DNA of 64,000 bases from a virus, in the IMG/VR virus record IMGVR_UViG_3300042923_001201, positions 1-64,000 of that record; one strand, written 5' to 3'. How positions within the stretch are numbered: position 1 is the stretch's first letter; every line of letters starts with the position of its first letter. The translations under genes and the position numbers were made by a program. The notes under the pieces are model-generated. The model was not told the DNA's origin. It ran no database searches and worked only from the letters and a program-made list of their open reading frames with translations. Positions 1-64,000 of this stretch are shown here, piece after piece.

Positions 1-13
1 ATTTGATATATAC

Positions 14-42
14 ATCATATCACACTCAACAGACTTTGTAAA
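14..42 (-). promoter_or_regulatory. Leftward promoter, TTTACA-N17-TATGAT
   Basis: On the minus strand TTTACA (37-42) is followed after 17 bases by TATGAT (14-19). It fires out of the left edge, so its gene lies outside the window. It matches the consensus seen at many other leftward genes here. Confidence 0.6.
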
Positions 43-59
43 TAATAAACTTTCGACAA

Positions 60-185
60 TTTGTTGCATTGGGGCAACTTTTAATGACGCAACCACCAAG
101 GTGGGCCCTAAGGGGCGGTCGCGTGAAATGATTGCCTTTGTTGTAAAATTACCTTTGATGTATTTGCATCATTTCGATTAATTTC
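60..185 (-). ncRNA. Candidate small structured RNA with a three-way junction
   Basis: No convincing gene is present. The minus strand reads as a compact three-way junction. A closing helix is formed by 119-124 with 87-92 (six pairs, one G-U that exists only on the minus strand). Two adjacent four-pair hairpins follow: GCCC-CTTA-GGGC (105-116) and CCAC-CTTG-GTGG (93-104), the second with a CUUG tetraloop. A further hairpin GTTGC/GCAAC (63-78) lies downstream. A strong leftward promoter ends just upstream at 186. There is no clear U-tract terminator, so it may be a leader of a gene off the left edge. Confidence 0.4.
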
Positions 186-214
186 ATTATAACACAGTCC
201 TACAATAATGTAAA
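186..214 (-). promoter_or_regulatory. Leftward promoter, TTTACA-N17-TATAAT
   Basis: Minus-strand TTTACA (209-214), 17-base spacer, TATAAT (186-191) followed by G. This is a near-perfect sigma-A-type promoter in the phage consensus. The first thing it would transcribe is the three-way-junction element at 87-124. Confidence 0.75.
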
Positions 215-301
215 CTAATATTTTGAGAGAGGAAGACGTACAATCATACACAAGAGAGGACCTCGTGGGTTTTAAACAGGATGTGTGATTTTGGGAACTA
301 A

Positions 302-336
302 CCATATAAAATTAAAACCCAATCATAAGATTGGGT
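302..336 (-). terminator. Rho-independent terminator, leftward
   Basis: Perfect eight-pair stem (317-324 with 329-336), loop ATAA, followed on the minus strand by TTTTAATTTT. It sits just past the stop of the leftward gene at 357. Confidence 0.85.
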
Positions 337-356
337 CAATGTCAACTATTATTTCA

Positions 357-611
357 TTACACTTCCTCTTCATCATTCAAAAATTGCAACATGAATTTTG
401 ATACATGAACCGAACCTTTGATCTCCCTTTTAAACTTATCATTAACAAAGATTTCGATTTTATCAAAATCATATGAAAGCTTAATTTCGACTTCCTGATT
501 CCCTTTGATATAGGCTACTGAATAATATGTGTCCTGATCCTCTTCAATCACTGTTTCAAAACCCTTACTAAACAAAATCGCTCTTAATAAAAATTATGCA
601 TTTTCATTCAA
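357..611 (-). pseudogene. Small hypothetical gene interrupted by an in-frame TAA near its start
   Basis: No homologue recognised. The only good ribosome site (GGAG, 8-base spacing) precedes a TTG at 609-611. That frame reads M-N-E-N-A and then meets TAA at 594-596. It continues open to 357, giving about 84 codons in all. The remaining open part could start at TTG 573-575 but has no Shine-Dalgarno sequence there. The stop differs from a glutamine codon (CAA) by one base. Promoter (644-672) and terminator (317-336) are intact, so this looks like a recent nonsense mutation, a sequencing error, or stop readthrough. The body is acidic with beta-strand character and no clear motif. Confidence 0.6.
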
Positions 612-643
612 GATTATCACTCCATTTCGTATTTGATAAATCA

Positions 644-672
644 ATTATATCATGAAAATGAGCAGTTGTACA
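644..672 (-). promoter_or_regulatory. Leftward promoter of the 357-611 gene
   Basis: Minus-strand TGTACA (667-672), 17-base spacer, TATAAT (644-649). The -35 differs from the usual TTTACA, but spacing and -10 are ideal. It lies 33 bases before the TTG start at 611. Confidence 0.6.
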
Positions 673-1359
673 TAGATAATTGCTTATTTTTCGTCCTTTT
701 TCTAAGCTCTTTTTATTTAAAGGACATACAATTATACACGGACCTTTGCTAGACAAGGACATGTAACTACTTATTACATATCCTTTTTAAAGGGCTTTTT
801 ATAATTTAAATCGCATCGTTATATATAGGAGAGTGTATAATGAGGACGTGTAATTGTCTAAACGATATATTCAATACGACAATACCATATGCCTATAATA
901 TCAGTATGATAATATCAACTTGTCTGATTTCAAACACTACTTGTACTTGATAATAACACACTGATAATAACAACAACTCTATATAACATACTGATACAAT
1001 CACATTGATATTATCAGCTAACATATTAATACATTAATAATATCATACTGAATATAAAGGTCTGATATTATTATAATGATAATAACATAATGATAATAAT
1101 AATAACGCACCATCAGTCTGTTGTACGAATGTAAAACTGTTGCACTCTAACACTGTTGCACAAAGGCAACTCTTTTGTCTTGCTCAAAAACTTTTTAAGT
1201 GCTGCAATATTTGTGCGTGGTGGAAAAAATTGCTGACCAAGGACAAATTGTTGCACTTAGGAAACACTTTTGAACTGATGCAATGCTATTGCACTGCTGC
1301 AACTCTTGTCAGCTGACCACATACGCCCATCAGCTCCAGCTAAAAGGAGGAACGTGCGC
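673..1359. other. Gene-poor, repeat-rich AT-rich region; possible origin or control region
   Basis: No convincing gene is seen. From about 875 to 1110 the sequence is almost pure A/T with some ten copies of GATAAT or its complement. From 1139 to 1300 TTGCAC occurs four times (near 1140, 1156, 1251, 1289) with a GTTGC/GCAAC hairpin at 1155-1170. A GAC-R-TACAAT-Y-ATACAC element at 723-739 repeats one at 235-251. A/T-rich unwinding tract plus dispersed short repeats is typical of replication origins and replicator control regions, but this is inference. Confidence 0.4.
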
Positions 1360-1488
1360 ATGATAACTTATGCACATTGCTACACTCTTCCAGTACCAAT
1401 TGAATCTAGAGCTGTTGAAATTTTAAAGCAAAAAAATAAGGCTTTTCAGCCTTTTATTAACTTATTTTTCAATTTTGTGTTTTCATAA
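1360..1488 (+). CDS. Possible 42-residue peptide
   Basis: ATG at 1360 is preceded at 9 bases by a perfect AAAGGAGG, the only reason to list it. The peptide has no recognisable motif. It runs through the terminator hairpin at 1438-1453 and overlaps the convergent zinc-finger gene at 1446-1571, which argues against it. An upstream in-frame ATG at 1306 has no ribosome site. It could be a leader peptide or chance. Confidence 0.25.
   Translation: MITYAHCYTLPVPIESRAVEILKQKNKAFQPFINLFFNFVFS
1435..1453 (-). terminator. Rho-independent terminator, leftward
   Basis: Stem AAGGCT/AGCCTT (1438-1443 with 1448-1453), GAAA loop on the minus strand, then a run of T. It overlaps the stop of the small zinc-finger gene. 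Confidence 0.75.
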
Positions 1489-1571
1489 GCCATTTTACAT
1501 AAATGACTACAAAAGATTTTATTATCGTGGTTTATTTTTCCTTCTCGATTACAAATATTACACTTCACCAT
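1446..1571 (-). CDS. Small zinc-finger protein (41 aa)
   Basis: ATG at 1569-1571, preceded by AGGTGATGGGG. The 41-residue product has a CNIC knuckle near the N-terminus and a CSHLC cluster about 15 residues later, a likely single zinc site, followed by a basic tail. Such lone zinc knuckles are common early phage proteins binding nucleic acid or a host protein; no specific function can be assigned. It has its own promoter (1595-1623) and terminator, so it is a separate unit after the 1652-2696 run of genes. Confidence 0.65.
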   Translation of the reverse strand: MVKCNICNREGKINHDNKIFCSHLCKMAYENTKLKNKLIKG

Positions 1572-1594
1572 TTTCCCCATCACCTTTTATTTTT

Positions 1595-1623
1595 ATTATA
1601 TCATAGAATTGTAAAATAGTAAA
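1595..1623 (-). promoter_or_regulatory. Leftward promoter of the zinc-finger gene
   Basis: Minus-strand TTTACT (1618-1623), 17-base spacer, TATAAT (1595-1600). It follows immediately after the terminator at 1635-1654. Confidence 0.65.
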
Positions 1624-1625
1624 TA

Positions 1626-1654
1626 GTAAAAAAATAGGACCCCGTAGGATCCTA
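1626..1654 (-). terminator. Rho-independent terminator, leftward
   Basis: Eight-pair stem with one G-T pair (1635-1642 with 1647-1654), tetraloop, then seven T on the minus strand. It ends the small-gene run that finishes at 1652. Confidence 0.85.
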
Positions 1655-1846
1655 CTGTAACATTTTTAAAAAGTTTGACATAACTTTATCTTTAACTTCA
1701 TTTCGTCCTTTATTATAAGCAAATTCAATTGCATAAATAATCCTTTGCGCATCCTCAGCAGTATCAAGAGTACCACCCAAAATATCTTTGCCTTGTTCAT
1801 TTACCAATCTAAATCTATCTCCTACTCTTACCCTTGAAATTAACAT
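1652..1846 (-). CDS. Hypothetical protein (64 aa)
   Basis: Not recognised. The ribosome site AGGAG lies inside the end of the upstream gene at 1853, so the two are probably translationally coupled. The N-terminal 30 residues (V-R-V-G-D-R-F-R-L-V) suggest a small beta-barrel, the C-terminal half is helical and basic. Last gene before the terminator at 1635. Confidence 0.65.
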   Translation of the reverse strand: MLISRVRVGDRFRLVNEQGKDILGGTLDTAEDAQRIIYAIEFAYNKGRNEVKDKVMSNFLKMLQ

Positions 1847-1852
1847 TAAATA

Positions 1853-2113
1853 TCACTCCTTAACTTTAATTGTTTGAAATACCAAAGCAAATCTTCCAAT
1901 GTAAATTCCTGTTCTTGTGTCGCCATCTTTGTCTTTCTTTCTAAACTCAGCACTTGCAAACTTAATCTTTTCATCTTCTGTATTCCATACTTCACCTTTT
2001 TCCCCGACACCTAGTGCAAACATTCTTCCTTTAACTTTTCCGTGATAACTTAATGAAGTATAATGAGTACCTCTGAACTTTCGTGAGTCAAAAATTAAAT
2101 TACCTATTCTCAT
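1853..2113 (-). CDS. Hypothetical protein (86 aa)
   Basis: Not recognised. Soluble, basic (many K/R) and glycine-rich, with predicted beta strands and no zinc or membrane motif. It abuts the zinc-ribbon gene upstream with no gap, typical of a compact phage early operon. Confidence 0.65.
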   Translation of the reverse strand: MRIGNLIFDSRKFRGTHYTSLSYHGKVKGRMFALGVGEKGEVWNTEDEKIKFASAEFRKKDKDGDTRTGIYIGRFALVFQTIKVKE

Positions 2114-2320
2114 TTACTTACCTCCATATTTTAATTTTAATCTTTCATATTCTGATCTTTTAATTTCTTCTAAAGATTTTGTTTTATAAGCATAAGACAT
2201 GTCAGCCTTAGTATAGCAAGTAGGACAACTAACCATAATTGGACCTTTAAATATTTTCCTATCAGGTACAAATATTTTACCTAATGTACCACAGCCTAGA
2301 CACATCCTACTTATAATCAT
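2114..2320 (-). CDS. Small zinc-ribbon protein (68 aa)
   Basis: Two CxxC knuckles (CLGC near residue 7 and CPTC near 33) indicate a zinc ribbon; the remaining half is a basic helix ending KYGGK. Partner unknown. Its ATG overlaps the stop of the upstream 34-residue gene (ATGA), showing coupling. Confidence 0.65.
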   Translation of the reverse strand: MIISRMCLGCGTLGKIFVPDRKIFKGPIMVSCPTCYTKADMSYAYKTKSLEEIKRSEYERLKLKYGGK

Positions 2321-2421
2321 TTTCGTTTATCCTTTCTTAATCGTCTTGTTTCTCTAACAAGTTCAATAATGACTCTTATAATTAATTTAGGTATGTGATA
2401 CCATTTAAACTCTAAGTTCAT
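2317..2421 (-). CDS. Short basic amphipathic peptide (34 aa)
   Basis: ATG at 2419-2421 with GAGG at 8 bases. The peptide has a central hydrophobic stretch (KLIIRVIIELV) followed by a strongly basic tail (RETRRLRKDKRK). This is compatible with a membrane-surface or nucleic-acid-binding peptide. The four-base overlap with the next start supports it being real. Function unknown. Confidence 0.55.
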   Translation of the reverse strand: MNLEFKWYHIPKLIIRVIIELVRETRRLRKDKRK

Positions 2422-2440
2422 CAACTTTACCTCAACTCCT

Positions 2441-2476
2441 TAAAATAAAAGCTAGAGTACCAATTGGACTCCAGCT
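2441..2476 (-). terminator. Rho-independent terminator, leftward
   Basis: Minus-strand stem AGCTGGAGT/ACTCTAGCT (2468-2476 with 2450-2458, one G-T pair) followed by TTTTATTTTA. It ends the unit containing the 2484 gene. Confidence 0.8.
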
Positions 2477-2483
2477 TGTTTAA

Positions 2484-2696
2484 TTAAAAAAATCTTTTAT
2501 CTACTTCTACCCAACTAGATTGTTCAAAATATTCTTCTACTTCTCTTAAGTCATATTCTGTACTCCTGATCCCGGATTGTCCACCACGCCAACAAATCAT
2601 AACTTTGTTATTGTTCCAAAATTCAGCTTTATACACAGTTCGACCATCAACAGGGTTTTCTTCATTTACGGCTCCTATTACAAAATATTTTTCCAT
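2484..2696 (-). CDS. Hypothetical protein (70 aa)
   Basis: Not recognised. A small acidic protein with aromatic residues and likely an alpha/beta fold (EKYFVIGAVNEEN at the start). It is the last gene before the terminator at 2450 and starts two bases after the YqeY-like gene ends, so the two are co-transcribed. Confidence 0.65.
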   Translation of the reverse strand: MEKYFVIGAVNEENPVDGRTVYKAEFWNNNKVMICWRGGQSGIRSTEYDLREVEEYFEQSSWVEVDKRFF

Positions 2697-2697
2697 A

Positions 2698-3147
2698 TTA
2701 GTTCACCTTAATAGCTTCAGCAACAATTTCTTTAATTACACTTCCATCAGCCTTACCTTTTAGCATAGGTGATACAATTTTCATAACTGAACCAATATTA
2801 ACAGGAACTGTATTTATTTTAAGGAACTCAATCGTCCCATCTACAATTGCCTTAACGTCATCTTTAGACATTGGTTTAGGCAAATAAGATGCAATCAAAT
2901 TTTCACTTTCTAGCAGTTGTGCAATTTTTTCACCATTTTGAACCTTATAGAAAGCATCAAACTCTTCCTTCAGTTCAGATTTAAACTTTTGACCAATTTC
3001 AACAATTTCAGAATCAGTAAGATCACGCTTTAGATCTTTAGCCTTGCCTTGAATACGGCTAATAAACATGCGTAGAGTGGAAACTGTATTTTTATCCTTA
3101 TTTCTCATTGCCTGTTTCATGTCTTCTTGAATTTTGTTCAACATCAT
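2698..3147 (-). CDS. YqeY-like protein (GatB/YqeY domain, about 149 aa)
   Basis: Start chosen at the M-M pair (3144-3147) behind AGAGGAGAG; the longer frame has no ribosome site. The length equals that of bacterial YqeY (about 148 aa). It shows the family features: an N-terminal helix KIQEDMKQAMRNKD, the central Y-L-P-K-P motif, and the C-terminal lysine-rich K-G-K-A-D-G-S. The domain is related to the tail of the amidotransferase subunit GatB and is thought to bind tRNA. With a tRNA-like gene and structured RNA just upstream, a role in tRNA handling is plausible but unproven. Confidence 0.85.
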   Translation of the reverse strand: MMLNKIQEDMKQAMRNKDKNTVSTLRMFISRIQGKAKDLKRDLTDSEIVEIGQKFKSELKEEFDAFYKVQNGEKIAQLLESENLIASYLPKPMSKDDVKAIVDGTIEFLKINTVPVNIGSVMKIVSPMLKGKADGSVIKEIVAEAIKVN

Positions 3148-3157
3148 TATCTCTCCT

Positions 3158-3316
3158 CTATATAAAATAGACTGCAATCGTAAACAAAATAGAAATAAAT
3201 GACAAAGAAGCAAATATAGGAGTTAAATTAAACATTTTTGACTTTACAGGAAATCCACATGAAAGACCTGTCATAAATGATAAGAACAATGATAAAAATG
3301 AAAATAAAGAAAACAT
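3158..3316 (-). CDS. Small membrane protein (52 aa, two helices)
   Basis: ATG at 3314-3316 behind AAAGGATG. About 20 hydrophobic residues at the N-terminus (FSLFSFLSLFLSFM), a short polar turn containing K-S-K, and a second hydrophobic helix to the C-terminus give a hairpin inner-membrane peptide. No family recognised; it could modulate the membrane or exclude superinfection. It ends 11 bases before the YqeY start. Confidence 0.6.
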   Translation of the reverse strand: MFSLFSFLSLFLSFMTGLSCGFPVKSKMFNLTPIFASLSFISILFTIAVYFI

Positions 3317-3348
3317 ATTATCATCCTTTCTTTAATATTTAAAACAAA

Positions 3349-3448
3349 GCGGAAGTGAGGATTCGAACCTCAAACTCTTTCCTCTTATCGGAGGCTTATC
3401 TCATAGAGACCCTGGAAGGGGCGTGTTTTACCATTAAACTACTGCCGC
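3349..3448 (-). tRNA. tRNA-Gly(TCC)-like gene with an abnormal anticodon/variable region
   Basis: On the minus strand the acceptor stem pairs six of seven bases (GCGGCAG with CTTCCGC). The D-arm closely resembles Gram-positive tRNA-Gly, and the T-arm is perfect (TGAGG-TTCGAAT-CCTCA). The loop CTTCCAG would carry anticodon TCC. However its stem has two mismatches, and about 34 extra bases with two small hairpins separate it from the T-arm. Total length is about 100. No CCA is encoded. It may be a decaying tRNA, a tRNA with an insertion, or a tRNA mimic. Confidence 0.5.
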
Positions 3449-3458
3449 AAGATATTAA

Positions 3459-3557
3459 TTCAACTTGTTGTGGTTGCGAACCTTCAATCAGTCATACTAG
3501 AAAATATGTCGAGTCGCTACACCCTACCTTTAACAATTTCATGACTGCCAAGTTGAA
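3459..3557 (-). ncRNA. Structured RNA candidate next to the tRNA-like gene
   Basis: Three nested perfect helices: nine pairs closing the element (3459-3467 with 3549-3557), seven pairs inside (3489-3495 with 3541-3547), and a GGTT/AACC hairpin (3472-3482). The GGTTCG sequence recalls a T-arm, but a full cloverleaf cannot be drawn. No ribosome site or likely gene overlaps it. It may be a second aberrant tRNA or a leader of the tRNA-like transcript. Confidence 0.4.
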
Positions 3558-3613
3558 TCAACGTTATAATACATTATATATAATTTTTCTATTTGCGTAA
3601 ACCATAAATAGAA

Positions 3614-3763
3614 TTATTTTTTGTCCTTAGGAACTACCTCAATAACCTTCTTATATCTTTTAACAACTACTTCGGGTTCCTCTGTTTCTTTTTCTTCATT
3701 CATCCATTCGGCGATAACATAGAGTAACCAACTGAGACATAGCAAATGTACAAATCCCATCAT
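3614..3763 (-). CDS. Small membrane-anchored protein (49 aa)
   Basis: ATG at 3761-3763 overlaps the stop of the 3760-4224 gene (ATGA). A single N-terminal hydrophobic helix (FVHLLCLSWLLYVIA) is followed by an acidic then basic cytoplasmic tail. No family recognised. Coupling to the larger gene suggests they act together. Confidence 0.55.
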   Translation of the reverse strand: MMGFVHLLCLSWLLYVIAEWMNEEKETEEPEVVVKRYKKVIEVVPKDKK

Positions 3764-4224
3764 TGGTAATCACTCAACCTTTCTTGAAAATTTTGTAAAC
3801 TCATACCTTTCTTTTTCTTTTTCTTGGTATAAGTGCCATATTCTTTATAAACAGTTTTTAACTCATAGGCCTCTGACGCATAATCAAAAAGACATGAGGC
3901 AATTTTTGTTACAGATGTATCATAATACACCGCAAAGTATGCTAACTTCTGCCACCAAATATTTGTCAGTCTTATACCCAAAACAGTTACAGCTTCGTCA
4001 TTCCTTCTCATAGTTAAGCTTTCTAATCTACTTGAAATTATTTCATGAATTAAAACATCACTTAAATCACCTAAGCACCTTACTATAAACTGTTCACCGA
4101 CAAACATCATAGAGAGATGATATTCAACACAAGAGAGCCTAAAGTTTTTCTTCCTACTTGAACTTATCCAAATTTTTACTGGAAACTTTTTGTCAACTCT
4201 TACCTGCGATATGATGCACCACAT
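3760..4224 (-). CDS. Hypothetical protein (up to 154 aa)
   Basis: Not recognised. The first ATG has GAGAGG directly against it, so the true start is uncertain. The protein is mixed alpha/beta with cysteines and tryptophans in its middle, no transmembrane segment, and a run of six lysines (residues about 134-139) before a polar C-terminus. First gene of the leftward left-arm operon; a promoter candidate lies at 4293-4320. Confidence 0.55.
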   Translation of the reverse strand: MWCIISQVRVDKKFPVKIWISSSRKKNFRLSCVEYHLSMMFVGEQFIVRCLGDLSDVLIHEIISSRLESLTMRRNDEAVTVLGIRLTNIWWQKLAYFAVYYDTSVTKIASCLFDYASEAYELKTVYKEYGTYTKKKKKKGMSLQNFQERLSDYQ

Positions 4225-4292
4225 CCTCTCATAATACTCATTCTATATGCGCGTGTTTCCATTTCGTTTTATTATATGATTTTTTCATTAAA

Positions 4293-4320
4293 AATATACT
4301 AGGCCATTTCCGATGGTAAA
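4293..4320 (-). promoter_or_regulatory. Candidate leftward promoter of the left arm
   Basis: Minus-strand TGGTTTACC (-35 at 4315-4320), 16 bases, TATATT (4293-4298). Weaker than the others but carries the TGG extension seen in this phage and sits divergent from the rightward promoter at 4433. Confidence 0.45.
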
Positions 4321-4338
4321 CCATGAAGGTGGTATAAT

Positions 4339-4418
4339 GTTCCTTCTGGTACCATGGTCCATTATGGAAACGACCAAAATGGAACTATTTCCCAAATTGG
4401 CACCATGTTCCATAATTT
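4339..4418. repeat. Operator-like repeat cluster between divergent promoters
   Basis: A 20-base direct repeat at 4348-4367 and 4399-4418 has consensus GG-Y-ACCATG-K-TCCAT-W-AT. It is interleaved with further copies of GTTCC/GGAAC in both orientations (near 4339, 4365, 4380, 4408). Spacing between the long repeats is 51 bases, about five helical turns. This looks like a cooperative repressor or activator site controlling both directions; the binding protein is not identified. Confidence 0.5.
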
Positions 4419-4432
4419 ATTTACCTGAGTAG

Positions 4433-4461
4433 TTTACAGTCTTAAATTTTCTATGTATAAT
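4433..4461 (+). promoter_or_regulatory. Strong rightward promoter, TTTACA-N17-TATAAT
   Basis: TTTACA (4433-4438), 17-base spacer, TATAAT (4456-4461). Directly downstream of the repeat cluster and upstream of a long structured non-coding segment, so it probably drives the RNA candidate and the first late genes. Confidence 0.8.
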
Positions 4462-4468
4462 GTAACTA

Positions 4469-4890
4469 TAACAGAAAAGTATTTGGTGAGAGTTGGAAGC
4501 TGAGTCTTAACACCGTTATCAAATAAAGACCAAGGTTAGCTGAGCCGATGCCGCAGTACCAGTCAGCAGTTGCACAGCAACTTCCACTAGGACAAGTGGG
4601 ATTTGTAGTTTGTGTGATGTGGTGGGTTTGGAGATCGTTCCCACATTAATAAAAAATGAACGGAGGACCTGAATTTGTAAATTCATTTGAGATTGTATTG
4701 GCCGGGGTGGTACAATCAAGAATTTACAAATTACCGGCTAGCTAGTGGTTAGTTATACTTATTTCTAGATACTACCTATACTGTAAAATGAATTGTAACC
4801 GTTACCGAACTAATCTGAAAGATTAGTGAGGAACCAAACTGAAAAGTTTGGTGAATGCCAGATAGAGTTTACGTACAATAAAATAAATAT
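4469..4890 (+). ncRNA. Candidate large structured RNA (about 420 nt) upstream of packaging genes
   Basis: No supportable gene is present, but the segment is dense in helices. A long-range helix (4537-4547 with 4735-4744, ten pairs, one bulge) encloses four hairpins: a six-pair GTTGC type (4568-4582), a five-pair CCACT/AGTGG (4584-4599), GTGGG/CCCAC (4622-4644), and a stacked 13-pair plus 7-pair arm (4672-4684 with 4720-4732; 4691-4697 with 4711-4717). Two further hairpins with GAAA-type loops follow (4809-4827, 4834-4851). It starts just after a strong promoter. It may be a regulatory leader or a free RNA; no known family was recognised. Confidence 0.55.
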
Positions 4891-4920
4891 TTCATATTAA
4901 ACCAGCATGGAGGTGAACTT

Positions 4921-5025
4921 ATGGGAATTAATGACAGTGATGCAATAGGTGTGTTAACGGTACTTACTGGTATAGCTACATTTATATTTGGTTTAGGTTT
5001 TGTTGTAGGAGCACTCATTTTTTAA
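4921..5025 (+). CDS. Single-span membrane peptide (34 aa)
   Basis: ATG at 4921 with an ideal GGAGG at 7-8 bases. A short polar N-terminus is followed by one hydrophobic segment (VLTVLTGIATFIFGLGFVVG). The stop codon lies in the following terminator hairpin. It is the first gene downstream of the structured RNA, unit-length with its own terminator, so it would be expressed together with that RNA. Function unknown. Confidence 0.65.
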   Translation: MGINDSDAIGVLTVLTGIATFIFGLGFVVGALIF

Positions 5026-5044
5026 TGGGTGCTTTCTTTTTTTT
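5011..5044 (+). terminator. Rho-independent terminator
   Basis: GCACTCATT pairs with AATGGGTGC (nine pairs, one G-T), followed by an interrupted run of T. Separates the 4433 transcript from the packaging operon. Confidence 0.85.
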
Positions 5045-5060
5045 AAGAATTTGAGTAACT

Positions 5061-5099
5061 TGGTTTACAAAGTCTTACATTACTGACATATTATATGTA
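5061..5099 (+). promoter_or_regulatory. Late-class promoter, TGGTTTACA-N16-ACATATTATATG
   Basis: TTTACA at 5064-5069, then ACATAT at 5086-5091 and ATGTAAGGTA. The same bipartite pattern with identical spacing recurs at 14094 and 21303, each time heading a structural-gene unit. The -10 region differs from the TATAAT of the leftward promoters, so a phage-specified factor may be needed. Confidence 0.65.
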
Positions 5100-5133
5100 A
5101 GGTAGAAAAGTACCTTACTGAGGAGGTATGAAC

Positions 5134-5289
5134 ATGAAAACTAAACTTTGTGATAGCTGTAATTCACCTATTATAAAGGTTAAAAAGGGTACTCGCGTAT
5201 CCATGGAATGTTCCTACTGTGGTAAGGTTAGCGAAAAGGGTGCAGAAATATCGGACTTTCTTCCAGAATACGCCGGTGATGATGAGTGA
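5134..5289 (+). CDS. Small zinc-ribbon protein (51 aa)
   Basis: ATG at 5134 chosen because AGGAGG is 7 bases upstream; an ATG at 5128 is too close. Two CxxC pairs (residues 6-9 and 26-29) form a zinc ribbon, then an acidic C-terminus. Its TGA overlaps the GTG start of the HNH gene. Unknown function; first gene of the packaging operon. Confidence 0.65.
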   Translation: MKTKLCDSCNSPIIKVKKGTRVSMECSYCGKVSEKGAEISDFLPEYAGDDE

Positions 5290-5648
5290 GGAAAAAAATT
5301 TGCTCATGCGGTAAAATAATACCTGATAATGCTTCTTGTTTATGTAAAAGAGCTAAAAAGCGCGATTATATGAGAGAGTATCAGCGAAACGATAAAGATA
5401 ATCCTTTGAAAACCACAAAGTGGAAACATTTTAGAAATAATATCTTACGAAGAGATAAATACTTATGTCAAAGATGCTTATTTAAGTATGGAATTGTAAA
5501 TTCAAAAGATTTACAAGCTCATCACATCAAGTCCAGGAAAAATTATCCTGAACTAGTTTTTGATGTTAAGAATGTTATTTGTCTTTGCAGGACCTGTAAC
5601 CTTCAATTGGGCACAAAGGATGCTTTAGACTTTGAAGTTCGTAGATAG
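5286..5648 (+). CDS. HNH endonuclease (120 aa)
   Basis: GTG start overlapping the previous stop. The HNH core is clear: H-H-I (AHHIKSRKNYPEL, residues about 80-92), the central N (KNVICL), and the CRTCN end, with CQRC and CRTC pairs forming the structural zinc site; the N-terminus has another C-x-C pair. In many phages of the HK97 packaging type a small HNH nuclease sits directly upstream of the terminase and is needed with it for DNA cleavage. This position supports that role rather than homing. Confidence 0.85.
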   Translation: MRKKICSCGKIIPDNASCLCKRAKKRDYMREYQRNDKDNPLKTTKWKHFRNNILRRDKYLCQRCLFKYGIVNSKDLQAHHIKSRKNYPELVFDVKNVICLCRTCNLQLGTKDALDFEVRR

Positions 5649-5660
5649 AAGGTGCTCAAA

Positions 5661-5807
5661 ATGGAAATTACTCATGAAGAAGTATTTGAATATGTTTATA
5701 ATAATCTTATTAAAAGAGGCCTCGCTCCCTATAAAGACGACGTTGACGAAATTGTCGATGTATTTTTCGATCTTATGGAGGATTTGGGCATAGGTGAATC
5801 GGAATAA
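5661..5807 (+). CDS. Small acidic hypothetical protein (48 aa)
   Basis: ATG at 5661 behind GAAGGTG. Helical and strongly acidic (EEVFEYV, DDVDEIVDVFFDLMEDLG), with no recognised family. Located between HNH and terminase small subunit in the same operon, so perhaps a packaging accessory. Confidence 0.6.
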   Translation: MEITHEEVFEYVYNNLIKRGLAPYKDDVDEIVDVFFDLMEDLGIGESE

Positions 5808-5828
5808 ACAACCTGAGGAGGTTATTTA

Positions 5829-6332
5829 ATGGCTCGACAAAAGAAGCCAGCCTCATTAAAAGCAGGTAAATCTGAAACAAAAGAACAATTAGCAGTTCGT
5901 GAAGAAATTGAAAAGCAATTGTTAGGTGGAACCGACAAAATTGCAACTGTTCCATCTCATTTAAATGATTTGGCACAAGTATATTATCAATTTCTTGTTA
6001 ACGAACTTGAAATTGGTGGTCTTTTGTCAAATTTGGATATACCATTGCTTGAACAAACTGCAGACACACTTAGCAAGATAAGAGAATGTGACTCTGCATT
6101 GAATCAACAAGGGCTGGTATTATCAGGAGTGGACAGATACGGACATGATTATGCTAAGGAAAATCCGTATGTAAAGATTAAAATGGGTTACCTCAATCAG
6201 TTCAGGAACTTGGCCAACCAATTAGGTTTGTCGCCATCATCTCGTGCTGCATTAGCAAGCAAAAAGATTGATAAACAAGCTGAAGAGGAAGATCCATTGT
6301 TAAAGGTCTTGCGCGGAGAATCAATAGATTAA
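5829..6332 (+). CDS. terS: Terminase small subunit, P27 family (167 aa)
   Basis: AGGAGG precedes ATG 5829. The protein shows the P27-type small terminase pattern: a basic N-terminus, L-A-x-x-Y-Y-x-F at about residues 47-55, a helical region D-x-x-L-L-E-Q-x-A-D, and the conserved NPYVKI and L-G-L-S-P-S-S-R-A sequence at the end of the domain. It recognises phage DNA and hands it to the large subunit encoded 18 bases downstream. The combination HNH - TerS - TerL is a standard packaging module. Confidence 0.9.
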   Translation: MARQKKPASLKAGKSETKEQLAVREEIEKQLLGGTDKIATVPSHLNDLAQVYYQFLVNELEIGGLLSNLDIPLLEQTADTLSKIRECDSALNQQGLVLSGVDRYGHDYAKENPYVKIKMGYLNQFRNLANQLGLSPSSRAALASKKIDKQAEEEDPLLKVLRGESID

Positions 6333-6350
6333 GGGCTGAGGTGATAGGCA

Positions 6351-8054
6351 ATGGATATAAAAACTCACAAAGCCTACCAATATGCTGAAGCCGTCGTTAG
6401 TGGTAAAATCGCAACTAGTAAATACGTAAAAAAGCAGTGTCAAAAATTCTTCAAAGACCTTGAAGATCCTGATTGTAAATTCTTTATTGATGAAAAAGAC
6501 GTAGAGAAGATTACAATGCTAACGAAGTTGATTAATATGGCATCAGGACCTGCTGCAGGTAAACCCGCACATGACGCTTTAGCAGGCTTTCAATGGTTCT
6601 TTATAATTAATGCTTTGTGTTGGAAACATAAGACTAATTCGGAAAAAAGACGCTATGAGAAATCTGTATTGCTCATTGCCCGTAAATCAGGAAAATCATT
6701 CTTAGTGGGCCTTATCTTTATTATCCTACTATTAATTGAACCACAGTTTTCAGAATTTTACTCTGTTGCTCCTGACCGCGAACTTTCTTCAATTGTTAAA
6801 AAAGAGTTAGAGCAAATGATTTCATCGTCTCCTCTAATTTCAAAGCACTTTCAGACTACAAGAGCTGAAACAAGGTGCTTGGCAACAAAGAGTAAGTTTG
6901 TACCACTGGCAACATCTGAAAACCGAATGGATGGACGGAAAGCAAACGTATTCGTAGCCGACGAAGTCGGAGCACTAAGAAACAGATATCCAATTGATGC
7001 CATGCAATCATCTCAGATGAATATGATTAACCGTACTGGCATACTTATTTCAACAGCATATGAATCTTTAAATAACCCTATGACTGAAGAAATGGAATAT
7101 TGTGAAAAAGTTCTTGATGGAATTATTGACGATGAGGAAACATTTGCCTTACTTTATAAACCAGATGATAGTAAAGATTGGTTGAGTGATAAATCACTTA
7201 TCGAAGCAAATCCACTTATTGTTGACGTTCCTGAGAACTATGATTATCTTGTTAAGCAACGTAAAACAGCAATAGAAATGCCTGGTTCTAAAAAGAACTT
7301 TTTAACAAAGCATATGAACATATTCGTTGATGGAGACGATTCAGAAGTATATGTCTCAACCGACGATTTAAGAAAGTGTAAAATTGATAGTTTCGATTGG
7401 CGTGGCAAAGCCGTATATCTCGGCCTTGACTTGTCGCTTTCAAACGATAATACAGCTGTTAATATGACTCATTATGATTTTGAAACTAAAACATTTTATG
7501 CAAAGACTTGGGCGTTTATACCAAATGAAGGTGTAGACAATAAGTCAAAAATTGAAAAAATTGATTATAGAATGATGGCCGAAAATAAATACGCCTTCCT
7601 CTGCGGTGATCGGATTATTAGTTATAAGTTCGTTGAGGACTTTATACTTAAACTCGAAGAAGCATATGGTGTAAATATCAAAGGCATTGGCTATGATAAG
7701 TATAACGCTGTTTCATCTGTAAATAGATTGGCAGAAGAAGGAAACTATGATGTAATTGAGATTAAGCAACACTCAGGCACATTGCATCCTGCTACAAAAC
7801 TTCTTAAAGAGTCTATTCTTGAAGAAAAATTTGCGTATGAACAAAACAGACTATACGAAATCAACTTTTCAAACGCTCGTGAAGTTAGGGATACTAACCT
7901 TAACAGTTATATAAATAAGAAAAAATCAACAGGTAAAGTCGATATGGTCGCGGCAACAATAAACTCGATAGTACTTTGGATTCAAGAGATTGAAGAAGGT
8001 ACGAGTGTTTATGATAGAGATAGTCGCGAAGAAGAGGCCTTTATCTTCCTATAA
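6351..8054 (+). CDS. terL: Terminase large subunit (567 aa)
   Basis: ATPase and nuclease motor that translocates DNA into proheads. Walker A ARKSGKS at residues 110-116 and Walker B FVADE at 201-205 are intact; the RNase-H-like nuclease domain begins at about 355 (YLGLDLSLSND, metal-binding Asp), with further acidic residues (GIGYDKY, DMVAATINS). Length 567 is normal for the HK97/phage YonF-like terminase group. Start ATG 6351 has GAGGTGAT upstream. Confidence 0.95.
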   Translation: MDIKTHKAYQYAEAVVSGKIATSKYVKKQCQKFFKDLEDPDCKFFIDEKDVEKITMLTKLINMASGPAAGKPAHDALAGFQWFFIINALCWKHKTNSEKRRYEKSVLLIARKSGKSFLVGLIFIILLLIEPQFSEFYSVAPDRELSSIVKKELEQMISSSPLISKHFQTTRAETRCLATKSKFVPLATSENRMDGRKANVFVADEVGALRNRYPIDAMQSSQMNMINRTGILISTAYESLNNPMTEEMEYCEKVLDGIIDDEETFALLYKPDDSKDWLSDKSLIEANPLIVDVPENYDYLVKQRKTAIEMPGSKKNFLTKHMNIFVDGDDSEVYVSTDDLRKCKIDSFDWRGKAVYLGLDLSLSNDNTAVNMTHYDFETKTFYAKTWAFIPNEGVDNKSKIEKIDYRMMAENKYAFLCGDRIISYKFVEDFILKLEEAYGVNIKGIGYDKYNAVSSVNRLAEEGNYDVIEIKQHSGTLHPATKLLKESILEEKFAYEQNRLYEINFSNAREVRDTNLNSYINKKKSTGKVDMVAATINSIVLWIQEIEEGTSVYDRDSREEEAFIFL

Positions 8055-8069
8055 GAGAGGAGGAGAATT

Positions 8070-9404
8070 GTGGGATTATTTGACCGTTTTAGTTCAAAAA
8101 AAGCAAAAGAAGATAGAAGTATAGTGAGTTATTCTGGTGCTACGTCTACTGGAACAATTTTTTCTATGTTTTCAACAGCTACCGCAATTACGGAAGAACA
8201 AGCTATGAAAATTCCATCAGTTGTTGCTTGTACAGAGTTAATTAGTGGTTCTATAGCACAATTACCTATCTATCTCTATAGAGAAAACGAACAAGGCGAA
8301 GTTGAAAGAGTACCTAACGATAATCGAGTTTTTCTTCTTAATAGTGAACCAAACGATATGTTGAACGGTTTTAACTTTAAAAAGAAAATAATTAAGGACT
8401 ATTTGTTTTATGGTGTTAGTTACACAAAGAAAGAAATGGATAGGAATAATATATTAGAGCTCCATGCTCTTGATATGAATAATGTTCAGGTAACTAAGTA
8501 TATCATAGATGGATATAAGTTTGATGCTGATGTAAAGCTAACATATACAGGTGCAGACGATAACCATAAACAAAAAGTATTTAAACCTCACGAACTGATC
8601 ATGGTAACTCGCGATAGTGAAGATGGATTCACAGGTAGAGGCATACTTAATTCTGGTACAGATTTACTTCAGTTAGCTATAAATGAAATTGAGTATAGTT
8701 CAAACGTTCTTAAAAATGGCGCATTGCCTATTGGTGTGATTGAAACTGCTGCTAAACTATCAGAGACTGCAATTAAACGCTTACGCGCAGGTTGGGAAAC
8801 TCTATATGGTGGTTCGAAGAATGCTGGTAAAACAGTAATTCTTGAAGAAGGTCTTTCATATAAACCAATAAGTTTAAAACCTAATGATATGCAACTAAAT
8901 GACAGCAAAAAGGTAACTATTGCTGAAATTGCAAGACTATTTAATGTTCCTGAGAGTATGCTAAATGCTGATGCAAACAAATACGCTTCCAATGAACAAA
9001 ATAATCTACACTTCCTACAATATACACTGGCTCCGATAATTACATCATTAGAGTCAGCTCTTGACAAATCACTCCTTTTGGAAGAAGAAAAGCAAGCAGG
9101 ATATTATTTCCGCTGCGATGTTAGTGAAATTCTTCGTACAACTGAAAAGGAAAAAATTGAATCAGCCACACTGGGACTGAGTAAAGGAATCTTCTCGATG
9201 AATGAAACTCGCTCCAAATTTGACATGCACAAACTCAAAGACGATTACTTTATTTGGTCGTTAGGTAATGTATTGTTTAATCCTGCTACAGGTGAGATTA
9301 TTGTACCTAACATGCAAGGTAGTGCTGATTTAGATGATCCTATAAGTTCCCAAAATGTGAACAATGTTAAACAGCCAGTAAACAAGGGCAAAGGAGGTGA
9401 GTAG
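8070..9404 (+). CDS. Portal protein, HK97 family (444 aa)
   Basis: GTG start behind GAGAGGAGGAG. Contains the HK97-portal signatures: MKIPSVVACTELISGSIAQLP near residue 45, the clip/stem region E-L-H-A-L-D, and P-E-S-M-L-N in the second half. It forms the dodecameric ring at the capsid vertex through which DNA is packed. Sits between terminase and protease in canonical order. Confidence 0.93.
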   Translation: MGLFDRFSSKKAKEDRSIVSYSGATSTGTIFSMFSTATAITEEQAMKIPSVVACTELISGSIAQLPIYLYRENEQGEVERVPNDNRVFLLNSEPNDMLNGFNFKKKIIKDYLFYGVSYTKKEMDRNNILELHALDMNNVQVTKYIIDGYKFDADVKLTYTGADDNHKQKVFKPHELIMVTRDSEDGFTGRGILNSGTDLLQLAINEIEYSSNVLKNGALPIGVIETAAKLSETAIKRLRAGWETLYGGSKNAGKTVILEEGLSYKPISLKPNDMQLNDSKKVTIAEIARLFNVPESMLNADANKYASNEQNNLHFLQYTLAPIITSLESALDKSLLLEEEKQAGYYFRCDVSEILRTTEKEKIESATLGLSKGIFSMNETRSKFDMHKLKDDYFIWSLGNVLFNPATGEIIVPNMQGSADLDDPISSQNVNNVKQPVNKGKGGE

Positions 9405-9407
9405 ATA

Positions 9408-10277
9408 ATGAAAATGGAATTGCGTATGGCTCCTATGAACATTGAGACTACTGAAGATGGTTCCCTAAAAGTTTCAGGTTATGTAAATAAAACTGAACAA
9501 TGGAGCGAACTGCTTGGTCGAAGAGACAGGTTCAAAGAAAAGATTAGTAAAGGAGCCTTTACTCGAGCAATAGATAAGTCAAATGAAATTCATTTCTTGG
9601 CCGAACATGACGGTAATAAAATATTGTCTTCGACAAGAAATAATTCGTTGGAACTGCGAGAAGATGAAGTTGGTTTGTTTATGAGCGCAGAAATTTGTCC
9701 AACCTCATGGGGTAAGGATTATTATGAACTTATTAAATCAGGTATACTTAACAATATGTCTTTTGGGTTCAGAGCTGTTAAGGACGCATGGAAAAAAGTT
9801 GATGGTTATTTTGAAAGAACTGTTAATGAACTCGAACTATTCGAGGTTTCTGTGGTTCGAGATCCTGCCTACTCACAATCGTCAATATCAGCACGAGGAA
9901 TTGACCTAGTAGAAGATGAAGTGCCTAGTTCTGAACTAAACCTTAGGACAATTGAAATAAGATCTGATGCAGATATTGAAGCAATTGCTAAAAAATTGTT
10001 TGAGATGATTACAAACAATGCTAAAATTGCTGAAGGTCATGAAAAAGACGAAACCGCTGAAGAAAAAACAGAGGAAGTAGTTGAAACAGAAGAAACTGTC
10101 GAAGTCAATGAGGAAATCTCTGATACGGAAACTAAGATTGAAGAAGATAGCAAAGAATTAGACGTTGAGGAACCTGTTGAAAAAACAGAAGAAACTGAAA
10201 TCGTCGAAACTGAAGCTAATACTCAAACTGAGGCTGACAAAATCAGAGACTTTATTAAAAAATATAAAGAAGTATAA
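9408..10277 (+). CDS. Prohead protease, HK97 family (289 aa), with long acidic tail
   Basis: Serine protease of the herpesvirus-assemblin fold: His67 in LAEHD and Ser118 in NNMSFGF, followed by F-E-V-S-V-V-x-D-P-A-Y. Residues 1-190 are the protease. The remaining 100 are almost pure E/T/K (for example TEEVVETEETVEV) and are probably a scaffold-like or disordered extension, longer than usual. It would mature the capsid protein encoded next. Ribosome site AGGAGGT; starts 4 bases after the portal stop. Confidence 0.92.
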   Translation: MKMELRMAPMNIETTEDGSLKVSGYVNKTEQWSELLGRRDRFKEKISKGAFTRAIDKSNEIHFLAEHDGNKILSSTRNNSLELREDEVGLFMSAEICPTSWGKDYYELIKSGILNNMSFGFRAVKDAWKKVDGYFERTVNELELFEVSVVRDPAYSQSSISARGIDLVEDEVPSSELNLRTIEIRSDADIEAIAKKLFEMITNNAKIAEGHEKDETAEEKTEEVVETEETVEVNEEISDTETKIEEDSKELDVEEPVEKTEETEIVETEANTQTEADKIRDFIKKYKEV

Positions 10278-10295
10278 ACATAGGAGGATTTTTAA

Positions 10296-11462
10296 ATGAA
10301 TAAAAATCTTAAGGCACTAATCGAAAAACGAAATGCTACTCTTGATCAACTTGATCAATTGGCTAATACTGTTGAAACTGAAGTTCGTGGTTTGACTGCA
10401 GATGAAGATGCTCTGGTAGCTCAACTACAGGCTGATGTTGATAGTTTGGATAAGGCTATTAAATTGGCCGAACAACGTACCAAAGAAGGTACTGTTGTAG
10501 AAGATAAGGAGGATCGCTCTGTGGAAAAAGATCTGCAATATGAAATTCGCGCGGTCGAACAATTCCTTCGCAAACAAGAAGGCGAAGAAGTTCGTACCGT
10601 TACTGCTGGCGCTGCCCCAGGTTCATTGACTGTTCCTGTAAATCTTTCTAATTTGATTGTTGAGAAACTTTTTGAAGTTGCTGCTCTCTTCTCTCGAACT
10701 CGTTCATTTACGCCAGTTAATGGTACTCTAGAAGTTCTGCGTGAACAAACCATTGGTACCGCCGGTTTCGTTGGGGAACTGACAAACCTTGCTGCTAATG
10801 ACTTCACAATGGACAAGGTTCGTCTTACTCAAAAGCGGGCTGGTACCGCCATTGAACTGTCCCAACACATCATCAACGACTCTGGTATTGATGTAGTTGG
10901 TTATGCAATTAATCTGTTGGCTCGCCGTTTGGCACTTACCCTGGACCGTAACGTCCTTCAAGGTACTGGTGATGCTAATAACCAATTCGAAGGTATTCTC
11001 GGTCATGCAGATATCGGTTCTGTAGTAACTGCTGCAGCTGGTGCTGTTGGTACTGACGACCTGCTCGACCTGTATAACTCTCTGCACCCAGAATATCAAG
11101 GTGGAGCCGTGTTCGTTGTTAACCGTTCTACTTTCAGCAAGATTGTTAAGTTGAAAGATGCTAACAACCAGTACTACTTCGTTCGTGATATTACAGCTGC
11201 TGGTGCCGGTTATCGTCTGTTTGGTCTGCCTGTACTGATCACTGATGCTATGCCTGATATTGCTGCTGGTGAAACGCCTGTTCTTTTCATCAACTTCAAC
11301 GAAGCATACGCCACAATGATCAAGAAAGGTCTGAACCTGCAACACATCTTCGGAGATACACAACAAGCACTTCGTGGTTCCCACCTGCTGCTGCTGGACG
11401 GTTACTTCGACGGTAAGGTTCTTAACCCAGACGCCGCCAAGTTCCTCGAAATCAAAGCCTAA
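10296..11462 (+). CDS. Major capsid protein, HK97 family (388 aa)
   Basis: N-terminal coiled-coil delta domain (residues 1-95) with a processing region near RTVTAGAAPGS, then the HK97 fold (NGTLEVLREQTIGTAGFVGEL, GTGDANNQFEGILGH, the A-loop GYRLFGLPVLITDAMP). It is followed by a terminator, and its codons are more C/G-ending and regular than its neighbours, as expected of the most abundant protein. The protease encoded upstream would remove the N-terminal domain. Confidence 0.95.
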   Translation: MNKNLKALIEKRNATLDQLDQLANTVETEVRGLTADEDALVAQLQADVDSLDKAIKLAEQRTKEGTVVEDKEDRSVEKDLQYEIRAVEQFLRKQEGEEVRTVTAGAAPGSLTVPVNLSNLIVEKLFEVAALFSRTRSFTPVNGTLEVLREQTIGTAGFVGELTNLAANDFTMDKVRLTQKRAGTAIELSQHIINDSGIDVVGYAINLLARRLALTLDRNVLQGTGDANNQFEGILGHADIGSVVTAAAGAVGTDDLLDLYNSLHPEYQGGAVFVVNRSTFSKIVKLKDANNQYYFVRDITAAGAGYRLFGLPVLITDAMPDIAAGETPVLFINFNEAYATMIKKGLNLQHIFGDTQQALRGSHLLLLDGYFDGKVLNPDAAKFLEIKA

Positions 11463-11481
11463 TTTATTAGGTTCACAAAAT

Positions 11482-11519
11482 GCGGATCTGCTCAATTTGA
11501 GTGGGTCCGCTATTTTTTT
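11482..11519 (+). terminator. Rho-independent terminator after the capsid gene
   Basis: GCGGA/TCCGC outer stem with inner CTCAA/TTGAG pairing, then seven T. The next gene starts 18 bases later with no obvious promoter, so partial read-through probably sets its level below that of capsid. Confidence 0.85.
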
Positions 11520-11536
11520 ATATAAGGAGGAAGAAT

Positions 11537-12886
11537 ATGCTATTTAAAGTTAAACAGAATATGATGTTACACAATTTAGACTTAGAAGTTGGTGAAGTTT
11601 ACAACTCGAATGATTTTCCTCCAGGCCTTTATGAAAGTTTAAGTTCTGCAGGGATATTGGATGATTCATATAAGGCACTTGCGGAGCTGGTTGGAACTGG
11701 TAGTGGGGGTGGGGCTAGTGAAGAACAAATGGCCGAAATTAATCAAAAAATTTATGACCTGCAATTACTCGCAGGTGGAATAAGTTTGGCTCCTTCCACA
11801 AGTGAAACAATTACTGTCTCAGGCAGTGTTGTAAGATTAACATCAAACTCTGCTTTCACACGGGCTGTAGTTAGTATTGATAATAATTCAGTAAGGTTCT
11901 TTACTACAGGAGCGTCGCCCACAATAACAAGTGGTCATTTAGTAAGTCCAGGAGATATAGTTTTACTTCACGGCACTTCAGAGATTGATAATTTTAAGGC
12001 AATAGCTGTTAGTGGTCAAGCATCGTTGCAAGTAACCTATTATGTTGATGCAGACGGATCAATTCCTTCTACCCCTAAGGGCTTTACAATAGTCGAAGGC
12101 GATAAAAGTTTAGTTCTTTCCTGGACAGCGAATACTGAATCCGATCTATTGGGTTATAATGTATATCAAAACGGTGTTAAGGTTGCAAATGCAATTACAG
12201 GAACCTCTCACACAATAACAGGACTAACAAACGGAACTCAATATAGCGTGCAGGTATCTGCTGTTAATTTACAAAACGCAGAATCACCGAAAACTCCTGC
12301 AATAACAGGCACTCCTTATGATGTTAAATTGAAAGTCAATGATACATTTACAAGAGCAGACAATGCAACCTCGATGGGAACATCTGAATCAGGTCAGTCA
12401 TGGTCGGGTCTTGGTGGAACGTGGGGTATTATTGATGGTCAAGCGTATAATCCAAGTGCGACAAGTAATGGTGCTGTTGTAATTGAATCAGGAGTAAAAG
12501 ATGGTTCGGTTGAAGCAAATGTATTAATGGTTAGTGCGAACAGTACTTCAGACTTCGCAGGTCTTGTGATTAGAGCTGCAGATGCTGCGAACTTCATAAG
12601 TATAAGAGGCGATTCCTTAAGTCGTTTCGTTGTACACAAGAGAATAGCGAACGTATCTACAGTTCTTGGATATGCTTCAAAAACCTATACAGCCGGTCAA
12701 GTCCTGAACGTCAAATTAGTATTTAATCAAAAGAATATAGAAGTGTACTTTGATGGCACAAAGAGTACCACTATAACTCTTGATGATTCAGACTATCAAG
12801 TGTTCAAAGACAACACCAAGCACGGACTGTATAGTAAATCATTTGCAGGACAACGGTGGGATAACTTCCAAGTTAGATCGCTGTAA
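11537..12886 (+). CDS. Capsid-associated adhesin: FnIII plus LamG-like domain (449 aa)
   Basis: Start at 11537 behind AAGGAGG; the upstream in-frame ATG lies in the terminator. Residues 1-170 are an unrecognised small-domain region (MLFKVKQNMMLHNLDLEVGE resembles short head-completion proteins). Residues about 178-265 are a fibronectin type III domain (W-T-A-N-T-E-S-D, Y-N-V-Y-Q-N-G, L-T-N-G-T-Q-Y). Residues about 270-449 are a concanavalin/LamG-like beta sandwich (DTFTRADNA...FAGLVIRAAD...WDNFQVRSL). Position after capsid suggests a head decoration protein binding carbohydrate. Confidence 0.75.
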   Translation: MLFKVKQNMMLHNLDLEVGEVYNSNDFPPGLYESLSSAGILDDSYKALAELVGTGSGGGASEEQMAEINQKIYDLQLLAGGISLAPSTSETITVSGSVVRLTSNSAFTRAVVSIDNNSVRFFTTGASPTITSGHLVSPGDIVLLHGTSEIDNFKAIAVSGQASLQVTYYVDADGSIPSTPKGFTIVEGDKSLVLSWTANTESDLLGYNVYQNGVKVANAITGTSHTITGLTNGTQYSVQVSAVNLQNAESPKTPAITGTPYDVKLKVNDTFTRADNATSMGTSESGQSWSGLGGTWGIIDGQAYNPSATSNGAVVIESGVKDGSVEANVLMVSANSTSDFAGLVIRAADAANFISIRGDSLSRFVVHKRIANVSTVLGYASKTYTAGQVLNVKLVFNQKNIEVYFDGTKSTTITLDDSDYQVFKDNTKHGLYSKSFAGQRWDNFQVRSL

Positions 12887-12907
12887 TAGTGAAAGGAGAG
12901 TTTATTA

Positions 12908-14050
12908 ATGCAAATTATAAAAGGCTCGGCATCTTCTACACCAACGCCTTCGCCCACTCCTATTGCTGCTACTAGCAAAAAGATGATAGCTACGGGCGGA
13001 CATAATAGCATTAATTTATCATCTGACCCAGCAGATAATAACTGTACGTATGTTGTTAGGCATACGTGCAGATCTGCATGTGTTGATGTTCAGTTAATGT
13101 GGATTAATTATTATGCAAGTTCGGGCGACAATGTAGGAAGCGATCCCGTAACAATCAAATCAAGTATTGTTTATGAAGGAAGCGTCTATCCTATAAGTTT
13201 TAATGGACGAAGATCAGTTGTAATTGATCCGGGGACAACAGTAACCTCGGATAGCATCGGTGTTGAAATGAAAGAAGGAGACATTTTTTATACAAGAACG
13301 TTTGTGAGTGTCCCTGAAGGTGGTAAGTTTCCACAAGGCTATGTTACTACACCAGCAAAAGGCGAAGGTAAAACTGCAGGAGATGTTGTAGATTCAGCTA
13401 CAGGTCATAGCACTAATGTAGATTCAGCATTTAATCCTATCGTTATTATCGGAACTGAAAAAACTCCTAGACCATCTGTACTCCTTATGGGTTCAAGTAC
13501 TATGGAGGGGGCGGGGGATAGTTTTGATGGTGGTGGATTTGGTGAGCGTGCTTTTTCAGAGTTTGCCTGGACAAATATAAGCCGGGGTGGCGAAAGTGCA
13601 TATCATAATACTAGTGTAAGGAAGCAATTCCGCGCTCAGACATATAAATATGCAACTCATGCCGTTATTTACTATGGTTCCAACGATATTGGTGGGACTG
13701 CAGTACCAACAATCAAAGCTAACTTCCAAGCAATATGGGATGCATTGGCAGCGAGAGGAATTAAAGTCTGGCACTGTACGATTAACCCTAAGCCTAACGT
13801 GTCAGAAGGTGTTCAGACAATTAATACTACTGTTGAACAGCGAAGACAAGAAATTAACACTTGGCTAAAAACTTTGCCTGCACCACTTACAGGATGTCTT
13901 GATGTTAATGTTCCCGTAGAAGACTCTAGTAACCCAGGACTGTGGAAACCTGAATACTTGGCTGATGGCACTCATACGAACCAAGCTGGCCAAACAGCGA
14001 TTGCTAACTATATAAAAGCTACTTATATAGATACAGGTTTGTTTAAGTAA
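12908..14050 (+). CDS. SGNH/GDSL-type esterase, probably virion-displayed (380 aa)
   Basis: Residues 1-185 form a beta-rich N-terminal domain with a P-T-P-S-P-T-P linker. The catalytic domain shows SGNH blocks: LLMGSST (nucleophile Ser, 195-198), a glycine in ISRGGES, YYGSND (257-260), and DGTHTN near 352 (Asp-His pair). Such hydrolases remove acetyl groups from polysaccharides. The gene follows the capsid and decoration genes, so the enzyme may sit on the head; a promoterless position after 11537 implies co-transcription. Confidence 0.8.
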   Translation: MQIIKGSASSTPTPSPTPIAATSKKMIATGGHNSINLSSDPADNNCTYVVRHTCRSACVDVQLMWINYYASSGDNVGSDPVTIKSSIVYEGSVYPISFNGRRSVVIDPGTTVTSDSIGVEMKEGDIFYTRTFVSVPEGGKFPQGYVTTPAKGEGKTAGDVVDSATGHSTNVDSAFNPIVIIGTEKTPRPSVLLMGSSTMEGAGDSFDGGGFGERAFSEFAWTNISRGGESAYHNTSVRKQFRAQTYKYATHAVIYYGSNDIGGTAVPTIKANFQAIWDALAARGIKVWHCTINPKPNVSEGVQTINTTVEQRRQEINTWLKTLPAPLTGCLDVNVPVEDSSNPGLWKPEYLADGTHTNQAGQTAIANYIKATYIDTGLFK

Positions 14051-14058
14051 TATCAGAG

Positions 14059-14094
14059 CAGGAGAAATTTTATTTTAAGTTTCTCCTGTTTCTT
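14059..14094 (+). terminator. Rho-independent terminator
   Basis: Perfect nine-pair stem CAGGAGAAA/TTTCTCCTG (14059-14067 with 14080-14088) followed by TTTCTT. Ends the head-gene transcript. Confidence 0.85.
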
Positions 14095-14132
14095 GGTTTA
14101 CAAAATCTCCTAAAAAGGACATATCATATGTA
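14094..14132 (+). promoter_or_regulatory. Late-class promoter for the tRNA cluster and tail genes
   Basis: TGGTTTACA (TTTACA 14097-14102), 16 bases, ACATAT (14119-14124), then CATATGTAAGGTA. It matches the promoter at 5061 in sequence and spacing, starting 6 bases after the terminator stem ends. Confidence 0.65.
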
Positions 14133-14142
14133 AGGTAGTTAT

Positions 14143-14217
14143 AGTCGTGTAGCTCAATGGTAGAGCAGAGTGCTGTTAACACTAAGGTTACAGGTTCGAG
14201 TCCTGTCGTGACTGCCA
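14143..14217 (+). tRNA. tRNA-Asn(GTT)
   Basis: Full cloverleaf: acceptor AGTCGTG with CGTGACT (two G-T pairs), D-arm AGCTCAATGGTAGAGCA, anticodon loop CTGTTAA, T-arm ACAGG-TTCGAGT-CCTGT, encoded CCA. Confidence 0.93.
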
Positions 14218-14218
14218 T

Positions 14219-14297
14219 ACAGGTGTAGAGGAGTTTGGCCGTCCTCGCTTCCCTTGGAAGGAAGAAATCGCAGGTTCAAATCCTGCCACTTGTACCA
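14219..14297 (+). tRNA. tRNA-Pro(TGG)
   Basis: Acceptor ACAGGTG with CACTTGT, five-pair anticodon stem CTTCC/GGAAG around CTTGGAA, T-arm GCAGG-TTCAAAT-CCTGC, encoded CCA. One base separates it from tRNA-Asn. Confidence 0.92.
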
Positions 14298-14298
14298 T

Positions 14299-14370
14299 GG
14301 CGCGTTAGTCAAAGGGTTAAGACATCAGACTTTCAATCTGAAATTACGGGTTCGAGTCCCGTACGCGCAA
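14299..14370 (+). tRNA. tRNA-Glu(TTC)
   Basis: Acceptor GCGCGT with ACGCGC, anticodon stem TCAGA/TCTGA around CTTTCAA, T-arm ACGGG-TTCGAGT-CCCGT. Unlike the other five it has no encoded CCA, so it needs host CCA-adding enzyme. Confidence 0.9.
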
Positions 14371-14380
14371 TTTTATTTAA

Positions 14381-14445
14381 TTGTAAGGCGAAATGCCATT
14401 GGTTCACTTCTCGCTAGTGATTAAATGAGGCACCAACGATAAGGC
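14381..14445 (+). ncRNA. Nested hairpin between tRNA-Glu and tRNA-Tyr
   Basis: TTGGT/ACCAA (14399-14403 with 14432-14436) encloses a perfect TCACT/AGTGA hairpin (14404-14420) with a seven-base loop. It has no acceptor or T-arm. It could be a remnant of a lost tRNA or a processing signal in the polycistronic tRNA transcript. Confidence 0.35.
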
Positions 14446-14463
14446 CGCCCTCAGCCAAACTAT

Positions 14464-14551
14464 GTTAGAGCTGCAGAGATGGCGATCTGTGACGGGCTGT
14501 AACCCCGTTGTCCTCAGGACTTAGTGAGTTCGAATCTCACCTCTTTCACCA
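14464..14551 (+). tRNA. tRNA-Tyr(GTA) with long variable arm and imperfect acceptor stem
   Basis: Anticodon arm ACGGG-CTGTAAC-CCCGT, variable arm GTCC-TCA-GGAC, T-arm GTGAG-TTCGAAT-CTCAC, encoded CCA. The best 5' strand, GTTAGAG, pairs with CTCTTTC at only five of seven positions (two T-T mismatches), so the 5' end is less certain and function may be impaired. Confidence 0.8.
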
Positions 14552-14552
14552 T

Positions 14553-14628
14553 ACTCCTTTAATTCAGTGGTTAGAGCGTCGGTCTTATATACCGGTTGTC
14601 CCTGGTTCGAGTCCAGGAAGGAGTACCA
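14553..14628 (+). tRNA. tRNA-Ile(TAT)
   Basis: Acceptor ACTCCTT with AAGGAGT, anticodon loop CTTATAT giving TAT, T-arm CCTGG-TTCGAGT-CCAGG, encoded CCA. It would read AUA directly, whereas Bacillus-type hosts normally read AUA with a lysidine-modified CAT tRNA. The phage uses AUA freely. Confidence 0.9.
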
Positions 14629-14629
14629 T

Positions 14630-14703
14630 ATGGGTTTAGTTCAATGGTAGAACAACGGCTTCCAAACCCGTGGACGTGGGTTCGATTCCTACAACCTGTG
14701 CCA
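14630..14703 (+). tRNA. tRNA-Trp(CCA)
   Basis: Acceptor ATGGGTT with AACCTGT (two G-T pairs), anticodon loop TTCCAAA, T-arm GTGGG-TTCGATT-CCTAC as in Bacillus tRNA-Trp, CCA encoded. One C-C mismatch closes the anticodon loop. The frame was at first misread as Gly; standard numbering gives CCA. Confidence 0.85.
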
Positions 14704-14753
14704 ATAATGAAATCACAATTTTAATTATATAAAACTCCTTTGGAGGTGACGTA

Positions 14754-14954
14754 ATGAAGCTAAAATTTACTCAAAGTGTATATTTAGTTGATTTAGAACG
14801 GATAGTTACAGTAGATGAAGAACTCGAATTAAGCGAAGCGAAAGGTAAAAGTTTCGTAAATGCAGGTTATGCGATTGAACTTGTTGAAGAAGTTAAGGTT
14901 GAAAAACCAAAACGCACAACCAAAAAGCAGGAAAAAGAAACTGGTGATGAATAA
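14754..14954 (+). CDS. Small head/connector-region protein (66 aa)
   Basis: TTGGAGGTGACGTA precedes ATG. N-terminal 40 residues resemble the short beta-rich proteins that phages encode just before the first head-tail connector (L-V-D-L-E-R-I-V-T-V-D-E-E-L, A-G-Y-A-I-E-L). The tail is a mixed K/E run. Stop overlaps the next start by one base. Function unknown. Confidence 0.65.
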   Translation: MKLKFTQSVYLVDLERIVTVDEELELSEAKGKSFVNAGYAIELVEEVKVEKPKRTTKKQEKETGDE

Positions 14955-15292
14955 TGTTTCCTAAAATAACTGATCTTGATTTAACCTTTGTAAAAGAATA
15001 TTTAAAGGTCGATTACGAAGATGAAGACATGTTTATTTCAGGTCTTATTGTAGCATCTAAATCTTATATCCAAACGTTATTGGGATACAAAATATCAACA
15101 AGGTTTCCCGAACCTGATGATATTCCTGATGAACTGACAATAGCTTGCATTATGATTATTGCACATTGGTTTGACAATAGGCAAATTCAACAATCAGGTA
15201 CCTTAGGTGATGAAATGGGTCATGCTTTCAGCGCTATTATAAGTGCTCATAAAGAACCTATCAAGGAAGATTGGGAGAATTACAATGCTTAG
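14954..15292 (+). CDS. Head-tail connector protein, gp6/YqbG-like (112 aa)
   Basis: Starts ITDLDLTFVKEYLKVDYEDED, the classic opening of the gp6-like connector family, with a helical body containing ASKSYIQTLLGY and P-D-E-L-T-I-A-C-I-M-I-I-A-H-W-F. These proteins form a ring under the portal. Length and position are normal for the family. Confidence 0.85.
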   Translation: MFPKITDLDLTFVKEYLKVDYEDEDMFISGLIVASKSYIQTLLGYKISTRFPEPDDIPDELTIACIMIIAHWFDNRQIQQSGTLGDEMGHAFSAIISAHKEPIKEDWENYNA

Positions 15293-15800
15293 GGTGAGGA
15301 ATACCACAAGACGAGATTTTGATAGTTTTGTCAATCACCTTGCCTCGATAGGTCATAATGGATTTGATGCAATGTTAGCAACCATGCATGAAGTGGCAGA
15401 AGACGGATTAGAGCACATGCAAAACGAGGCAAGTAAGCGTACAGCTGAACGTACAGGTAGACTATTAGATTCCTTTACGTTAGGTAATAGGTTGTGTGTT
15501 TATGATGTTGGTGAGTATGATGTAGTCTTCGGTTCAGCCCTTTATTATGCAGGAATGGTTGATGCAGGCCACGCTATTGTCCCACCTGGATACAGAAAAG
15601 ATTATAGAAAACAGAAACGGCGCAAACAAGAAAACCAAAGATATGACTATTATGAAGGTGCTCATTTCTTTAACCCTGCTTTTAATAAAGTTGAGAATGA
15701 CTTTACACGGAAAATGAGTCAAGATCTTGGTTTGGTTGTTAGCAACACTTCGTTTGCAAAAAGACAAGCGAAGCGTAAAAAACGTAGAGGTTCTGTATAG
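15285..15800 (+). CDS. HK97 gp10-like tail-completion protein (171 aa)
   Basis: ATG at 15285, overlapping the previous stop, with GGGAG upstream; the longer frame has no ribosome site. Features of the gp10-like family: T-G-R-L-L-D-S-F followed by SALYYAGMVDAGH and a later N-P-A-F. Lysine/arginine-rich stretches (KQKRRKQ, KRQAKRKKRR) are prominent. It likely seals the head-tail joint or tail end. Confidence 0.75.
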   Translation: MLRVRNTTRRDFDSFVNHLASIGHNGFDAMLATMHEVAEDGLEHMQNEASKRTAERTGRLLDSFTLGNRLCVYDVGEYDVVFGSALYYAGMVDAGHAIVPPGYRKDYRKQKRRKQENQRYDYYEGAHFFNPAFNKVENDFTRKMSQDLGLVVSNTSFAKRQAKRKKRRGSV

Positions 15801-15816
15801 GAAGGGGTGACGACTT

Positions 15817-18516
15817 TTGGCAGGTAAACGATTTAGTCGATTAAGTATTTTACTTGAAGCACGTGATAGAATGACTCGACCAATGCAAAATGCTAGTAGA
15901 GCCTCATCGCAACTTCAAAGAAATATGAACGCCCTGAATGGACAAACAGGCCAAAATTCAAGTGGTTTTAATAGAGTAACCAATTCCGTAAAGAATGCTT
16001 ATACAGGAATGATAAGATACTCTCAGAGTGTTATAAGAGCTTCTAAAAATTCAGCGTTGGCATATTTAGCTACTCAATCTCTAAAAGGCTCTCTAAAATT
16101 AATGACGTTAGTTGTTAATGGAACAAGGATGGCATTTAGGTATTTAGGATCAGCCATTTTAGATGCTGTAAGGAATACAAGGTTGTTTAGAGCAGGTGCG
16201 AGAGCCTACGATGTTGTTAAAACGTCAGTTAAAGGCGTGACTGTTGCTATTCTTAATGCTCTTAGAATCACTAAAATGTGGAATGCCACATTAAAGTTCA
16301 TTAGAACCACTAAAAATGATATAAGAATATTAAATGATATGTTTAAGCAATCTGCATCAAGATTAAAGCAGAATGTTGTAAACACTATTAAAAATACAGC
16401 AGCATATAAAGCCATGACTCGAGCTACGCAAGGTTTGCGCAATAAGATAGTATCTGCTCGAATAGCCATGGAATTATTTAAGAACTCCTCAACCTTTGTG
16501 GCAAAATTGAAAAATGACGCTGCAACAGCTAAGAGAGGTTTCGAAGTATTAGGTAGAGGAATAAAAAGTTTAATACCTAAATTTGAAACGTTGAGAAGAA
16601 ACATAGAGAATGCAAACCGAGGTCTCCATCAAACAGGTTCAAGACGTGCCACGTTTAATCAGTTAGCCGATGCTAATGCTAGGTTGAACAGAGAGTTGGC
16701 TCGTATGAATCGAAACCTTGACAAAGGCAACAGCAAACTTTCACAAATGAGAAGTTCAATAGGGCATCTTAATGGTATGGGTGCTGCGTTTGGTTTGGCT
16801 TATGCCGGACAGGCTGCTTACGGCACCGGTGAAAGAATTGTTGAAGGAACTGTCGGTACGGCTATGGAACAAAACTACAGTCAGGCTTCAGTAGGTATAC
16901 TGGCAGGAGCAGATAAAGGTGCAGCTTATTGGAAACAAATCCAAGAGTATGCCGCATCAACTGCGTATTCTGCAGAAGACTGGGCCCGTAATATGCGCGG
17001 TGCAATTTCAAAGTCCAAGACTGTTAAGGAATTAGAAGTTTATCAAAACGCTTTGGAACAATTGGCAACACTTGACCCTATTCAAGGTCTTGATGGTGCA
17101 GCACTCGCAATTCGAGAATTGAACTCAGGTGATATAGTTTCCTTGGTTGAACGTTTCGAGTTACCTCGTCAACAACTTAAGGAAATTAAAGCAATCGCTG
17201 ACCCTATTAAACAAATTAAAGAACTGATGAAAATAGTTGGTAAAGAAACTGGCTACACACTTGAAAACATTGCTCAAATGAAAGAGCTTCCTTTGATGCA
17301 ATGGCAAAAGATGACCAACAGCGTGAAAACAATGTTTGGTTATATCGGTTCTGGTGCGCTTGAAAAAATCGCTCCCTTAATGAAAAAGTTTAATATGCTA
17401 TGGGATTCAGGAAAACTAAAACCATTTATAGATTGGGCAACAAAAGGATTTGCAAATCTTGCAGAGAAGGCAATAAATTTTGCAACTAAACTTGCAAATG
17501 GTATTGATATGTCTTCAATAAAAGAAAAGTATAAGCCTTTCTTAGATTTGTTTAACAATATCAAATCGACAATTCAGGAAGCATGGCCTACTATTTCTGC
17601 TATACTTGACAATGCAAGAACTATCCTTGGACACGTTGCGGATGAGATAAACACTGCATGGCCAACGGCTAATACGCTACTTCAAGATATGTTAACAGTT
17701 GTTAAAGATGTGTCGGGTTGGATTGCTAACAATTGGCCTCAAACAGTTTCAATAATTGGTGGGGTTGCTGCAGCATTTGGAGCGTTCCATGTACTGTCAG
17801 CAGTAGCTAGTGGTTTCTCATTAGTTACTAAAGCAATAAAGTTATATCAAGCTGGTACACTATTAGCAACAATTCAAACATGGGCACTCAATACCGCTCT
17901 CCTCGCAAATCCTATCGTAGCAGTAATTGCTGCAGTTGTAGGTTTAGTTGCAGCCTGCGTATTATTATATAAGAACTTTGACGTTGTTAAAGAAAAAGTT
18001 GATAATATGTGGAAAAAGGTTAAAGAGTGGGGATTGGGAATGAAAAATGCCATGACTGAAGTCTTCTATATAATCAAAATGAAAGTTAATGATACTATTA
18101 ACTCTATTATTGATAAGATCAACACTATGATTAAGAAGATTAATAACATTCCAGGTGTTAAGATTCCAATTATACCTCAGGTAAAAGAACCTGTAATGCC
18201 TGCTTCAATGATTGACGCTACGCTAGGAGTTGAACCAACGGGACCCGTAACACCAAAAAGTAGTGGTGGAACAAGTTGGGGTACTGGGCATCATGGTGGT
18301 CTTAACTATGTACCATATGATGGTTATCAAGCAAGATTACACAAGGGTGAAGCGGTACTTACGAATCAAGAAAGAAAAGAACGTGATTCTAAACAACAGG
18401 CCGCAGGTGTGATAATAACCGGCAATAACTTTGTTGTACGGAATGATTCTGATATTGATTCAATAGCCGAAGCACTTTTCCAAAAATTATATAAAGCACA
18501 AACAGCCACGGGGTGA
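15817..18516 (+). CDS. Tape measure protein (899 aa)
   Basis: TTG start behind GGAAGGGGTGACG. N-terminus LLEARDRMTRPMQNASRASSQLQ and long helical, glycine-poor repeats are typical of tape measures. A glycine/alanine-rich hydrophobic zone in the last third (IIGGVAAAFGAFHVLSAVASG; LLANPIVAVIAAVVGLVAACVLLY) plus W-K-K-V-K-E-W match PBSX-like tape measures. The C-terminus has G-x-x-Y-V-P-Y-D-G-Y-x-A-R-L-H-K-G-E, a strong family hallmark. Unusually, it lies upstream of sheath and tube rather than after the chaperones. Confidence 0.88.
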   Translation: MAGKRFSRLSILLEARDRMTRPMQNASRASSQLQRNMNALNGQTGQNSSGFNRVTNSVKNAYTGMIRYSQSVIRASKNSALAYLATQSLKGSLKLMTLVVNGTRMAFRYLGSAILDAVRNTRLFRAGARAYDVVKTSVKGVTVAILNALRITKMWNATLKFIRTTKNDIRILNDMFKQSASRLKQNVVNTIKNTAAYKAMTRATQGLRNKIVSARIAMELFKNSSTFVAKLKNDAATAKRGFEVLGRGIKSLIPKFETLRRNIENANRGLHQTGSRRATFNQLADANARLNRELARMNRNLDKGNSKLSQMRSSIGHLNGMGAAFGLAYAGQAAYGTGERIVEGTVGTAMEQNYSQASVGILAGADKGAAYWKQIQEYAASTAYSAEDWARNMRGAISKSKTVKELEVYQNALEQLATLDPIQGLDGAALAIRELNSGDIVSLVERFELPRQQLKEIKAIADPIKQIKELMKIVGKETGYTLENIAQMKELPLMQWQKMTNSVKTMFGYIGSGALEKIAPLMKKFNMLWDSGKLKPFIDWATKGFANLAEKAINFATKLANGIDMSSIKEKYKPFLDLFNNIKSTIQEAWPTISAILDNARTILGHVADEINTAWPTANTLLQDMLTVVKDVSGWIANNWPQTVSIIGGVAAAFGAFHVLSAVASGFSLVTKAIKLYQAGTLLATIQTWALNTALLANPIVAVIAAVVGLVAACVLLYKNFDVVKEKVDNMWKKVKEWGLGMKNAMTEVFYIIKMKVNDTINSIIDKINTMIKKINNIPGVKIPIIPQVKEPVMPASMIDATLGVEPTGPVTPKSSGGTSWGTGHHGGLNYVPYDGYQARLHKGEAVLTNQERKERDSKQQAAGVIITGNNFVVRNDSDIDSIAEALFQKLYKAQTATG

Positions 18517-18522
18517 TATTAG

Positions 18523-19209
18523 ATGTCAAGGTACAAACCAGAGAAATTTAATTTTTCAGGCATGAGTGAAAGGATAACTTTCCAAACACTTAATGCCGAT
18601 GGTACCTATACAGATAATATCACTGTATGGGCTCATATATTGAAAGATGGTTTTACAAGAAGTGAAACTGACAATTTTTTCAAGATTATGATGAGAGAAC
18701 AGTCAGCATTAAATACATTGTTGAGTATGGGAAATAGAATAAAGTGGAAAAGAATGACTTTTTCTATTTTTTCATGGAAAGATCCATCAGTAGAAGATAG
18801 AGGATTCATTGAAGTATTGGTAAAGCAAATACCTTCAACAGAAATTGGTGGGGGCTACCCCGGACCTACTGAGGGTGATTTCTTCAAAGATGTGGTTTCT
18901 GTATATAATATGACAACTGTCGAAGAAAGCGATTATGGATTAAAGTCATATAAATATACCTATGATTTCACAACTCCAAATTATATAGGTATAAGATGTA
19001 ACTTCTCACCTGATAGAAACAGATATTTGGATGATAAGAATGTGGATACAGAACATGATTCACTTATTGTAACCTTTAATATTGATGCTCCTATTAAAAC
19101 TGAGGATTATATTGTATCTCATGTTCATGGAAAGTTTAAGGTCGATATGGTTGTGAAAACAGATGAAAATACTCTGTTAGCACATGTTCAAAGGAGTGAA
19201 GTACAATAA
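18523..19209 (+). CDS. Two-domain head-tail adaptor-like protein (228 aa)
   Basis: Not identified with certainty. Two copies of a beta-barrel motif can be seen: residues 14-105 (ERITFQTLN ... W-K-R-M-T-F-S-I-F-S-W) and 150-225 (GIRCNFSPDRNRY ... HGKFKVDMVVKT). Each resembles the stopper/adaptor fold found between connector and tail terminator. Located directly before the terminator gene with a one-base overlap, it may be a duplicated stopper or a baseplate-type ring. Confidence 0.5.
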   Translation: MSRYKPEKFNFSGMSERITFQTLNADGTYTDNITVWAHILKDGFTRSETDNFFKIMMREQSALNTLLSMGNRIKWKRMTFSIFSWKDPSVEDRGFIEVLVKQIPSTEIGGGYPGPTEGDFFKDVVSVYNMTTVEESDYGLKSYKYTYDFTTPNYIGIRCNFSPDRNRYLDDKNVDTEHDSLIVTFNIDAPIKTEDYIVSHVHGKFKVDMVVKTDENTLLAHVQRSEVQ

Positions 19210-19667
19210 TGCTAGAGCAATTTTTAAAGTCAATTATGGCGTACTTCGTATCCAAAGAACCCATGAACGCCTACATCCAAAAAATACCTGTAGATGTTAA
19301 GTATCCTTGTTATTTAGTTAACAAATGTGATATTGTAACACAGCCACTCAATTCTTATTATTTCATAAACACAGTAACTTTATATGTTCGAGTTTTTGGA
19401 ACAGATGAAGTAGAATTAAAAAATAAAGTATTCAATTTAACAAACAGAATTTTCGAGGAGAATCGAAAAATACCAATCTTAAACAAAGATGGTACTCATA
19501 ATGGACGATTCGTAAGAATAGAAAATATTGAGTCCATTGATATTCCTGTTGACGAAAATGAGATGTATTGTGTCGAGCTAAATTTTAGTTTCGATACTAC
19601 TCATATTGTCGGTACTCAGGAGTTCGATCTGTTAGGACGCGTATTCTTCAGATTTGAATTAAATTAA
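19209..19667 (+). CDS. Tail terminator protein (152 aa)
   Basis: Size, position and pattern (N-terminal helix LEQFLKSIMAYFV, K-Y-P-C-Y-L-V, central beta sheet YYFINTVTLYVRVFG, C-terminal V-E-L-N-F-S-F-D) fit the family of tail terminators of PBSX-like phages. It would cap the sheath and tube and join them to the head. One-base overlap with the preceding gene. Confidence 0.72.
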   Translation: MLEQFLKSIMAYFVSKEPMNAYIQKIPVDVKYPCYLVNKCDIVTQPLNSYYFINTVTLYVRVFGTDEVELKNKVFNLTNRIFEENRKIPILNKDGTHNGRFVRIENIESIDIPVDENEMYCVELNFSFDTTHIVGTQEFDLLGRVFFRFELN

Positions 19668-19683
19668 TTAGGGGGACTACACA

Positions 19684-20751
19684 ATGGCAGTTAAAGTTAC
19701 AACTGGCGGAGTTTTTACTAAAGCGCCTGGACAAAGACCTGGTTTGTATGTTCGGTTTATAGAACGGGCAATTGCAGCTATTGGTTCTGGTGCAAGATCA
19801 AAGGTTGCTACTCTGAAATCAACATTTAGTGGAACGGCTGTTGCTAATAAAGTATACCGAGTAACAAATATGGAACAGGCCACATCACTTTTCGGAGACG
19901 GAAACGTAAAAGATATTGCACAAATTTTTACAGGTGGCGCATCTGAAGTAGTTGTTTCAACAGCTGGAACTGGTGGAACTATAAACTGGAGTGCTGCCCT
20001 ACAGGCTCTTGAAACATATGAGTTTCATGTATATGTAAATCCAGTAGGTGGCGATACAGCTTTGGCTACAGCTTCATTCACTTGGCTGAAAACTTGCAAA
20101 ACAAACGGAATGAGTTTCATCGGTGTATTTGCTGATAAGGCTTCTGAAGGTACTGTAACTTCGGTTAAGGCTGCAGCTACTGGTTTCGACGATGAATATG
20201 CAGTTTTTGTTGGTGGGGGCGTGCTTAAAGCAGACGGTACCAAAGTTGAGGCTGACGAATATGCTTGCTATATTGCAGGTCTGATTGCAGGTACTCCACT
20301 TGATGGATCGCTGACATATCTTGACGTTCCATTTGCTGAACCTATCACTCGTTACCGCAGCGTCGATGTTATTGATCTGTTGGCTGCTGGTGTGCTTGTT
20401 ACAGTAATGGACGGGGACAAACCGCGTATTGAACAGGGTCTTACTCTCGGTGAAGGTACATTCAGTAAGATTCGTACTGTTCGTGCTAAACAAGCCCTGG
20501 TGGATGACATTAGCAGAACTGTTAATGATTCCTATATCGGTAAAATCACCAACAATGCAAATGGTCAAGTAGCAGTAATTAATGCTATAAAGGCATACCT
20601 TACTACTTTGGCTACAGCGAATGTTATTGACACTGACTTCATTGTTGAACTTGATCCTACTCAACCGTCTGTAGGTTCCGATCTCTACATTCTTGTTGGT
20701 GTTAGATTCCTTGATTCTATCGAATATGTCTACATGACAATTTCCAACTAA
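19684..20751 (+). CDS. Contractile tail sheath protein, XkdK-like (355 aa)
   Basis: GGGGG ribosome site. Starts with the sheath-type N-terminus (GGVFTKAPGQRPGLYVRFIERA) and ends with D-L-Y-I-L-V-G-V-R-F-L-D-S-I-E-Y-V-Y-M-T-I, matching sheath proteins of PBSX and its relatives; Y-x-x-Y-V-N-P-x-G-G-D in the middle. Length is in the short range (XkdK is about 466), lacking an outer insertion domain. Codons are regular, consistent with high expression. Confidence 0.9.
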   Translation: MAVKVTTGGVFTKAPGQRPGLYVRFIERAIAAIGSGARSKVATLKSTFSGTAVANKVYRVTNMEQATSLFGDGNVKDIAQIFTGGASEVVVSTAGTGGTINWSAALQALETYEFHVYVNPVGGDTALATASFTWLKTCKTNGMSFIGVFADKASEGTVTSVKAAATGFDDEYAVFVGGGVLKADGTKVEADEYACYIAGLIAGTPLDGSLTYLDVPFAEPITRYRSVDVIDLLAAGVLVTVMDGDKPRIEQGLTLGEGTFSKIRTVRAKQALVDDISRTVNDSYIGKITNNANGQVAVINAIKAYLTTLATANVIDTDFIVELDPTQPSVGSDLYILVGVRFLDSIEYVYMTISN

Positions 20752-20768
20752 TATAGGAGGTAATATAA

Positions 20769-21194
20769 ATGGCAATAGCACCCCAAACAGTATTCCGCGG
20801 AACTGACGCGGAAATCCACATGGAAGGCCAGTGGATTAGTAATGCCTCGTCTGTTGAGGCTACTGTGGAAGTTAACCAAGCTGAAGTAAATGTATTGGGT
20901 AACTGGTGGACCGTTTATCGTAACATGGGTCTTTCTGGCTCAGGTTCGATGACAGGCGTTTTTGTAAACACCACTTTGCTCGAGCGTATTGGCACGATTC
21001 AAGCAGGGAGAGAATTTAGAACTGAACTTGTTATTTCAAATACTAATCCAGACGTTGATAAGACGTATCGGGTAACTTTGAAAAACGTTACTTTCACTTC
21101 TATTCCACTTGCAAACTTTAGCACAGGAGAAATTGCTGAGCAAGAGTTTCCATTCACTTTTAGTGGATATGAAATTAATAGCGTAGTATCATAA
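20769..21194 (+). CDS. Tail tube protein, XkdM-like (141 aa)
   Basis: AGGAGG spaced 7 bases. Pattern FRGTDAEIHMEGQWI at the start, G-S-G-S-M-T-G in the middle and E-Q-E-F-P-F-T-F-S-G-Y-E at the end are the XkdM/tube signature. It polymerises as the inner tube inside the sheath encoded just upstream. Followed by a strong terminator. Confidence 0.92.
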   Translation: MAIAPQTVFRGTDAEIHMEGQWISNASSVEATVEVNQAEVNVLGNWWTVYRNMGLSGSGSMTGVFVNTTLLERIGTIQAGREFRTELVISNTNPDVDKTYRVTLKNVTFTSIPLANFSTGEIAEQEFPFTFSGYEINSVVS

Positions 21195-21200
21195 TAATAT

Positions 21201-21246
21201 GGGAGGGTAAACTGCAAATGTTCCGCAGCACCCTCCCTATTTTTTT
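21201..21246 (+). terminator. Rho-independent terminator after tail tube
   Basis: Perfect eight-pair GGGAGGGT/ACCCTCCC (21201-21208 with 21230-21237), an inner CTGC/GCAG helix, then a T-run. Confidence 0.9.
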
Positions 21247-21302
21247 ATGAGAACTTATGGTAGATAAAATTTATATTTTATATCTAAAAATGGGCCAAAA
21301 AC

Positions 21303-21341
21303 GGTTTACAAACTGACTTTTAAAGAACATATATATTATGA
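21303..21341 (+). promoter_or_regulatory. Late-class promoter for chaperone and baseplate genes
   Basis: GGTTTACA (TTTACA 21305-21310), 16 bases, ACATAT (21327-21332), ATTATGAAGGTGA. Third member of the late class, with the same spacing as at 5061 and 14094. Confidence 0.65.
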
Positions 21342-21379
21342 AGGTGAATAAAAACCTTAAAAATAGGAGGAAATTAACA

Positions 21380-21784
21380 ATGTCCGAAGTAATTAAAGAA
21401 AAAGATATTTTGGCTGCACTGCTTGCCCCTGATAATGATGTAATTGTTGAAGTTCCAATGAAACGTTTCGGTATTAACTTTAAACTTAAGGCTCTGTCTC
21501 CCGATGAAATGAGTCGTGTACAGCAACGTGCAACTCGTCTTGTTGGTAAAGGAAAGAAAGTATTTAATGAAGAAATGTTTAACTATCTTACAATTATTGA
21601 AGCGTGTATTGTTCCTAATTGGAAAGATGAAAAAGTATTGGAAGCTCTCGGTGTAACCGATCCGATCGATGCAATTAAGAAGCGTCTGTTGTTTGGTGAA
21701 GTTGCGTATCTGCTTCAAGAAATCGGTAATTTGAATGGTTTCGACCAATCTGATGAAGAAATTATTGAAGAAGTAAAAAACTAA
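21380..21784 (+). CDS. Tail assembly chaperone, short form (134 aa)
   Basis: ATG at 21380 behind AGGAGG; the earlier ATG 21338 lies in the promoter. The product matches XkdN-type chaperones (helical, M-K-R-F-G-I-N-F-K-L-K-A-L-S, E-A-C-I-V-P-N-W). It ends V-K-N-stop at a slippery heptamer. A second, longer product arises by -1 frameshift. These chaperones coat the tape measure during tail assembly. Confidence 0.9.
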   Translation: MSEVIKEKDILAALLAPDNDVIVEVPMKRFGINFKLKALSPDEMSRVQQRATRLVGKGKKVFNEEMFNYLTIIEACIVPNWKDEKVLEALGVTDPIDAIKKRLLFGEVAYLLQEIGNLNGFDQSDEEIIEEVKN

Positions 21785-21942
21785 TAAAGCAGGACTTTGA
21801 GGCGAGTATGTTACACTACTTACTTCAGGAAAAGTCACTAATGCCCGATGAAATTTACGCAAAACCACGGGGCGTGAAAAACTTCATTTACGCCTCTACA
21901 CTTCTTCAAATAGAAATGGAAGAGAAAGCAGCTAAAAAGTAA
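21380..21942 (+). CDS. Tail assembly chaperone, -1 frameshifted long form (187 aa)
   Basis: Read as 21380-21781 joined to 21781-21942. After shifting back one base on AAAAAAC, the frame continues L-I-K-Q-D-F-E-A-S-M-L-H-Y-L-L-Q and ends A-A-K-K-stop, 53 residues longer. No ribosome site precedes this extension, and it fills the otherwise empty gap before the LysM gene. The arrangement is the conserved gpG/gpGT system of tailed phages. Confidence 0.88.
21775..21781 (+). promoter_or_regulatory. Programmed -1 ribosomal frameshift site A-AAA-AAC
   Basis: Zero-frame codons GTA-AAA-AAC place the heptamer exactly in X-XXY-YYZ register, directly before the TAA of the short chaperone. Slippage gives the long form. 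Confidence 0.88.
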
Positions 21943-21954
21943 GGAGGTAAATAT

Positions 21955-22617
21955 ATGGCAGTTGAAATTTGGTTGAAAAAAGATGAAGATGACAGACTGT
22001 TAATTCCTGTAAACCCTCCTACAGTTGGCTCTACCTTAACCAGAAACTATGAAGATATAGTTGTGGCAAGCGGTGACGAAAAAACTGTTATGAGTGGTAA
22101 AAACCTCAGAGAATATACGATTGCATCCTTTCTACCGAAGCGAATGACTTATTATAACAAAGCAGCATCTGATTATACAGATCCTATTGTTATTGTAACG
22201 AAAATCGAAAAATGGATGAACTCAAAGACAGTCCTGCTACTTCAAGTTACGAACACAGTAATTAACAAACCTGTTACCATAAGATCATTTAAATGGGAAG
22301 TAAATCATGTCGGTGATGTTGATTATACTCTGGAATTAAAACAATATGATCCTATTACTTTTAAAGCAATCACTTCGGGTCCTAGTTCAACTGAAACAGT
22401 TAAAACTGTAGTTGCTCCAACAAAGACTCGTCCAGCGTCTCAAAAAGTAACATCGGGTGATTACACAGTAAAAACAGGCGATAGTCTTTGGACAATTGCT
22501 AAAAAGTTTTATAACGATGGGTCAAAAACGGATAAAATATATCAAGCAAATAAAAAGGTTATAGGTCCTAATCCCAATTTAATTCAGCCCGGTATGAAGT
22601 TGGTGATTCCTGAATGA
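21955..22617 (+). CDS. Baseplate/tail-tip protein with LysM domain, XkdP-like (220 aa)
   Basis: Residues 1-140 form the XkdP/gp53-like domain (IWLKKDEDD, L-P-V-N-P-P-T-V-G-type opening, here IPVNPPTVGSTLTRNYED). Residues 168-218 are a LysM peptidoglycan-binding domain (Y-T-V-K-T-G-D-S-L-W-T-I-A-K-K-F-Y...N-P-N-L-I-Q-P-G-M-K-L-V-I-P). It joins the hub to the tube and anchors wall contact. Ribosome site AAGGAGG; stop overlaps the next ATG. Confidence 0.9.
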   Translation: MAVEIWLKKDEDDRLLIPVNPPTVGSTLTRNYEDIVVASGDEKTVMSGKNLREYTIASFLPKRMTYYNKAASDYTDPIVIVTKIEKWMNSKTVLLLQVTNTVINKPVTIRSFKWEVNHVGDVDYTLELKQYDPITFKAITSGPSSTETVKTVVAPTKTRPASQKVTSGDYTVKTGDSLWTIAKKFYNDGSKTDKIYQANKKVIGPNPNLIQPGMKLVIPE

Positions 22618-23621
22618 TAAGTTTGTTTGTATATTCTTATATCAGTAAAACCCAATATAATTTAACTGATATGTTAAAAGATGTTAGTTGGAGTGGAGAT
22701 ATTAACACCCTGCCCCGAAACATCGACGTACAGTTAATGAACAGTGTTGATAAACAAGGCGATAAGCGCGCAGTTCCTTTTGATGTTGGTGATATGGTAA
22801 TCTTAAAATATGATGATTCAGAAATATTTAGAGGATTCATATTTAAAAGGTCAATTGATGAAATCGGATCCGAATCTTTTACTGCATATGATGAACTTAT
22901 TTATGCAGTTAAGAATAGCACATCAACAATTGTTAAGAAAAAGACAGCATCTGCTGTAATTACAGAACAAATGAAGAAATTTGGTATTGAGATAGGTTCG
23001 ATTGAAAGCACCAAAATAGTAATACCAAAAAAAGTTTTTCAAGGTTCTTCAATAAACGAGATTTGGGAACAATGTCTTGAATATGAAAAATCTAAAACTG
23101 GTAAATCCTATCATATTTTTTCCTCTAAGGGAAAAGTGTATATGTGGTCAAGGGAAAAAGCTTCAAAGGCCACAATAAGTATTAACGATATAATTTCAGG
23201 AACCCAAGAAGTATCCATTGAGGATTTAAAAACTCAAGTACTTGTAACAAAAGGAAACATAGATCCAACTGCTGAGGATGCAAAAAGTAAAGATTTTGTT
23301 CCTTATAAGGAAGTACTTATAGTTGACAAAGAAGGTGTTCAAAGGTATGGACAACTTCAAACAGTTGAAGAAGCAGATGATAAAGACACTTTAGCTTCTA
23401 TGAAAAATAGAGGTAATACAATTTTAGGTTCATCGAACAAACCTGAAACAACATCTAATATAGACTTTATAGGAAATGTTAACTGTATTACTGGAAGAAT
23501 TATTGAAGTAACAGATCCTACAATAGGTTTGTCTGGTGTATATTACATTACTTCTGATAATCACACATTTTCAAACGGAGTTCACAAAATGTCACTTCAA
23601 ATATCAAAAAAATTAGAGTAG
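22614..23621 (+). CDS. Baseplate hub protein, XkdQ-like (335 aa)
   Basis: ATGA overlap with the LysM gene. Beta-rich N-terminus (VSWSGDINTLPRNIDVQL; G-D-M-V-I-L-K-Y; F-R-G-F-I-F-K-R) is the gp27/XkdQ-type hub fold; residues about 100-230 fit the second barrel domain. It forms the platform below the tube from which the spike hangs. Confidence 0.85.
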   Translation: MISLFVYSYISKTQYNLTDMLKDVSWSGDINTLPRNIDVQLMNSVDKQGDKRAVPFDVGDMVILKYDDSEIFRGFIFKRSIDEIGSESFTAYDELIYAVKNSTSTIVKKKTASAVITEQMKKFGIEIGSIESTKIVIPKKVFQGSSINEIWEQCLEYEKSKTGKSYHIFSSKGKVYMWSREKASKATISINDIISGTQEVSIEDLKTQVLVTKGNIDPTAEDAKSKDFVPYKEVLIVDKEGVQRYGQLQTVEEADDKDTLASMKNRGNTILGSSNKPETTSNIDFIGNVNCITGRIIEVTDPTIGLSGVYYITSDNHTFSNGVHKMSLQISKKLE

Positions 23622-23631
23622 GTGAAATAGA

Positions 23632-24006
23632 ATGCCTGAAGGTAATCCTTATACAAACCTCTTAAAGATGATGAAATTGCAAGGTTATAATAAAGACAGT
23701 GATATTTCTTTTGGAAAGGTAACTTCTATTTCGCCGCTCAAATTTAAGGTCAATGATTTTGAAATAGAGCCAGGCGATTATATCATTACTGAAAGCCTGA
23801 TTGAACATAAAAGGGAAGCAGAAATAAGCGTAAAAACAGTTACAGCTACAACTTCCCAAAATAGCAATCACACTCATACTTTAACTCCTTTTGAAATAAC
23901 TAAAGCAGAAATAACTGTTAAATCTCCTTTAAAGGTTGGAGACTTAGTTTTAATATTAATTGATGGCGATAACTTTTTTGTAATAGATCGGGTGGTGATT
24001 AAATAA
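23632..24006 (+). CDS. Baseplate protein, XkdR/DUF2577-like (124 aa)
   Basis: N-P-Y-x-x-L-L-K-M-M opening, then F-G-K-V-T-S-I-S-P-L-K-F-K and D-L-V-L-I-L-I-D-G-D-N-F-F-V-I-D-R-V, which are diagnostic of DUF2577. An H-T-H-T-L segment in the middle may bind metal. Part of the central spike/hub region; overlaps the next gene by one base. Confidence 0.85.
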   Translation: MPEGNPYTNLLKMMKLQGYNKDSDISFGKVTSISPLKFKVNDFEIEPGDYIITESLIEHKREAEISVKTVTATTSQNSNHTHTLTPFEITKAEITVKSPLKVGDLVLILIDGDNFFVIDRVVIK

Positions 24007-24434
24007 TGCTAAGACCTTTAGTTTTTACAGACGCTGAACTACAAGAGTTTGAAAAAATGAGTGCGGTAAAAGAAAATTTGCCCGGAAAAACATATAGAAT
24101 TGATTTTGATAGACAAATGATTTTCGCTGAATATGTAGATCAGGCTGATGCATTACGTCAAGCAATCATAAAAATTATTAAAACTCCTCGAGATAGACAT
24201 CTTATATATACTTCAGATTACGGTTGTGAAATTTACAATATTTTAGGACAAGGTTACTCAATTGAGTATTTAAACTTAGAAGTTCCACGTATGATAGATG
24301 AAGCTTTATCAATTGATGATAGAATAGTAGGAACTGATAACTATACTATTGAAAAACAAGGCGATAATCTTTATGTAACATTTAATGTAAATACAACTCT
24401 AAATGAAAATTTTACGGTAGGGGTGACAATATAG
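24006..24434 (+). CDS. Sheath initiator protein, XkdS/DUF2634-like (142 aa)
   Basis: Contains K-T-Y-R-I-D-F-D-R-Q-M-I, V-D-Q-A-D-A-L-R-Q-A-I-I-K-I-I-K-T-P-R and Y-T-S-D-Y-G-C-E-I, the gp25-like core shared by all contractile injection systems. It seeds sheath polymerisation on the baseplate. Confidence 0.92.
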   Translation: MLRPLVFTDAELQEFEKMSAVKENLPGKTYRIDFDRQMIFAEYVDQADALRQAIIKIIKTPRDRHLIYTSDYGCEIYNILGQGYSIEYLNLEVPRMIDEALSIDDRIVGTDNYTIEKQGDNLYVTFNVNTTLNENFTVGVTI

Positions 24435-24435
24435 A

Positions 24436-25470
24436 ATGTATGAAACTCAAACATATGAAGCGATTTTCCAACGAATGTTAAGTAAACTGTCTAATGACAT
24501 TGATAAGCGTGAAGGTTCTATAGCTTATGATGCTCTCGCTCCCAAAGCTGCAGAACTCGCTATTGCTTATATGGAACTTGATAATATACTTAAATTCGGG
24601 TATGTTGATACAACTTATGGCAAATTCCTAGACTCAAAAGTATTGGAAGTAGGTATCATAAGAGACCCAGAAAAAAAAGCAACAGGTACGCTAAAATTTA
24701 TGGGTGCAAGTGGAACGGTTATTCCTAAAGGAACCGAAGCATATACAGATAGCGGCGTTTCTTTTGTTACGACTGAACCAGGGACGATTGTTGGTGGCGA
24801 AGTTATTGTCAATATAGTTGCTGTTAATGCAGGAGTTATTGGTAATGTTGCTATGAACTCAATTATTAATACCGTTATTGAAGACGTTACTTGTACGAAT
24901 ATCGCGGCAACTGCTGGAGGAGAAGATATAGAGACAGATGAATCATTGCTTAAAAAATTCATTAAACAAGTTACAACTCCTAGTACAAGCGGTAATATTT
25001 ATGATTATTATGATTGGGCTCTAGAAGTAGTAGGTATTGGCGATGCCAGAGTAATTCCAATTTGGAATGGCAATGGAACGGTTAAAGTCGTAGTAATTGG
25101 TGATGATAAGAAAGCCGTTACACCATCGAAGGTAGTTGAAGTAAAAGATTATATTGAGACTAAACGACCTGTTGGCGTAAACCTTACAGTTGAATCAGCT
25201 GTAAATAAAAGCATTAATATTAACGTCAAGTTGTCATTAAATGGAAAAACACCTGCCGAAATTACACCGATTCTAACGGAAAAGGTCGAAGAATATTTTA
25301 GAGATGTTTCATTTATTGATTCTGAAATTAAAATTTCAAGAATAGGTTCTATCTTACTTGAAATTCCAGGTGTAGTCGATTACTCAAACCTAACTTTGAA
25401 CGCCTCTTCAGGCAATATCGTACTTGCTGATAATGAAGTAGCAACAATAGGAACGGTGACGATAACATGA
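24436..25470 (+). CDS. Baseplate J protein, XkdT-like (344 aa)
   Basis: N-terminal M-L-S-K-L-S-N-D-I-D-K-R-E-G-S-I-A-Y-D-A-L-A-P and the central A-G-G-E-D-I-E-T-D-E-S-L are the baseplate J (gp6/gpJ) signatures. It builds the wedge ring. Stop overlaps the next gene by four bases. Confidence 0.93.
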   Translation: MYETQTYEAIFQRMLSKLSNDIDKREGSIAYDALAPKAAELAIAYMELDNILKFGYVDTTYGKFLDSKVLEVGIIRDPEKKATGTLKFMGASGTVIPKGTEAYTDSGVSFVTTEPGTIVGGEVIVNIVAVNAGVIGNVAMNSIINTVIEDVTCTNIAATAGGEDIETDESLLKKFIKQVTTPSTSGNIYDYYDWALEVVGIGDARVIPIWNGNGTVKVVVIGDDKKAVTPSKVVEVKDYIETKRPVGVNLTVESAVNKSININVKLSLNGKTPAEITPILTEKVEEYFRDVSFIDSEIKISRIGSILLEIPGVVDYSNLTLNASSGNIVLADNEVATIGTVTIT

Positions 25471-26036
25471 AGTTAATCGGATCAGATTACGAACGAAAAT
25501 TAAATACTATTCTTATGGACTATCTCCCGAGGTATTATCAAGATTCAAAAGCTATGATGGAAATAATGAAAATCGACGCAGCAGAATTAGAATCGCTTAA
25601 TGCTGCTACATTAGACGTTTTTGATCAATTCTTTATAAACAAAGCAACTTGGGGTTTAGACAATTGGGAAAAGATACTGAATATCACACCCTCAGATAGA
25701 TCATACGCACAAAGGCGATCTGTTATAATTTCAAGGTTGCGTGGTACGGGTGTTGTTACTGCTGCATTGATAAAAAATGTAGCCGAATCATTCCTTAATG
25801 GTGAAGTTCAAGTTACTGAAGTTTTTTCAAATTATGAAATATTGGTTAAGTTCATTGGAACTCGCGGTATTCCTGATGATTTGGAAGGATTAAGGAAATC
25901 AATAAGAGATATAGTTCCCGCACACCTAGGAATACAGTTTATAATTACTTATTTGGCTTTTATTGAATTAGATAACCAAATATGGAGAGATATAGATTTA
26001 CTAACGTGGAGTGAATTAGAAACAAAATTCTTTTAA
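25467..26036 (+). CDS. Baseplate wedge protein, XkdU/YmfQ-like (189 aa)
   Basis: M-x-Y-L-P-R-Y-Y-x-D-S near residue 15, then W-G-L-D-N-W-E-K-I-L-N-I and Y-A-Q-R-R-S-V-I-I-S-R-L-R-G-T-G, all typical of the gp7/YmfQ wedge family. The C-terminus (W-R-D-I-D-L-L-T-W-S-E-L-E) would bind the fibre encoded next. Confidence 0.9.
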   Translation: MKLIGSDYERKLNTILMDYLPRYYQDSKAMMEIMKIDAAELESLNAATLDVFDQFFINKATWGLDNWEKILNITPSDRSYAQRRSVIISRLRGTGVVTAALIKNVAESFLNGEVQVTEVFSNYEILVKFIGTRGIPDDLEGLRKSIRDIVPAHLGIQFIITYLAFIELDNQIWRDIDLLTWSELETKFF

Positions 26037-26049
26037 CGGAGGAAAATAA

Positions 26050-29000
26050 ATGAGCACTAATAAAACGCCTAACCTTGGTCTTCACTCTTGGGTTGAAACA
26101 GACTATGTCAAACGCGCAGAGTTCAATGAGAACTTCGCAGGTATTGATTCAGCGTTTACGCAATTTAAAGTTAGTGGCAATGTTAGAGCAGCAACAACAG
26201 CTAATATTGGCTTGTCGGGAAATCAAACTATAGATGGCGTTGCAGTTACTATAGGAAATCGCGTACTTGTTAAAAACCAAACAACTGCATCACAAAACGG
26301 TATTTATATTGTAGGCGTTCCCGCTTGGACTAGAGCTGCAGATGCAAACTCATCCATGAAAATTGAGTCAGGTATTTCTGTTTATGTAGAAGAAGGTACT
26401 GTAAATGCAAAAAGTGAATGGACGCTTACTAATACTGGCACTATAATTATTGGTAGTACAGGTCTAACATTTGAGCGTACAGGTGGTATGGCTTCCTCTA
26501 CACTTCCTGGCCTTATTTCCGCCGGAGATCAAGCTAAACTAACAGGTATTGCTGCGGGGGCGGAAGTCAACCAAAATACCTTTACAACTGTTAGGGTTGC
26601 AGGACAAGCCGATGTAGTTGCAGATGCAAAAACAGATGTACTTACAGTCGCTGCTGGTAGTGGTATTGCTTTAACTACAGATGCAGCAACTGATACAGTT
26701 ACAATTGCTACCTCTATTCCTAATGCAAGTACGTCTACTTCAGGCCTAATGTCATCTGCAGATAAAACAGAATTTGACAAAATCAAACAAGGGATGATGA
26801 GAGTTGACCTCACACAAACACTAGGACCTGGTACATCAGTTATTACAACAGATAACAATGGCAGTGAGCTAGATGTAACAGTTAACGGGAGAACACTGGT
26901 TAACTTGCTGGGCGTGCTAGGTGGAGGGGAGAGCTTAAGTAATTGGATTAACTCGGGCACCGTAACACTAGATACAGCAAAGAAGCGGAGCGGGAATGCT
27001 GGATTTAAGTTTATATCATCGAATGGTGGATCTTATTTAACAAAGGATGTTAGTTTAACGCTTGATTCAGAAAAATCATACCTATTAGGAATGTGGGTAT
27101 ATGTAGAATCATTTACACAGGTAAGTGGAGGAGCTGTAAGTCTCACATTGCGAGATTACGGAGCATCTACAATCAGGTATGGTCCATCTACAAATGCTTC
27201 GCTAACTGGACAATGGCAATTCATCTATCAAAAAATTCCGAAGAATAATACTTTAGTAGGCTCGGGATTTAGGATAATGGTAGGGCTTGTAGGAACGAGT
27301 AATGCAGTAGTATATGGGGACGAAATTCGCCTTTATGAAGTTACAGCTGCTGAGTACGACGCAATTGGTACAACAATTTCCGGGGAAGCTATTGATCAGT
27401 ATTTCCCTTATGTAGACGGCAAACAGCACGTACAGGGCGTAGCTATTACAAAGCAGGGACGGAATCTGCTGCCGGGAACACCTGATTCTATTGCAAATAC
27501 CACTGAAACAAAAGTCAATGGTCCATATGATCTTACCATGACGGCGAGTGCAAACTGGAGGTGGAATAGTTTCTTTATAGACGTTATTCCTGGGGAAGTA
27601 TATACTCTGTCTCTTGTAGGCAATGGAAGCTCAATAGTCTACGAATCAAATTCCCAAAATCAGCAGTTGAATCCTATTCTACAAAATAGTTTGACTTCAC
27701 CAAGAACCTTTACCGTACCATCAACGATAAGGCGAATAATGGTTGTGCTAACAAACGCATCAGTAGGAACATTCAACTTTTCTAAATGGCAGCTTGAGCT
27801 TGGCAGCAGTGCTACACCGTTTACCCCAGCCGAACCGCAGTCCGTTATCCTGCCTGTAACTCTCGGCCAGATCGGAGATATAAAGGACAGTGTATATAGC
27901 TCAGGTACAGAGTGGATGTACGCGGAGCGAATTAAGAAGAATGTGGTACTAGATGGGGGAATGGCTTGGAGCTACAACTCAGATTACACAGGTGCAAAAA
28001 GTGTAAAGGTAGTAGTAGGAGCAACTTTAGGCCCACGGACGTCAAACTTTAGAGTGATTAAATACGATGGGTCACAGCTAAGAAATGAGATTGTTACCCA
28101 AGGTGATCGGGCTTGGTTTGAGACCGATCTGACAACCTTTACAATCTCAATTAATGACACTGATTCGGGTTGGGCTGAAACCATAAATCCTAACAACAAC
28201 GCTGTAAAGGCCCTCATGAACGGATGGAAAGCCACGGCAAACAACGGCACAACTTACACCTCGTGGACCTCTATCTTGACGGGAAGTGCGCCAGCAACAA
28301 ATACCGAGGCATGGGTAGCAGCTAATAAAGCGCCGGGCTGGACTGGATGGGCTACACTGGATTATGTGTTGGCTTCATCCGCCACACCTGTCGTACTTCC
28401 GAAGGCTGAAGGCAGCATTACACTACACCCGGGCGGCAATCAGGTCAGTGTGGATACGGGGGTTATTCAACGGGAGAAAGTCATCCCGTATAAAAGCCCA
28501 TCGAATTTTTACAATATCAACTCACCGGATTACCCTGAATCAGCGCTAACGAGAAGGACGGCTAAAATATTGACTGTCTGCAAAGGTGCTGATGCAGACA
28601 ATAAATGGACATTACAATTACAAAATGCAACTGCTATGAAGGCTTTTGTAACTGCGGCGGACTTTGACACGGAGGCTACGTATTATGTCACCTATATAGC
28701 TCTAGACAAATACGCCCTTACCGCTAATGCTATAGAGACAGCCGCATCCTGGCACACAGGTCTGAGCGGTGTGGTCTCTGATCTGGTGCAGACTGCGGCA
28801 GAGTTGCGGCAAGAGAATGACCGGCAGGACTTTGCAGATGATTATATCGAAGCTAAGATTGATAATTTAAAAGTTGATTTAACAAACGGAACACTGATTC
28901 CTACAACAATGCAAAAGTATAAACTCACAGAGGACACTGGTTTTGGTAAGACAGTGCCATCTACTGACTTTAACGCTATTTTAAGTCCTGGTGAATATAT

Positions 29001-30420
29001 TTTGTCGGGCTCCACAATGACAAACGGTCCTATAACTACACCTTCCGGTTATCTTAGAGTTAGAGCTATTGATGCAACAAATATCATTCAGGAGATAGTT
29101 TTAACACCAACGTTTGTATCGTGGGCAAGACGAATGAATGCCGGGACCTGGAATACTTGGACTAAATCATGGAATGAAAATAATGATGGTCCTGGTAGTG
29201 GGTTGAATGCAGACACGCTCGATGATCTTCACGCCGATTCAGTTGCAAATGGTAGTACTATTGTCGCGCGGGAAGCCAATGGCGGGATAAATGCAACAGT
29301 GGTTAAATATGGAAATGGAAGCACTGCAGTGGGAGCGTTAAACTACAGCGCTGGAGTTGTTACGTTGGAAGCACAATCTGCTAATACAAGCATATTAATT
29401 AAGCCAATGGGGTCAGGAACCATTACCCTTGGCAATGAATCGCAGAACACGCTTATTTTAAATCAATCTATGTTTGATTATCGTCTACCAACTGGGGGAA
29501 CAGGTGGATATGCAAGAGGTTTCTTATTCAAGAATGTAGATGGAAGCACCGGATATGGCGGCACGGGAATATACGGGCAGAGCGCGGCGGGAGTAGCTAC
29601 GATTGAGAACATGTATATGGCCCATGGAGCTAGTCCTTGGTCAAGTGGATTGGGAATATATATAAAACCTAACGGGACGACAGGAGTAGGAATCGTTTCT
29701 CCAGAAGAAAGACTACATGTCCACGGAAACGTACTGATAACCCATTCAACAGCTCCTCAATTAAAGATGCGGGAACAAGATCAAGCTGTTGACGAAAAGA
29801 ACTGGGCTTTCCTTGTAGACGCAAAAGGATTCAGAGTGAGAGTATTGAACGATGCTGAGACAGCATACAGTGAACCTCTCGTTATTCAACGTGGAACAGG
29901 AACTGCTGTAACAGGGATTACTGTTGGTGCACCTTTAACTGTGTCAAGTCTAATTACAAGTTCTACTGCAAAGGTAAATAATTTGCATGTAGACCAACTT
30001 GATGGAGCTCATGCAGATAGTGCTGCAACAGCAAGTACTATTCCTATCCGTGATGCAAATAAAAAAATTGCAGAAGTTGCATCAAACCGTGCAGTTGCCA
30101 AGGATGTTCAACTTACAACCACTTCAAATACTACTATAGCTACATTTACACCTACAACAAAGGCAATGTGCACTGTAAAAATATATTTAAGATGTGCAGC
30201 TGCACGAAATGTAACAATTGTAGTAAACTATGCAGATGGAGATGGTACCCCAGTTGCACAAACTCGAGTAGTATTACCATCTAGTGACATGGCAATAGGA
30301 TCATACGACTTTATTCCAGTAACACTACTTAGTAATGCTAATACTGCAATCAGTGTAGTTGCATCAACTACAACAGCAAGTAACGTATTTGTATCTGCTG
30401 TAATTACAGAGGAGGGCTAA
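26050..30420 (+). CDS. Large tail fibre (1456 aa)
   Basis: AACGGAGG ribosome site. N-terminus TPNLGLHSWVETDYVKRAEFNENF is the standard baseplate-attachment region of Gram-positive phage fibres. Next comes a beta domain (TIDGVAVTIGNRVLVKNQTT...NGIYIVG), then a glycine/threonine-rich shaft. Residues about 285-930 hold carbohydrate-binding-like jelly-roll domains (LSLTLDSEKSYLLGMWVY; FFIDVIPGEVYTLSLVGNG). The tail has a L-H-A-D-S repeat at about 1060 and 1316 and a C-terminal beta domain. Bases about 26890-28850 are richer in G+C than the flanks, suggesting a swapped receptor-binding cassette. Confidence 0.85.
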   Translation: MSTNKTPNLGLHSWVETDYVKRAEFNENFAGIDSAFTQFKVSGNVRAATTANIGLSGNQTIDGVAVTIGNRVLVKNQTTASQNGIYIVGVPAWTRAADANSSMKIESGISVYVEEGTVNAKSEWTLTNTGTIIIGSTGLTFERTGGMASSTLPGLISAGDQAKLTGIAAGAEVNQNTFTTVRVAGQADVVADAKTDVLTVAAGSGIALTTDAATDTVTIATSIPNASTSTSGLMSSADKTEFDKIKQGMMRVDLTQTLGPGTSVITTDNNGSELDVTVNGRTLVNLLGVLGGGESLSNWINSGTVTLDTAKKRSGNAGFKFISSNGGSYLTKDVSLTLDSEKSYLLGMWVYVESFTQVSGGAVSLTLRDYGASTIRYGPSTNASLTGQWQFIYQKIPKNNTLVGSGFRIMVGLVGTSNAVVYGDEIRLYEVTAAEYDAIGTTISGEAIDQYFPYVDGKQHVQGVAITKQGRNLLPGTPDSIANTTETKVNGPYDLTMTASANWRWNSFFIDVIPGEVYTLSLVGNGSSIVYESNSQNQQLNPILQNSLTSPRTFTVPSTIRRIMVVLTNASVGTFNFSKWQLELGSSATPFTPAEPQSVILPVTLGQIGDIKDSVYSSGTEWMYAERIKKNVVLDGGMAWSYNSDYTGAKSVKVVVGATLGPRTSNFRVIKYDGSQLRNEIVTQGDRAWFETDLTTFTISINDTDSGWAETINPNNNAVKALMNGWKATANNGTTYTSWTSILTGSAPATNTEAWVAANKAPGWTGWATLDYVLASSATPVVLPKAEGSITLHPGGNQVSVDTGVIQREKVIPYKSPSNFYNINSPDYPESALTRRTAKILTVCKGADADNKWTLQLQNATAMKAFVTAADFDTEATYYVTYIALDKYALTANAIETAASWHTGLSGVVSDLVQTAAELRQENDRQDFADDYIEAKIDNLKVDLTNGTLIPTTMQKYKLTEDTGFGKTVPSTDFNAILSPGEYILSGSTMTNGPITTPSGYLRVRAIDATNIIQEIVLTPTFVSWARRMNAGTWNTWTKSWNENNDGPGSGLNADTLDDLHADSVANGSTIVAREANGGINATVVKYGNGSTAVGALNYSAGVVTLEAQSANTSILIKPMGSGTITLGNESQNTLILNQSMFDYRLPTGGTGGYARGFLFKNVDGSTGYGGTGIYGQSAAGVATIENMYMAHGASPWSSGLGIYIKPNGTTGVGIVSPEERLHVHGNVLITHSTAPQLKMREQDQAVDEKNWAFLVDAKGFRVRVLNDAETAYSEPLVIQRGTGTAVTGITVGAPLTVSSLITSSTAKVNNLHVDQLDGAHADSAATASTIPIRDANKKIAEVASNRAVAKDVQLTTTSNTTIATFTPTTKAMCTVKIYLRCAAARNVTIVVNYADGDGTPVAQTRVVLPSSDMAIGSYDFIPVTLLSNANTAISVVASTTTASNVFVSAVITEEG

Positions 30421-30421
30421 A

Positions 30422-31357
30422 ATGAGTTTATATCTACCAGGAACTGCAGACCCAGCTGATGTATTGGCTGGGAAACGCTTTAGTTCAAAAAGTAAATACA
30501 ATGAACCAGGAACAATGGTAAATAATGGTGCAGGTGGAACAGTAACTCCATCTGCATCTGCTCAAACTAAACCTGCAGGTTACTATTCTTCAGCTATTAC
30601 TGTAGCTGCTGTACCAGTTCCAGCAGCTAACGTTCTTTCAGGAACTACAATTGCAGGGACAGCTGGTACAATGCCTGATAATCGCGGTGTGGCTAAGGAC
30701 GCTGTAGGAACGACGCTTTATGCTGATGGAAATCTATTTTTAAACACACCGGAAGGATACTACAATCCAACATCGTCTATCCGTTCTTATGAGGCTAATC
30801 TTGCTAATACGGCTAACTGGCGAGCTGATAGAGCTATTTTCGGGCGTGCCGGCACCCTACCTATTATTTCTGCGGCTGATGATGTAGCTCAAGGCGTGGC
30901 AATATGGCCAAACAGAGATTTAGCAGTCTATCCTAGAGAAGGGTACCGAAAGGGTGGTGCGGGAGCGGGAGAAATTAAGGTAACAAGTGCTCAGATGCAG
31001 TCCGTTGAGGGTAATTTAAGGTCACATAATATACGGAATGGTGTTAATATATTCGGTGTAGTTGGCTCAATGATTGAAGGAAAACGAACGGACTTTGGGT
31101 GGATTAGAGTTGATAACTACGGCGTCCAATCAGGATGGGTGGTTCTTGCTTGGAGACCAAGAATTATTGTTATATTAAAAGCAAATAATGAAAGTCCGTA
31201 TACTACAGCTGTTCTAATTGAAGATTATGGAGTAAACTTTTCAACATATTTTAATCCGCCCATATTGAATGCAATTGTAAGAGATGCGGGAAATGGTTTT
31301 GCCATCGCAGGAAATGCGATGGGGCCGGGGGACTACAGATACTTCGCGTCAGAATAA
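30422..31357 (+). CDS. Second tail fibre / receptor-binding protein (311 aa)
   Basis: One base after the fibre stop. N-terminus has the repeat found in Gram-positive phage tail proteins (DVLAGKRFSSKSKYNEPGTM, V-T-P-S-A-S-A-Q-T-K-P-A-G-Y-Y, A-G-T-A-G-T-M-P-D-N). A compact C-terminal beta domain ends Y-R-Y-F-A-S-E. Probably attaches to the fibre and recognises the receptor; no enzyme motif seen. Confidence 0.75.
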   Translation: MSLYLPGTADPADVLAGKRFSSKSKYNEPGTMVNNGAGGTVTPSASAQTKPAGYYSSAITVAAVPVPAANVLSGTTIAGTAGTMPDNRGVAKDAVGTTLYADGNLFLNTPEGYYNPTSSIRSYEANLANTANWRADRAIFGRAGTLPIISAADDVAQGVAIWPNRDLAVYPREGYRKGGAGAGEIKVTSAQMQSVEGNLRSHNIRNGVNIFGVVGSMIEGKRTDFGWIRVDNYGVQSGWVVLAWRPRIIVILKANNESPYTTAVLIEDYGVNFSTYFNPPILNAIVRDAGNGFAIAGNAMGPGDYRYFASE

Positions 31358-31378
31358 CACCACAGATTAAACATTTAT

Positions 31379-31410
31379 AGACCCTGGGCTATTTTATCTA
31401 GGGTCTTCCT
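31379..31410 (+). terminator. Hairpin, probable weak terminator
   Basis: Seven-pair AGACCCT/AGGGTCT (31379-31385 with 31400-31406), but followed only by TCCT, so termination may be partial. Separates fibre and lysis genes. Confidence 0.5.
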
Positions 31411-31426
31411 AAATAGGAGTGATACG

Positions 31427-31678
31427 ATGGAACAGGGCATAATGGACATGCTTTTCAATAGAGAGACAGTATTCTTCGCCTTATTCTTGTACTTATTTTA
31501 TACGCAACTACAAGAAAAGAAAGAGCAGAACACTTTCCTTTTAAAACAACAAGGGATATTAAGTGACCTCACAAACTCTTTTGAAAAGATGGCTCAGAAC
31601 CAAGAAAAACTAACTGAGCGCATTGAAAGAATAGAAATAACGCTTGATAAAAATGGGGAGGGTTCAAAAAATGAGTAA
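31427..31678 (+). CDS. BhlA/UviB-type holin-like protein (83 aa)
   Basis: AGGAGTGATACG before ATG. One N-terminal hydrophobic helix (TVFFALFLYLFYTQL) followed by a charged coiled coil (E-K-K-E-Q-N-T-F-L; R-I-E-R-I-E-I-T-L-D) is the BhlA pattern. It assists membrane lesion formation. Overlaps the next holin gene by 8 bases. Confidence 0.88.
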   Translation: MEQGIMDMLFNRETVFFALFLYLFYTQLQEKKEQNTFLLKQQGILSDLTNSFEKMAQNQEKLTERIERIEITLDKNGEGSKNE

Positions 31679-31862
31679 ATTTAAAAATTATGGTCTTTGG
31701 GTTGCCGTCGCTGCATTTATTGGTTTGATTCTTCAAGACGCAGGTGTGATTGTTACTCCTGAAAAGTTTCAAGGTTATGTTGATATTATCCTTAACATTC
31801 TTGTACTTGCAGGTATCATTAGCAATCCATCAGTAGGAAAAGGTTTTACAGATAAAAAGTAA
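31671..31862 (+). CDS. Holin, phiLC3-like (63 aa)
   Basis: ATG at 31671 chosen (GGGGAGGG upstream); the longer frame lies in the BhlA gene. Two hydrophobic helices (WVAVAAFIGLILQDAGV; YVDIILNILVLAGIISNP) and the C-terminal N-P-S-V-G-K-G-F-T-D match the phiLC3 holin family. It times release of the endolysin encoded downstream. Confidence 0.85.
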   Translation: MSKFKNYGLWVAVAAFIGLILQDAGVIVTPEKFQGYVDIILNILVLAGIISNPSVGKGFTDKK

Positions 31863-31916
31863 ATACAATGAGGCTGGAACTATAGTGGTTTCAGTCTCTC
31901 CTAAGGGGAGAAAACA

Positions 31917-32507
31917 ATGAGATACGATAAAAGAAACCGTGCAACTCTTGACGAACTTGCTCCTAATACCCGTGCAGCTGCACTTAAATGGTACGAATAC
32001 TGTGTAAAGAATAATGTTGAAATATTAATAACTGACGGTATACGAACCATTGAAGAACAGAAAGCAAATGTTGCCCGGGGCGCATCTAAAACAATGAAGT
32101 CTTATCACTTGGTCGGTCAAGCATTTGACTTTGTACCGCTAGACTCAAAAGGTAATCCTATGTGGGTTGTCGCAAAGTACTCTACAGATCCTTGGTTTGG
32201 TGCAGTTAAATATGCAATTGAACTAGGATTTGAGTGGGGTGGAGCGTGGAAATCGTTTATTGATGCGCCTCATATGCAGTTTAACTACAAAGGTTACGGC
32301 ACTGACAAAGTATTGGATAAAGCTCCAACTGAAACTAAATACGATTCGGGAGTGAAAGGTTATATGATCAAACAGGGTGACGCTGAACAAGTGATCAAGA
32401 TTCTTAGTGACTATTGGTTCCGCATGCAAGGTAATAAACCTGTCCAAGATTACACTCACTACCTTGCCAATGAGATCCGTAAGGCTGCAGGTATTGAAGT
32501 AAAATAA
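31917..32507 (+). CDS. Endolysin, M15 L-Ala-D-Glu peptidase (196 aa)
   Basis: Catalytic domain residues 1-125: T-D-G-I-R-T-I-E-E-Q, S-Y-H-L-V-G-Q-A-F-D-F (zinc His and Asp) and D-A-P-H-M-Q-F (third zinc ligand), as in CwlK and the A500/A118-type lysins. The last 50 residues (V-K-G-Y-M-I-K-Q-G-D-A-E-Q-V; D-Y-T-H-Y-L-A-N-E-I-R-K-A-A-G-I) are a small unassigned wall-binding domain. It cuts peptide stems of peptidoglycan after holin action. Confidence 0.92.
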   Translation: MRYDKRNRATLDELAPNTRAAALKWYEYCVKNNVEILITDGIRTIEEQKANVARGASKTMKSYHLVGQAFDFVPLDSKGNPMWVVAKYSTDPWFGAVKYAIELGFEWGGAWKSFIDAPHMQFNYKGYGTDKVLDKAPTETKYDSGVKGYMIKQGDAEQVIKILSDYWFRMQGNKPVQDYTHYLANEIRKAAGIEVK

Positions 32508-32515
32508 AAATAGAG

Positions 32516-32535
32516 AGGAGGGTTATCCCTCCTTT
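32516..32535 (+). terminator. Terminator-like hairpin after the endolysin
   Basis: GGAGGG-TTAT-CCCTCC (32517-32532) followed by TTTATA. The GGAGG arm could also pair with the next gene's ribosome site region, but AGGAGG at 32537 remains free. Confidence 0.6.
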
Positions 32536-32549
32536 ATAGGAGGATTATT

Positions 32550-33524
32550 ATGTCAAAAAGACTAAGGGTTTTCAATGAAGAAACATGGGCAAAAGTACAC
32601 GAAGATAATAAACAAATACTTGAAGATTATGTACTCGAATTACAATCAAAAAAGAAAAGCTCTGGAACAATTTATCAATATTCTGCAGATATTAAAATGT
32701 TTTTATGTTGGGTTCATGACAATTTGAAAAATGCGCCTATTTTAGAGTTAAAGAAACGTGACTTCCGAAGATTCTTTCTATTCCTTCAAGAAAAGTCTCC
32801 CGCGCGAATTAATAGAGTTCAATGCTCAATAAGAAACCTACTAGAATTTTGCACACAGGATGACGATTTATATGAAGAATATGAAATAAATATAATGAGA
32901 TCAGTTAAAGGTTTGGAAAAGGAAAAAGTAAGAGAAATACACTTTTTGTCAAATGATCAAATTGAACTAATTATTAATGACCTTTTAGCAAAAAAACAAT
33001 ATCAACGCGCCTTATATCTAGCCTTATCATATGAAAGCGCGGGACGTAGAGCTGAACTTCATCAAGTTTTAAAGACTAATTTCTTAAATGACAACAAGAC
33101 AAATATTGTAACAGGTAAGCGTGGTAAAAAGTTTGCGCTTAGATACTTTGGCAAATCAAAAGAAATTGCTGAATTATATTTCACTCAACGTGGCGAAGAT
33201 GATGTTGAATCTCTTTGGGTTGTTGGTGAACCTGGTGAAAGAAAAGCAGCTTCATATGAAACTCTATACAATTGGACGATGGGATTCAGAAAGATTTTGT
33301 TCGATTTAACTGAGGAAAATATTGATTTCAACCCCCACTCTCTCCGACACTCTTCATTGGAAAATTATGCACAAGGGACACATTATGTTCTAAGGGAGAT
33401 GGGCAAAGATAAATTAGATATTAAAGTATTGAAAGTATTAGCGAATCACTCAGATATTTCCACCACGGAATCATATCTTAAAGATAGAGACCAAGAGATT
33501 CTTAATGAGGCGTTCGGTATTTAA
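32550..33524 (+). CDS. Tyrosine recombinase (324 aa)
   Basis: N-terminal SAM-like DNA-binding domain (residues 20-110), catalytic domain 125-320. Arg167 (SAGRRAEL), His263-x-x-Arg266 (NPHSLRHSS), His300 (LANHSD) and Tyr309 (TTESYL) give the complete active site, in XerC/D spacing. AGGAGG lies at 7 bases. It may be an integrase, a dimer or concatemer resolvase, or an inversion enzyme; no paired attachment site or repressor was found here. Confidence 0.88.
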   Translation: MSKRLRVFNEETWAKVHEDNKQILEDYVLELQSKKKSSGTIYQYSADIKMFLCWVHDNLKNAPILELKKRDFRRFFLFLQEKSPARINRVQCSIRNLLEFCTQDDDLYEEYEINIMRSVKGLEKEKVREIHFLSNDQIELIINDLLAKKQYQRALYLALSYESAGRRAELHQVLKTNFLNDNKTNIVTGKRGKKFALRYFGKSKEIAELYFTQRGEDDVESLWVVGEPGERKAASYETLYNWTMGFRKILFDLTEENIDFNPHSLRHSSLENYAQGTHYVLREMGKDKLDIKVLKVLANHSDISTTESYLKDRDQEILNEAFGI

Positions 33525-33563
33525 GGATGCCTCAATTTATATAATCCGAGGAGGAATTGTTTA

Positions 33564-35018
33564 ATGAGTGACACAAAAGTATTATGGGATTTATTGAACA
33601 AAGCATCGAGAATGGTTACAGATCAGACCTGGCGAGATGAATTTAATGCATTGATTAGAGCTCCTATTAATCCACTTGCTGGTGCAAAAACAAGAGCAGT
33701 ATTGGATTTGTTTTACAGCTATCGAGGCAATCGAATTGTAACAGGACAACATGAATATATTGAAACTCCTTATCAATATACAAATCACTTACGTGATAGA
33801 GTAGCCCTACAACCGTTGATAAAGGGTTTTGAGATTGGTCATTTTTCAGGACAGTCTGCAGCAACTATTCATGCTCAACGCTCTGAAGTTGCAAATGCTG
33901 CTAATAACTGGATAAAAAACGAAAAAGGTATTGCTACGATTACCTATCATCCAGCTTATCCAGGATCCGCACCTACATGGGCAAACGTTCAGCGAAATAC
34001 AACACAAGCAGAATTTGACCAAATTGTTACACCTGGAACTACATTACACACAGCTCTAATCGCAGAACTTGATCTTGTCGCAACTTATTTGATTCGTATG
34101 AGAGACAATGGAACCCCTATTCTTTGGCGACCTTATCATGAAATGAATGGTGGTTGGTTTTGGTGGGGCAATAAGAATAACTTTGCACAGCTATGGGAAA
34201 TTATGTATGATCGCTTTGTCAATTTTCATGGATTGCATAATCTGCTATGGGTATGGTCACCAAATGCAGAAAACCAATGGACAACTCCTATGAAGAATTA
34301 TTACCCAGGTCATTGGAGAGTAGATATTCTTGCTCAAGATATTTACAATTGGGATTTTAAACAAGAATATTATGATTCAATTCAAGATCTTGCTCAAGGT
34401 AAACTTACATTTATCGGCGAATGTGGCGAAATGCCTAATATTGACATCTTGCAATCTACACAACCGCTTTATACTGCGTTCATGACTTGGGGTAAAATGC
34501 TTTGGGAAAATAATACAGAAGATAAAGTCAGAACTGTATATAATCATCAATTCACTAGGAAGCTTGTTGATCCTGTTGTAGTTATTCCTGACCCAATTGG
34601 TGATGGACTGAACGGCAAATATTACAGCGGACGCAACTTTGAAACTCTTATATTTGAGCGTATTGACCCAACAATTAATTTTGATTGGACTGGCGGGCGA
34701 GTTAATTCATCTATGCCAACTGATAACTTCTCAATTCGTTGGACGGGTTATTTGATGCCAAAATCGACTGAAACATATACAATCTTTACTCAATCTGATG
34801 ATGGGGCGAGAGTATATATTGACGGAGTGCTTGTAACAAACAAATGGGTTAATGGCTCTGCAACGGCCCAAGGCAATATTAATTTGGTTAAGGGCCAAAA
34901 ATATGAAATAGTTGTAGAGTATTATGATTCTGAATCAAATGCTAAAATCAACGTTTCATGGCAGACTCCTACAATTGCAAAAGAGATTATTCCTCAAGAA
35001 AAACTGTTTACTGTGTAA
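33564..35018 (+). CDS. GH26 beta-mannanase with PA14 carbohydrate-binding domain (484 aa)
   Basis: Residues 45-335 are a GH26 barrel: G-Q-H-E-Y, T-Y-H-P, the acid/base in W-R-P-Y-H-E-M-N (Glu193), W-V-W-S-P-N, and the nucleophile in F-I-G-E-C-G-E (Glu286 or 289). Residues 348-484 are a PA14 domain (LNGKYYSGRNFE, T-I-F-T-Q-S-D-D-G-A-R-V-Y-I-D-G). No signal peptide, so export is through lysis or as a virion part. GH26 enzymes cut mannans and related glucans; likely targets are host capsule, exopolymer, or mannan in the environment. GAGGAGG ribosome site. Confidence 0.88.
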   Translation: MSDTKVLWDLLNKASRMVTDQTWRDEFNALIRAPINPLAGAKTRAVLDLFYSYRGNRIVTGQHEYIETPYQYTNHLRDRVALQPLIKGFEIGHFSGQSAATIHAQRSEVANAANNWIKNEKGIATITYHPAYPGSAPTWANVQRNTTQAEFDQIVTPGTTLHTALIAELDLVATYLIRMRDNGTPILWRPYHEMNGGWFWWGNKNNFAQLWEIMYDRFVNFHGLHNLLWVWSPNAENQWTTPMKNYYPGHWRVDILAQDIYNWDFKQEYYDSIQDLAQGKLTFIGECGEMPNIDILQSTQPLYTAFMTWGKMLWENNTEDKVRTVYNHQFTRKLVDPVVVIPDPIGDGLNGKYYSGRNFETLIFERIDPTINFDWTGGRVNSSMPTDNFSIRWTGYLMPKSTETYTIFTQSDDGARVYIDGVLVTNKWVNGSATAQGNINLVKGQKYEIVVEYYDSESNAKINVSWQTPTIAKEIIPQEKLFTV

Positions 35019-35027
35019 AATAAAACA

Positions 35028-35050
35028 AGAGAGGGGAAGCTTCCCTCTCT
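35028..35050. terminator. Bidirectional terminator between convergent operons
   Basis: Near-perfect palindrome (AGAGAGGGG ... CCCTCTCT) separating the rightward mannanase gene and the leftward spore-protein gene. Short T-runs exist on both sides. Confidence 0.75.
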
Positions 35051-35060
35051 CATTTCAACC

Positions 35061-35402
35061 TTAGTGGAGTTGCTGATTTGGTTCAGGAACAATAGGTGCA
35101 TTAGCATAAGACTCAGCGCTTGTCCGAGAAATTTCTTCCTGCATGTCCTGTACATACGAATTTAAATCAAGATTGGATTGGGAAGGATCTTGCTGTGCCA
35201 AGTACTTTTCACCCATCTCGATCAAACGTTTCGTCATTGTACCGCCTATCAAACCGTGAAGCCGAGCTGGTAGAGCGCCTTTGTCGATTTTATCATAATT
35301 CTGTACTCCTAGTTCAGCAGCAATTTCATTCTTGAACTTCGAAAGAAATTGATCAGCACCGGGCACTACGAGACTATTACGATTTCCTCTTCCTTTGGCC
35401 AT
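35061..35402 (-). CDS. Alpha/beta-type small acid-soluble spore protein with C-terminal extension (113 aa)
   Basis: ATG at 35400-35402 chosen behind GGGAG; the longer frame has no ribosome site and covers a hairpin. Residues 9-71 match SspA-type proteins: N-S-L-V-V-P-G-A, K-F-K-N-E-I-A-A-E-L-G-V (the germination-protease cleavage region) and L-I-G-G-T-M-T-K-R-L-I-E-M. These coat and protect DNA in dormant spores. About 40 extra residues, acidic and proline-ending, follow the normal end. It may protect phage DNA trapped in the forespore or condense host DNA. Confidence 0.9.
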   Translation of the reverse strand: MAKGRGNRNSLVVPGADQFLSKFKNEIAAELGVQNYDKIDKGALPARLHGLIGGTMTKRLIEMGEKYLAQQDPSQSNLDLNSYVQDMQEEISRTSAESYANAPIVPEPNQQLH

Positions 35403-35426
35403 TCTTACCACTCCCTTAGGTTTTTG

Positions 35427-35482
35427 GTAACAATCTATACCTAAAGGTGGCGCGAACAATCCACCACTAGGTCGATTGTTAC
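35427..35482 (-). promoter_or_regulatory. Long 5'-terminal hairpin in the spore-protein leader
   Basis: Imperfect inverted repeat with arms of about 22-24 bases (35427-35450 with 35461-35482; GTAACAATC and ACCTA-GGTGG blocks match) and a 10-base loop. The predicted transcript start is at the outer edge of the arm, and the stem ends about 10 bases before the ribosome site. It could stabilise the mRNA or gate translation. Confidence 0.65.
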
Positions 35483-35486
35483 ATTT

Positions 35487-35516
35487 ATATTATTGACAAA
35501 TGAATGCTCTTGTATA
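35487..35516 (-). promoter_or_regulatory. Promoter of the spore-protein gene
   Basis: TATACA (35511-35516), 18 bases, TAATAT (35487-35492) on the minus strand. The same segment also reads GTATA-N18-AATAATA, one mismatch from a sigma-G consensus, so forespore expression is possible but cannot be separated from sigma-A use by eye. Confidence 0.5.
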
Positions 35517-35540
35517 CACTATTTTGAAACCAATTCATGA

Positions 35541-35819
35541 TTATGCCGTGAGTTTTTCAAATTTACTACCCTTCTTTTTATATATGGTAACTATTGCTGA
35601 TTCCTTAGTAATTATTATCCATTTCCCCGAAGTCCAAATTTCTGCCATCTTATCTCTTTTTTCATAACAAACAAAGGTTGCCTTTTCCATCATTTTAAGT
35701 ATTTCTTCCATTGCTTCGTTGTAAGTGTTTATAAACTTGTTTCTTTCCACGAATTGCTTTACTACGTGATAGCTACATCCCCAAACCTTACCTATCTTCT
35801 TCTCACAAATCATTCCCAT
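35541..35819 (-). CDS. Hypothetical protein (92 aa)
   Basis: Not recognised. GGAGG lies 15 bases upstream and a promoter at 35856-35884 serves it. N-terminal half helical and charged (VVKQFVERNKFINTYNEAMEEILKMM), C-terminal half beta (WIIITKESAIVTIYKKK). No cysteine motif or membrane segment. Confidence 0.6.
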   Translation of the reverse strand: MGMICEKKIGKVWGCSYHVVKQFVERNKFINTYNEAMEEILKMMEKATFVCYEKRDKMAEIWTSGKWIIITKESAIVTIYKKKGSKFEKLTA

Positions 35820-35855
35820 GTCATTCTATCCTCCATTTGTATTAGTTTATAATTA

Positions 35856-35884
35856 ATTATATCATATTTACATTTATTTGTATA
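35856..35884 (-). promoter_or_regulatory. Leftward promoter, TATACA-N17-TATAAT
   Basis: TATACA (35879-35884), spacer 17, TATAAT (35856-35861). It begins 4 bases past the T-run of the preceding terminator, as at other leftward promoters. Confidence 0.65.
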
Positions 35885-35887
35885 TAG

Positions 35888-35912
35888 AAAAAAAGAGGAG
35901 ATTAGAATCTCC
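35888..35912 (-). terminator. Rho-independent terminator
   Basis: GGAGAT/ATCTCC stem (35897-35902 with 35907-35912) and seven T on the minus strand. Ends the 36408-35921 operon. Confidence 0.8.
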
Positions 35913-35920
35913 CCAATTTG

Positions 35921-36079
35921 TTAATAGTTAAAGACCTTGATTACGTTTTGAAATATAAGCGGCTGTCCATGAGGAACAACTAAAATTCCTCGATGAAATT
36001 CACTTTGATAAACGTCAACCTTAAACCCAAATTCGAAGAATAATTCGGCCTGAAGTTGTTTTAATTGTTCATCGTTCAT
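35921..36079 (-). CDS. Hypothetical protein (52 aa)
   Basis: ATG at 36077-36079 overlaps the stop of the previous gene (ATGA) and has AAAGGA upstream. Soluble, with pattern QAELFFEFGFKVDVY and a beta C-terminus. Not recognised; translationally coupled to the 36076 gene. Confidence 0.55.
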   Translation of the reverse strand: MNDEQLKQLQAELFFEFGFKVDVYQSEFHRGILVVPHGQPLIFQNVIKVFNY

Positions 36080-36408
36080 TCCTTCAATCCTTTCAAGTTA
36101 ACATCCCAGGTTTCTCCGTTGTTGTCAATATATTGAATTTGAACATATTTAAGTGTATGACAGTATCCATCCCAACCATTATATGGAATATCTAAATCAT
36201 GTTCATTGTAGTAATTAGGGAGCTGATATGATAACCCATAATTATTTTGTAAATCTACCAAAGCATCTGCGATAGTTTCTTCAAATTCTTCTTTTGAATA
36301 TGTGTTTTCAGTTGTAATATAATCTGCGTCATTTGAGTCAGCGACAATAGTTACAATAAATTTATCTCTTTGTTTACTTTCAGGTTTTGTTAAAGTATAT
36401 TTTTCCAT
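36076..36408 (-). CDS. Hypothetical protein (110 aa)
   Basis: Not recognised. Acidic, rich in Y/N/D, with KFIVTIVADSNDADYIT at the start of a probable beta sheet and an acidic helix (KEEFEETIADALVDLQ). Ribosome site AAGGAG. Midd​le gene of a small operon of unknown role. Confidence 0.6.
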   Translation of the reverse strand: MEKYTLTKPESKQRDKFIVTIVADSNDADYITTENTYSKEEFEETIADALVDLQNNYGLSYQLPNYYNEHDLDIPYNGWDGYCHTLKYVQIQYIDNNGETWDVNLKGLKE

Positions 36409-36420
36409 TTTAATGTCTCC

Positions 36421-36657
36421 TTATATAGTTTTTTTGGGAGGTGGCAACAGACGTGAAATCGAAGGTTTGTATTTATTATAAGAGAATAGAGGACAAGTTT
36501 TAGTGTCAGTTAATTCCATTCTTCCTCTATTACAATAGATAGTCTTTTTATAATTTATTACTTTCTTATCTGAAGTTAAAGTGGGAGCAAGTTGATGCAT
36601 TGTACAATGAACACAATTAAGACATGTTTTTTCCTTTTTCTTAAACCATTTCATCAA
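36421..36657 (-). CDS. Cysteine-rich small protein (78 aa)
   Basis: Starts M-M-K-W-F-K-K-K-E-K and has C-L-N-C-V-H-C near residues 12-18, single cysteines near 43 and 55 (Y-C-N-R-G; T-C-P-L-F), a likely zinc site. Basic proline-ending tail. Its leader carries the paired hairpin element at 36661-36738 also found before the 51215 gene. Confidence 0.6.
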   Translation of the reverse strand: MMKWFKKKEKTCLNCVHCTMHQLAPTLTSDKKVINYKKTIYCNRGRMELTDTKTCPLFSYNKYKPSISRLLPPPKKTI

Positions 36658-36660
36658 AAT

Positions 36661-36738
36661 CTCTCCTTAATTAAAATCGACATTTTATTGCTAAAATTGC
36701 TCCCTATATCTTACTTTCATAGCATGATTAGGGAGCAA
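36661..36738 (-). promoter_or_regulatory. Leader RNA element, copy 1
   Basis: Minus strand: ten-pair hairpin TTGCTCCCTA/TAGGGAGCAA (36729-36738 with 36697-36706), then TAGCAATAAAAT, a small AAAAT/ATTTT hairpin with four-base loop, then the ribosome site. The identical 12-base box and second hairpin recur at 51722-51802. The large stem with following AATTTT may also terminate the upstream gene. Confidence 0.5.
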
Positions 36739-36749
36739 AATGATGATTA

Positions 36750-37019
36750 TCAAGCTAAATTATTGTCCTCTAAGATATTGCACGTACCATTATATAGATC
36801 AAGTGGTACATCTGTTTTTGAATATCCACTTCCACTAATAGTTTCTGCTAGTTCTTTAATATTTTTATTAGAAGATTTTCTAAGAGAATCAATAACAATA
36901 TCTGTATATGATTTTGCAAAAATTTCATTAATTACCATTACTTCTGCTAAGGACAATTCAACGGAAATAAAAACCTCATGAGGATTAAGGGGCGTCTTAT
37001 CTTTTTTAATATACTTCAT
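36750..37019 (-). CDS. Hypothetical protein (89 aa)
   Basis: Not recognised. The central segment VFISVELSLAEVMVINEIFAKS is an amphipathic helix typical of small dimeric phage proteins; N-terminus basic, C-terminus acidic. AAAGGATG ribosome site; starts 3 bases after the previous stop. Confidence 0.6.
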   Translation of the reverse strand: MKYIKKDKTPLNPHEVFISVELSLAEVMVINEIFAKSYTDIVIDSLRKSSNKNIKELAETISGSGYSKTDVPLDLYNGTCNILEDNNLA

Positions 37020-37021
37020 AA

Positions 37022-37273
37022 TTATTCATCCTTTCCTAATACAAGTTTAATTTCATCGGAGGTATAAAATTTTTGTTTGTGAGCTATACTTGAAGCAAGT
37101 TTACTAATTGTGTCATATGTTAAACTTAGATTTGAAGTTTTGAGATTTACAGCAGCATACTGACCAAAAGCAATTTTAACAATAAGATAAGGATCACCTG
37201 AAGATTCACCTATAATAACACATCCAACACCCAATATATCTTTATTTTTCTTTTCTTTAATTTTAATTTGCAT
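37022..37273 (-). CDS. Hypothetical protein, small beta-barrel type (83 aa)
   Basis: Pattern DILGVGCVIIGESSGDPYLIVKIAFGQYAAVNLKTSN resembles in layout the 47083-47373 product (G-D-V-I-I-Y-K-E-T-N-S-P-Y-I-I-V-A-F), suggesting two paralogous small beta proteins. No function known. Follows RtcB in the same operon. Confidence 0.6.
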   Translation of the reverse strand: MQIKIKEKKNKDILGVGCVIIGESSGDPYLIVKIAFGQYAAVNLKTSNLSLTYDTISKLASSIAHKQKFYTSDEIKLVLGKDE

Positions 37274-37285
37274 TGTTAATTCCTC

Positions 37286-38479
37286 CTATTCTGATGCTTT
37301 GAAATTATATAAAGGTTTGATAATATCAACAATATCTACTGATTCTCCAACATTATCAAGAATTTCCTCAATGGGTTTATAAGCAAATGGTGATTCATCA
37401 AGGGTACTTTGATTAACAGATGTTGTCCAAATATCTTTCATTGTATCTTTAAATTCATCAAGATTAACAAGTTCCTTTGCTTTTGATCTACTCATCAGAC
37501 GTCCTGCGCCGTGAGGTCCCGAAAAATTCCAATCAGCATTCCCTTTACCTCGTGCGATAATTGAACCATCTCTCATATTAATTGGGATGATTACAATTTC
37601 TCCACTTTGAGCAGAGATCGCGCCTTTTCGCAAAATCATGTTTTCCATATCAATGTAATTATGGATTGTTGTGAAGCCACCGATTTCTGTCCAACCCATA
37701 CCACTGATAATCTCTGCCATCATTGCTTTTCTACTAACTTCAGCATATTTTTGAGCAATTTTCATATCATGCATATAGTCTTCGAAACCTTTACCTTGAA
37801 GATATGCAAAATCCTTATTTACTTTTCCTGATTTAACACTTTTAAGCATTGTTTCAATTTCAGAATGTCTTCCTTCTTTTTGTAACTTTTTAATTAGTTC
37901 ATCTTTTTCGTGTTTTACACTTGTGAGTTCATCATAGGCTCGTTTTTGATAATATTCAGCAATCTGTTTTCCAAGATTACGTGAGCCTGAGTGAATTACA
38001 ACTGAAATGTAACCAGAGGATGTTTCATTTACCTCAATGAAGTGATTTCCTCCACCCAATGTACCGATACTGAGTTGTGCTCGATCAAAGTTAAATGGGG
38101 CTCGAACATCTTTCAGATTGGTAATTTGTTTGGCATAATGATGAATACTTCCTCTGATATTGAAACCACTCGGAACTTGTTTGCGAATTACTTGGTCAAG
38201 TTTATCGAAGTTAATTTCATCCTTTTTAACTTCAAAGAATGAAACCTCCATTCCACACCCAATGTCCACGCCAACAAGATTAGGAACAATCTTGTCAGTG
38301 ATAGTCATTGTAGTACCAATTGTGCATCCTGCACCAGCGTGAGTATCAGGCATGATGCGGATTTTAGAGTCCTTTACAAACTCCTGATTACAAAGTGAAA
38401 TAATTTGACCCAGAGCGGTTTGTTCTACGTTGTCTGTAAAAATTTTTGCACTGTTGTATTTTCCATTTACTTCAATCAT
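37286..38479 (-). CDS. rtcB: RtcB-type RNA ligase (397 aa)
   Basis: Full family motifs: P-D-T-H-A-G-A-G, G-V-D-I-G-C-G-M (metal Cys and Asp), G-G-G-N-H-F-I-E, H-S-G-S-R-N-L-G and the guanylylated-His region G-P-H-G-A-G-R. It joins 3'-phosphate or cyclic-phosphate ends to 5'-OH ends of RNA, the ends made by anticodon nucleases. With the phage tRNAs it may repair tRNAs cut by host defence. Start overlaps the peptidase stop (TAATG). Confidence 0.95.
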   Translation of the reverse strand: MIEVNGKYNSAKIFTDNVEQTALGQIISLCNQEFVKDSKIRIMPDTHAGAGCTIGTTMTITDKIVPNLVGVDIGCGMEVSFFEVKKDEINFDKLDQVIRKQVPSGFNIRGSIHHYAKQITNLKDVRAPFNFDRAQLSIGTLGGGNHFIEVNETSSGYISVVIHSGSRNLGKQIAEYYQKRAYDELTSVKHEKDELIKKLQKEGRHSEIETMLKSVKSGKVNKDFAYLQGKGFEDYMHDMKIAQKYAEVSRKAMMAEIISGMGWTEIGGFTTIHNYIDMENMILRKGAISAQSGEIVIIPINMRDGSIIARGKGNADWNFSGPHGAGRLMSRSKAKELVNLDEFKDTMKDIWTTSVNQSTLDESPFAYKPIEEILDNVGESVDIVDIIKPLYNFKASE

Positions 38480-39303
38480 TATTGTTCCTCCCCGGTTGGT
38501 CGACCAAAGATTTGGTAAAATTCTTCGAGTGTCATAATATCATCTTCTTGAAAATTTTCGCCTTCTAGCAGTGTTGTTTGTCTGTATGGCGGATAGTAAA
38601 TTTCCTGATAATCATATAAAACATTAGGGTCACTTTCTTTAATGATCTTAATTGTTTTTTCTACTGTTTCGTCCAGATAATTTAAATTAATATATTCATA
38701 TCTTGTATGTTCGTTGAAATATCCAATTGAAAGATTTACCGCGGCAAGATCCCAAATTGGAGCAAGAATAGATATATCAGAGAATGAACCGTAATTAAGT
38801 TCAAATCCAAAATCCAAGATGTGTTGCTGAAAATCCTCATTGCCGCAATCATAGAAAACTGCATCCTTATTTCCGCGTCGGTCGAACTCAATCATGAAGT
38901 TAACATTTGGAATATCAAGACCATATGCAGCAACCCTGGCTCCAACACCACCAACCTCTTCGTCGTGTAAGAAAATGACATGAGGTTTACAATGTTCAAG
39001 GACCTTAAGGATACCGTAAACCCCAGCTCGATCATCTCCTCCAATTCCTTGAGGCGACCACATAACCCGATGTTCAGCATCAAAGAATATTTCTGTAGGT
39101 ATTTCACGGTGAACAGTATCGAGATGTGCTACCAGGAGTACGGGAATGTCTCCTGGAGCGTAGATATAACGATTCTGTGGATGAGCCAAATCTCTTGAAA
39201 TTTCTTCCTGTGGTTCATATCCTTTTTTAATAAGATAATCATAAAGGTATTCGTGAAGCTGACCTTGTGTTAATTTAATAATATCATAAAGTACTTTTTC
39301 CAT
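38479..39303 (-). CDS. M20/M42-type metallopeptidase (274 aa)
   Basis: ATG at 39301-39303 behind GGAGG; the longer frame has no ribosome site. Motifs: V-A-H-L-D-T-V-H (first zinc His and Asp), G-G-D-D-R-A-G-V (bridging Asp), H-D-E-E-V-G-G (Glu pair), and a late H (N-E-H-T-R-Y). Clearly a co-catalytic zinc hydrolase, usually an aminopeptidase or deacylase. The substrate in a phage is unknown. Co-transcribed with RtcB. Confidence 0.85.
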   Translation of the reverse strand: MEKVLYDIIKLTQGQLHEYLYDYLIKKGYEPQEEISRDLAHPQNRYIYAPGDIPVLLVAHLDTVHREIPTEIFFDAEHRVMWSPQGIGGDDRAGVYGILKVLEHCKPHVIFLHDEEVGGVGARVAAYGLDIPNVNFMIEFDRRGNKDAVFYDCGNEDFQQHILDFGFELNYGSFSDISILAPIWDLAAVNLSIGYFNEHTRYEYINLNYLDETVEKTIKIIKESDPNVLYDYQEIYYPPYRQTTLLEGENFQEDDIMTLEEFYQIFGRPTGEEQ

Positions 39304-39326
39304 TTTTAAATTCCTCCTAATTGGTG

Positions 39327-40736
39327 TTAGCAACCGCAAGTTGATGTTTCATTCGATGTTCTAACAGGGTCACCGCAATGTAAGCAAGGTACTTCACCTA
39401 CGCAAATTTTAATAACATGGCTGTCACGATCTTTCAGTTTCTTGTGTCTTACATAGGAAAAGTTATTTGAGTATTTTAGGTCAACATATGCAAGTGTTCC
39501 ATTGCTTTTAAACGCATTATCAGGCATATAGCTTGAGATATAGTAACTATTCTCAATTTCCAAATAATTTGAAATTGTTTCTTCAATTAAATTTCTTACG
39601 ACAGTTTCTGTGTCCTTGCTTTTTGATGGATAATGTTTTCCAAATATCATAGAGCAGCTATCTTTATCTACAAAAACAAATTGTCTCCATGATTTTGAAT
39701 TGCCCTTCCATTTAAAACCTGATTCGTCATAGTCATACAACTTATTATTTTCTTTAAAGGCTACAAGTGTGGACTCGTCAATCATATAGTCAAGATTTCC
39801 TGTACTGTATTCCCCGCCGGCAATTGAATGGCAACTTCTCCAACCATGTCTGTTATATGACGCTGTAAGATAATCATAAGGCTCGATGGAAATTTTAATG
39901 GAACCTTTAATTGTTCTGTATTGAAGAACCTTTGAAAGTTCAATATCAAATTCAGGATCCTCGAGGTAAGCAGAAATGATTTTTGATACTTTCATTCCTC
40001 TTTCATATTTTGGAGCATATTTCATCAAAACTTCATCATATCCCCTTGCGGCATTCTTAATATATTCTTCACTGTTAAATCTATGGATTACAGTTGCATA
40101 TTTTTTATATTTTTTGGTGAGTTCATCAATCATAGCGCCCATATCAACAGAATCAATGTCCATATCAATTTCTTTGTTAATTGATAATTTTCTACCAAAT
40201 AGGAGGAAAAAGTCAACTTTAGCTTCAGCCCATTTTTCAAGGTAAAGTTTAATGATTTCTGTTTTAGGAAATACTTTATCATCATAGGTAGCAGCGACAG
40301 CCATAACAGATCGAAATTGTTTCATGTCAACCATTGAAATCATTTCTCTTTTGGCTGTTTCCCTTACTTCGTCGTTAGTTATTTTAATACTTATTTCACG
40401 AAGTGATTCATCATCAAAAACAAATTCCGGCTCTGTTTCAATTTTCTTCGCACCTTCCTTAAATTTTACCATATCAAGACTCCATGAGAATCCAAATTCT
40501 CTCCATATCATAGATTGACCTTCTTTAATACGATCCATTGCCTCTGAGTTGACTAATAATTCCTTTCCCGCAAATGCTCCCATGGCGCCTTCAGCCCAAC
40601 CGCATCTTACACTGTGAAAATAAGGACCAAATTCTTCAACTATTTCTTCTTCTCTTCTTATTACAACAACATCACCAACAGTAATACCACGAAGATGTTC
40701 AGGAATAAATTTATTAGAATTTACAGATTGAATCAT
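39327..40736 (-). CDS. Conserved-looking phage protein of unknown function with zinc tail (469 aa)
   Basis: Not recognised as a named family. Residues 1-250 are helical. The segment S-Y-N-R-H-G-W-R-S-C-H-S-I-A-G-G-E-Y near 310-327 has His, Cys and paired glycines and looks like an active or binding site, followed by V-F-V-D-K-D-S-C-S-M-I-F-G. The C-terminus has C-L-H-C ... C-G-C, a zinc site. Lies between the peptidase and sigma genes in one operon; GGAGG ribosome site. Confidence 0.65.
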   Translation of the reverse strand: MIQSVNSNKFIPEHLRGITVGDVVVIRREEEIVEEFGPYFHSVRCGWAEGAMGAFAGKELLVNSEAMDRIKEGQSMIWREFGFSWSLDMVKFKEGAKKIETEPEFVFDDESLREISIKITNDEVRETAKREMISMVDMKQFRSVMAVAATYDDKVFPKTEIIKLYLEKWAEAKVDFFLLFGRKLSINKEIDMDIDSVDMGAMIDELTKKYKKYATVIHRFNSEEYIKNAARGYDEVLMKYAPKYERGMKVSKIISAYLEDPEFDIELSKVLQYRTIKGSIKISIEPYDYLTASYNRHGWRSCHSIAGGEYSTGNLDYMIDESTLVAFKENNKLYDYDESGFKWKGNSKSWRQFVFVDKDSCSMIFGKHYPSKSKDTETVVRNLIEETISNYLEIENSYYISSYMPDNAFKSNGTLAYVDLKYSNNFSYVRHKKLKDRDSHVIKICVGEVPCLHCGDPVRTSNETSTCGC

Positions 40737-40760
40737 TTTAAATTACCTCCATTTTATGTT

Positions 40761-40952
40761 TTAGTTAATTGATTCCCAACCGATTACTTTCCCGCCAACA
40801 ATCTTTAAATACATGCCATCATTATCATTTCCTTGACTTCCAACAAGCGTTTTAGTAGGTGGTTTGTTAGGTGGAAGTGAACTTGAAACTTGTGTCCTAA
40901 CTTCATATCCATCGGCACTACCAACAAACCTTTTAAACAATTCTGAAACCAT
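40761..40952 (-). CDS. Small hypothetical protein (63 aa)
   Basis: ATG at 40950-40952 behind AAAGGAGG; a longer frame overlaps the sigma stop. Contains a P-P-N-K-P-P-T-K-T-L linker and a short beta C-terminus (MYLKIVGGKVIGW). Not recognised. Follows the sigma-factor gene by 20 bases. Confidence 0.6.
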   Translation of the reverse strand: MVSELFKRFVGSADGYEVRTQVSSSLPPNKPPTKTLVGSQGNDNDGMYLKIVGGKVIGWESIN

Positions 40953-40972
40953 TTTAATTTCCTCCTTTATTT

Positions 40973-41569
40973 CTAACAAGTTACAAATCCAGCATCTGTT
41001 AGTATTTTTGCCATTTTATGTTTGAATTTAATAACTTTTTTGTTCGCACCCTGTCTTGAAATGCCAAGTTCATCACCTAAATCACGAACAGAATAATCTG
41101 TTTTGTCCATGAATAGTCGCAGAATTTTTTTTTCTACGGGGTCTATATTTTTTTCTAAATTTTCTATAAAATCACGAAATGCAAGAGAGGAAATGTCTAC
41201 ATCCTCTTCGCCGATAACTGATTCAATACTCATCTCATCCTCATCGGACGCAGATTGGTTTAGGCTTATGAATCCTGCCTCATTATTACGCTTTTTTGCA
41301 TACATTTTAAAAGTTGATCTGTGAATGGCACCTTGAAGATAAAAGACAAGATATGTTGAAAAAGCATTAGTTCCATCATACCTTTCGTAGGCAATCCATG
41401 TTTGAAGCTTCAATTCCTGTAATACTTCCTCATGATCGGGTTTATTAAAGTCACTTTTATTACATGCTGTCCATGCAAATTTTTCTATCATTGGTGTAAA
41501 TTGTTTGAGTACCTCCTCATATGTCATTTCGACGGGTCCACGATCTGAAAGAATAATAGTTTTTGTCAT
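40973..41569 (-). CDS. Sigma-70-family sigma factor (198 aa)
   Basis: ATG at 41567-41569 behind AGGAG. Region 2 spans residues about 15-85 (EVLKQFTPMIEKFAW; HEEVLQELKLQTWIAYERYD; FSTYLVFYLQGAI). An acidic linker follows, and region 4 (YSVRDLGDELGISRQGANKKVIKFKHKM) is a helix-turn-helix at the C-terminus. It should direct RNA polymerase to the phage promoters whose -10 differs from TATAAT (5061, 14094, 21303). It has its own promoter inside a terminator-like repeat. Confidence 0.92.
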   Translation of the reverse strand: MTKTIILSDRGPVEMTYEEVLKQFTPMIEKFAWTACNKSDFNKPDHEEVLQELKLQTWIAYERYDGTNAFSTYLVFYLQGAIHRSTFKMYAKKRNNEAGFISLNQSASDEDEMSIESVIGEEDVDISSLAFRDFIENLEKNIDPVEKKILRLFMDKTDYSVRDLGDELGISRQGANKKVIKFKHKMAKILTDAGFVTC

Positions 41570-41604
41570 TATTTTCACTCCTTTGGTTTTTCTACGGTGT
41601 TTTT

Positions 41605-41657
41605 TAAAAAATCGTCACTACAATTTTATTATATCATAGTGACGATTGCCTTGTCAA
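41605..41657 (-). promoter_or_regulatory. Sigma-gene promoter nested in a terminator-type inverted repeat
   Basis: TTGACA (41652-41657), 18 bases, TATAAT (41628-41633). A perfect 11-pair inverted repeat (41637-41647 with 41610-41620) flanks the -10 box, which lies in its 16-base loop, and is followed by a T-run. It can terminate the ligase transcript, while RNA started inside it lacks one arm. Confidence 0.75.
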
Positions 41658-41666
41658 TAGGAATTT

Positions 41667-42953
41667 TTAATCATATGATACATCGGTTTTGTCCCAACGG
41701 ATACGAACAAAATTAGCATGGCGAATACCTACTGTTCCATTTTTATTATTAGATTCCTGAAATAATTCTACTTCAATAATCTTTCCAATCCATTTATCCC
41801 GGTCTTCCCAAAATTTAATGCGTTCAGTATTGGAATATCCGCCACCGATTCTTGCAGGATATCCTTTATAATCAACAATAAAGGCACCTAACTTACCAGG
41901 ATGTTTATGTTCAACATAACCTGTAATTTTAAGGTCGGCTGTATAAAACTTTTTAACTTTCATAAGTCCTACATGACGATCTGCAATATATTTAGAGTTC
42001 ATATCATTAAGCATGAGCCCTTCGTATCCTTGCTCTTCAACGATTTTTACATATTCAGCAACTTTTGAATGATCTTCACCTACGTAATAAATTGGGACCA
42101 TTTGAATCAGATTAAGGTTTTTTGATTCACAATACGTCATAAGTTCATACATTTTCGACAGACGATAATCATAAATAAGTTTAGATTCACCTTGCTCGAA
42201 CTCATCTAAAGGTAATAGATCAAAAAGTACGAATATAATATCTTTCTTTTCGCCTTTTGATTTGAGAATTGAACCTGTTTTGCGGAAGCGATCATCTGAC
42301 CTCATTGTTTCGTCAATATATAGAAGCTCGCCGTCATAAACATAATTTCTAGGAAGTTGATTTAATTGAGCCTCAAGTTCCAACAAACCTTCAAATTTCA
42401 TACCTGACTTTGAGAGGATTTCAAGGAAGTCTTCATGACTCTTGATTGTTGCTCGATACCCATCAATCTTGAGGTTAATGCAGTAACTGCCTTTTGTGAA
42501 CTTTTCCTTATCATCCTCATACTTTTTAGCAAGTTGGATGTTGTGTTCAGGTATAAAGCCTGCGCCAATTGCCTTGTTGAAAGATGATGATGTTGCACCA
42601 ATCTGCATATCCTGTGTAAATACTTCTTTCAGAAACTGATGAGTTTCATGAGGTTGTCCAAGAATCCATGACTGAACACTTTTAACAACTGTATCAGATC
42701 CACTGTTATGTTGCCTAACAAGATTAAACATATGAAATAAAGTGTTATTAGGATTGTAATAAGGTGTAGCACCTAGCTCCTTCTCTATTTTCTTTTTAGC
42801 AATACCTGTTGTAAAGAAGGGACTAAATACAAAATGAGCAACTTCTTTAAACAATTCGTCGTCTTTATATTTTTTAATAACTTCAATTTTTTCTTTACCT
42901 TTGGCAAGACGAATTTCCTCGAATTGATTTTTAAGTTTTACAACTTCACTCAT
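41667..42953 (-). CDS. ATP-dependent DNA ligase (428 aa)
   Basis: Adenylation motif K-I-D-G-Y-R at residues 162-167 (active Lys162), followed by motif III (Y-D-G-E-L-L), motif IV (E-G-L-M-L) and V (L-M-K-V-K-K-F), and an OB domain with R-I-G-G-G-Y-S. An N-terminal 150-residue helical domain resembles that of T4-type ligases. It seals nicks during phage replication. GGAGG ribosome site; upstream gene is 14 bases away. Confidence 0.95.
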   Translation of the reverse strand: MSEVVKLKNQFEEIRLAKGKEKIEVIKKYKDDELFKEVAHFVFSPFFTTGIAKKKIEKELGATPYYNPNNTLFHMFNLVRQHNSGSDTVVKSVQSWILGQPHETHQFLKEVFTQDMQIGATSSSFNKAIGAGFIPEHNIQLAKKYEDDKEKFTKGSYCINLKIDGYRATIKSHEDFLEILSKSGMKFEGLLELEAQLNQLPRNYVYDGELLYIDETMRSDDRFRKTGSILKSKGEKKDIIFVLFDLLPLDEFEQGESKLIYDYRLSKMYELMTYCESKNLNLIQMVPIYYVGEDHSKVAEYVKIVEEQGYEGLMLNDMNSKYIADRHVGLMKVKKFYTADLKITGYVEHKHPGKLGAFIVDYKGYPARIGGGYSNTERIKFWEDRDKWIGKIIEVELFQESNNKNGTVGIRHANFVRIRWDKTDVSYD

Positions 42954-42967
42954 TAATCATACCTCCA

Positions 42968-43165
42968 TTATCTTAGGAATGAACTTATGAAAACATATTT
43001 TGCAGGGCGGCCGTATTTCTTTGAAAGTTCTTTTGATTTATGATTTACCGCCATTATGTATGGCTTAATCTGTGCGTGTGCCTCCTCGCGAGTAATCTCG
43101 TTTCGTTTATAGAGGAGTCGAGCTGCTTCAGCACGTTCCTTTAATACGCGGATATCCTGATTCAT
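42968..43165 (-). CDS. Hypothetical protein (65 aa)
   Basis: Not recognised. Basic, helical (VLKERAEAARLLYKRNEITREEAHAQI) with an K-Y-G-R-P-A-K end; possibly nucleic-acid-binding. GGAGG at 7-8 bases and a promoter at 43194-43222. First gene of the ligase transcript. Confidence 0.65.
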   Translation of the reverse strand: MNQDIRVLKERAEAARLLYKRNEITREEAHAQIKPYIMAVNHKSKELSKKYGRPAKYVFISSFLR

Positions 43166-43193
43166 GTTCTACACCTCCATTTGTTTATAATTC

Positions 43194-43222
43194 ATTTTAA
43201 CATATTTTTCATTCGATGTAAA
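43194..43222 (-). promoter_or_regulatory. Leftward promoter, TTTACA-N17-TAAAAT
   Basis: TTTACA (43217-43222), 17 bases, TAAAAT (43194-43199) on the minus strand, upstream of 42968-43165 and the ligase gene. Confidence 0.7.
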
Positions 43223-43230
43223 TAGAATTT

Positions 43231-43416
43231 TTACCACCAATTTTTACCGTGTACGATAGCCACGCCAACAGTAAGAAATATAAAACTAATTCCTAGACCT
43301 ATCGCAGCTTGAGGATTAAAATTACCTACTGTAATAACTAAAAAGACGATTGTTAAAGCGAAAAAAGCTAACATGAACATTACAGATATAACTTGAAAGA
43401 ATTTATTCCAATTCAT
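43231..43416 (-). CDS. Small membrane protein, two helices (61 aa)
   Basis: GGAGGTGATATA before ATG. Two hydrophobic segments (VMFMLAFFALTIVFLVITVG and AAIGLGISFIFLTVGVAIV) joined by N-F-N-P-Q; short charged ends with H-G-K-N-W-W. Unknown function; single-gene unit with its own promoter at 43441. Confidence 0.65.
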   Translation of the reverse strand: MNWNKFFQVISVMFMLAFFALTIVFLVITVGNFNPQAAIGLGISFIFLTVGVAIVHGKNWW

Positions 43417-43440
43417 TATATCACCTCCATCAATAATTTT

Positions 43441-43469
43441 ATTTTATCATAGAATTTTTCATTTGTATA
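43441..43469 (-). promoter_or_regulatory. Leftward promoter, TATACA-N17-TAAAAT
   Basis: TATACA (43464-43469), 17 bases, TAAAAT (43441-43446) on the minus strand. Serves the membrane protein gene. Confidence 0.6.
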
Positions 43470-43500
43470 TAGAAAAATAAAAAAGAAACCCGAAGGTTTC

Positions 43501-44106
43501 TCATTTATCAAGTATATATACAGTAGCTCCATAAGTTCTACCCAATTGCTTAAGACTACTTGTTGAGTCCTTTTTATAAACATCAATAATCTTTCCCTTT
43601 ACTTTGCTACCCGTATCATCAGCTCGTCTTGTGATTTCTTTACCATCAGGAAATACAATGCGAACCCAAGTTCCAAGTGGGATAACTTTAGGATCTACTG
43701 AAATTGTTGTCCCATCAACAGTCTCCCTTCCGCTTTTTGTTGTACCTGTATCATTATACCAAGTTATTTCAAAACCCGTTAGTTTTTTTAATTCTTTTTG
43801 TTTTTTAAGCTGTGCGATCTCATTTTCGAGTTCACGTATACGGATTTTGGATTGATCTAATTTGTCTAATACCAAATAGTTATAAGAAATGAGTTTACTT
43901 TGATAGTTAACCAATTCCTTATTTTTTAGTGTTAGTCCATTATTAATCAATCTTTCTTCTTTTACGTTTTGCTCCAAAACTTGAACCTTTGACTCAAGTC
44001 CCGGAGCTTCAGCGGCTTGAGAATATAACGTACCTCCACCATATACCATAAGTGCTGATATAGTAAAAGCAATTACATTAGTTGCCACCTTAGCTCCCTT
44101 ATTCAT
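43501..44106 (-). CDS. Exported 3D-domain cell-wall protein with coiled coil (201 aa)
   Basis: N-terminal hydrophobic segment with A-x-A-like site (IAFTISALMVYGGGTLYSQAAEA) indicates export or membrane anchoring. Residues 38-105 form a coiled coil (LEQNVKEERLI; IRELENEIAQLKKQKEL). Residues 108-200 are a 3D/MltA-like domain (D-P-K-V-I-P-L-G-T-W-V-R-I; R-A-D-D-T-G-S-K-V-K-G; I-D-V-Y), as in Bacillus YocH/YabE-type muralytic proteins. The catalytic Asp cluster is present. Location among early genes rather than lysis genes is unusual. Confidence 0.82.
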   Translation of the reverse strand: MNKGAKVATNVIAFTISALMVYGGGTLYSQAAEAPGLESKVQVLEQNVKEERLINNGLTLKNKELVNYQSKLISYNYLVLDKLDQSKIRIRELENEIAQLKKQKELKKLTGFEITWYNDTGTTKSGRETVDGTTISVDPKVIPLGTWVRIVFPDGKEITRRADDTGSKVKGKIIDVYKKDSTSSLKQLGRTYGATVYILDK

Positions 44107-44110
44107 AAAC

Positions 44111-44680
44111 TCACTTCTTTCTAGGTTTTATTTTGTTGCAATTATTATAATCTAGATTAATATCACCTGTCAACCTATTTTCGAGGGCTCCCTTAAATAT
44201 TGAACATTTTTCATGATTTTTAGAACAGTTAATACAGTTTTTAAATTTAAATACTTCAAGTTCCCTTTCGCTATCAAAAATGCCCACATAATTAGATTCA
44301 TATATGATAAGTTCAATTTTTGGATCTTTGGAATCTATATAAATTCTTTTTGTCCTTTCTATAACTTTACTATCATCATGGTAAATCCCTGCAGATTTTA
44401 AAACATCTAATGGTAACTTATAATGATTGTTAGAGTCCATACCATGCCTAGGAAAATAAAAAGTACATTCAACTATTATATATTTCTCAGGAGTTGGTTT
44501 AACCCATGCTTGTTCTCTCGCAGCTTCTTCCGATATTTTTAGAAAGATATTTTCAAATATAAGAGAGGCTTCTGATTTATATGCTTGAACAAATCGTCTT
44601 TTATTTTTAGTCTGAACCCTATAATTTAAATAGTTATTAACTGATGGTGGAATAGGACCGACTATTTTAAGTTGTTTCAT
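44111..44680 (-). CDS. RusA-type Holliday-junction resolvase with cysteine-rich tail (189 aa)
   Basis: N-terminal I-P-P-S-V-N-N-Y-L, then F-Y-F-P-R and D-S-N-N-H-Y-K-L-P-L-D-V-L-K-S-A-G-I-Y-H-D-D-S-K-V: the conserved acidic and lysine residues of RusA. Residues 148-160 add C-I-N-C ... C, possibly a zinc finger absent from typical RusA (about 120 aa). It trims branched DNA before packaging. Start overlaps the GIY-YIG gene. Confidence 0.85.
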   Translation of the reverse strand: MKQLKIVGPIPPSVNNYLNYRVQTKNKRRFVQAYKSEASLIFENIFLKISEEAAREQAWVKPTPEKYIIVECTFYFPRHGMDSNNHYKLPLDVLKSAGIYHDDSKVIERTKRIYIDSKDPKIELIIYESNYVGIFDSERELEVFKFKNCINCSKNHEKCSIFKGALENRLTGDINLDYNNCNKIKPRKK

Positions 44681-45191
44681 AGTTTTTTACCTCATATCTT
44701 TTATTAATTAAAGTCCCCTTATCTAAATGATTGTTTAATGTTCTTATAGTTGTCCCTATAAAATCTTTTGCTTCATCTCTACTATTAAAGATTTGTGAAG
44801 TACTATTTAAATTATCAACCACAAGAGTTAATTTTTTTGCTTTTTTACTTCTTTTTTCTTTTGACTCTTTTGAATGTTTTCTACCTTTCATAGTTTCAGA
44901 TTGATTTAATTGCCATTTGATGCCTTGTTCAAAACAAGCTTCATTCATTCCTAAGGACCAATAATATCTTTTCATTTCTGTTTCGTATTTATATGCCTCT
45001 TTCCTATTGTCCGTTAAAAAGATTATTTCAATATCATAGCCGTTTTTATCTACAATTTCCCACCATTTCTTATTTCTCTTACCTCCATTTGTTCTTTTAG
45101 CATGATAAGGCCTACCTAAATCCCCACTACCGACATAAAAAACGTGATCGGTTCCTTTTATTTTATGAACATATACACAGTACTTTACCAT
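44667..45191 (-). CDS. GIY-YIG homing endonuclease with NUMOD-type DNA-binding regions (174 aa)
   Basis: Residues 1-90 are a GIY-YIG nuclease domain in variant form (Y-C-V-Y-V ... Y-V-G-S-G, R-P-Y-H, E-T-E catalytic Glu). Then a NUMOD3-like basic patch (MKGRKHSKESKEKRSKK) and an IENR1-like helix-turn-helix C-terminus (RDEAKDFIGTTIRTLNNHL). It overlaps both neighbours and splits a kinase-resolvase pair, as free-standing homing genes do. Confidence 0.85.
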   Translation of the reverse strand: MVKYCVYVHKIKGTDHVFYVGSGDLGRPYHAKRTNGGKRNKKWWEIVDKNGYDIEIIFLTDNRKEAYKYETEMKRYYWSLGMNEACFEQGIKWQLNQSETMKGRKHSKESKEKRSKKAKKLTLVVDNLNSTSQIFNSRDEAKDFIGTTIRTLNNHLDKGTLINKRYEVKNYETT

Positions 45192-45724
45192 ACAACTGAT
45201 TCCTCCACAATTATTTTTTTGACCTTTTTAAGCGCGTCTTGATAGGTCTTGTTATTAATTACAATGTGCTCAACCTCATATTCAATTCCTTCAAAGTCGA
45301 CATTATCTGCTGAAAATCTACGATGGGCTTCAATTGCATTTCCATCTCTTTTTACATATCTATAAAATCTGTCTGCTTGCGGAGCCATAATATAAACGCC
45401 AATAACTCTATCTCCAAACTTCTCTTTAAAATTTCGATACCCTTGTGGTTCCAATACAATAACATATTTTTTACCTTCTTGGATAGAGTTATTAGGTGTT
45501 CCATATTTCCAATTATTAAATTCTTTGATTTCTATAAAGTCATTTTTATTAAACTCATCTTTTTTCTTGAAGTGATAGTGAACTCCATCAATTTCTCCAG
45601 GTCGGGGCGGACGTGATGTTGCTGTTACTACCTCTTCTATACCAAATATCTTTGAAATATCCTTGCAAATATCGCTCTTCCCAGAAGCAGCCTTACCTAA
45701 TATAACAAAAATTGTATCTTTCAT
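45185..45724 (-). CDS. Guanylate-kinase-like nucleotide kinase (179 aa)
   Basis: ATG at 45722-45724 behind GGAGG. P-loop G-K-A-A-S-G-K-S (residues 9-16), the GMP-binding T-A-T-S-R-P-P-R-P-G-E-I-D-G-V-H-Y, and W-K-Y-G-T-P give a guanylate-kinase fold. It phosphorylates a nucleoside monophosphate, most likely dGMP/GMP or a modified nucleotide. Terminator upstream separates it from the NTP pyrophosphatase operon. Confidence 0.85.
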   Translation of the reverse strand: MKDTIFVILGKAASGKSDICKDISKIFGIEEVVTATSRPPRPGEIDGVHYHFKKKDEFNKNDFIEIKEFNNWKYGTPNNSIQEGKKYVIVLEPQGYRNFKEKFGDRVIGVYIMAPQADRFYRYVKRDGNAIEAHRRFSADNVDFEGIEYEVEHIVINNKTYQDALKKVKKIIVEESVVW

Positions 45725-45740
45725 GATTTTACCTCCATTG

Positions 45741-45773
45741 AAAATTACAAAGGTCACCCGATTAGAGTGACCT
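45741..45773 (-). terminator. Rho-independent terminator
   Basis: Seven-pair AGGTCAC/GTGACCT (45751-45757 with 45767-45773), then TTGTAATTTT on the minus strand. Confidence 0.75.
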
Positions 45774-45785
45774 CAATATTAATTT

Positions 45786-46343
45786 TTATTTTTGTGAATT
45801 TTTAATCTGACGTTCAATTTCTGCAGTCAATTTAGGTTCAGGTGCAGACCAACCTTCAGGTTTCATAATTTTATTACCGTTCGCCGCATCATATCGAGGT
45901 TTTCCATCTTCCCAAAGTTTTGACATATTAGCATCTTGTACAATATCAAACAGTGGCTGCGGATCGGTTCCTGCAACAACAAACGAACCTTGGACAAAGT
46001 AGTTAACATCTGTAAGTGCATCCATTTGTTCTACAAGAACATTTACAACCTTGTTATCTTTTGCAATAATCTTTCTTTCTGTTTCAAATAAAGAGATTGA
46101 CAATTTTCTAACAAGTTGACGAAAAAGATCGAGATCATTGTTGGCAGTTGCATAAAGGAACTCAACAAGTTCTTCAGCAGTCCATTTTGTACGAGCAAGA
46201 GCAACGTCTGTAGGAATAGCTGTAGGTGAATCGGTAACAATATGACCAAATGCTTCGTGAAAATCCTTCACCTGATCTTTAGTATAATCGAGACCCTTAC
46301 GTTGAATTTTAGTTGTTGTTGTTGTTGTTGTTGTTTTAGCCAA
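45786..46343 (-). CDS. MazG/HisE-like NTP pyrophosphohydrolase (185 aa)
   Basis: TTG start overlapping the previous gene. Eight threonines (an ACA repeat) near the N-terminus, then V-K-D-F-H-E-A-F-G and W-x-A-E-E-L-V-E-F-L-Y-A, a catalytic acidic helix, D-A-L-T-D-V-N-Y-F-V-Q-G, and N-M-S-K-L-W-E-D-G-K-P-R-Y-D. This is the phosphoribosyl-ATP-pyrophosphohydrolase-like all-alpha fold found in many phages. It hydrolyses unwanted or host (d)NTPs to steer nucleotide pools. Confidence 0.85.
   Translation of the reverse strand: MAKTTTTTTTTKIQRKGLDYTKDQVKDFHEAFGHIVTDSPTAIPTDVALARTKWTAEELVEFLYATANNDLDLFRQLVRKLSISLFETERKIIAKDNKVVNVLVEQMDALTDVNYFVQGSFVVAGTDPQPLFDIVQDANMSKLWEDGKPRYDAANGNKIMKPEGWSAPEPKLTAEIERQIKNSQK
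46314..46336. repeat. Trinucleotide repeat in the MazG-like gene
   Basis: Eight near-perfect GTT units (ACA on the coding strand) encoding a threonine run. Prone to slippage, each unit changing one residue without frameshift. Confidence 0.8.
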
Positions 46344-46824
46344 TTTTAGCTACCCCCAAGAATTTTTTGTGAATATACAAGCCGCGGTCGACTTGTTTAA
46401 TTGTAGGATTATATTTCATTGAAGTTTGAATTAAACTTGTGTAACTTTTTTCCTTCCACTTATATCCATGAATATTCATAATTTCTCCGATTTGTTTTGC
46501 AGTCAAACCTTTTTCACAGATAGCCAAGATTGAGGCAAGGAAATTTGCTTCAGACAAACATCCTTTTTCAGATCGACGATTTACTTCCCCCACTGTTCTG
46601 CGGCGGATAACTGTTACTTTAGTAATTCGTTTTCTAAGAACATATGCTTCAATTCCAGGACTTACATAAATTTCAGGGATATATCGTTTAAAAGTTGCTT
46701 TTTTCTCAAGACCGTCACGACCTACAACTATAACTTTATCACCATCAACAAGTCCATCAATATTGCAGATATAATTATAAGTATTTTCAGTACCTTTAAA
46801 TTTAATCATTGCATATTTTGTCAT
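46336..46824 (-). CDS. Winged-helix-type DNA/RNA-binding protein (162 aa)
   Basis: Not identified by name. N-terminal 80 residues are beta (Y-N-Y-I-C-N-I-D-G-L-V-D-G-D-K-V-I-V-V). Residues 95-155 (LASILAICEKGLTAKQIGEIMNIHGYKWKEKSYTSLIQTSMKYNPTIKQVDRGLY) follow the HARE-type winged-helix pattern, also seen in the 60603 gene. Likely regulatory. AGGAGG ribosome site. Confidence 0.65.
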   Translation of the reverse strand: MTKYAMIKFKGTENTYNYICNIDGLVDGDKVIVVGRDGLEKKATFKRYIPEIYVSPGIEAYVLRKRITKVTVIRRRTVGEVNRRSEKGCLSEANFLASILAICEKGLTAKQIGEIMNIHGYKWKEKSYTSLIQTSMKYNPTIKQVDRGLYIHKKFLGVAKIG

Positions 46825-46856
46825 TATATTAGCCTCCTAATTTTAGAAGGGGAGAA

Positions 46857-47078
46857 TTACTCCCCGAAATTTACATCGAACGCTTCTTTTTCAGCAACGT
46901 GAGTGACAGTAATATTAGCAATCCAATATTCTACACCTTTTTTAACTTTTTTCGTAACTGAGGACTTTTTAATTTCATGTCCTCCTTCACGGTAATTTTC
47001 TACAATCTGTTTTGCTTGAAATTCTGAACCAGCCATGTGTACAAACGTCTGTGAAAGCAAAATGTTCAAAGTGTTCAT
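46857..47078 (-). CDS. Hypothetical protein (73 aa)
   Basis: Not recognised. Helix followed by a beta meander (EYWIANITVTHVAEKEAFDVNF). AGAGG upstream. Next to the other small beta proteins at 47083 and 47420. Confidence 0.6.
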   Translation of the reverse strand: MNTLNILLSQTFVHMAGSEFQAKQIVENYREGGHEIKKSSVTKKVKKGVEYWIANITVTHVAEKEAFDVNFGE

Positions 47079-47082
47079 TTAA

Positions 47083-47373
47083 TTAACCTCTTTTCTGAAG
47101 AATGAGTTCATATTCGGACGAAGGGTAATAACTATAGCGCCGGCGGCATGCTGGAACATTGAAGGCATCGTTGAGATCTCCCAAAGAATTAAATGCTCCA
47201 AATGCTCCACCCGCACCATCAAAACTTTTAGCGATATATTGTGCGTTTTCGCCAAATTTATTAAATGCTACAATAATATATGGAGAATTAGTTTCTTTAT
47301 AGATAATTACATCGCCTAATTGAAGTTCTACCTTTCCCAAATCTGTTTTATTTTCTTTAACTTGCATTATCAT
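47083..47373 (-). CDS. Hypothetical small beta-barrel protein (96 aa)
   Basis: The longest frame starts inside the -10 box of the promoter at 47402, so the start is placed at ATG 47371-47373 (AAAGG upstream). Pattern G-D-V-I-I-Y-K-E-T-N-S-P-Y-I-I-V-A-F resembles the 37022 product. C-terminus K-R-G-type basic after a Y-Y-P-S-S region. Unknown function. Confidence 0.6.
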   Translation of the reverse strand: MIMQVKENKTDLGKVELQLGDVIIYKETNSPYIIVAFNKFGENAQYIAKSFDGAGGAFGAFNSLGDLNDAFNVPACRRRYSYYPSSEYELILQKRG

Positions 47374-47401
47374 CAACAACCTTTCGTTTTTGTTATATGT
47401 C

Positions 47402-47430
47402 ATTATATATATTTTATATTTAACTGTTAA
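47402..47430 (-). promoter_or_regulatory. Leftward promoter, TGGTTAACA-N17-TATAAT
   Basis: TTAACA (47425-47430) with the TGG extension, 17 bases, TATAAT (47402-47407). It overlaps the end of the preceding gene at 47420. Confidence 0.65.
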
Positions 47431-47644
47431 CCAGATTTTGTGATTTTTTTTCTATAATTTTATATTCATTGTGGAAGATAAAATTAGTAGCGGCAGGATT
47501 ATCTGAATATTGTTTTACATAGACGCCATCTTTATCTTTGTTCATTACAACCATTCTTGTGCCAATATCGTAATCGCTGAAAGTAAGATCAGGATTAGTA
47601 ATTTCAATTTTGTCGCCAGGTTCAACAATATCTTTATTTTCCAT
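47420..47644 (-). CDS. Hypothetical protein (74 aa)
   Basis: Not recognised. Small beta-type (EPGDKIEITNPDLTF; MVVMNKDKDGVYVKQYS). GTGGAGG ribosome site; its start overlaps the end of the glycosyltransferase-like gene. Last gene of that transcript. Confidence 0.6.
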   Translation of the reverse strand: MENKDIVEPGDKIEITNPDLTFSDYDIGTRMVVMNKDKDGVYVKQYSDNPAATNFIFHNEYKIIEKKSQNLVNS

Positions 47645-48839
47645 TTTTCATTTCCTCCACACTTTTATTAATAAGATTATTAAAATGAGTTCCATCTTTA
47701 TACTTCTGCTGAATAATAGCATCGCGCAATAGCAATCTCATTTTTGGATAGGCCCCGGGGTGAGTCTCTAAGAACTCAACTTTTTGTTTTAGTTCTTCAG
47801 GCGAGCTCACATACAACCAATCAGGTACACCGTGGTATTTTACAAGTAAACGGTCTTCATCATAGGTTTCATGGAAGAAAGGTATAATACCATGAGCTAC
47901 AGCCTCCACCCATTTCCCGCTAATGTCGCCCTTAATAATAGGATAGCAAAAAGTATATTTAACTGAAGGGAGAATAGTCTGAAGTTCATCAAATGATACC
48001 GAACCCATAAATTTGCGTTCATTGCCTTTTTGTTGAGTTTCATCCCATTTTCCATATACTTTAATATCGTCAAAGTTATTAATACAAAAATCTTGAATTA
48101 CTTTTATTCTCTTCTTATCATCGTACTGGTGGAAAAAAATCGAAAATTTTTCTGTCTTCGGTTTGTTAGGATGTTTTAATTGACTGTCAAGCAAGTATTG
48201 AGTTTCTGCTGCAGCATATTTTAACTTAACAGTATGCTCGACCATTGTAACTTGATCTTCATAGGACTTCATACGTTTGATTTTAACTTCACCCTCACGA
48301 ACTCCCAAACTAATCTTTTCAGGATTGATCATATCTCTCGCGGGCAATGGCATGTATCGGCCATCTGATGTGATTGTTAGCCAATTAATACGCGATTCAT
48401 TAAGATAATAAGTAATGGGAGAAACATAATTAACAAGAGACATAATAGGACGCCGTATGTCTTTTGTCGGAAGTTTAGTTTTTCGGTCCAGACAAAAAAT
48501 TCGACCAGGAATGGAAAGGCTACACATCCCACCGTGAATAATACCCACATCAATCTCAACATCTTTTAATCTCTCCCATACCCAAGTTGTTGGGTCATCA
48601 GTTTTAGGGTTAAAGCCTTCCCAAACATCAATTACATTCTTATTAGGAAACCACTTATCATATGTTTCTTGATTAATTCGACTCAAATCTGACTTGCCAA
48701 TCATATAGTAAATATTCTGAGGATTAAGTCGTGCAAGCGCCGATAGCAATATAGGAAATTCGTTATTTCCTGCATTGTGACCCCACTTTGTTCTATTAAA
48801 ATATGAAGACCTACCAATCTTACCAATAACTATTAACAT
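47634..48839 (-). CDS. GT-B-type glycosyltransferase candidate (401 aa)
   Basis: GGAGG ribosome site. Residues 1-150 fit an N-terminal Rossmann domain starting MLIVIGKIGR with G-H-N-A-G-N-N-E-F-P near 25. The second half has F-S-I-F-F-H-Q-Y-D-D-K-K-R, I-K-V-Y-G-K-W-D, and E-A-V-A-H-G-I-I-P-F-F-H-E at about 305-317, the donor-binding signature of GT-B enzymes. No membrane segment, so the acceptor is cytoplasmic. Candidates are phage DNA, a virion protein or a small metabolite. Co-transcribed with the kinase-like gene. Confidence 0.65.
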   Translation of the reverse strand: MLIVIGKIGRSSYFNRTKWGHNAGNNEFPILLSALARLNPQNIYYMIGKSDLSRINQETYDKWFPNKNVIDVWEGFNPKTDDPTTWVWERLKDVEIDVGIIHGGMCSLSIPGRIFCLDRKTKLPTKDIRRPIMSLVNYVSPITYYLNESRINWLTITSDGRYMPLPARDMINPEKISLGVREGEVKIKRMKSYEDQVTMVEHTVKLKYAAAETQYLLDSQLKHPNKPKTEKFSIFFHQYDDKKRIKVIQDFCINNFDDIKVYGKWDETQQKGNERKFMGSVSFDELQTILPSVKYTFCYPIIKGDISGKWVEAVAHGIIPFFHETYDEDRLLVKYHGVPDWLYVSSPEELKQKVEFLETHPGAYPKMRLLLRDAIIQQKYKDGTHFNNLINKSVEEMKNGK

Positions 48840-49531
48840 GCTAAACCTCCGTTTTGATTTTGAATTTTAAATTCTAACTCTTTTTTAATAAATTCTTGTA
48901 TTTCTGAGAATCTATTAATAGTCATTTCAATTTTTTCTGAAGGATAGGTTTTTTCAAATCCTTTGGGTGTTTTTAGCATATATTTAATTTTTCTAGGTGT
49001 AATTGATAAAAATTTTGTAACTACTTTCATTAGGTCCTTATCAATTGAATTAACAAAATCTTTAATATCTCTTGTTTCCCACTCTCTAAATCTAACCCAA
49101 GGATTTGCACTTCCATTATCAATTAAAAATAATCTATTATTTTTATACCCATAATTGCCTGAGTGTCTGTCTCCATTATTTATAATAATATCAAATAGTG
49201 TTAATAATTTTGATTCAGTTTTTGTCTTTGTTCTTCCATCACTATTTGCTTTATCTGCAACTATAAACTTGTCTTCCCACCAATGAACTGAACAGTATTT
49301 ATTTAGTCCGAATACATCTCCCGTATTAATTAATTCTACCTTATTTGTAGGAATACCTAGTGTCTTACCTAGTCTGTAAGCAAAACATTCCATTAGTGCC
49401 TCTTCAAAGTTTTCACCTTTAATCATTACCTTTTTGTCTTCAAATTTGCCAATAACCTTTGGTGTAATTCCTCCGTGGCTCTTTCTTGCGTCATTTTTTG
49501 ACAATACAACTTCGATTTTACTTGAGTCCAT
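48833..49531 (-). CDS. HipA/PI3-kinase-like phosphotransferase (232 aa)
   Basis: Lys38 in K-V-M-I-K-G-E could bind ATP. The catalytic loop N-G-D-R-H-S-G-N (119-126) and metal motif L-I-D-N-G (136-140) are the HipA/phosphatidylinositol-kinase pattern. The N-terminal 20 residues (L-S-K-N-D-A-R-K-S-H-G-G) resemble a loop in such kinases. It phosphorylates protein or a small molecule; the target is unknown. AAAGGAGG ribosome site; promoter at 49553-49599. Confidence 0.72.
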   Translation of the reverse strand: MDSSKIEVVLSKNDARKSHGGITPKVIGKFEDKKVMIKGENFEEALMECFAYRLGKTLGIPTNKVELINTGDVFGLNKYCSVHWWEDKFIVADKANSDGRTKTKTESKLLTLFDIIINNGDRHSGNYGYKNNRLFLIDNGSANPWVRFREWETRDIKDFVNSIDKDLMKVVTKFLSITPRKIKYMLKTPKGFEKTYPSEKIEMTINRFSEIQEFIKKELEFKIQNQNGGLAC

Positions 49532-49544
49532 TTTAATCCTCCTT

Positions 49545-49599
49545 ATAAAATAAAAAAATCGTTATGATAAATTATATACATAACGATTTTTTCTGTAAA
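49545..49599 (-). promoter_or_regulatory. Promoter nested in a terminator-type inverted repeat
   Basis: TGGTTTACA (TTTACA 49594-49599), 17 bases, TATAAT. The -10 lies in the 12-base loop (49567-49578) of a perfect 14-pair repeat (49579-49592 with 49553-49566) whose second arm ends in six T. It terminates the 51068-49611 transcript and starts the next. Confidence 0.8.
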
Positions 49600-49610
49600 C
49601 CAGGATTCAA

Positions 49611-51068
49611 TTATTTATATAACTCTTTGAAATAATTATGTTTAAACTGATTGTCATACCAATCTTTGTTAAAATGTTCAGGTTTGACATAATATTCATA
49701 GAGTTCAAAGAATAAGTCTTTATAGGCTTGAGGGTATGTTTTAGCCCAAAGTACAGCTCGCTCAATATCCTCATTGCTGCTAACTACAAGATGATTTTTA
49801 AATTTTTTAGGAATCTGAAGGTTATCAATGTCATAGTTATCCGCAATAAGTGGAATAACCCCGTTGAGCAAAGACGAATACATACGGAAGTTCAATGAAT
49901 CATACTTGCCGTAAAAACATTTAAGGATAATTGTGAATCTATAATCTTTTTGCTCTTGATGATATTCTGCCTGTGAAACAGTAGGTTTTACATTTTTATT
50001 AAGTGAAATACTTTTAATAACTTCAAATGCCTTTTCATCTTTAATCTTTTTATTTTTAAATTTCTTTGTTTCTAACGGGTCTAAAATTTCACTCTGCGTA
50101 ATAGTTGAAGTTCCATCAGTTTGAGTTCTAATTGTTGCATCAACCGATAGGTCATTGAAGAATCGAGTCCAATCATGAAGCCTGTATGAAACATCATAAG
50201 GAAAAGTACCGCCAAAAATAAAGTCATGCTTTTTCTCCTCCAAAATAGTAGATAATTCGGCTATTGTAGGTTCTTCATTTCCATAAGCGTCTTGTAATTG
50301 TGCTGATGGAAACTCATGAAAGTCTCTCATAGGGCCTCGTTTATCATCCACGAAGTAAAAACACTTAACATTTTTCGTTAAGGGATTTACTTTGGCACTA
50401 AACGGGTACCAAATAGAGCTAGTGTCGTGAGAGAATGAGTAATGCCAAAGGTCTTTGTACTCTTTCATCAATCTTATGAGCAGGTATAAAGGGTACATAT
50501 TTCGTTGACTTATCATTCTGAAACTGAAGAATTGTTGTTCGCCGTTTAGTCTTCGTTGTGCAGTTCTTAAAGCGCCCGCAGATAACTTTTCACTTTTTTC
50601 ATCATAAGGAATAATTTCGTGATTCCGTTCATATACTAGGAATAGAGCAGAAGTGAGAGTACCCACAAGATTGTTAAAAATCCAAGGCTCGCCAGAAATA
50701 AGGTTAGTAAAAAGCTCTTGCATATAAGAATAAGTATGTTGAAAAGCTTTCTTATCATCATAAAACAACTCCTGTTCTCCAATTTCCATCCTCATGAATT
50801 TACCAGCGGCATCAAGATTAATATAAATACAGTCTTCAAGTACAGGAATTTCTTGTGCAGCTTCCATCCAAACTCCTTTTGAACTTGAGGATCGCGCAAT
50901 CAAAAATACATTAAAATCTTTTTTAAGTATTTTTACAGTATTAAGAATATATGAATAAGATAGGAAATTCGTTTTCTTACTAAGGTTTCGTTCAAGTAGA
51001 AATAGCATAATATTTTTCTTACCAGGAATATACTTTTTATAGTTTACAATTTCATAAGTTTTGGACAT
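49611..51068 (-). CDS. GT-B/exostosin-like glycosyltransferase candidate (485 aa)
   Basis: GAGGAGG ribosome site inside the preceding gene. Residues 10-60 (K-K-N-I-M-L-F-L-L-E-R-N ... F-N-V-F-L-I-A-R-S) begin a Rossmann half. The second half has I-I-L-K-C-F-Y-G-K-Y-D, R-M-Y-S-S-L-L-N-G-V-I-P-L-I-A-D (about 400-415), the same R-x-x-x-x-L-x-x-G-x-I-P motif as exostosin/GT-B enzymes. It resembles the 47634 product in this region, so the two may be diverged paralogues. Last gene of the sugar operon. Confidence 0.6.
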   Translation of the reverse strand: MSKTYEIVNYKKYIPGKKNIMLFLLERNLSKKTNFLSYSYILNTVKILKKDFNVFLIARSSSSKGVWMEAAQEIPVLEDCIYINLDAAGKFMRMEIGEQELFYDDKKAFQHTYSYMQELFTNLISGEPWIFNNLVGTLTSALFLVYERNHEIIPYDEKSEKLSAGALRTAQRRLNGEQQFFSFRMISQRNMYPLYLLIRLMKEYKDLWHYSFSHDTSSIWYPFSAKVNPLTKNVKCFYFVDDKRGPMRDFHEFPSAQLQDAYGNEEPTIAELSTILEEKKHDFIFGGTFPYDVSYRLHDWTRFFNDLSVDATIRTQTDGTSTITQSEILDPLETKKFKNKKIKDEKAFEVIKSISLNKNVKPTVSQAEYHQEQKDYRFTIILKCFYGKYDSLNFRMYSSLLNGVIPLIADNYDIDNLQIPKKFKNHLVVSSNEDIERAVLWAKTYPQAYKDLFFELYEYYVKPEHFNKDWYDNQFKHNYFKELYK

Positions 51069-51211
51069 TAAGCTTCCTCCTCAAACATTTCCATAGCATC
51101 ACCATAACCGTCCCAATTATCAACTCCGCATGCTTGCAAACATTCTAATAGAGCTTGATCATTCAAGAGTTGTTCATATTTTTCCTTACTAATTCTTACT
51201 GTGTTATTCAT
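51068..51211 (-). CDS. Small acidic protein (47 aa)
   Basis: ATG at 51209-51211; AAAGGAG is 12 bases upstream, inside the preceding gene's end. Stop overlaps the GT start (TAATG). Acidic, Cys-containing (ALLECLQACGVDNWDGYGDAMEMFEEE). Not recognised; coupling suggests a partner of the transferase. Confidence 0.6.
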   Translation of the reverse strand: MNNTVRISKEKYEQLLNDQALLECLQACGVDNWDGYGDAMEMFEEEA

Positions 51212-51214
51212 TTG

Positions 51215-51724
51215 TTATTTAATCTCCTTTGTAGTTGATTTACAACATCTTAAACATCTGCTAATGGGTCCTGATTCAAAAATGGGTCCTCCACACCTAC
51301 AGGTTTTAGTCTTGAACAAATCCATTAGTTCCTGGTAATCATCAACCAATGACTGTCTTCCCTGTTTTATATATTGCCTAATAACATCTGCCTGACAATT
51401 TTGACTTTTACCTTTAAAGATGTCATTAAAATCATCGAAACCTCTTGCATATTCAACAAGTTCAGGATTATTGTCTAAATAGTTTACCCATAACATCTTA
51501 TACCATTGAGATAGAAACCTTTTATCATATCTTTTGCCATTTAATTCAATATGGGTGGGTTCTCTACCTTTACCATCTTGCCAACCTATAGGAACAAAAT
51601 CATCAAACCTTTTACAAGTTTGGTAGTGATTTTCTATGCTATCAAATCTTTTCCATGCAGTTATTTTTGCATAAAAAGCAGAAAATCTTTTGTCACCTTT
51701 TGAAGAACATTCAAGTATCTTCAT
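51215..51724 (-). CDS. Conserved-looking phage protein with C-terminal zinc ribbon (169 aa)
   Basis: ATG at 51722-51724 behind AGGAGG; the longer frame has none. N-terminus KILECSSKGDKRFSAFYAKI, then W-Y-K-M-L-W-V-N-Y-L, F-D-D-F-N-D-I-F-K-G-K-S-Q-N-C-Q-A-D-V-I-R-Q-Y. I recall similar sequences in other phages but no function. C-R-C-G ... C-L-R-C-C at the end is a zinc ribbon. Preceded by leader element copy 2. Confidence 0.6.
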   Translation of the reverse strand: MKILECSSKGDKRFSAFYAKITAWKRFDSIENHYQTCKRFDDFVPIGWQDGKGREPTHIELNGKRYDKRFLSQWYKMLWVNYLDNNPELVEYARGFDDFNDIFKGKSQNCQADVIRQYIKQGRQSLVDDYQELMDLFKTKTCRCGGPIFESGPISRCLRCCKSTTKEIK

Positions 51725-51803
51725 ATGTCCTCCTATATAAAATGAGAATTTTATTGCTATCATTTCCCTCTAATTTGCTTATTAGGGCAAGTTAGAGGGA
51801 GCT
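51722..51803 (-). promoter_or_regulatory. Leader RNA element, copy 2
   Basis: Nine-pair hairpin (51792-51800 with 51765-51773) extended by four pairs past an internal mismatch, then TAGCAATAAAAT, an AAAAT/ATTTT hairpin with four-base loop, and AGGAGG. The 12-base box and small hairpin are identical in layout to 36661-36738. Confidence 0.5.
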
Positions 51804-51817
51804 AGATGAAGGTAGAG

Positions 51818-52114
51818 CTATTTAATCTCAACCTGAACGTCAATTTCAGCATTTTCATTAAAATAAATGGTTTTTAGGTCTTTTTCGACTTGTTTTGTAA
51901 ATTCAACGAGTCTTTCATCAATTTGTTCTTGAGTTAACTGATTAAATATCTCTTTTTCTTCACCTTCGATGGGTTGAGTGACATTTACTTTAAAATAAAT
52001 CTGTTTCATCTTATTTCCTCCATTTGTACAATTCGGACAATCAACAGGTTCAGCTAAAGGGCCACTACCATCTTCCCAACCACCTAAATCATTACAAAGT
52101 TTACATTTTACCAT
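51818..52114 (-). CDS. Zinc-knuckle plus acidic domain protein (98 aa)
   Basis: Residues 4-29: C-K-L-C ... C-P-N-C, a DnaJ-type zinc knuckle. After residue 35 an internal ATG is preceded by GGAGGAAATAAG, so a second, 63-residue product (MKQIYFKVNVTQPIEG...) may be made in frame. Unknown function. ATG overlaps the nucleotidylyltransferase stop. Confidence 0.55.
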   Translation of the reverse strand: MVKCKLCNDLGGWEDGSGPLAEPVDCPNCTNGGNKMKQIYFKVNVTQPIEGEEKEIFNQLTQEQIDERLVEFTKQVEKDLKTIYFNENAEIDVQVEIK

Positions 52115-52884
52115 ATGGCAATGTCCTTATCTATATTTTTAGCTTTTCTATAAGCATATTGTTGAGCCTCAGCTAAGGAATCTTTATCTCCGCAGTCAAA
52201 CCATGGTGATGAAAGAAAATCAAAACTAAAACCTAAATTGTCAATATAATAATTAATTACATCTACAATTTCATATTCGCCACGACTAGAAGGTTCTAGT
52301 CCTTCTATAATGTTCCAAACATTTCTATCGTATATTTGTACGCCACAAAACGCCAAGGATGATCCGGGAACCTCAGGTTTTTCCTCAAGACTGTGTACAG
52401 TTCCATTTAGTGGATCTTTATGTCCCCCACCCCAAAAGTTTAACACTGCAAATTTTTGAAGGTCCCTTATATTTGTAAATTCTTTAACTGTAATAAATGC
52501 TCCACTATCATATTCATCAACAAATTTGTTAAGATCATCATATATAATATTATCTGCACAAAGAACAACAATATTATTATCTCTTGCAAAGTCTTTTGCC
52601 TGATACAAAGCATGAGCAACACCTTTTGGTTCATCCTGATAAAAGTATGTGAATTTACAACCATACTTTTCACCCGACTTCAAATAGTCAATCGTTTCAC
52701 CTGCTGATTTAACACCAAGTACAATTGCAATATCAGTAATTCCTGCGCTTACTAAATGCCACACTGAATACTCAATCATCAACTTGTCATAAACAGGCAT
52801 CAAGAATTTGTTTGTTACATCAGTGAGAGGAGACAATCTAGTCCCTCTCCCTCCTGCAAGGATTACGCCTTTAAATTTACTCAT
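52108..52884 (-). CDS. RmlA-like sugar-1-phosphate nucleotidylyltransferase (258 aa)
   Basis: Activates a sugar phosphate with an NTP. Signature L-A-G-G-R-G-T-R-L-S-P-L-T-D (residues 9-22), K-F-L-M-P-V-Y-D-K-L-M-I-E-Y, V-L-C-A-D-N (metal Asp), L-E-E-K-P, Y-D, and S-P-W-F-D-C-G at the end all match glucose-1-phosphate thymidylyltransferases. Length is in the short end of the family. GGAGG ribosome site. Downstream of a HAD and APH-like kinase in one operon: a complete route to an NDP-sugar or NDP-alcohol. Confidence 0.9.
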   Translation of the reverse strand: MSKFKGVILAGGRGTRLSPLTDVTNKFLMPVYDKLMIEYSVWHLVSAGITDIAIVLGVKSAGETIDYLKSGEKYGCKFTYFYQDEPKGVAHALYQAKDFARDNNIVVLCADNIIYDDLNKFVDEYDSGAFITVKEFTNIRDLQKFAVLNFWGGGHKDPLNGTVHSLEEKPEVPGSSLAFCGVQIYDRNVWNIIEGLEPSSRGEYEIVDVINYYIDNLGFSFDFLSSPWFDCGDKDSLAEAQQYAYRKAKNIDKDIAIW

Positions 52885-53471
52885 TTTTGTACCTCCACCA
52901 TAATAATATCCTTGATATTAGCACGTTCTGCGGATACTCTGCCGATTTTATTATCTTCGAATACAATTACATCTTCTCCACCCAAACCCAAAGTGTTTAG
53001 AGCAAGAATATATGGATCGGCTTCTGGTTTTGCTTTTTTAACACTTTCCTTCGTGATGATTAAAGACAAATATTGAATAATCCCTAGTTTATCAAGAATT
53101 TGCTCAATCGAACCTCTACGTCCATTGGACACAACAGCAATTTTTCTACGACCATATTGTTGTTTGATAAGATCAATTAAAATGGTATTGGGTACCATGT
53201 ATTGATCAAGACATTGACCCAAAAACATTTTTTTGTCAGCAATGACCAATAACTTCATTGTTTCATAATTTTCATCATCAAGTAAAGACCTCATAAGGAA
53301 ATCTCCACCAAATGGAGCACATGCATCAAATACTTCTTCTTTAAAAGGAATGTTATTTTTTTCAAATGCGAGTTTATATGCTTGTTTGTGACATTCCATA
53401 GTGTCAGCGAGGGTTCCATCACAATCAAAAAGTAGTGCTCGCTTGCCAATCATCATTTTTTCAAGATCCAT
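52881..53471 (-). CDS. HAD-family phosphatase/phosphomutase, beta-PGM-like (196 aa)
   Basis: ATG at 53469-53471 behind AGGAGG. Motif I D-C-D-G-T (16-20), L-A-D-T, motif II V-V-S-N-G, motif III K-P-E-A-D-P-Y, motif IV V-F-E-D-N are complete; the helical cap resembles beta-phosphoglucomutase. It could supply the sugar-1-phosphate for the next gene. An in-frame extension to ATG 53582 adds 37 residues with C-Y-C and C-F-K-N-N-C pairs but only a weak ribosome site. Confidence 0.85.
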   Translation of the reverse strand: MDLEKMMIGKRALLFDCDGTLADTMECHKQAYKLAFEKNNIPFKEEVFDACAPFGGDFLMRSLLDDENYETMKLLVIADKKMFLGQCLDQYMVPNTILIDLIKQQYGRRKIAVVSNGRRGSIEQILDKLGIIQYLSLIITKESVKKAKPEADPYILALNTLGLGGEDVIVFEDNKIGRVSAERANIKDIIMVEVQK

Positions 53472-53582
53472 ACTAAAGTTCCTCCTATAATTTGCGCAGT
53501 TATTCTTAAAACATTTCAATTTCTTCATGGGTATACCATGAACTTGTCTACTATATTTTTCATAACAATAACACTTATTCAT

Positions 53583-53813
53583 TTAAAGGTACCTAATTTC
53601 GGTAGTGCTATGTCCACCTGTCGTAGACGGAATAAAAGTTCCAATAATATCTTTTCTTTCTTTATAAACGATACAAACTGTAGCATAACTTATTGTATCG
53701 CCTGTTCTGTGAGAAAATTGAAGTATTTCAATATCAGGATTTTTATAAAAGAAATTGTTCATGTCATCTTCTACGCACGACCGGCTACCACCAAAAATTT
53801 TAGTTTTGTACAT
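53583..53813 (-). CDS. Small protein, resembling sporulation protein Cse60 family (76 aa)
   Basis: The opening M-Y-K-T-K-I-F-G-G and pattern D-M-N-N-F-F, I-E-I-L-Q-F-S-H, Y-A-T-V-C-I-V-Y-K-E-R-K recall DUF2758/Cse60 small proteins of Bacillus, but the match is from memory and weak. Sits between kinase and HAD genes, overlapping the former. Confidence 0.45.
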   Translation of the reverse strand: MYKTKIFGGSRSCVEDDMNNFFYKNPDIEILQFSHRTGDTISYATVCIVYKERKDIIGTFIPSTTGGHSTTEIRYL

Positions 53814-54822
53814 TTTTCCATTCCTCCATAACTTGATTCAGGATTTCTATACCTATACAATAACAAATTTGCATCGAATCAAAGTTTTCCTTTAATCTGA
53901 ATGGAACCATTGAAATAAAGTGACTTGCTTCAAAAAATTTTGCCGCAATTTCCCAATTTAGTCCAACATCATAATACTGAGGAATTACAATTTGAGCCAT
54001 TTCATATAAGGTATTAAATTTTTCTACATTTCCTCGAATAAAATAGTCAACTCTATGATATTCCTCAAAAAAGTAATCACTATTTACAATATAATTCCCA
54101 TCATAGATAAGATCATATTTACCATGACAAGATTGGAAAATCTTACTAATGTCATAATAAATACTGTCGGGACCTTCTCCACGTGGGTCAATTACTTTCA
54201 TATCCCAACCATCAGACAAAACATTCTGAAATGTAAAGTCTCCGTGAGATCTATACCATTTTTCTGGACGTAAAAAATTTAAAAAGTCTTGGTCGTTCGA
54301 TATTTCCTCTATTAATAACCGAAGATTTTTTAATTTTCTACCGTTAATAATTAAGTAATCTTCCTCAAAAAGAGAATGATCCTTAATTTTTTCACATCTT
54401 TCAACCATCTTATCAAGATGTTTTTCTTTTATATAAGTATCTTTGTTTCCATCGTATGTTTCTGATTCAAGTGCAATTTTGGCGCCCAATGCAACCATAT
54501 TGGACAGCGCCTCAAGGTGAAAATGTTCCAAGTCTTTTTCAATAAAAGTGTCTTTGAGAGTAGGCATATCTAAATATTCCATATCATAATAAGCTTTGTC
54601 CTTCTCAATAACGAACAAATTCACTTGAGGAAAAATTGATTCAGGGGAATAGTAATTAAATATCTTCATCCATTCAAATTGGTTCTTTAATTTTTCGAGA
54701 CCCAAAATATCATTATTTTTAGTGTTAACAATTTTCCTAACATAGGCTTGTTTATCTTTTACAATAAAGAAAGTTTCAGCCATTGATCCGCCTTTAAATT
54801 GTTTAATAATTTTAGCTTTCAA
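53800..54822 (-). CDS. APH/choline-kinase-fold small-molecule kinase (340 aa)
   Basis: TTG start at 54820-54822 behind GGAGG; the longer frame starts upstream of the promoter. H-G-D-F-T-F-Q-N (193-200) is the catalytic loop and V-I-D-P-R-G (210-215) the metal motif of aminoglycoside/choline/fructosamine kinases. The glycine-rich G-G-S-M-A-E-T-F-F region near 11 and Lys30 (V-R-K-I) bind ATP. Substrate unknown: sugar, choline or aminoalcohol. First gene of the operon. Confidence 0.82.
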   Translation of the reverse strand: MKAKIIKQFKGGSMAETFFIVKDKQAYVRKIVNTKNNDILGLEKLKNQFEWMKIFNYYSPESIFPQVNLFVIEKDKAYYDMEYLDMPTLKDTFIEKDLEHFHLEALSNMVALGAKIALESETYDGNKDTYIKEKHLDKMVERCEKIKDHSLFEEDYLIINGRKLKNLRLLIEEISNDQDFLNFLRPEKWYRSHGDFTFQNVLSDGWDMKVIDPRGEGPDSIYYDISKIFQSCHGKYDLIYDGNYIVNSDYFFEEYHRVDYFIRGNVEKFNTLYEMAQIVIPQYYDVGLNWEIAAKFFEASHFISMVPFRLKENFDSMQICYCIGIEILNQVMEEWKNVQN

Positions 54823-54835
54823 TGTAGCACCTCCA

Positions 54836-54878
54836 AATTTATATATATCATTATATATAAATTGAATGAAGGTGTAAA
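54836..54878 (-). promoter_or_regulatory. Promoter of the sugar-activation operon, with palindromic -10 region
   Basis: TGGTTTACA (TTTACA 54873-54878), 17 bases, TATAAT (54850-54855). A perfect 11-pair inverted repeat (54836-54846 with 54853-54863) brackets the -10. No T-run follows, so here it may be an operator or only a strand-opening aid. Confidence 0.72.
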
Positions 54879-54896
54879 CCAAGATTAAAATTAATT

Positions 54897-55313
54897 TTAT
54901 ACTGCAACAGATTCAAGTTGACGGATTCTTTTACCTGTGTAAACCATATCTTCATCAAATACTTTGTTAAGTACTTCAATAACAAAATCAATCAAGTTTT
55001 CGTTATATAGCTTGATTTTATTTTGAACAAAGTTACCTGAGATCTTCGATTGGATACTTGCTACTTTATTTTCGTAGGAAGGAAGTGTTTTGAGGCTTTC
55101 TTCAAGCATTACATCTTGTTTGGTATCAATATACAAAGTGATAAAAGAATTTTTATTCATTCGGATAGCTCCGATACCTTTTTGTCTTTCAGCAGTTTTC
55201 AACAATAACCAACCCGGTTTTTCAGCAAATTGTACTCTTACCTTGTCACCACATTCCATTTCGATGATTTCTTTTAGGATTCCGAGTTCTGCTTTATTGT
55301 TGTTAACTGTCAT
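54897..55313 (-). CDS. Hypothetical protein (138 aa)
   Basis: ATG at 55311-55313 behind GAAGGAGCG. Likely alpha/beta with segment G-D-K-V-R-V-Q-F-A-E-K-P-G-W-L-L-L-K-T-A. Slightly similar to transition-state regulator or AbrB-like loops but no clear match. Single gene with its own promoter. Unknown role. Confidence 0.6.
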   Translation of the reverse strand: MTVNNNKAELGILKEIIEMECGDKVRVQFAEKPGWLLLKTAERQKGIGAIRMNKNSFITLYIDTKQDVMLEESLKTLPSYENKVASIQSKISGNFVQNKIKLYNENLIDFVIEVLNKVFDEDMVYTGKRIRQLESVAV

Positions 55314-55368
55314 TATTATCGCTCCTTCTAATTGGTTGTAATTTTTTGTATTTGCGTTCCATAGATTT

Positions 55369-55397
55369 ATATTATCATAGTAGAACATTTTTGTAAA
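55369..55397 (-). promoter_or_regulatory. Leftward promoter, TTTACA-N17-TAATAT
   Basis: TTTACA (55392-55397), 17 bases, TAATAT (55369-55374). Upstream of 54897-55313. The bases from here to 55593 are AT-rich with nothing else seen. Confidence 0.65.
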
Positions 55398-55593
55398 TAG
55401 TTTTGACTCGACTTTTTTTAATTGTTTTTAATTACTAAAATTTGCTACGACATTGTTATATTATTATATTAAACCAATTTAACGTATTTTAAACATCATT
55501 TTCATAATTTAATTTTAACATTTTTCATAATAAAATTATATGATGAAATATTGTAAATATTCATAAAAATATGTAAAAAAAATAAAGCAGTTT

Positions 55594-55980
55594 TTACACC
55601 GCTTTATTAATGTAACCTAGGCTAGGATCTTCTTGACGTAGGATATTTATGTTGTTTTTTTCGAGGTACATTTTCATTATCGTTTTTTCGTCAAGATCAA
55701 GGAAGATAGCTATGTTTGATAAAAATATAAAAATGTCAAGAAATTCCTTTCGCCCTTCTTCAATTTTTTTTTCTAATTCTTCTTGAGTTAGATGAGAATA
55801 GTCTACCCAAGGTTTGTGAAATGGCAATTCACGAAGCATTTCATATGTTTCTTCGATAAGGAACATAGAGTGAGTATGAATGAAATTCATTCTTTCCTCA
55901 ATGGACATGTTTTCGCTGAATCCAAAACGTTTTTGAAATTCAGCCTGCATGTTAAGAACTGTTTGGAACGACTTTTTCAT
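55594..55980 (-). CDS. Dimeric dUTPase / all-alpha NTP pyrophosphatase (128 aa)
   Basis: All-alpha NTP-PPase: E-E-T-Y-E-M-L-R (metal-binding E-E-x-x-E, about 43-50), K-P-W, and E-F-L-D-I-F (E-x-x-D) with K-N-x-x-N at the end are the dimeric dUTPase signature. It keeps uracil out of phage DNA. GGAGG ribosome site. Confidence 0.82.
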   Translation of the reverse strand: MKKSFQTVLNMQAEFQKRFGFSENMSIEERMNFIHTHSMFLIEETYEMLRELPFHKPWVDYSHLTQEELEKKIEEGRKEFLDIFIFLSNIAIFLDLDEKTIMKMYLEKNNINILRQEDPSLGYINKAV

Positions 55981-55998
55981 CTTTTACCTCCGTTACTT

Positions 55999-56232
55999 TC
56001 ATGCACTTTTAAGATGGGGACCATCAGAGTTTTCGTTAATATTTTCAATTTCATCTTCAACAAAAGATGAAATTTCATAAGCAAAATCGTCCGCATCAGA
56101 CAAGAAATCAGGACATGATGTTAATTCATAACCCGTCTCATCCAACACATTACTTAGTTCAAGTGCGACGGAAGCAAAGGCTTTTAATGCTGCCTCAAGT
56201 TTTTTTGCATTCTCTGCAGAAATTTTATTCAT
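55999..56232 (-). CDS. Hypothetical acidic protein (77 aa)
   Basis: Not recognised. Helical N-terminus (KLEAALKAFASVALELSNVL) and acidic C-terminal half (DFLSDADDFAYEISSFVEDEIENINEN). AAGGGG upstream; promoter with TGGTACCATG element at 56274. First gene of the dUTPase transcript. Confidence 0.6.
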   Translation of the reverse strand: MNKISAENAKKLEAALKAFASVALELSNVLDETGYELTSCPDFLSDADDFAYEISSFVEDEIENINENSDGPHLKSA

Positions 56233-56273
56233 TAATTATCATGTCCCCTTGTCCATATCGGATTTTTGTACCT

Positions 56274-56325
56274 CATGGTACCATTTCACATTATTAATTA
56301 TACATAGAATTAAACGACTTGTAAA
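56274..56325 (-). promoter_or_regulatory. Promoter plus operator-like palindrome
   Basis: TTTACA (56320-56325), 17 bases, TATAAT (56297-56302), followed near the start of transcription by CATGGTACCAT (56274-56284). The 10-mer TGGTACCATG is shared with the repeat cluster at 4347-4356, suggesting one regulator for both. Confidence 0.6.
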
Positions 56326-56379
56326 TACATAATTTACATTTTAATTTCATAATTTTAACAAAGTTAGTACTGTAGACGA

Positions 56380-56568
56380 CTATTTTGTCGAAAGATTCGC
56401 TTTTAAGAAATTACCAACAATAATGAATAAATATACTAGCAGAAAAGTTTTAAACCAACTAATTTCAAAGTCTAAAGTAAAATTAAAAATAAAAGAAACA
56501 ACGTATGAGATTGCCGCTGTTAATCCCGCATGAAGCAGAAGTAAACCCAGTGTTTTAATCAATTTCAT
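56380..56568 (-). CDS. Small membrane protein, two helices (62 aa)
   Basis: AAAGGAG ribosome site. Hydrophobic segments 5-28 (TLGLLLLHAGLTAAISYVVSFIF) and 36-54 (WFKTFLLVYLFIIVGNFL). Unknown. Single gene with a promoter at 56648. Confidence 0.65.
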   Translation of the reverse strand: MKLIKTLGLLLLHAGLTAAISYVVSFIFNFTLDFEISWFKTFLLVYLFIIVGNFLKANLSTK

Positions 56569-56636
56569 TTAATATTCTCCTTTGCAGACGATTGAGGAGA
56601 TGGTCTACACCTCCATCAACGCCCTTTATGATTTTT

Positions 56637-56676
56637 TGTATATTATCATTATATATACATTCTAGCAATGTGTAAA
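56637..56676 (-). promoter_or_regulatory. Promoter with -10 in an inverted repeat
   Basis: TGGTTTACA (TTTACA 56671-56676), 17 bases, TATAAT (56648-56653). TGTATAT/ATATACA (56653-56659 with 56637-56643) brackets the -10. No T-run follows. Confidence 0.7.
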
Positions 56677-56690
56677 CCATTGTACAACCA

Positions 56691-59600
56691 TCAAATATTA
56701 ACTTTTTGCATTCGTAGTTCCACATCATTTTTTGTAAATTTTTCAATTTTCATGGTAGTATGTCTATAGGCTGAGTCCTTATAAACTTTAGGTACAAATT
56801 CATCATTTCTTCTAAATCCAACGATTACAAGTTTAGTTCCACGTTTAAACCAAGAGTCATCTAATACAACTTTCTTCTCACCACTTGTATCAACTATCTT
56901 TTTGTCATAATGTAAAAATGTTCCTTTTGAATATTTAACTGGAACTACTCCATTTTGAGTTGAAAGATATACAATATGCTTGTCCTTGTCCTTATCAACG
57001 ACTGTGCCTGATATTGCTAATGTTTTATACTTGGGAGTTTTTCGTCCTCGCCAAACATTATAACCCGAAATTTCCATATGCTTCATGGTTGTAAAATCAG
57101 AAATGTCAAAGTATTTGCTTAAAGGAATATAGTCAAGCTCATGCTTGTCACTGTAAAATACAACAGTTTCCATTTCCCATTGTTCTTTCGTACCCATACA
57201 ATGTTTAACCCAAAGTTCCCTCATACCTTGTTTATTAAATTCAGCTGCAGCCTCATCAGATATAATCCATAATCTCAAAGGCTCTATGAGTTTTTTATAT
57301 GCCTTGTCAAACGATTTTTGATCAATAACTAATTTTCCATCATTGAAAGTGTACGTTACTTCCTTTGAATATTTTTCCATAAATTCTCTTTCTATTTCTT
57401 CGTTCATAGGAACTTTTCCTCGACCAAAAATAGAGTTCCTGAAATTGTAAATTTCAACTTCCCTTGACAATGATTCGGGCACAAAAGACAAGGCTCGTTG
57501 GATATTTTGCATGGTTAGTTTTTCCTTTTTAGGACTAACCATCTTAATAAAATCAACCATTAGTTCACGTCTGGGTCTGCCATCAATTTTGTCAAAACAG
57601 CCTGATTTAATAAGTGTAACAGTTTTACCTATGCTTAATGATTTTTCACTTTCTTCACCCTCAGATTCATTTCCAACACATCTTTCAAAGAAATCCTGGA
57701 ATGATGTAAACGGTCGACGTTCCATAATAATTTTTACGCCATCCTTACCTAATCCTGAGATAGGTTTCAACCCGAACAATATCTTATTGTCCCTCTCAAT
57801 AGGCGTGAAACCAAGTTTAGAGATATTAATATCAGGATTCAATACCTCTCCCTTCATATCACCTATAGCCTTTGCTACAGAGCCATAATCAGTATTACCT
57901 TCACGTTCACCAATCAGTCCCGAGTTGACAGTTAAACACGCAGTCTTCCAAAAAATTACGCCGTATTTATAAGCAAGATTAAGTTGCTGCATCAAGATCA
58001 TTGTGTATCCTGCAATGTGTGGCAAACTGAAAGAATAACCAAACTGAGGTTTAAATAATACTTCCCAAACATAGTTCATCATTGCGTCACTTGTATTCAT
58101 TGCAATACATCCTGTTTTGAAGTCCCCATAGCATTCATCAATAATTTCTTTTTTCTTTTTAGCAACGCCTTTTCTTAATTTGTTCGCTCCTAACAAACCA
58201 AAACCTGAAATTCGTTTGTCCATCGAGATAAGCATCATGCTTTCCTGCGTATCACAGAGTCCGTAGTTTTCAAGTAGGTGTTCCTTTATAATTTCAACTT
58301 CAAAAACGTTTAATCCTGCTTTATACATTTCATCGTACCACTCTTGAATGTTTGCTTTATGTCTTACATATTTATCAAGTGGTGATTCTCCACTTTCTGC
58401 AGACAATCTCATGAGCGAGTTACCCGCAGATAACTCTTGGAAACTCATTGGTTTAATTTTTGACACAGCCTGTGAACCTACAGCCGAGTCAAATTGAAAT
58501 GCATCAATTATCTGACCGCTGTGAAGTAATTTAAACATTTCTGGTGAATCCATATCAAGTACGTCAGGATGAAAGTATTTATTATAAGTGGCACGAAGTG
58601 AACCTTGCCATTCAATTTTACCTTCTTCAAGTAACAAATCCATTCCTGCACGGAGTTTGTCCAAGGCATTGATTGTTAGGAAGTCAAGTTTCAATCCGCC
58701 TTGATAATCACTGTCTCCCATGTTAAATTGAGTTACTTCCTGACCACCCGTTGTCTTCATCATTGCATTTTGTGCTAAATATCCATCTCTAAATACATAA
58801 ACACCACTTGCGTGAACTGATCGTCCTGAGACTAATCCTTCAATGGTTTCAATAGTTTCACGCAAACCTGGGTGTTTCTCAAATTCTTCCTGAAGTTCAC
58901 GAACGGGCCTTTTACCCGTTTCTTCATCACCTTCAAGACATTCCTTCAATGTCCACATGCCTGTCTTATCTGTAGGAATCAAGTTAGCAATGTTTTGAGC
59001 TACATCATTATCAATTCCTAATCCTCGACAAGATGTCAAGATAGATGAACGAAGCTTTTCTGTTGACAAAGTACAAATATTGAGGACGTTCTCATGACCA
59101 AATTCTTCTTTGGTTTTTGCCAAAATGTTAGCACGTTGAGAAGCCTCTGTATCAATATCAATATCTGGCAATTCGGGTCTTTCATGAGTAAGATGTCGCC
59201 AGTGAGGTAGTTTATACTTAATTGGATTAATCTGAATTATATCCATAAGGTAACAAGTATAATAGGATGCAACAGATCCACGGCTCACACCTACAAATGA
59301 AACTTCCCACATTATTTCAATAACCTTTTCTGTGAGTATATAATATGAAGAAATAGGTTGTCCTAATTGCTCACTTGTCAACCAAAGCTCTTTCATTTCC
59401 TCATTTATACGTGCCAAATTTTCATCGTTATATTCCTGTTTTTTGTTTAAAAATCCCTTTTCACAAAGGAACAAAAAGAATCTATCCTCAATATTAGGGC
59501 TATTAGAGAATTTTCTAATATAATCATATTGTTCATAAAAATCTTTGAATATATGCTGAATTTCAAATTCAGGTATCTTTCTATGAGGAATGACAGTCTC

Positions 59601-60497
59601 CTGCTTTAAATCAAATGGCTCAATCATATCCATAATCTCTAAAGTGTTATTCATCATCTCAGTTACATAATCGTCTGGCATATAGTCCTTAAAAAAAGAA
59701 CGCAACTCATCTTCATCCATAAGATATGTTGTTGAATAAAAATCAGCAACTTCCCGCTCGCCATCATCAGATCTTAAGTAATTTTCATGAATGATTGCTT
59801 GTTGTTTGTTAAGGTAATGAGCATCAGTAGCAACAATAGTTTTAATCTTGTATGCTTTTGCAATATGAGCTGCCATTTTATTATAAATTATTTGTTCTTC
59901 CTGATCTGATGGCTGTAACTCAATAAAAAAATCATCACCGAATATTTTTTGATACCAGGTAATGAGGCTGTGAATTTTACGCTTCGATTCAATATTATCA
60001 GTCTGTGCGTAGTCAATTACAGCTCTTGCAAATTCGGAACCAATACAAGCTGTTGAGGCAATAATATCACCTTTGTACTTCAATAAAGTTTCCTCGAAGT
60101 GGTCAGTGTATGTAGGTACACGTTCCATACCACGAAAGAAGAACGATTCTTCCCACGCCCTTGAACTCATTTCCTTTAGAGCCTGATAACCATTTAAATT
60201 TTTGGCAATAAGTAGAAAATGATAAAATCTTGTTCCTTCATTTTTTTCTTTTGCCGCAGCAACTTCCTCGCGGTTTACCAAATAGATCTCATTGCCTAAG
60301 GCAACCTTAAAGTCATCATATTTTTTTGCATATTTAATAGCTTCGACATGTGAAGATAAAGTGTCATGGTCAGTAATAGCGATACCTTTTAAACCTATTT
60401 TTCGTGCATAATCTATCAACTTATCAACTTTGTTAATACAGTCCTTTAGGCGGAAATTACTTCTGTCTGTATGGTTATGAGATCCGAAATATGACAA
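56691..60497 (-). CDS. dnaE: DNA polymerase III alpha subunit, DnaE type (1268 aa)
   Basis: TTG start behind AGGAGG. N-terminal PHP domain with H-N-H (7-9), D-H-D (43-45) and E70 intact, so metal-binding is likely. Palm domain: G-V-S-R-G-S-V-A-S (403-411) and P-D-I-D-I-D (444-449), the catalytic aspartates. The finger and beta-clamp-binding regions follow; the end has an OB-type domain. It lacks a PolC exonuclease insert. It would be the main replicase of this phage, rather than a T7- or phi29-type polymerase. Confidence 0.95.
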   Translation of the reverse strand: MSYFGSHNHTDRSNFRLKDCINKVDKLIDYARKIGLKGIAITDHDTLSSHVEAIKYAKKYDDFKVALGNEIYLVNREEVAAAKEKNEGTRFYHFLLIAKNLNGYQALKEMSSRAWEESFFFRGMERVPTYTDHFEETLLKYKGDIIASTACIGSEFARAVIDYAQTDNIESKRKIHSLITWYQKIFGDDFFIELQPSDQEEQIIYNKMAAHIAKAYKIKTIVATDAHYLNKQQAIIHENYLRSDDGEREVADFYSTTYLMDEDELRSFFKDYMPDDYVTEMMNNTLEIMDMIEPFDLKQETVIPHRKIPEFEIQHIFKDFYEQYDYIRKFSNSPNIEDRFFLFLCEKGFLNKKQEYNDENLARINEEMKELWLTSEQLGQPISSYYILTEKVIEIMWEVSFVGVSRGSVASYYTCYLMDIIQINPIKYKLPHWRHLTHERPELPDIDIDTEASQRANILAKTKEEFGHENVLNICTLSTEKLRSSILTSCRGLGIDNDVAQNIANLIPTDKTGMWTLKECLEGDEETGKRPVRELQEEFEKHPGLRETIETIEGLVSGRSVHASGVYVFRDGYLAQNAMMKTTGGQEVTQFNMGDSDYQGGLKLDFLTINALDKLRAGMDLLLEEGKIEWQGSLRATYNKYFHPDVLDMDSPEMFKLLHSGQIIDAFQFDSAVGSQAVSKIKPMSFQELSAGNSLMRLSAESGESPLDKYVRHKANIQEWYDEMYKAGLNVFEVEIIKEHLLENYGLCDTQESMMLISMDKRISGFGLLGANKLRKGVAKKKKEIIDECYGDFKTGCIAMNTSDAMMNYVWEVLFKPQFGYSFSLPHIAGYTMILMQQLNLAYKYGVIFWKTACLTVNSGLIGEREGNTDYGSVAKAIGDMKGEVLNPDINISKLGFTPIERDNKILFGLKPISGLGKDGVKIIMERRPFTSFQDFFERCVGNESEGEESEKSLSIGKTVTLIKSGCFDKIDGRPRRELMVDFIKMVSPKKEKLTMQNIQRALSFVPESLSREVEIYNFRNSIFGRGKVPMNEEIEREFMEKYSKEVTYTFNDGKLVIDQKSFDKAYKKLIEPLRLWIISDEAAAEFNKQGMRELWVKHCMGTKEQWEMETVVFYSDKHELDYIPLSKYFDISDFTTMKHMEISGYNVWRGRKTPKYKTLAISGTVVDKDKDKHIVYLSTQNGVVPVKYSKGTFLHYDKKIVDTSGEKKVVLDDSWFKRGTKLVIVGFRRNDEFVPKVYKDSAYRHTTMKIEKFTKNDVELRMQKVNI

Positions 60498-60525
60498 TAT
60501 ATAAACCTCCTAATCATTTTACATC

Positions 60526-60554
60526 ATTATATATAGAAAACGTTAAAAAGTAAA
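60526..60554 (-). promoter_or_regulatory. Promoter of the polymerase gene
   Basis: TGGTTTACT (-35 60549-60554), 17 bases, TATAAT (60526-60531). No inverted repeat here, unlike its neighbours. Confidence 0.7.
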
Positions 60555-60602
60555 CCAGAAAAGAGAATACCTCAATTATATAAGGTATTCTCTTTAATTC
60601 TA

Positions 60603-61007
60603 CTACCTATTTCTAACTAATTGGTAATAACCACGACTTACAGGTTCAACTATTCCTTTCTTTGTTATTTGTGAATAGGCCGATTGATAACTTGAAGAAA
60701 CAAAGTTAAATTTTTCTAATTCTTTAAGAATTTCAGATATTTTCATGGGTCTTCCCTTATTGTCGAAAATACGTTTTATGCAATCTTCGAATGTCAATCG
60801 GTCTACACGTCCCGTTTTGCTTGAAGAAAATACAAGACTTCTATCCTGCATCCGATCGAGCAGTTCATATTCAGCAATTCTCATTTGCCGTTTTGTTTGA
60901 AGCTTTTCAATTCTTTCTTGTAATTCCTTAACCTCCTGTTCAATTTCACCTACCTCATTAATAATTTCATTTTGTCTTGCCTTAACTACATGATCTGCAT
61001 CAAGCAT
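60603..61007 (-). CDS. Coiled-coil plus winged-helix protein (134 aa)
   Basis: ATG at 61005-61007 behind AGGAG. Residues 15-50 are a coiled coil (IEQEVKELQERIEKLQTKRQM). Residues 70-130 match a HARE/HB1-type winged helix (T-F-E-D-C-I-K-R-I-F-D-N-K-G-R-P-M-K-I-S-E-I-L). Possible dimeric DNA-binding regulator of replication genes. Related in domain type to the 46336 product. Confidence 0.65.
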   Translation of the reverse strand: MLDADHVVKARQNEIINEVGEIEQEVKELQERIEKLQTKRQMRIAEYELLDRMQDRSLVFSSSKTGRVDRLTFEDCIKRIFDNKGRPMKISEILKELEKFNFVSSSYQSAYSQITKKGIVEPVSRGYYQLVRNR

Positions 61008-61047
61008 TTTGTTCACTCCTTAAAGTTTATTTGTTGTTTACATTTAT

Positions 61048-61076
61048 ATTTTATCATAATTTGTCGACTATGTAAA
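61048..61076 (-). promoter_or_regulatory. Leftward promoter, TTTACA-N17-TAAAAT
   Basis: TTTACA (61071-61076), 17 bases, TAAAAT (61048-61053). Confidence 0.65.
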
Positions 61077-61091
61077 TAGAAAAAGAGATGA

Positions 61092-63095
61092 TTAAATCAT
61101 CTCAATTTCTTTAAGTACACCTTTCATCGGTCCTGCTACACCTTGAGTCCATCTTTCCTTCAACTCAAACTTTGAGGTAGGTACAACAAATGAAGTTGTA
61201 GTAGTTTTAAATTTAAACTTTCCTTCCTCAGAGAACGTAAGGATTCCTACTACATCATTATTTTTGGCGAGTGAATTGGCAAGTTTTTTACGGTTTCCAT
61301 TAAATGAGTCTAATTTAATTTTAGCAATCTTATTATTATTATATCCGATGATAATAAATTTATTCTTCCCGTCAATAACCGAGGTTCCTACAATTGTTTT
61401 TACTTCGCAAAGTGAAGGTATAAAGACTCCTAATTGCCTTGTAGTTACTTCGTCAATTTCACTTATTTTAATCTTGTAACAACATTTATCAGCTCCAAAT
61501 ACTAACAGCTCGCCCGAGTTTCTTGTTGAATATTCAGTTACAAGTTCATCGCCCGGTTTAAGATTAAAGGATTTTGTGTCAGCGTCAAATTGTATGCTCT
61601 TTCTTACATATCCTTCTTTTGTAATATAAATCTTCACAGGATAATCGGGTACGGCTTCCATTTCTTTTTTGACAGCCTTAACCTTTTCAGTATTAACCTC
61701 GATGATTTTTGTAGCTCGATCAACGCCGTACTTCTCACTTGTTTCGGTTAGTTCCTTAATGATAATTTCATTTTTTCTTTCGTCGCTTTGTGCAATATCT
61801 TCATAGTCCTTAATTTTTTCCTCAAGACTACTGATTTCAGCAATCCGTTTAATGATATAGTCTTTATTAATATTGCGAAGTTTCATATCTGCAATAGCAG
61901 ATGCCTGGGACTCATCAATTTTAAAATGGTCCATAAGGTTCTTTTCAATTAAGTCATCTGCTGATCGGCGGATTATTTCAATAGCTTTGTCAATATCAAG
62001 CAATACTTTTTCTAATCCTCGAAGGAAGTGAAGATCCTTTTTCATTTTAGCAATATCGAATAGATATCCTCGAGTTATTGTTTGACGTCTCCATTTTAAC
62101 CATTCTTCAATAATTTGCCATGCTCCCATGACCTTCGGACCTTTGTCAATAATCACGTTCATGTTGGCGCTGAAACTTGATTGGAGTGGGGTTGTTTGGT
62201 AAAGAACTTCGAGAGCCTTATTCATATCCGTACCACGCTTAAACGATACTTCAATGTTCATTCCTTTGAGTCCCGTAAGATCCTTAACATCGGAAATCTC
62301 CTTCATTTTACCGCTTTTATACAGGTCAACAATTTTTTCAATAATCGCTTCGCGGGTAGTTGTATAAGGAATTTCCGTAATTTCAATCTTATTGCCTTTA
62401 ATTTCAGCTTTACCACGAAGAAAAATTGATCCTCTACCTTCAAGGTTAATCTGTTTAAAGACATCCTTATTTTTAACAATATACCCACCCGTAGCAAAAT
62501 CAGGCACCAGCAATGTTTTCACATTTTCCTTCAAGTATTTGATGATAGCTTTTGCCAATTCTTTCATGTTGAAGGAAGGAATTTGTGAAGCCATACCTAA
62601 TGCTACGCCATTTGAGGGCCTCATTAATACATAAGGAAATTTCACAGGCAGTACTTCGGGCTGCATAATCGAGCCGTCGTAATTGGGTACAAAGTCAACA
62701 AGGTTCTTTTTAAGGTTTTTCATCATTTCTATAGCTATAGGAGCCAATTTAACCTCAGTATATCTCGATGCACCTTCTTGCAAATCTCTTGATGTTGCTT
62801 GACCAAAGTTACCTTTACCAATAATCAGAGGTGTTTGATTACGGTCCTTTTGAACCATATTTACCATAACTCCGTAAGATGAACCGTGAGGGTGAAGCTT
62901 CATAACTGCGCCTTCAATATTCGCACTTTTTGTAAATTTTGTAGCATCCTCTAAATCCATTGTATAAAGGATCCTTCTGTTAACAGGTAACATACCATCT
63001 CTGAAGTCAGGCAATGCCCGACTCAGGATAATATATGCTCCATATTCCATCATGTTTTTTTCGATATGATCTTGTACTAAAACTGTTTTTGACAT
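61092..63095 (-). CDS. Type II topoisomerase subunit A (GyrA/ParC-like, 667 aa)
   Basis: Starts A-Y-I-I-L-S-R-A-L-P-D-F-R-D-G-M-L-P-V-N-R-R-I-L-Y. Catalytic tyrosine Tyr112 in A-S-R-Y-T-E-V-K, H-P-H-G-S near 68-72 and G-K-G-N-F-G. Winged-helix and tower regions follow; the C-terminal wrapping domain is short, more ParC- than GyrA-like. With the downstream-of-edge B subunit it forms a phage topoisomerase that relieves replication stress. Confidence 0.95.
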   Translation of the reverse strand: MSKTVLVQDHIEKNMMEYGAYIILSRALPDFRDGMLPVNRRILYTMDLEDATKFTKSANIEGAVMKLHPHGSSYGVMVNMVQKDRNQTPLIIGKGNFGQATSRDLQEGASRYTEVKLAPIAIEMMKNLKKNLVDFVPNYDGSIMQPEVLPVKFPYVLMRPSNGVALGMASQIPSFNMKELAKAIIKYLKENVKTLLVPDFATGGYIVKNKDVFKQINLEGRGSIFLRGKAEIKGNKIEITEIPYTTTREAIIEKIVDLYKSGKMKEISDVKDLTGLKGMNIEVSFKRGTDMNKALEVLYQTTPLQSSFSANMNVIIDKGPKVMGAWQIIEEWLKWRRQTITRGYLFDIAKMKKDLHFLRGLEKVLLDIDKAIEIIRRSADDLIEKNLMDHFKIDESQASAIADMKLRNINKDYIIKRIAEISSLEEKIKDYEDIAQSDERKNEIIIKELTETSEKYGVDRATKIIEVNTEKVKAVKKEMEAVPDYPVKIYITKEGYVRKSIQFDADTKSFNLKPGDELVTEYSTRNSGELLVFGADKCCYKIKISEIDEVTTRQLGVFIPSLCEVKTIVGTSVIDGKNKFIIIGYNNNKIAKIKLDSFNGNRKKLANSLAKNNDVVGILTFSEEGKFKFKTTTTSFVVPTSKFELKERWTQGVAGPMKGVLKEIEMI

Positions 63096-63100
63096 TATAT

Positions 63101-63265
63101 CTACTCCATTTCAGAAAGGATATGTTCCAATTGTTGTTTTGTTAATCTTATTGTAGTTAATTTACCAAACGTACCGATAACATGAATTAATACTGTTCCT
63201 GGAAAATATTTACTATATTCGATAGTTATATTTTTTGAAATAGTTACCTTATCTCCTGATTTCAT
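63101..63265 (-). CDS. Small hypothetical protein (54 aa)
   Basis: ATG at 63263-63265 behind GGGAGAT. Small beta-type (K-S-G-D-K-V-T-I-S-K-N-I-T-I-E-Y; L-I-H-V-I-G-T-F-G) with a helical end. It lies between the two topoisomerase genes; unknown partner. Its end contains the ribosome site of the ParC-like gene. Confidence 0.6.
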   Translation of the reverse strand: MKSGDKVTISKNITIEYSKYFPGTVLIHVIGTFGKLTTIRLTKQQLEHILSEME

Positions 63266-63298
63266 TTTAATATCTCCCATCTGTACTATATAGAATTA

Positions 63299-63327
63299 AT
63301 TATACACTACGATTTATTAAAATGCAA
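63299..63327 (-). promoter_or_regulatory. Leftward promoter, TTGCAT-N17-TATAAT
   Basis: TTGCAT (63322-63327), 17 bases, TATAAT (63299-63304), at the end of the B subunit gene and serving the 63101 and A-subunit genes. Confidence 0.65.
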
Positions 63328-64000
63328 CTATTCTTCAAGAGCTGTTTCTGTATATTTATGAAGATTTTTTTCAATGAAGCCTTTTCGATCGGTTATATCA
63401 CTTCCCATAAACATATTGATCATATCCTTCATCTTTTTAGCATCGTCCATTGTGATTTGCTCAAGGATTCGAGTTTTAGGATCCATAGCTGTATAATTCA
63501 TTGTTTCAGGTTCCAACTCACCCAAACCTTTACAGCGAGCAAGTGTGTACTTCCGTTTTATTTTTGGTAATTGTTCGTCCTTTTCAGCTTCACTAAACAG
63601 ATAAGACATTGAATCATCTTCATATTTCACTTCATAGAGCGGTGTCTTTGCAATATAAACCCTACCATTTTCAATCAGTTTCGGAACAAGGACATAAACC
63701 ATTGTAATAATGAGGCACTGAATTTGTTGTCCATCTGGATCTGCATCTGTTGCAATGATAAGTTTACCATATCTCAACAATTTTTCATTAAATGATTCAA
63801 GATCCTTATTCTTTTTATCGGCTTGAATACCGCATCCCAAAGCACGAATCAAATCGAGGATAATACCATTCTTGAATATCGTTGAATAATCTGCTTTGAG
63901 GCAATTTAGGATCTTTCCACGTAAGGCATACGCTGCTTGAATTTGGGAATCCCTTGCAAGAATCAATGAACCCAATGCTGATAATCCTTCTGCAACAAAC
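63328..64000 (-). CDS. Type II topoisomerase subunit B, C-terminal part (partial)
   Basis: The frame is open to the right edge (F-V-A-E-G-L-S-A-L-G-S just before the window end), so the gene continues outside. TOPRIM catalytic acids A-T-D-A-D-P-D-G are present; the E-G-D-S motif of other B subunits here reads E-G-L-S. C-terminal K-G-L-G-E-L-E-P-E matches GyrB/ParE (Q/K-G-L-G-E). It pairs with the A subunit gene downstream. Confidence 0.93.
   Translation of the reverse strand, partial: FVAEGLSALGSLILARDSQIQAAYALRGKILNCLKADYSTIFKNGIILDLIRALGCGIQADKKNKDLESFNEKLLRYGKLIIATDADPDGQQIQCLIITMVYVLVPKLIENGRVYIAKTPLYEVKYEDDSMSYLFSEAEKDEQLPKIKRKYTLARCKGLGELEPETMNYTAMDPKTRILEQITMDDAKKMKDMINMFMGSDITDRKGFIEKNLHKYTETALEE

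What the first reader, a model, noticed from the sequence alone, without database searches (positions are those of the whole stretch)
4469..4890. About 420-base multi-helix RNA candidate driven by a strong promoter upstream of packaging genes
A ten-pair long-range helix closes four hairpins, one arm of which is 13 plus 7 perfect pairs, and two tandem hairpins with GAAA-type loops follow. No supportable gene is present although the region is long in an otherwise gene-dense phage. It might be a regulatory leader, a large phage ncRNA of the GOLLD/ROOL kind, a packaging-related RNA, or a ribozyme. None was recognised.
Basis: seen in the sequence. Interest (0 to 1): 0.8.

Follow-up and report, generated by a model that had tools for sequence, protein, structure and literature searches.

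The report
New pseudoknotted phage RNA family
Just upstream of its DNA-packaging genes this bacterial virus makes a roughly 300-420-base folded RNA that codes for no protein, and the same RNA design, in no current RNA catalogue, recurs in other viruses and mobile DNA of Gram-positive bacteria, so it probably does a real but still unknown job.

Summary
It is not a chance fold. Its core (AAGGTT - helix P2 - GCCG[A/T]TGC) recurs non-coding in Geobacillus phage GR1, several IMG/VR phages, Bacillaceae and Clostridia prophages and integrative elements, and about 2% of sampled Clostridia genomes. P2 covaries strongly (95% of cells paired, 62% in shuffles). Sequence-selected motif hits carry P2 in 25/33 non-coding cases and 10/61 coding ones (p=2e-8). 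The 'ten-pair closing helix' is not conserved and competes with P2. The RNA has its own promoter (11/12 match) at a near-constant distance in all phage members, and the next gene has a second promoter, so it is an independent transcription unit rather than a packaging-gene leader. Rfam 15 has no match for any member tested. Relatives lacking it and mosaic neighbours show that it is an accessory, exchangeable mobile-element RNA. Most likely it acts in trans, as a scaffold or decoy of GOLLD/ROOL-like character; the partner is unknown.

The parts
4433..4461 (+). Promoter of the RNA: TTTACA-17-TATAAT
   Evidence: 11/12 consensus match; equivalent promoter at 96-127 nt 5' of the core in all 8 phage members examined
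4469..4890 (+). Structured non-coding RNA (5' end inferred from the promoter; 3' end uncertain, core is about 4469-4750)
   Evidence: Homologues with covarying structure; no Rfam match
4496..4504 (+). GAAGCTGAG, conserved 5' motif shared with the GR1 phage group
   Evidence: Alignment with L036/L038/L040/L041/L045 and GR1
4504..4530 (+). P1 hairpin GTCTT(4504-4508)/AAGAC(4526-4530); GAGTT/AACTC in GR1-group relatives
   Evidence: Compensatory replacement of the helix between lineages
4532..4537 (+). AAGGTT conserved box
   Evidence: Present in most members; part of the search pattern, so its invariance is partly ascertainment
4539..4567 (+). P2 helix GCTGA(4539-4543)/TCAGC(4563-4567) presenting the core loop
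   Evidence: 30-member covariation: 95% paired vs 62% shuffled, 53 double-change cells vs 12, slid controls 20-38%
4544..4551 (+). Core loop GCCGATGC, most conserved element of the family
4617..4662 (+). PK_A, H-type pseudoknot: ATGTGG(4617-4622)/CCACAT(4641-4646) interlocked with CGTTC(4636-4640)/GAACG(4658-4662), A-rich loop 3
   Evidence: 0/60 shuffles as good; same geometry with different sequences in L047, L049, L057, L146, L149
4662..4667 (+). GGAGGA motif directly 3' of PK_A (GGNGGA in most members)
4672..4732 (+). P7 long arm: 13 pairs (4672-4684/4720-4732) plus 7 pairs (4691-4697/4711-4717)
   Evidence: equivalent arm in L036, L038, L040, L045, L047, L049, GR1
4700..4739 (+). PK1: P7 loop GGCCGG(4700-4705) pairs with 3' flank CCGGCT(4734-4739)
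   Evidence: Loop-flank complementarity at the same offset (16-20 nt) in 8/8 phage members, shuffle 7-77 of 2000
4743..4749 (+). Tentative PK_C: UAGUGGU pairs with core loop GCCGAUG, closing the RNA (one mismatch)
   Evidence: Manual; same place and mismatch position in most of the GR1 group (alignment); not tested statistically
4810..4826 (+). Tandem hairpin 1 (CTAATCT-GAA-AGATTAG)
   Evidence: a two-hairpin domain with other sequences follows the RNA in GR1, L036, L038, L040, L041, L047
4834..4851 (+). Tandem hairpin 2 (CCAAACT-GAAA-AGTTTGG)
   Evidence: as above
4921..5025 (+). 34-codon hydrophobic ORF with GGAGGTG ribosome-binding site, on the same transcript
   Evidence: translation
5008..5045 (+). 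Intrinsic terminator (12-pair stem, T-run) ending the transcription unit
5064..5092 (+). Next promoter, ahead of the HNH/terminase genes
   Evidence: TTTACA-17-CATATT 9/12

Best explanation
Window 4469-4890 is a phage copy of a previously uncatalogued family of large pseudoknotted non-coding RNAs carried by Firmicutes phages, prophages and integrative or mobilizable elements. Shown here: it is read rightward, folds into P1, P2 with a near-invariant GCCGAUGC loop, an H-type pseudoknot capped by GGAGGA, and a long arm whose loop pairs with its 3' flank. It has its own promoter, separate from the packaging genes, and is gained and lost as an accessory cassette. Inferred: after infection the phage makes this compact RNA in quantity, and it acts in trans as an RNA scaffold or decoy, presenting the invariant core loop and the GGAGGA face to a widespread Firmicutes macromolecule (protein, ribosome or RNA polymerase) or to copies of itself, to the element's benefit, in the manner proposed for GOLLD and ROOL.
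For: P2 covariation. An unbiased check on motif hits selected by sequence only: P2 in 25/33 non-coding versus 10/61 coding hits, p=2e-8. PK_A in window, L047, L049, L057, L146 and L149 with 0-1/60 shuffles. PK1 at the same offset in 8/8 phage members. 11 G-U versus 3 A-C cells in P2, which points to + strand RNA rather than DNA. Own promoter at a near-constant distance in 8/8 phages and a second promoter before the next gene in most; terminator. Downstream genes differ between members. Found in GR1 at 163-507 with no feature annotated, in Lysinibacillus, Bacillus and Clostridia and in prophages. The RNA is absent from the syntenic locus of L006, and model R1 finds nothing in the full Enterococcus and TPWB06 relatives, so it is accessory. 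The RNA block is exchanged independently of the neighbouring recombinase.
Against: No transcript or phenotype was observed. No partner was identified, so the trans-acting step is inference. In the window the RNA shares its transcript with a 34-codon ORF. Homology between the phage and bacterial branches rests on the 34-nt core, PK_A geometry and GGNGGA; most of the remaining sequence does not align. The b stem of PK_A was not found in L074, L119 or L121. R1 is weak on divergent members (it scores the window itself only at E about 0.4), so absence from relatives is not fully proven.
Confidence: 0.65

Rival explanations
1. Cis-acting leader or attenuator that controls the 34-codon ORF or the packaging operon.
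For: In the window the RNA lies between a promoter and a small ORF with a good ribosome-binding site, and a terminator follows.
Against: The next gene differs in every group and often has its own near-identical promoter. In GR1 the RNA points away from the terminase genes. Bacterial copies precede unrelated genes.
Confidence: 0.1
2. RNA partner or guide of a site-specific recombinase (integrase).
For: In seven elements (L144, L145, L149, L153, L166, L127/L089, L075) it lies directly 3' of a tyrosine recombinase gene on the same strand, within about 200-350 nt of the core. The window phage also encodes a tyrosine recombinase (32550-33524).
Against: Recombinase and RNA relationships conflict: L144-L145 recombinases are 57% identical and L145-L149 28%, while the RNAs are 70% and 77%. 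L150, L121 and L057 have serine recombinases nearby instead. The phage recombinase is kept in relatives in which the RNA was not found.
Confidence: 0.1
3. A homo-oligomeric RNA-only assembly (cage or multimer) like GOLLD or ROOL; the function is that assembly.
For: Phage/prophage distribution, multiple pseudoknots, no fixed protein neighbour, accessory status: the profile described for ROOL and GOLLD in PMC12286853.
Against: Shorter (300-420 nt versus about 600-800), not in a tRNA island here (nearest array about 9 kb away), no match to either covariance model. Oligomerisation is not testable here.
Confidence: 0.15
4. A functional DNA element (replication origin, packaging or attachment site) whose hairpins act in DNA, or a replication-primer transcript.
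For: It lies at the divergent junction of leftward and rightward genes where GC skew changes sign; AT-rich DNA follows the core in the GR1 group.
Against: G-U pairs (11) far exceed A-C (3) on the + strand; promoter spacing is conserved; the neighbourhood is not conserved. The skew change follows gene orientation.
Confidence: 0.05

Closest known systems
ROOL RNA (Rumen-Originating, Ornate, Large)
   Same: Large multi-pseudoknot ncRNA of phages and prophages, no fixed protein partner, function unknown (PMC12286853)
   Different: No covariance-model match; different conserved core; shorter; no tRNA island next to it
GOLLD RNA
   Same: Large phage/prophage RNA of unknown function; expression rises during phage lysis according to PMC12286853
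   Different: No covariance-model match; 300-420 nt rather than more than 800; different architecture
smtA motif / 'Soda Lake RNA' (PMC11109978)
   Same: Large orphan structured RNA (over 350 nt) supported by covariation
   Different: Restricted to Thioalkalivibrio and next to smtA; no phage link reported
IS110 bridge RNA (from own knowledge)
   Same: Structured RNA next to a recombinase gene in a mobile element
   Different: Here the recombinase type varies (tyrosine or serine), the RNA swaps independently of it, and phages carry it far from any recombinase

Membership tests
ROOL (Rfam) | Match to the Rfam covariance model | tested here: not met
   No match in the window or any member tested
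ROOL (Rfam) | RNA-only homo-oligomeric nanocage | not testable with these tools
   Needs cryo-EM or native gels
ROOL (Rfam) | Often encoded near a tRNA island | tested here: not met
   tRNA array at 14143-14703, about 9 kb away
GOLLD (Rfam) | Match to the Rfam covariance model | tested here: not met
   Same calls as for ROOL
GOLLD (Rfam) | Expression rises during phage lysis | not testable with these tools
   No transcriptome available
Self-splicing introns and ribozymes in Rfam | Match to a curated ribozyme or intron model | tested here: not met
   only a RAGATH-6 match far below threshold (30 of 170 bits) in L119
Family described here (core + P2 + PK_A + GGNGGA) | AAGGTT-P2-GCCG[AT]TGC core with covarying P2 | tested here: met
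   in the window P2 is GCTGA/TCAGC with a longer loop (R1 score 18 bits)
Family described here (core + P2 + PK_A + GGNGGA) | H-type pseudoknot directly 5' of GGNGGA | tested here: met
   Window 0/60 shuffles
Cis-acting operon leader | Conserved downstream gene or function | tested here: not met
   Neighbours differ in every group
Cis-acting operon leader | No separate promoter for the regulated gene | tested here: not met
   Second promoter in GR1-group phages and, for the packaging genes, in the window; the 34-codon ORF in the window is the exception, with only a weak candidate promoter of its own

The most novel reading that the evidence does not exclude
A new class of mobile-element RNA, spread over Firmicutes phages, prophages and integrative elements, whose invariant GCCGAUGC loop and GGAGGA-capped pseudoknot form a conserved interaction surface for a host macromolecule, i.e. 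an RNA-encoded takeover, defence or counter-defence factor.
Probability: 0.35. Interest if true: 0.85.

Novelty: new variant of a known kind. Interest (0 to 1): 0.72.

Why it matters
Only a few large structured RNAs of phages are known (GOLLD, ROOL) and none has an assigned function. This is a further family with clear covariation, three pseudoknots of which one is tentative, a wide host range, and an isolated experimental member (Geobacillus phage GR1). It makes the question of what big phage RNAs do directly testable in a laboratory phage, and it gives a model for annotating otherwise blank intergenic regions in prophages and integrative elements.

Tried and rejected
blastn of the whole region against GenBank phages found nothing; homologues came only after TerL-based loci exposed the conserved 5' segment. 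Pattern hits L034, L035, L039, L043, L044, L046 and L050 and most genome-contig hits are coding DNA and were discarded. The pattern GAAGCTGAG..TTATCAAAT gave no new members. blastn of bacterial copies against plasmids and phages gave nothing or short AT-rich chance matches. Papers on B. cereus bcr repeats, large ncRNAs and tnpV-linked RNA gave no description of this motif. I considered GGNGGA as an anti-Shine-Dalgarno partner and rejected it because many members have GGUGG. Tyrosine-recombinase guide RNA was considered and disfavoured. Most R2 hits in genomes at E 0.01-0.05 match the expected chance rate and are not counted.

Full report
OBSERVATION. The window is part of a 94,472-base IMG/VR virus record. 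The region 4469-4890 lies between leftward genes (the last is 3760-4224) and rightward small genes that lead to HNH, TerS, TerL and portal. A strong promoter (TTTACA-17-TATAAT, 4433-4461) precedes it. MFE z-scores are moderate: -2.4 on the + strand and -3.0 on the - strand. Folding energy alone therefore neither proves an RNA nor tells the strand, and homologues were needed.

FINDING HOMOLOGUES. TerL of the window led to 32 related phage loci. The segment 4493-4571 reappeared on the opposite strand of L013 and L028/L029, and a 5' promoter match with diverged RNA reappeared in L004. Pattern scans then gave L036-L045 and L003/L005/L047 and L048. Geobacillus phage GR1 (OK896991) carries it at 163-507, with no annotated feature. 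A scan of bacterial genomes found non-coding copies in Lysinibacillus fusiformis, Bacillus sp. FJAT-50079, Eubacteriaceae and Clostridia, some just upstream of a TnpV-like gene (the TnpV name is from own knowledge, not a family search). A scan for GCCGATGCTATAAA gave a further set of prophage copies (L144-L146, L149, L152, L153, L156, L159, L161, L164, L166, L173 and others).

REALITY TEST. To avoid circularity I took all hits selected only by the sequence motif and asked whether P2 complementarity is present. It is in 25 of 33 non-coding hits and 10 of 61 coding hits, Fisher p = 2e-8. On 30 aligned members P2 has 95% of cells paired (62% in shuffles), 53 double-change cells (12 in shuffles), all six pairs with compensatory change, and a collapse to 20-38% paired when slid. 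This alignment was fitted to the model, which favours P2, but the margin is large. G-U cells exceed A-C cells 11 to 3, which indicates that the + strand RNA is what is selected.

ARCHITECTURE. In order: P1 (4504-4508/4526-4530); AAGGTT; P2 (4539-4543/4563-4567) with core loop GCCGATGC (4544-4551); a variable hairpin region; PK_A, an H-type pseudoknot (4617-4622/4641-4646 with 4636-4640/4658-4662), immediately followed by GGAGGA (4662-4667). The same PK_A geometry with unrelated sequences was found in L047, L049, L057, L146 and L149, with 0-1 of 60 shuffles as good. By eye the GR1 group has the same pseudoknot with a hairpin inserted in loop 3 (alignment); the script did not model that insertion. 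Next comes the long arm P7, whose loop (GGCCGG, 4700-4705) pairs with its 3' flank (CCGGCT, 4734-4739); all eight phage members tested have this pairing at a 16-20 nt offset, with 7-77 of 2000 shuffled flanks as good. Tentatively the core loop also pairs with sequence just 3' of PK1 (window 4743-4749).

TRANSCRIPTION UNIT. A TTTAC[A/G]-16/17-TATAA[A/T] promoter lies 96-127 nt 5' of the core in all eight phage members examined, and GR1, L036, L038 and L041 have a second promoter of the same type ahead of the next gene. In the window an intrinsic terminator (5008-5035) and a promoter (5064-5092) separate the RNA from the packaging genes. Only a 34-codon hydrophobic ORF shares the transcript. This is against a leader for the packaging genes.

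DISTRIBUTION AND CONTEXT. The RNA is absent at the syntenic place in L006, a relative with 76% TerL identity, and R1 finds no copy in the full Enterococcus, TPWB06 and other relatives. R1 is weak on divergent members: it misses the window itself at E 0.1. With the broader model R2, counting only E <= 1e-3, 8 of 391 Clostridia genomes and 2 of 399 Bacilli genomes score; both Bacilli were already known, and one further Bacilli copy (L200, E = 0.004) looks genuine by P2. Most weaker hits match chance expectation. In seven elements the RNA lies directly 3' of a tyrosine recombinase, but recombinase and RNA relationships conflict (57% versus 28% against 70% versus 77%), other elements have serine recombinases nearby, and the window's own recombinase is conserved in relatives where the RNA was not found. 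I read it as an exchangeable accessory cassette rather than a recombinase cofactor.

KNOWN FAMILIES. No Rfam 15 family matches any member at gathering score, and permissive searches gave only chance-level hits apart from tRNA. ROOL and GOLLD are the closest in kind (PMC12286853) but fail the model test. Paper searches found no description of this motif, though supplementary files could not be opened, so a prior unnamed entry in a large screen cannot be excluded.

MECHANISM. Shown by sequence: RNA-level selection, + strand, own promoter, pseudoknotted fold, mobile-element distribution, independence from any one neighbouring gene. Inferred: trans action; high abundance (from promoter strength); binding of a widespread Firmicutes target through the near-invariant loop and the GGAGGA face, or self-assembly. 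I give about 0.93 to the family being real, about 0.65 to a trans-acting accessory RNA, and have no evidence for a specific partner.

Noticed in passing
3348-3448, - strand: Rfam scores a 101-nt tRNA (42 bits) that ARAGORN does not report; it reads as a tRNA-Gly(UCC)-like sequence with roughly 30 extra bases 3' of the anticodon. Degenerate tRNA or an insertion.
   Followed up: partly
4330-4416: Operator-like repeats (TGGTAYMATGKTCC three times and ATTATGGAA/TTCCATAAT) between the divergent gene blocks, just upstream of the RNA promoter.
   Followed up: partly
4921-5025, + strand: 34-codon hydrophobic ORF with a good ribosome-binding site on the RNA's transcript, just before the terminator; L004 has another small hydrophobic ORF in the corresponding place.
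   Followed up: partly
2698-3213 - strand; 5652-5807 + strand: Host-like genes in the phage: a YqeY-like protein and a YozD-like protein (Pfam).
   Followed up: no
32550-33524, + strand: Tyrosine recombinase conserved at 49-74% identity across this group of 75-95 kb phages.
   Followed up: partly
L144, L145, L149, L153, L166, L127, L075: A block upstream of the bacterial RNA copies (hairpin, then ACAACTKAATA, then TATCAAAAAAAT and TTGCAAG) is partly shared between elements with divergent recombinases, as if the RNA and its 5' region move as a cassette.
   Followed up: partly
L075 (Lysinibacillus fusiformis): By eye the element lies downstream of a spo0A-like gene and consists of a recombinase gene, the RNA and a small ORF; it may be a very small integrative element.
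   Followed up: no
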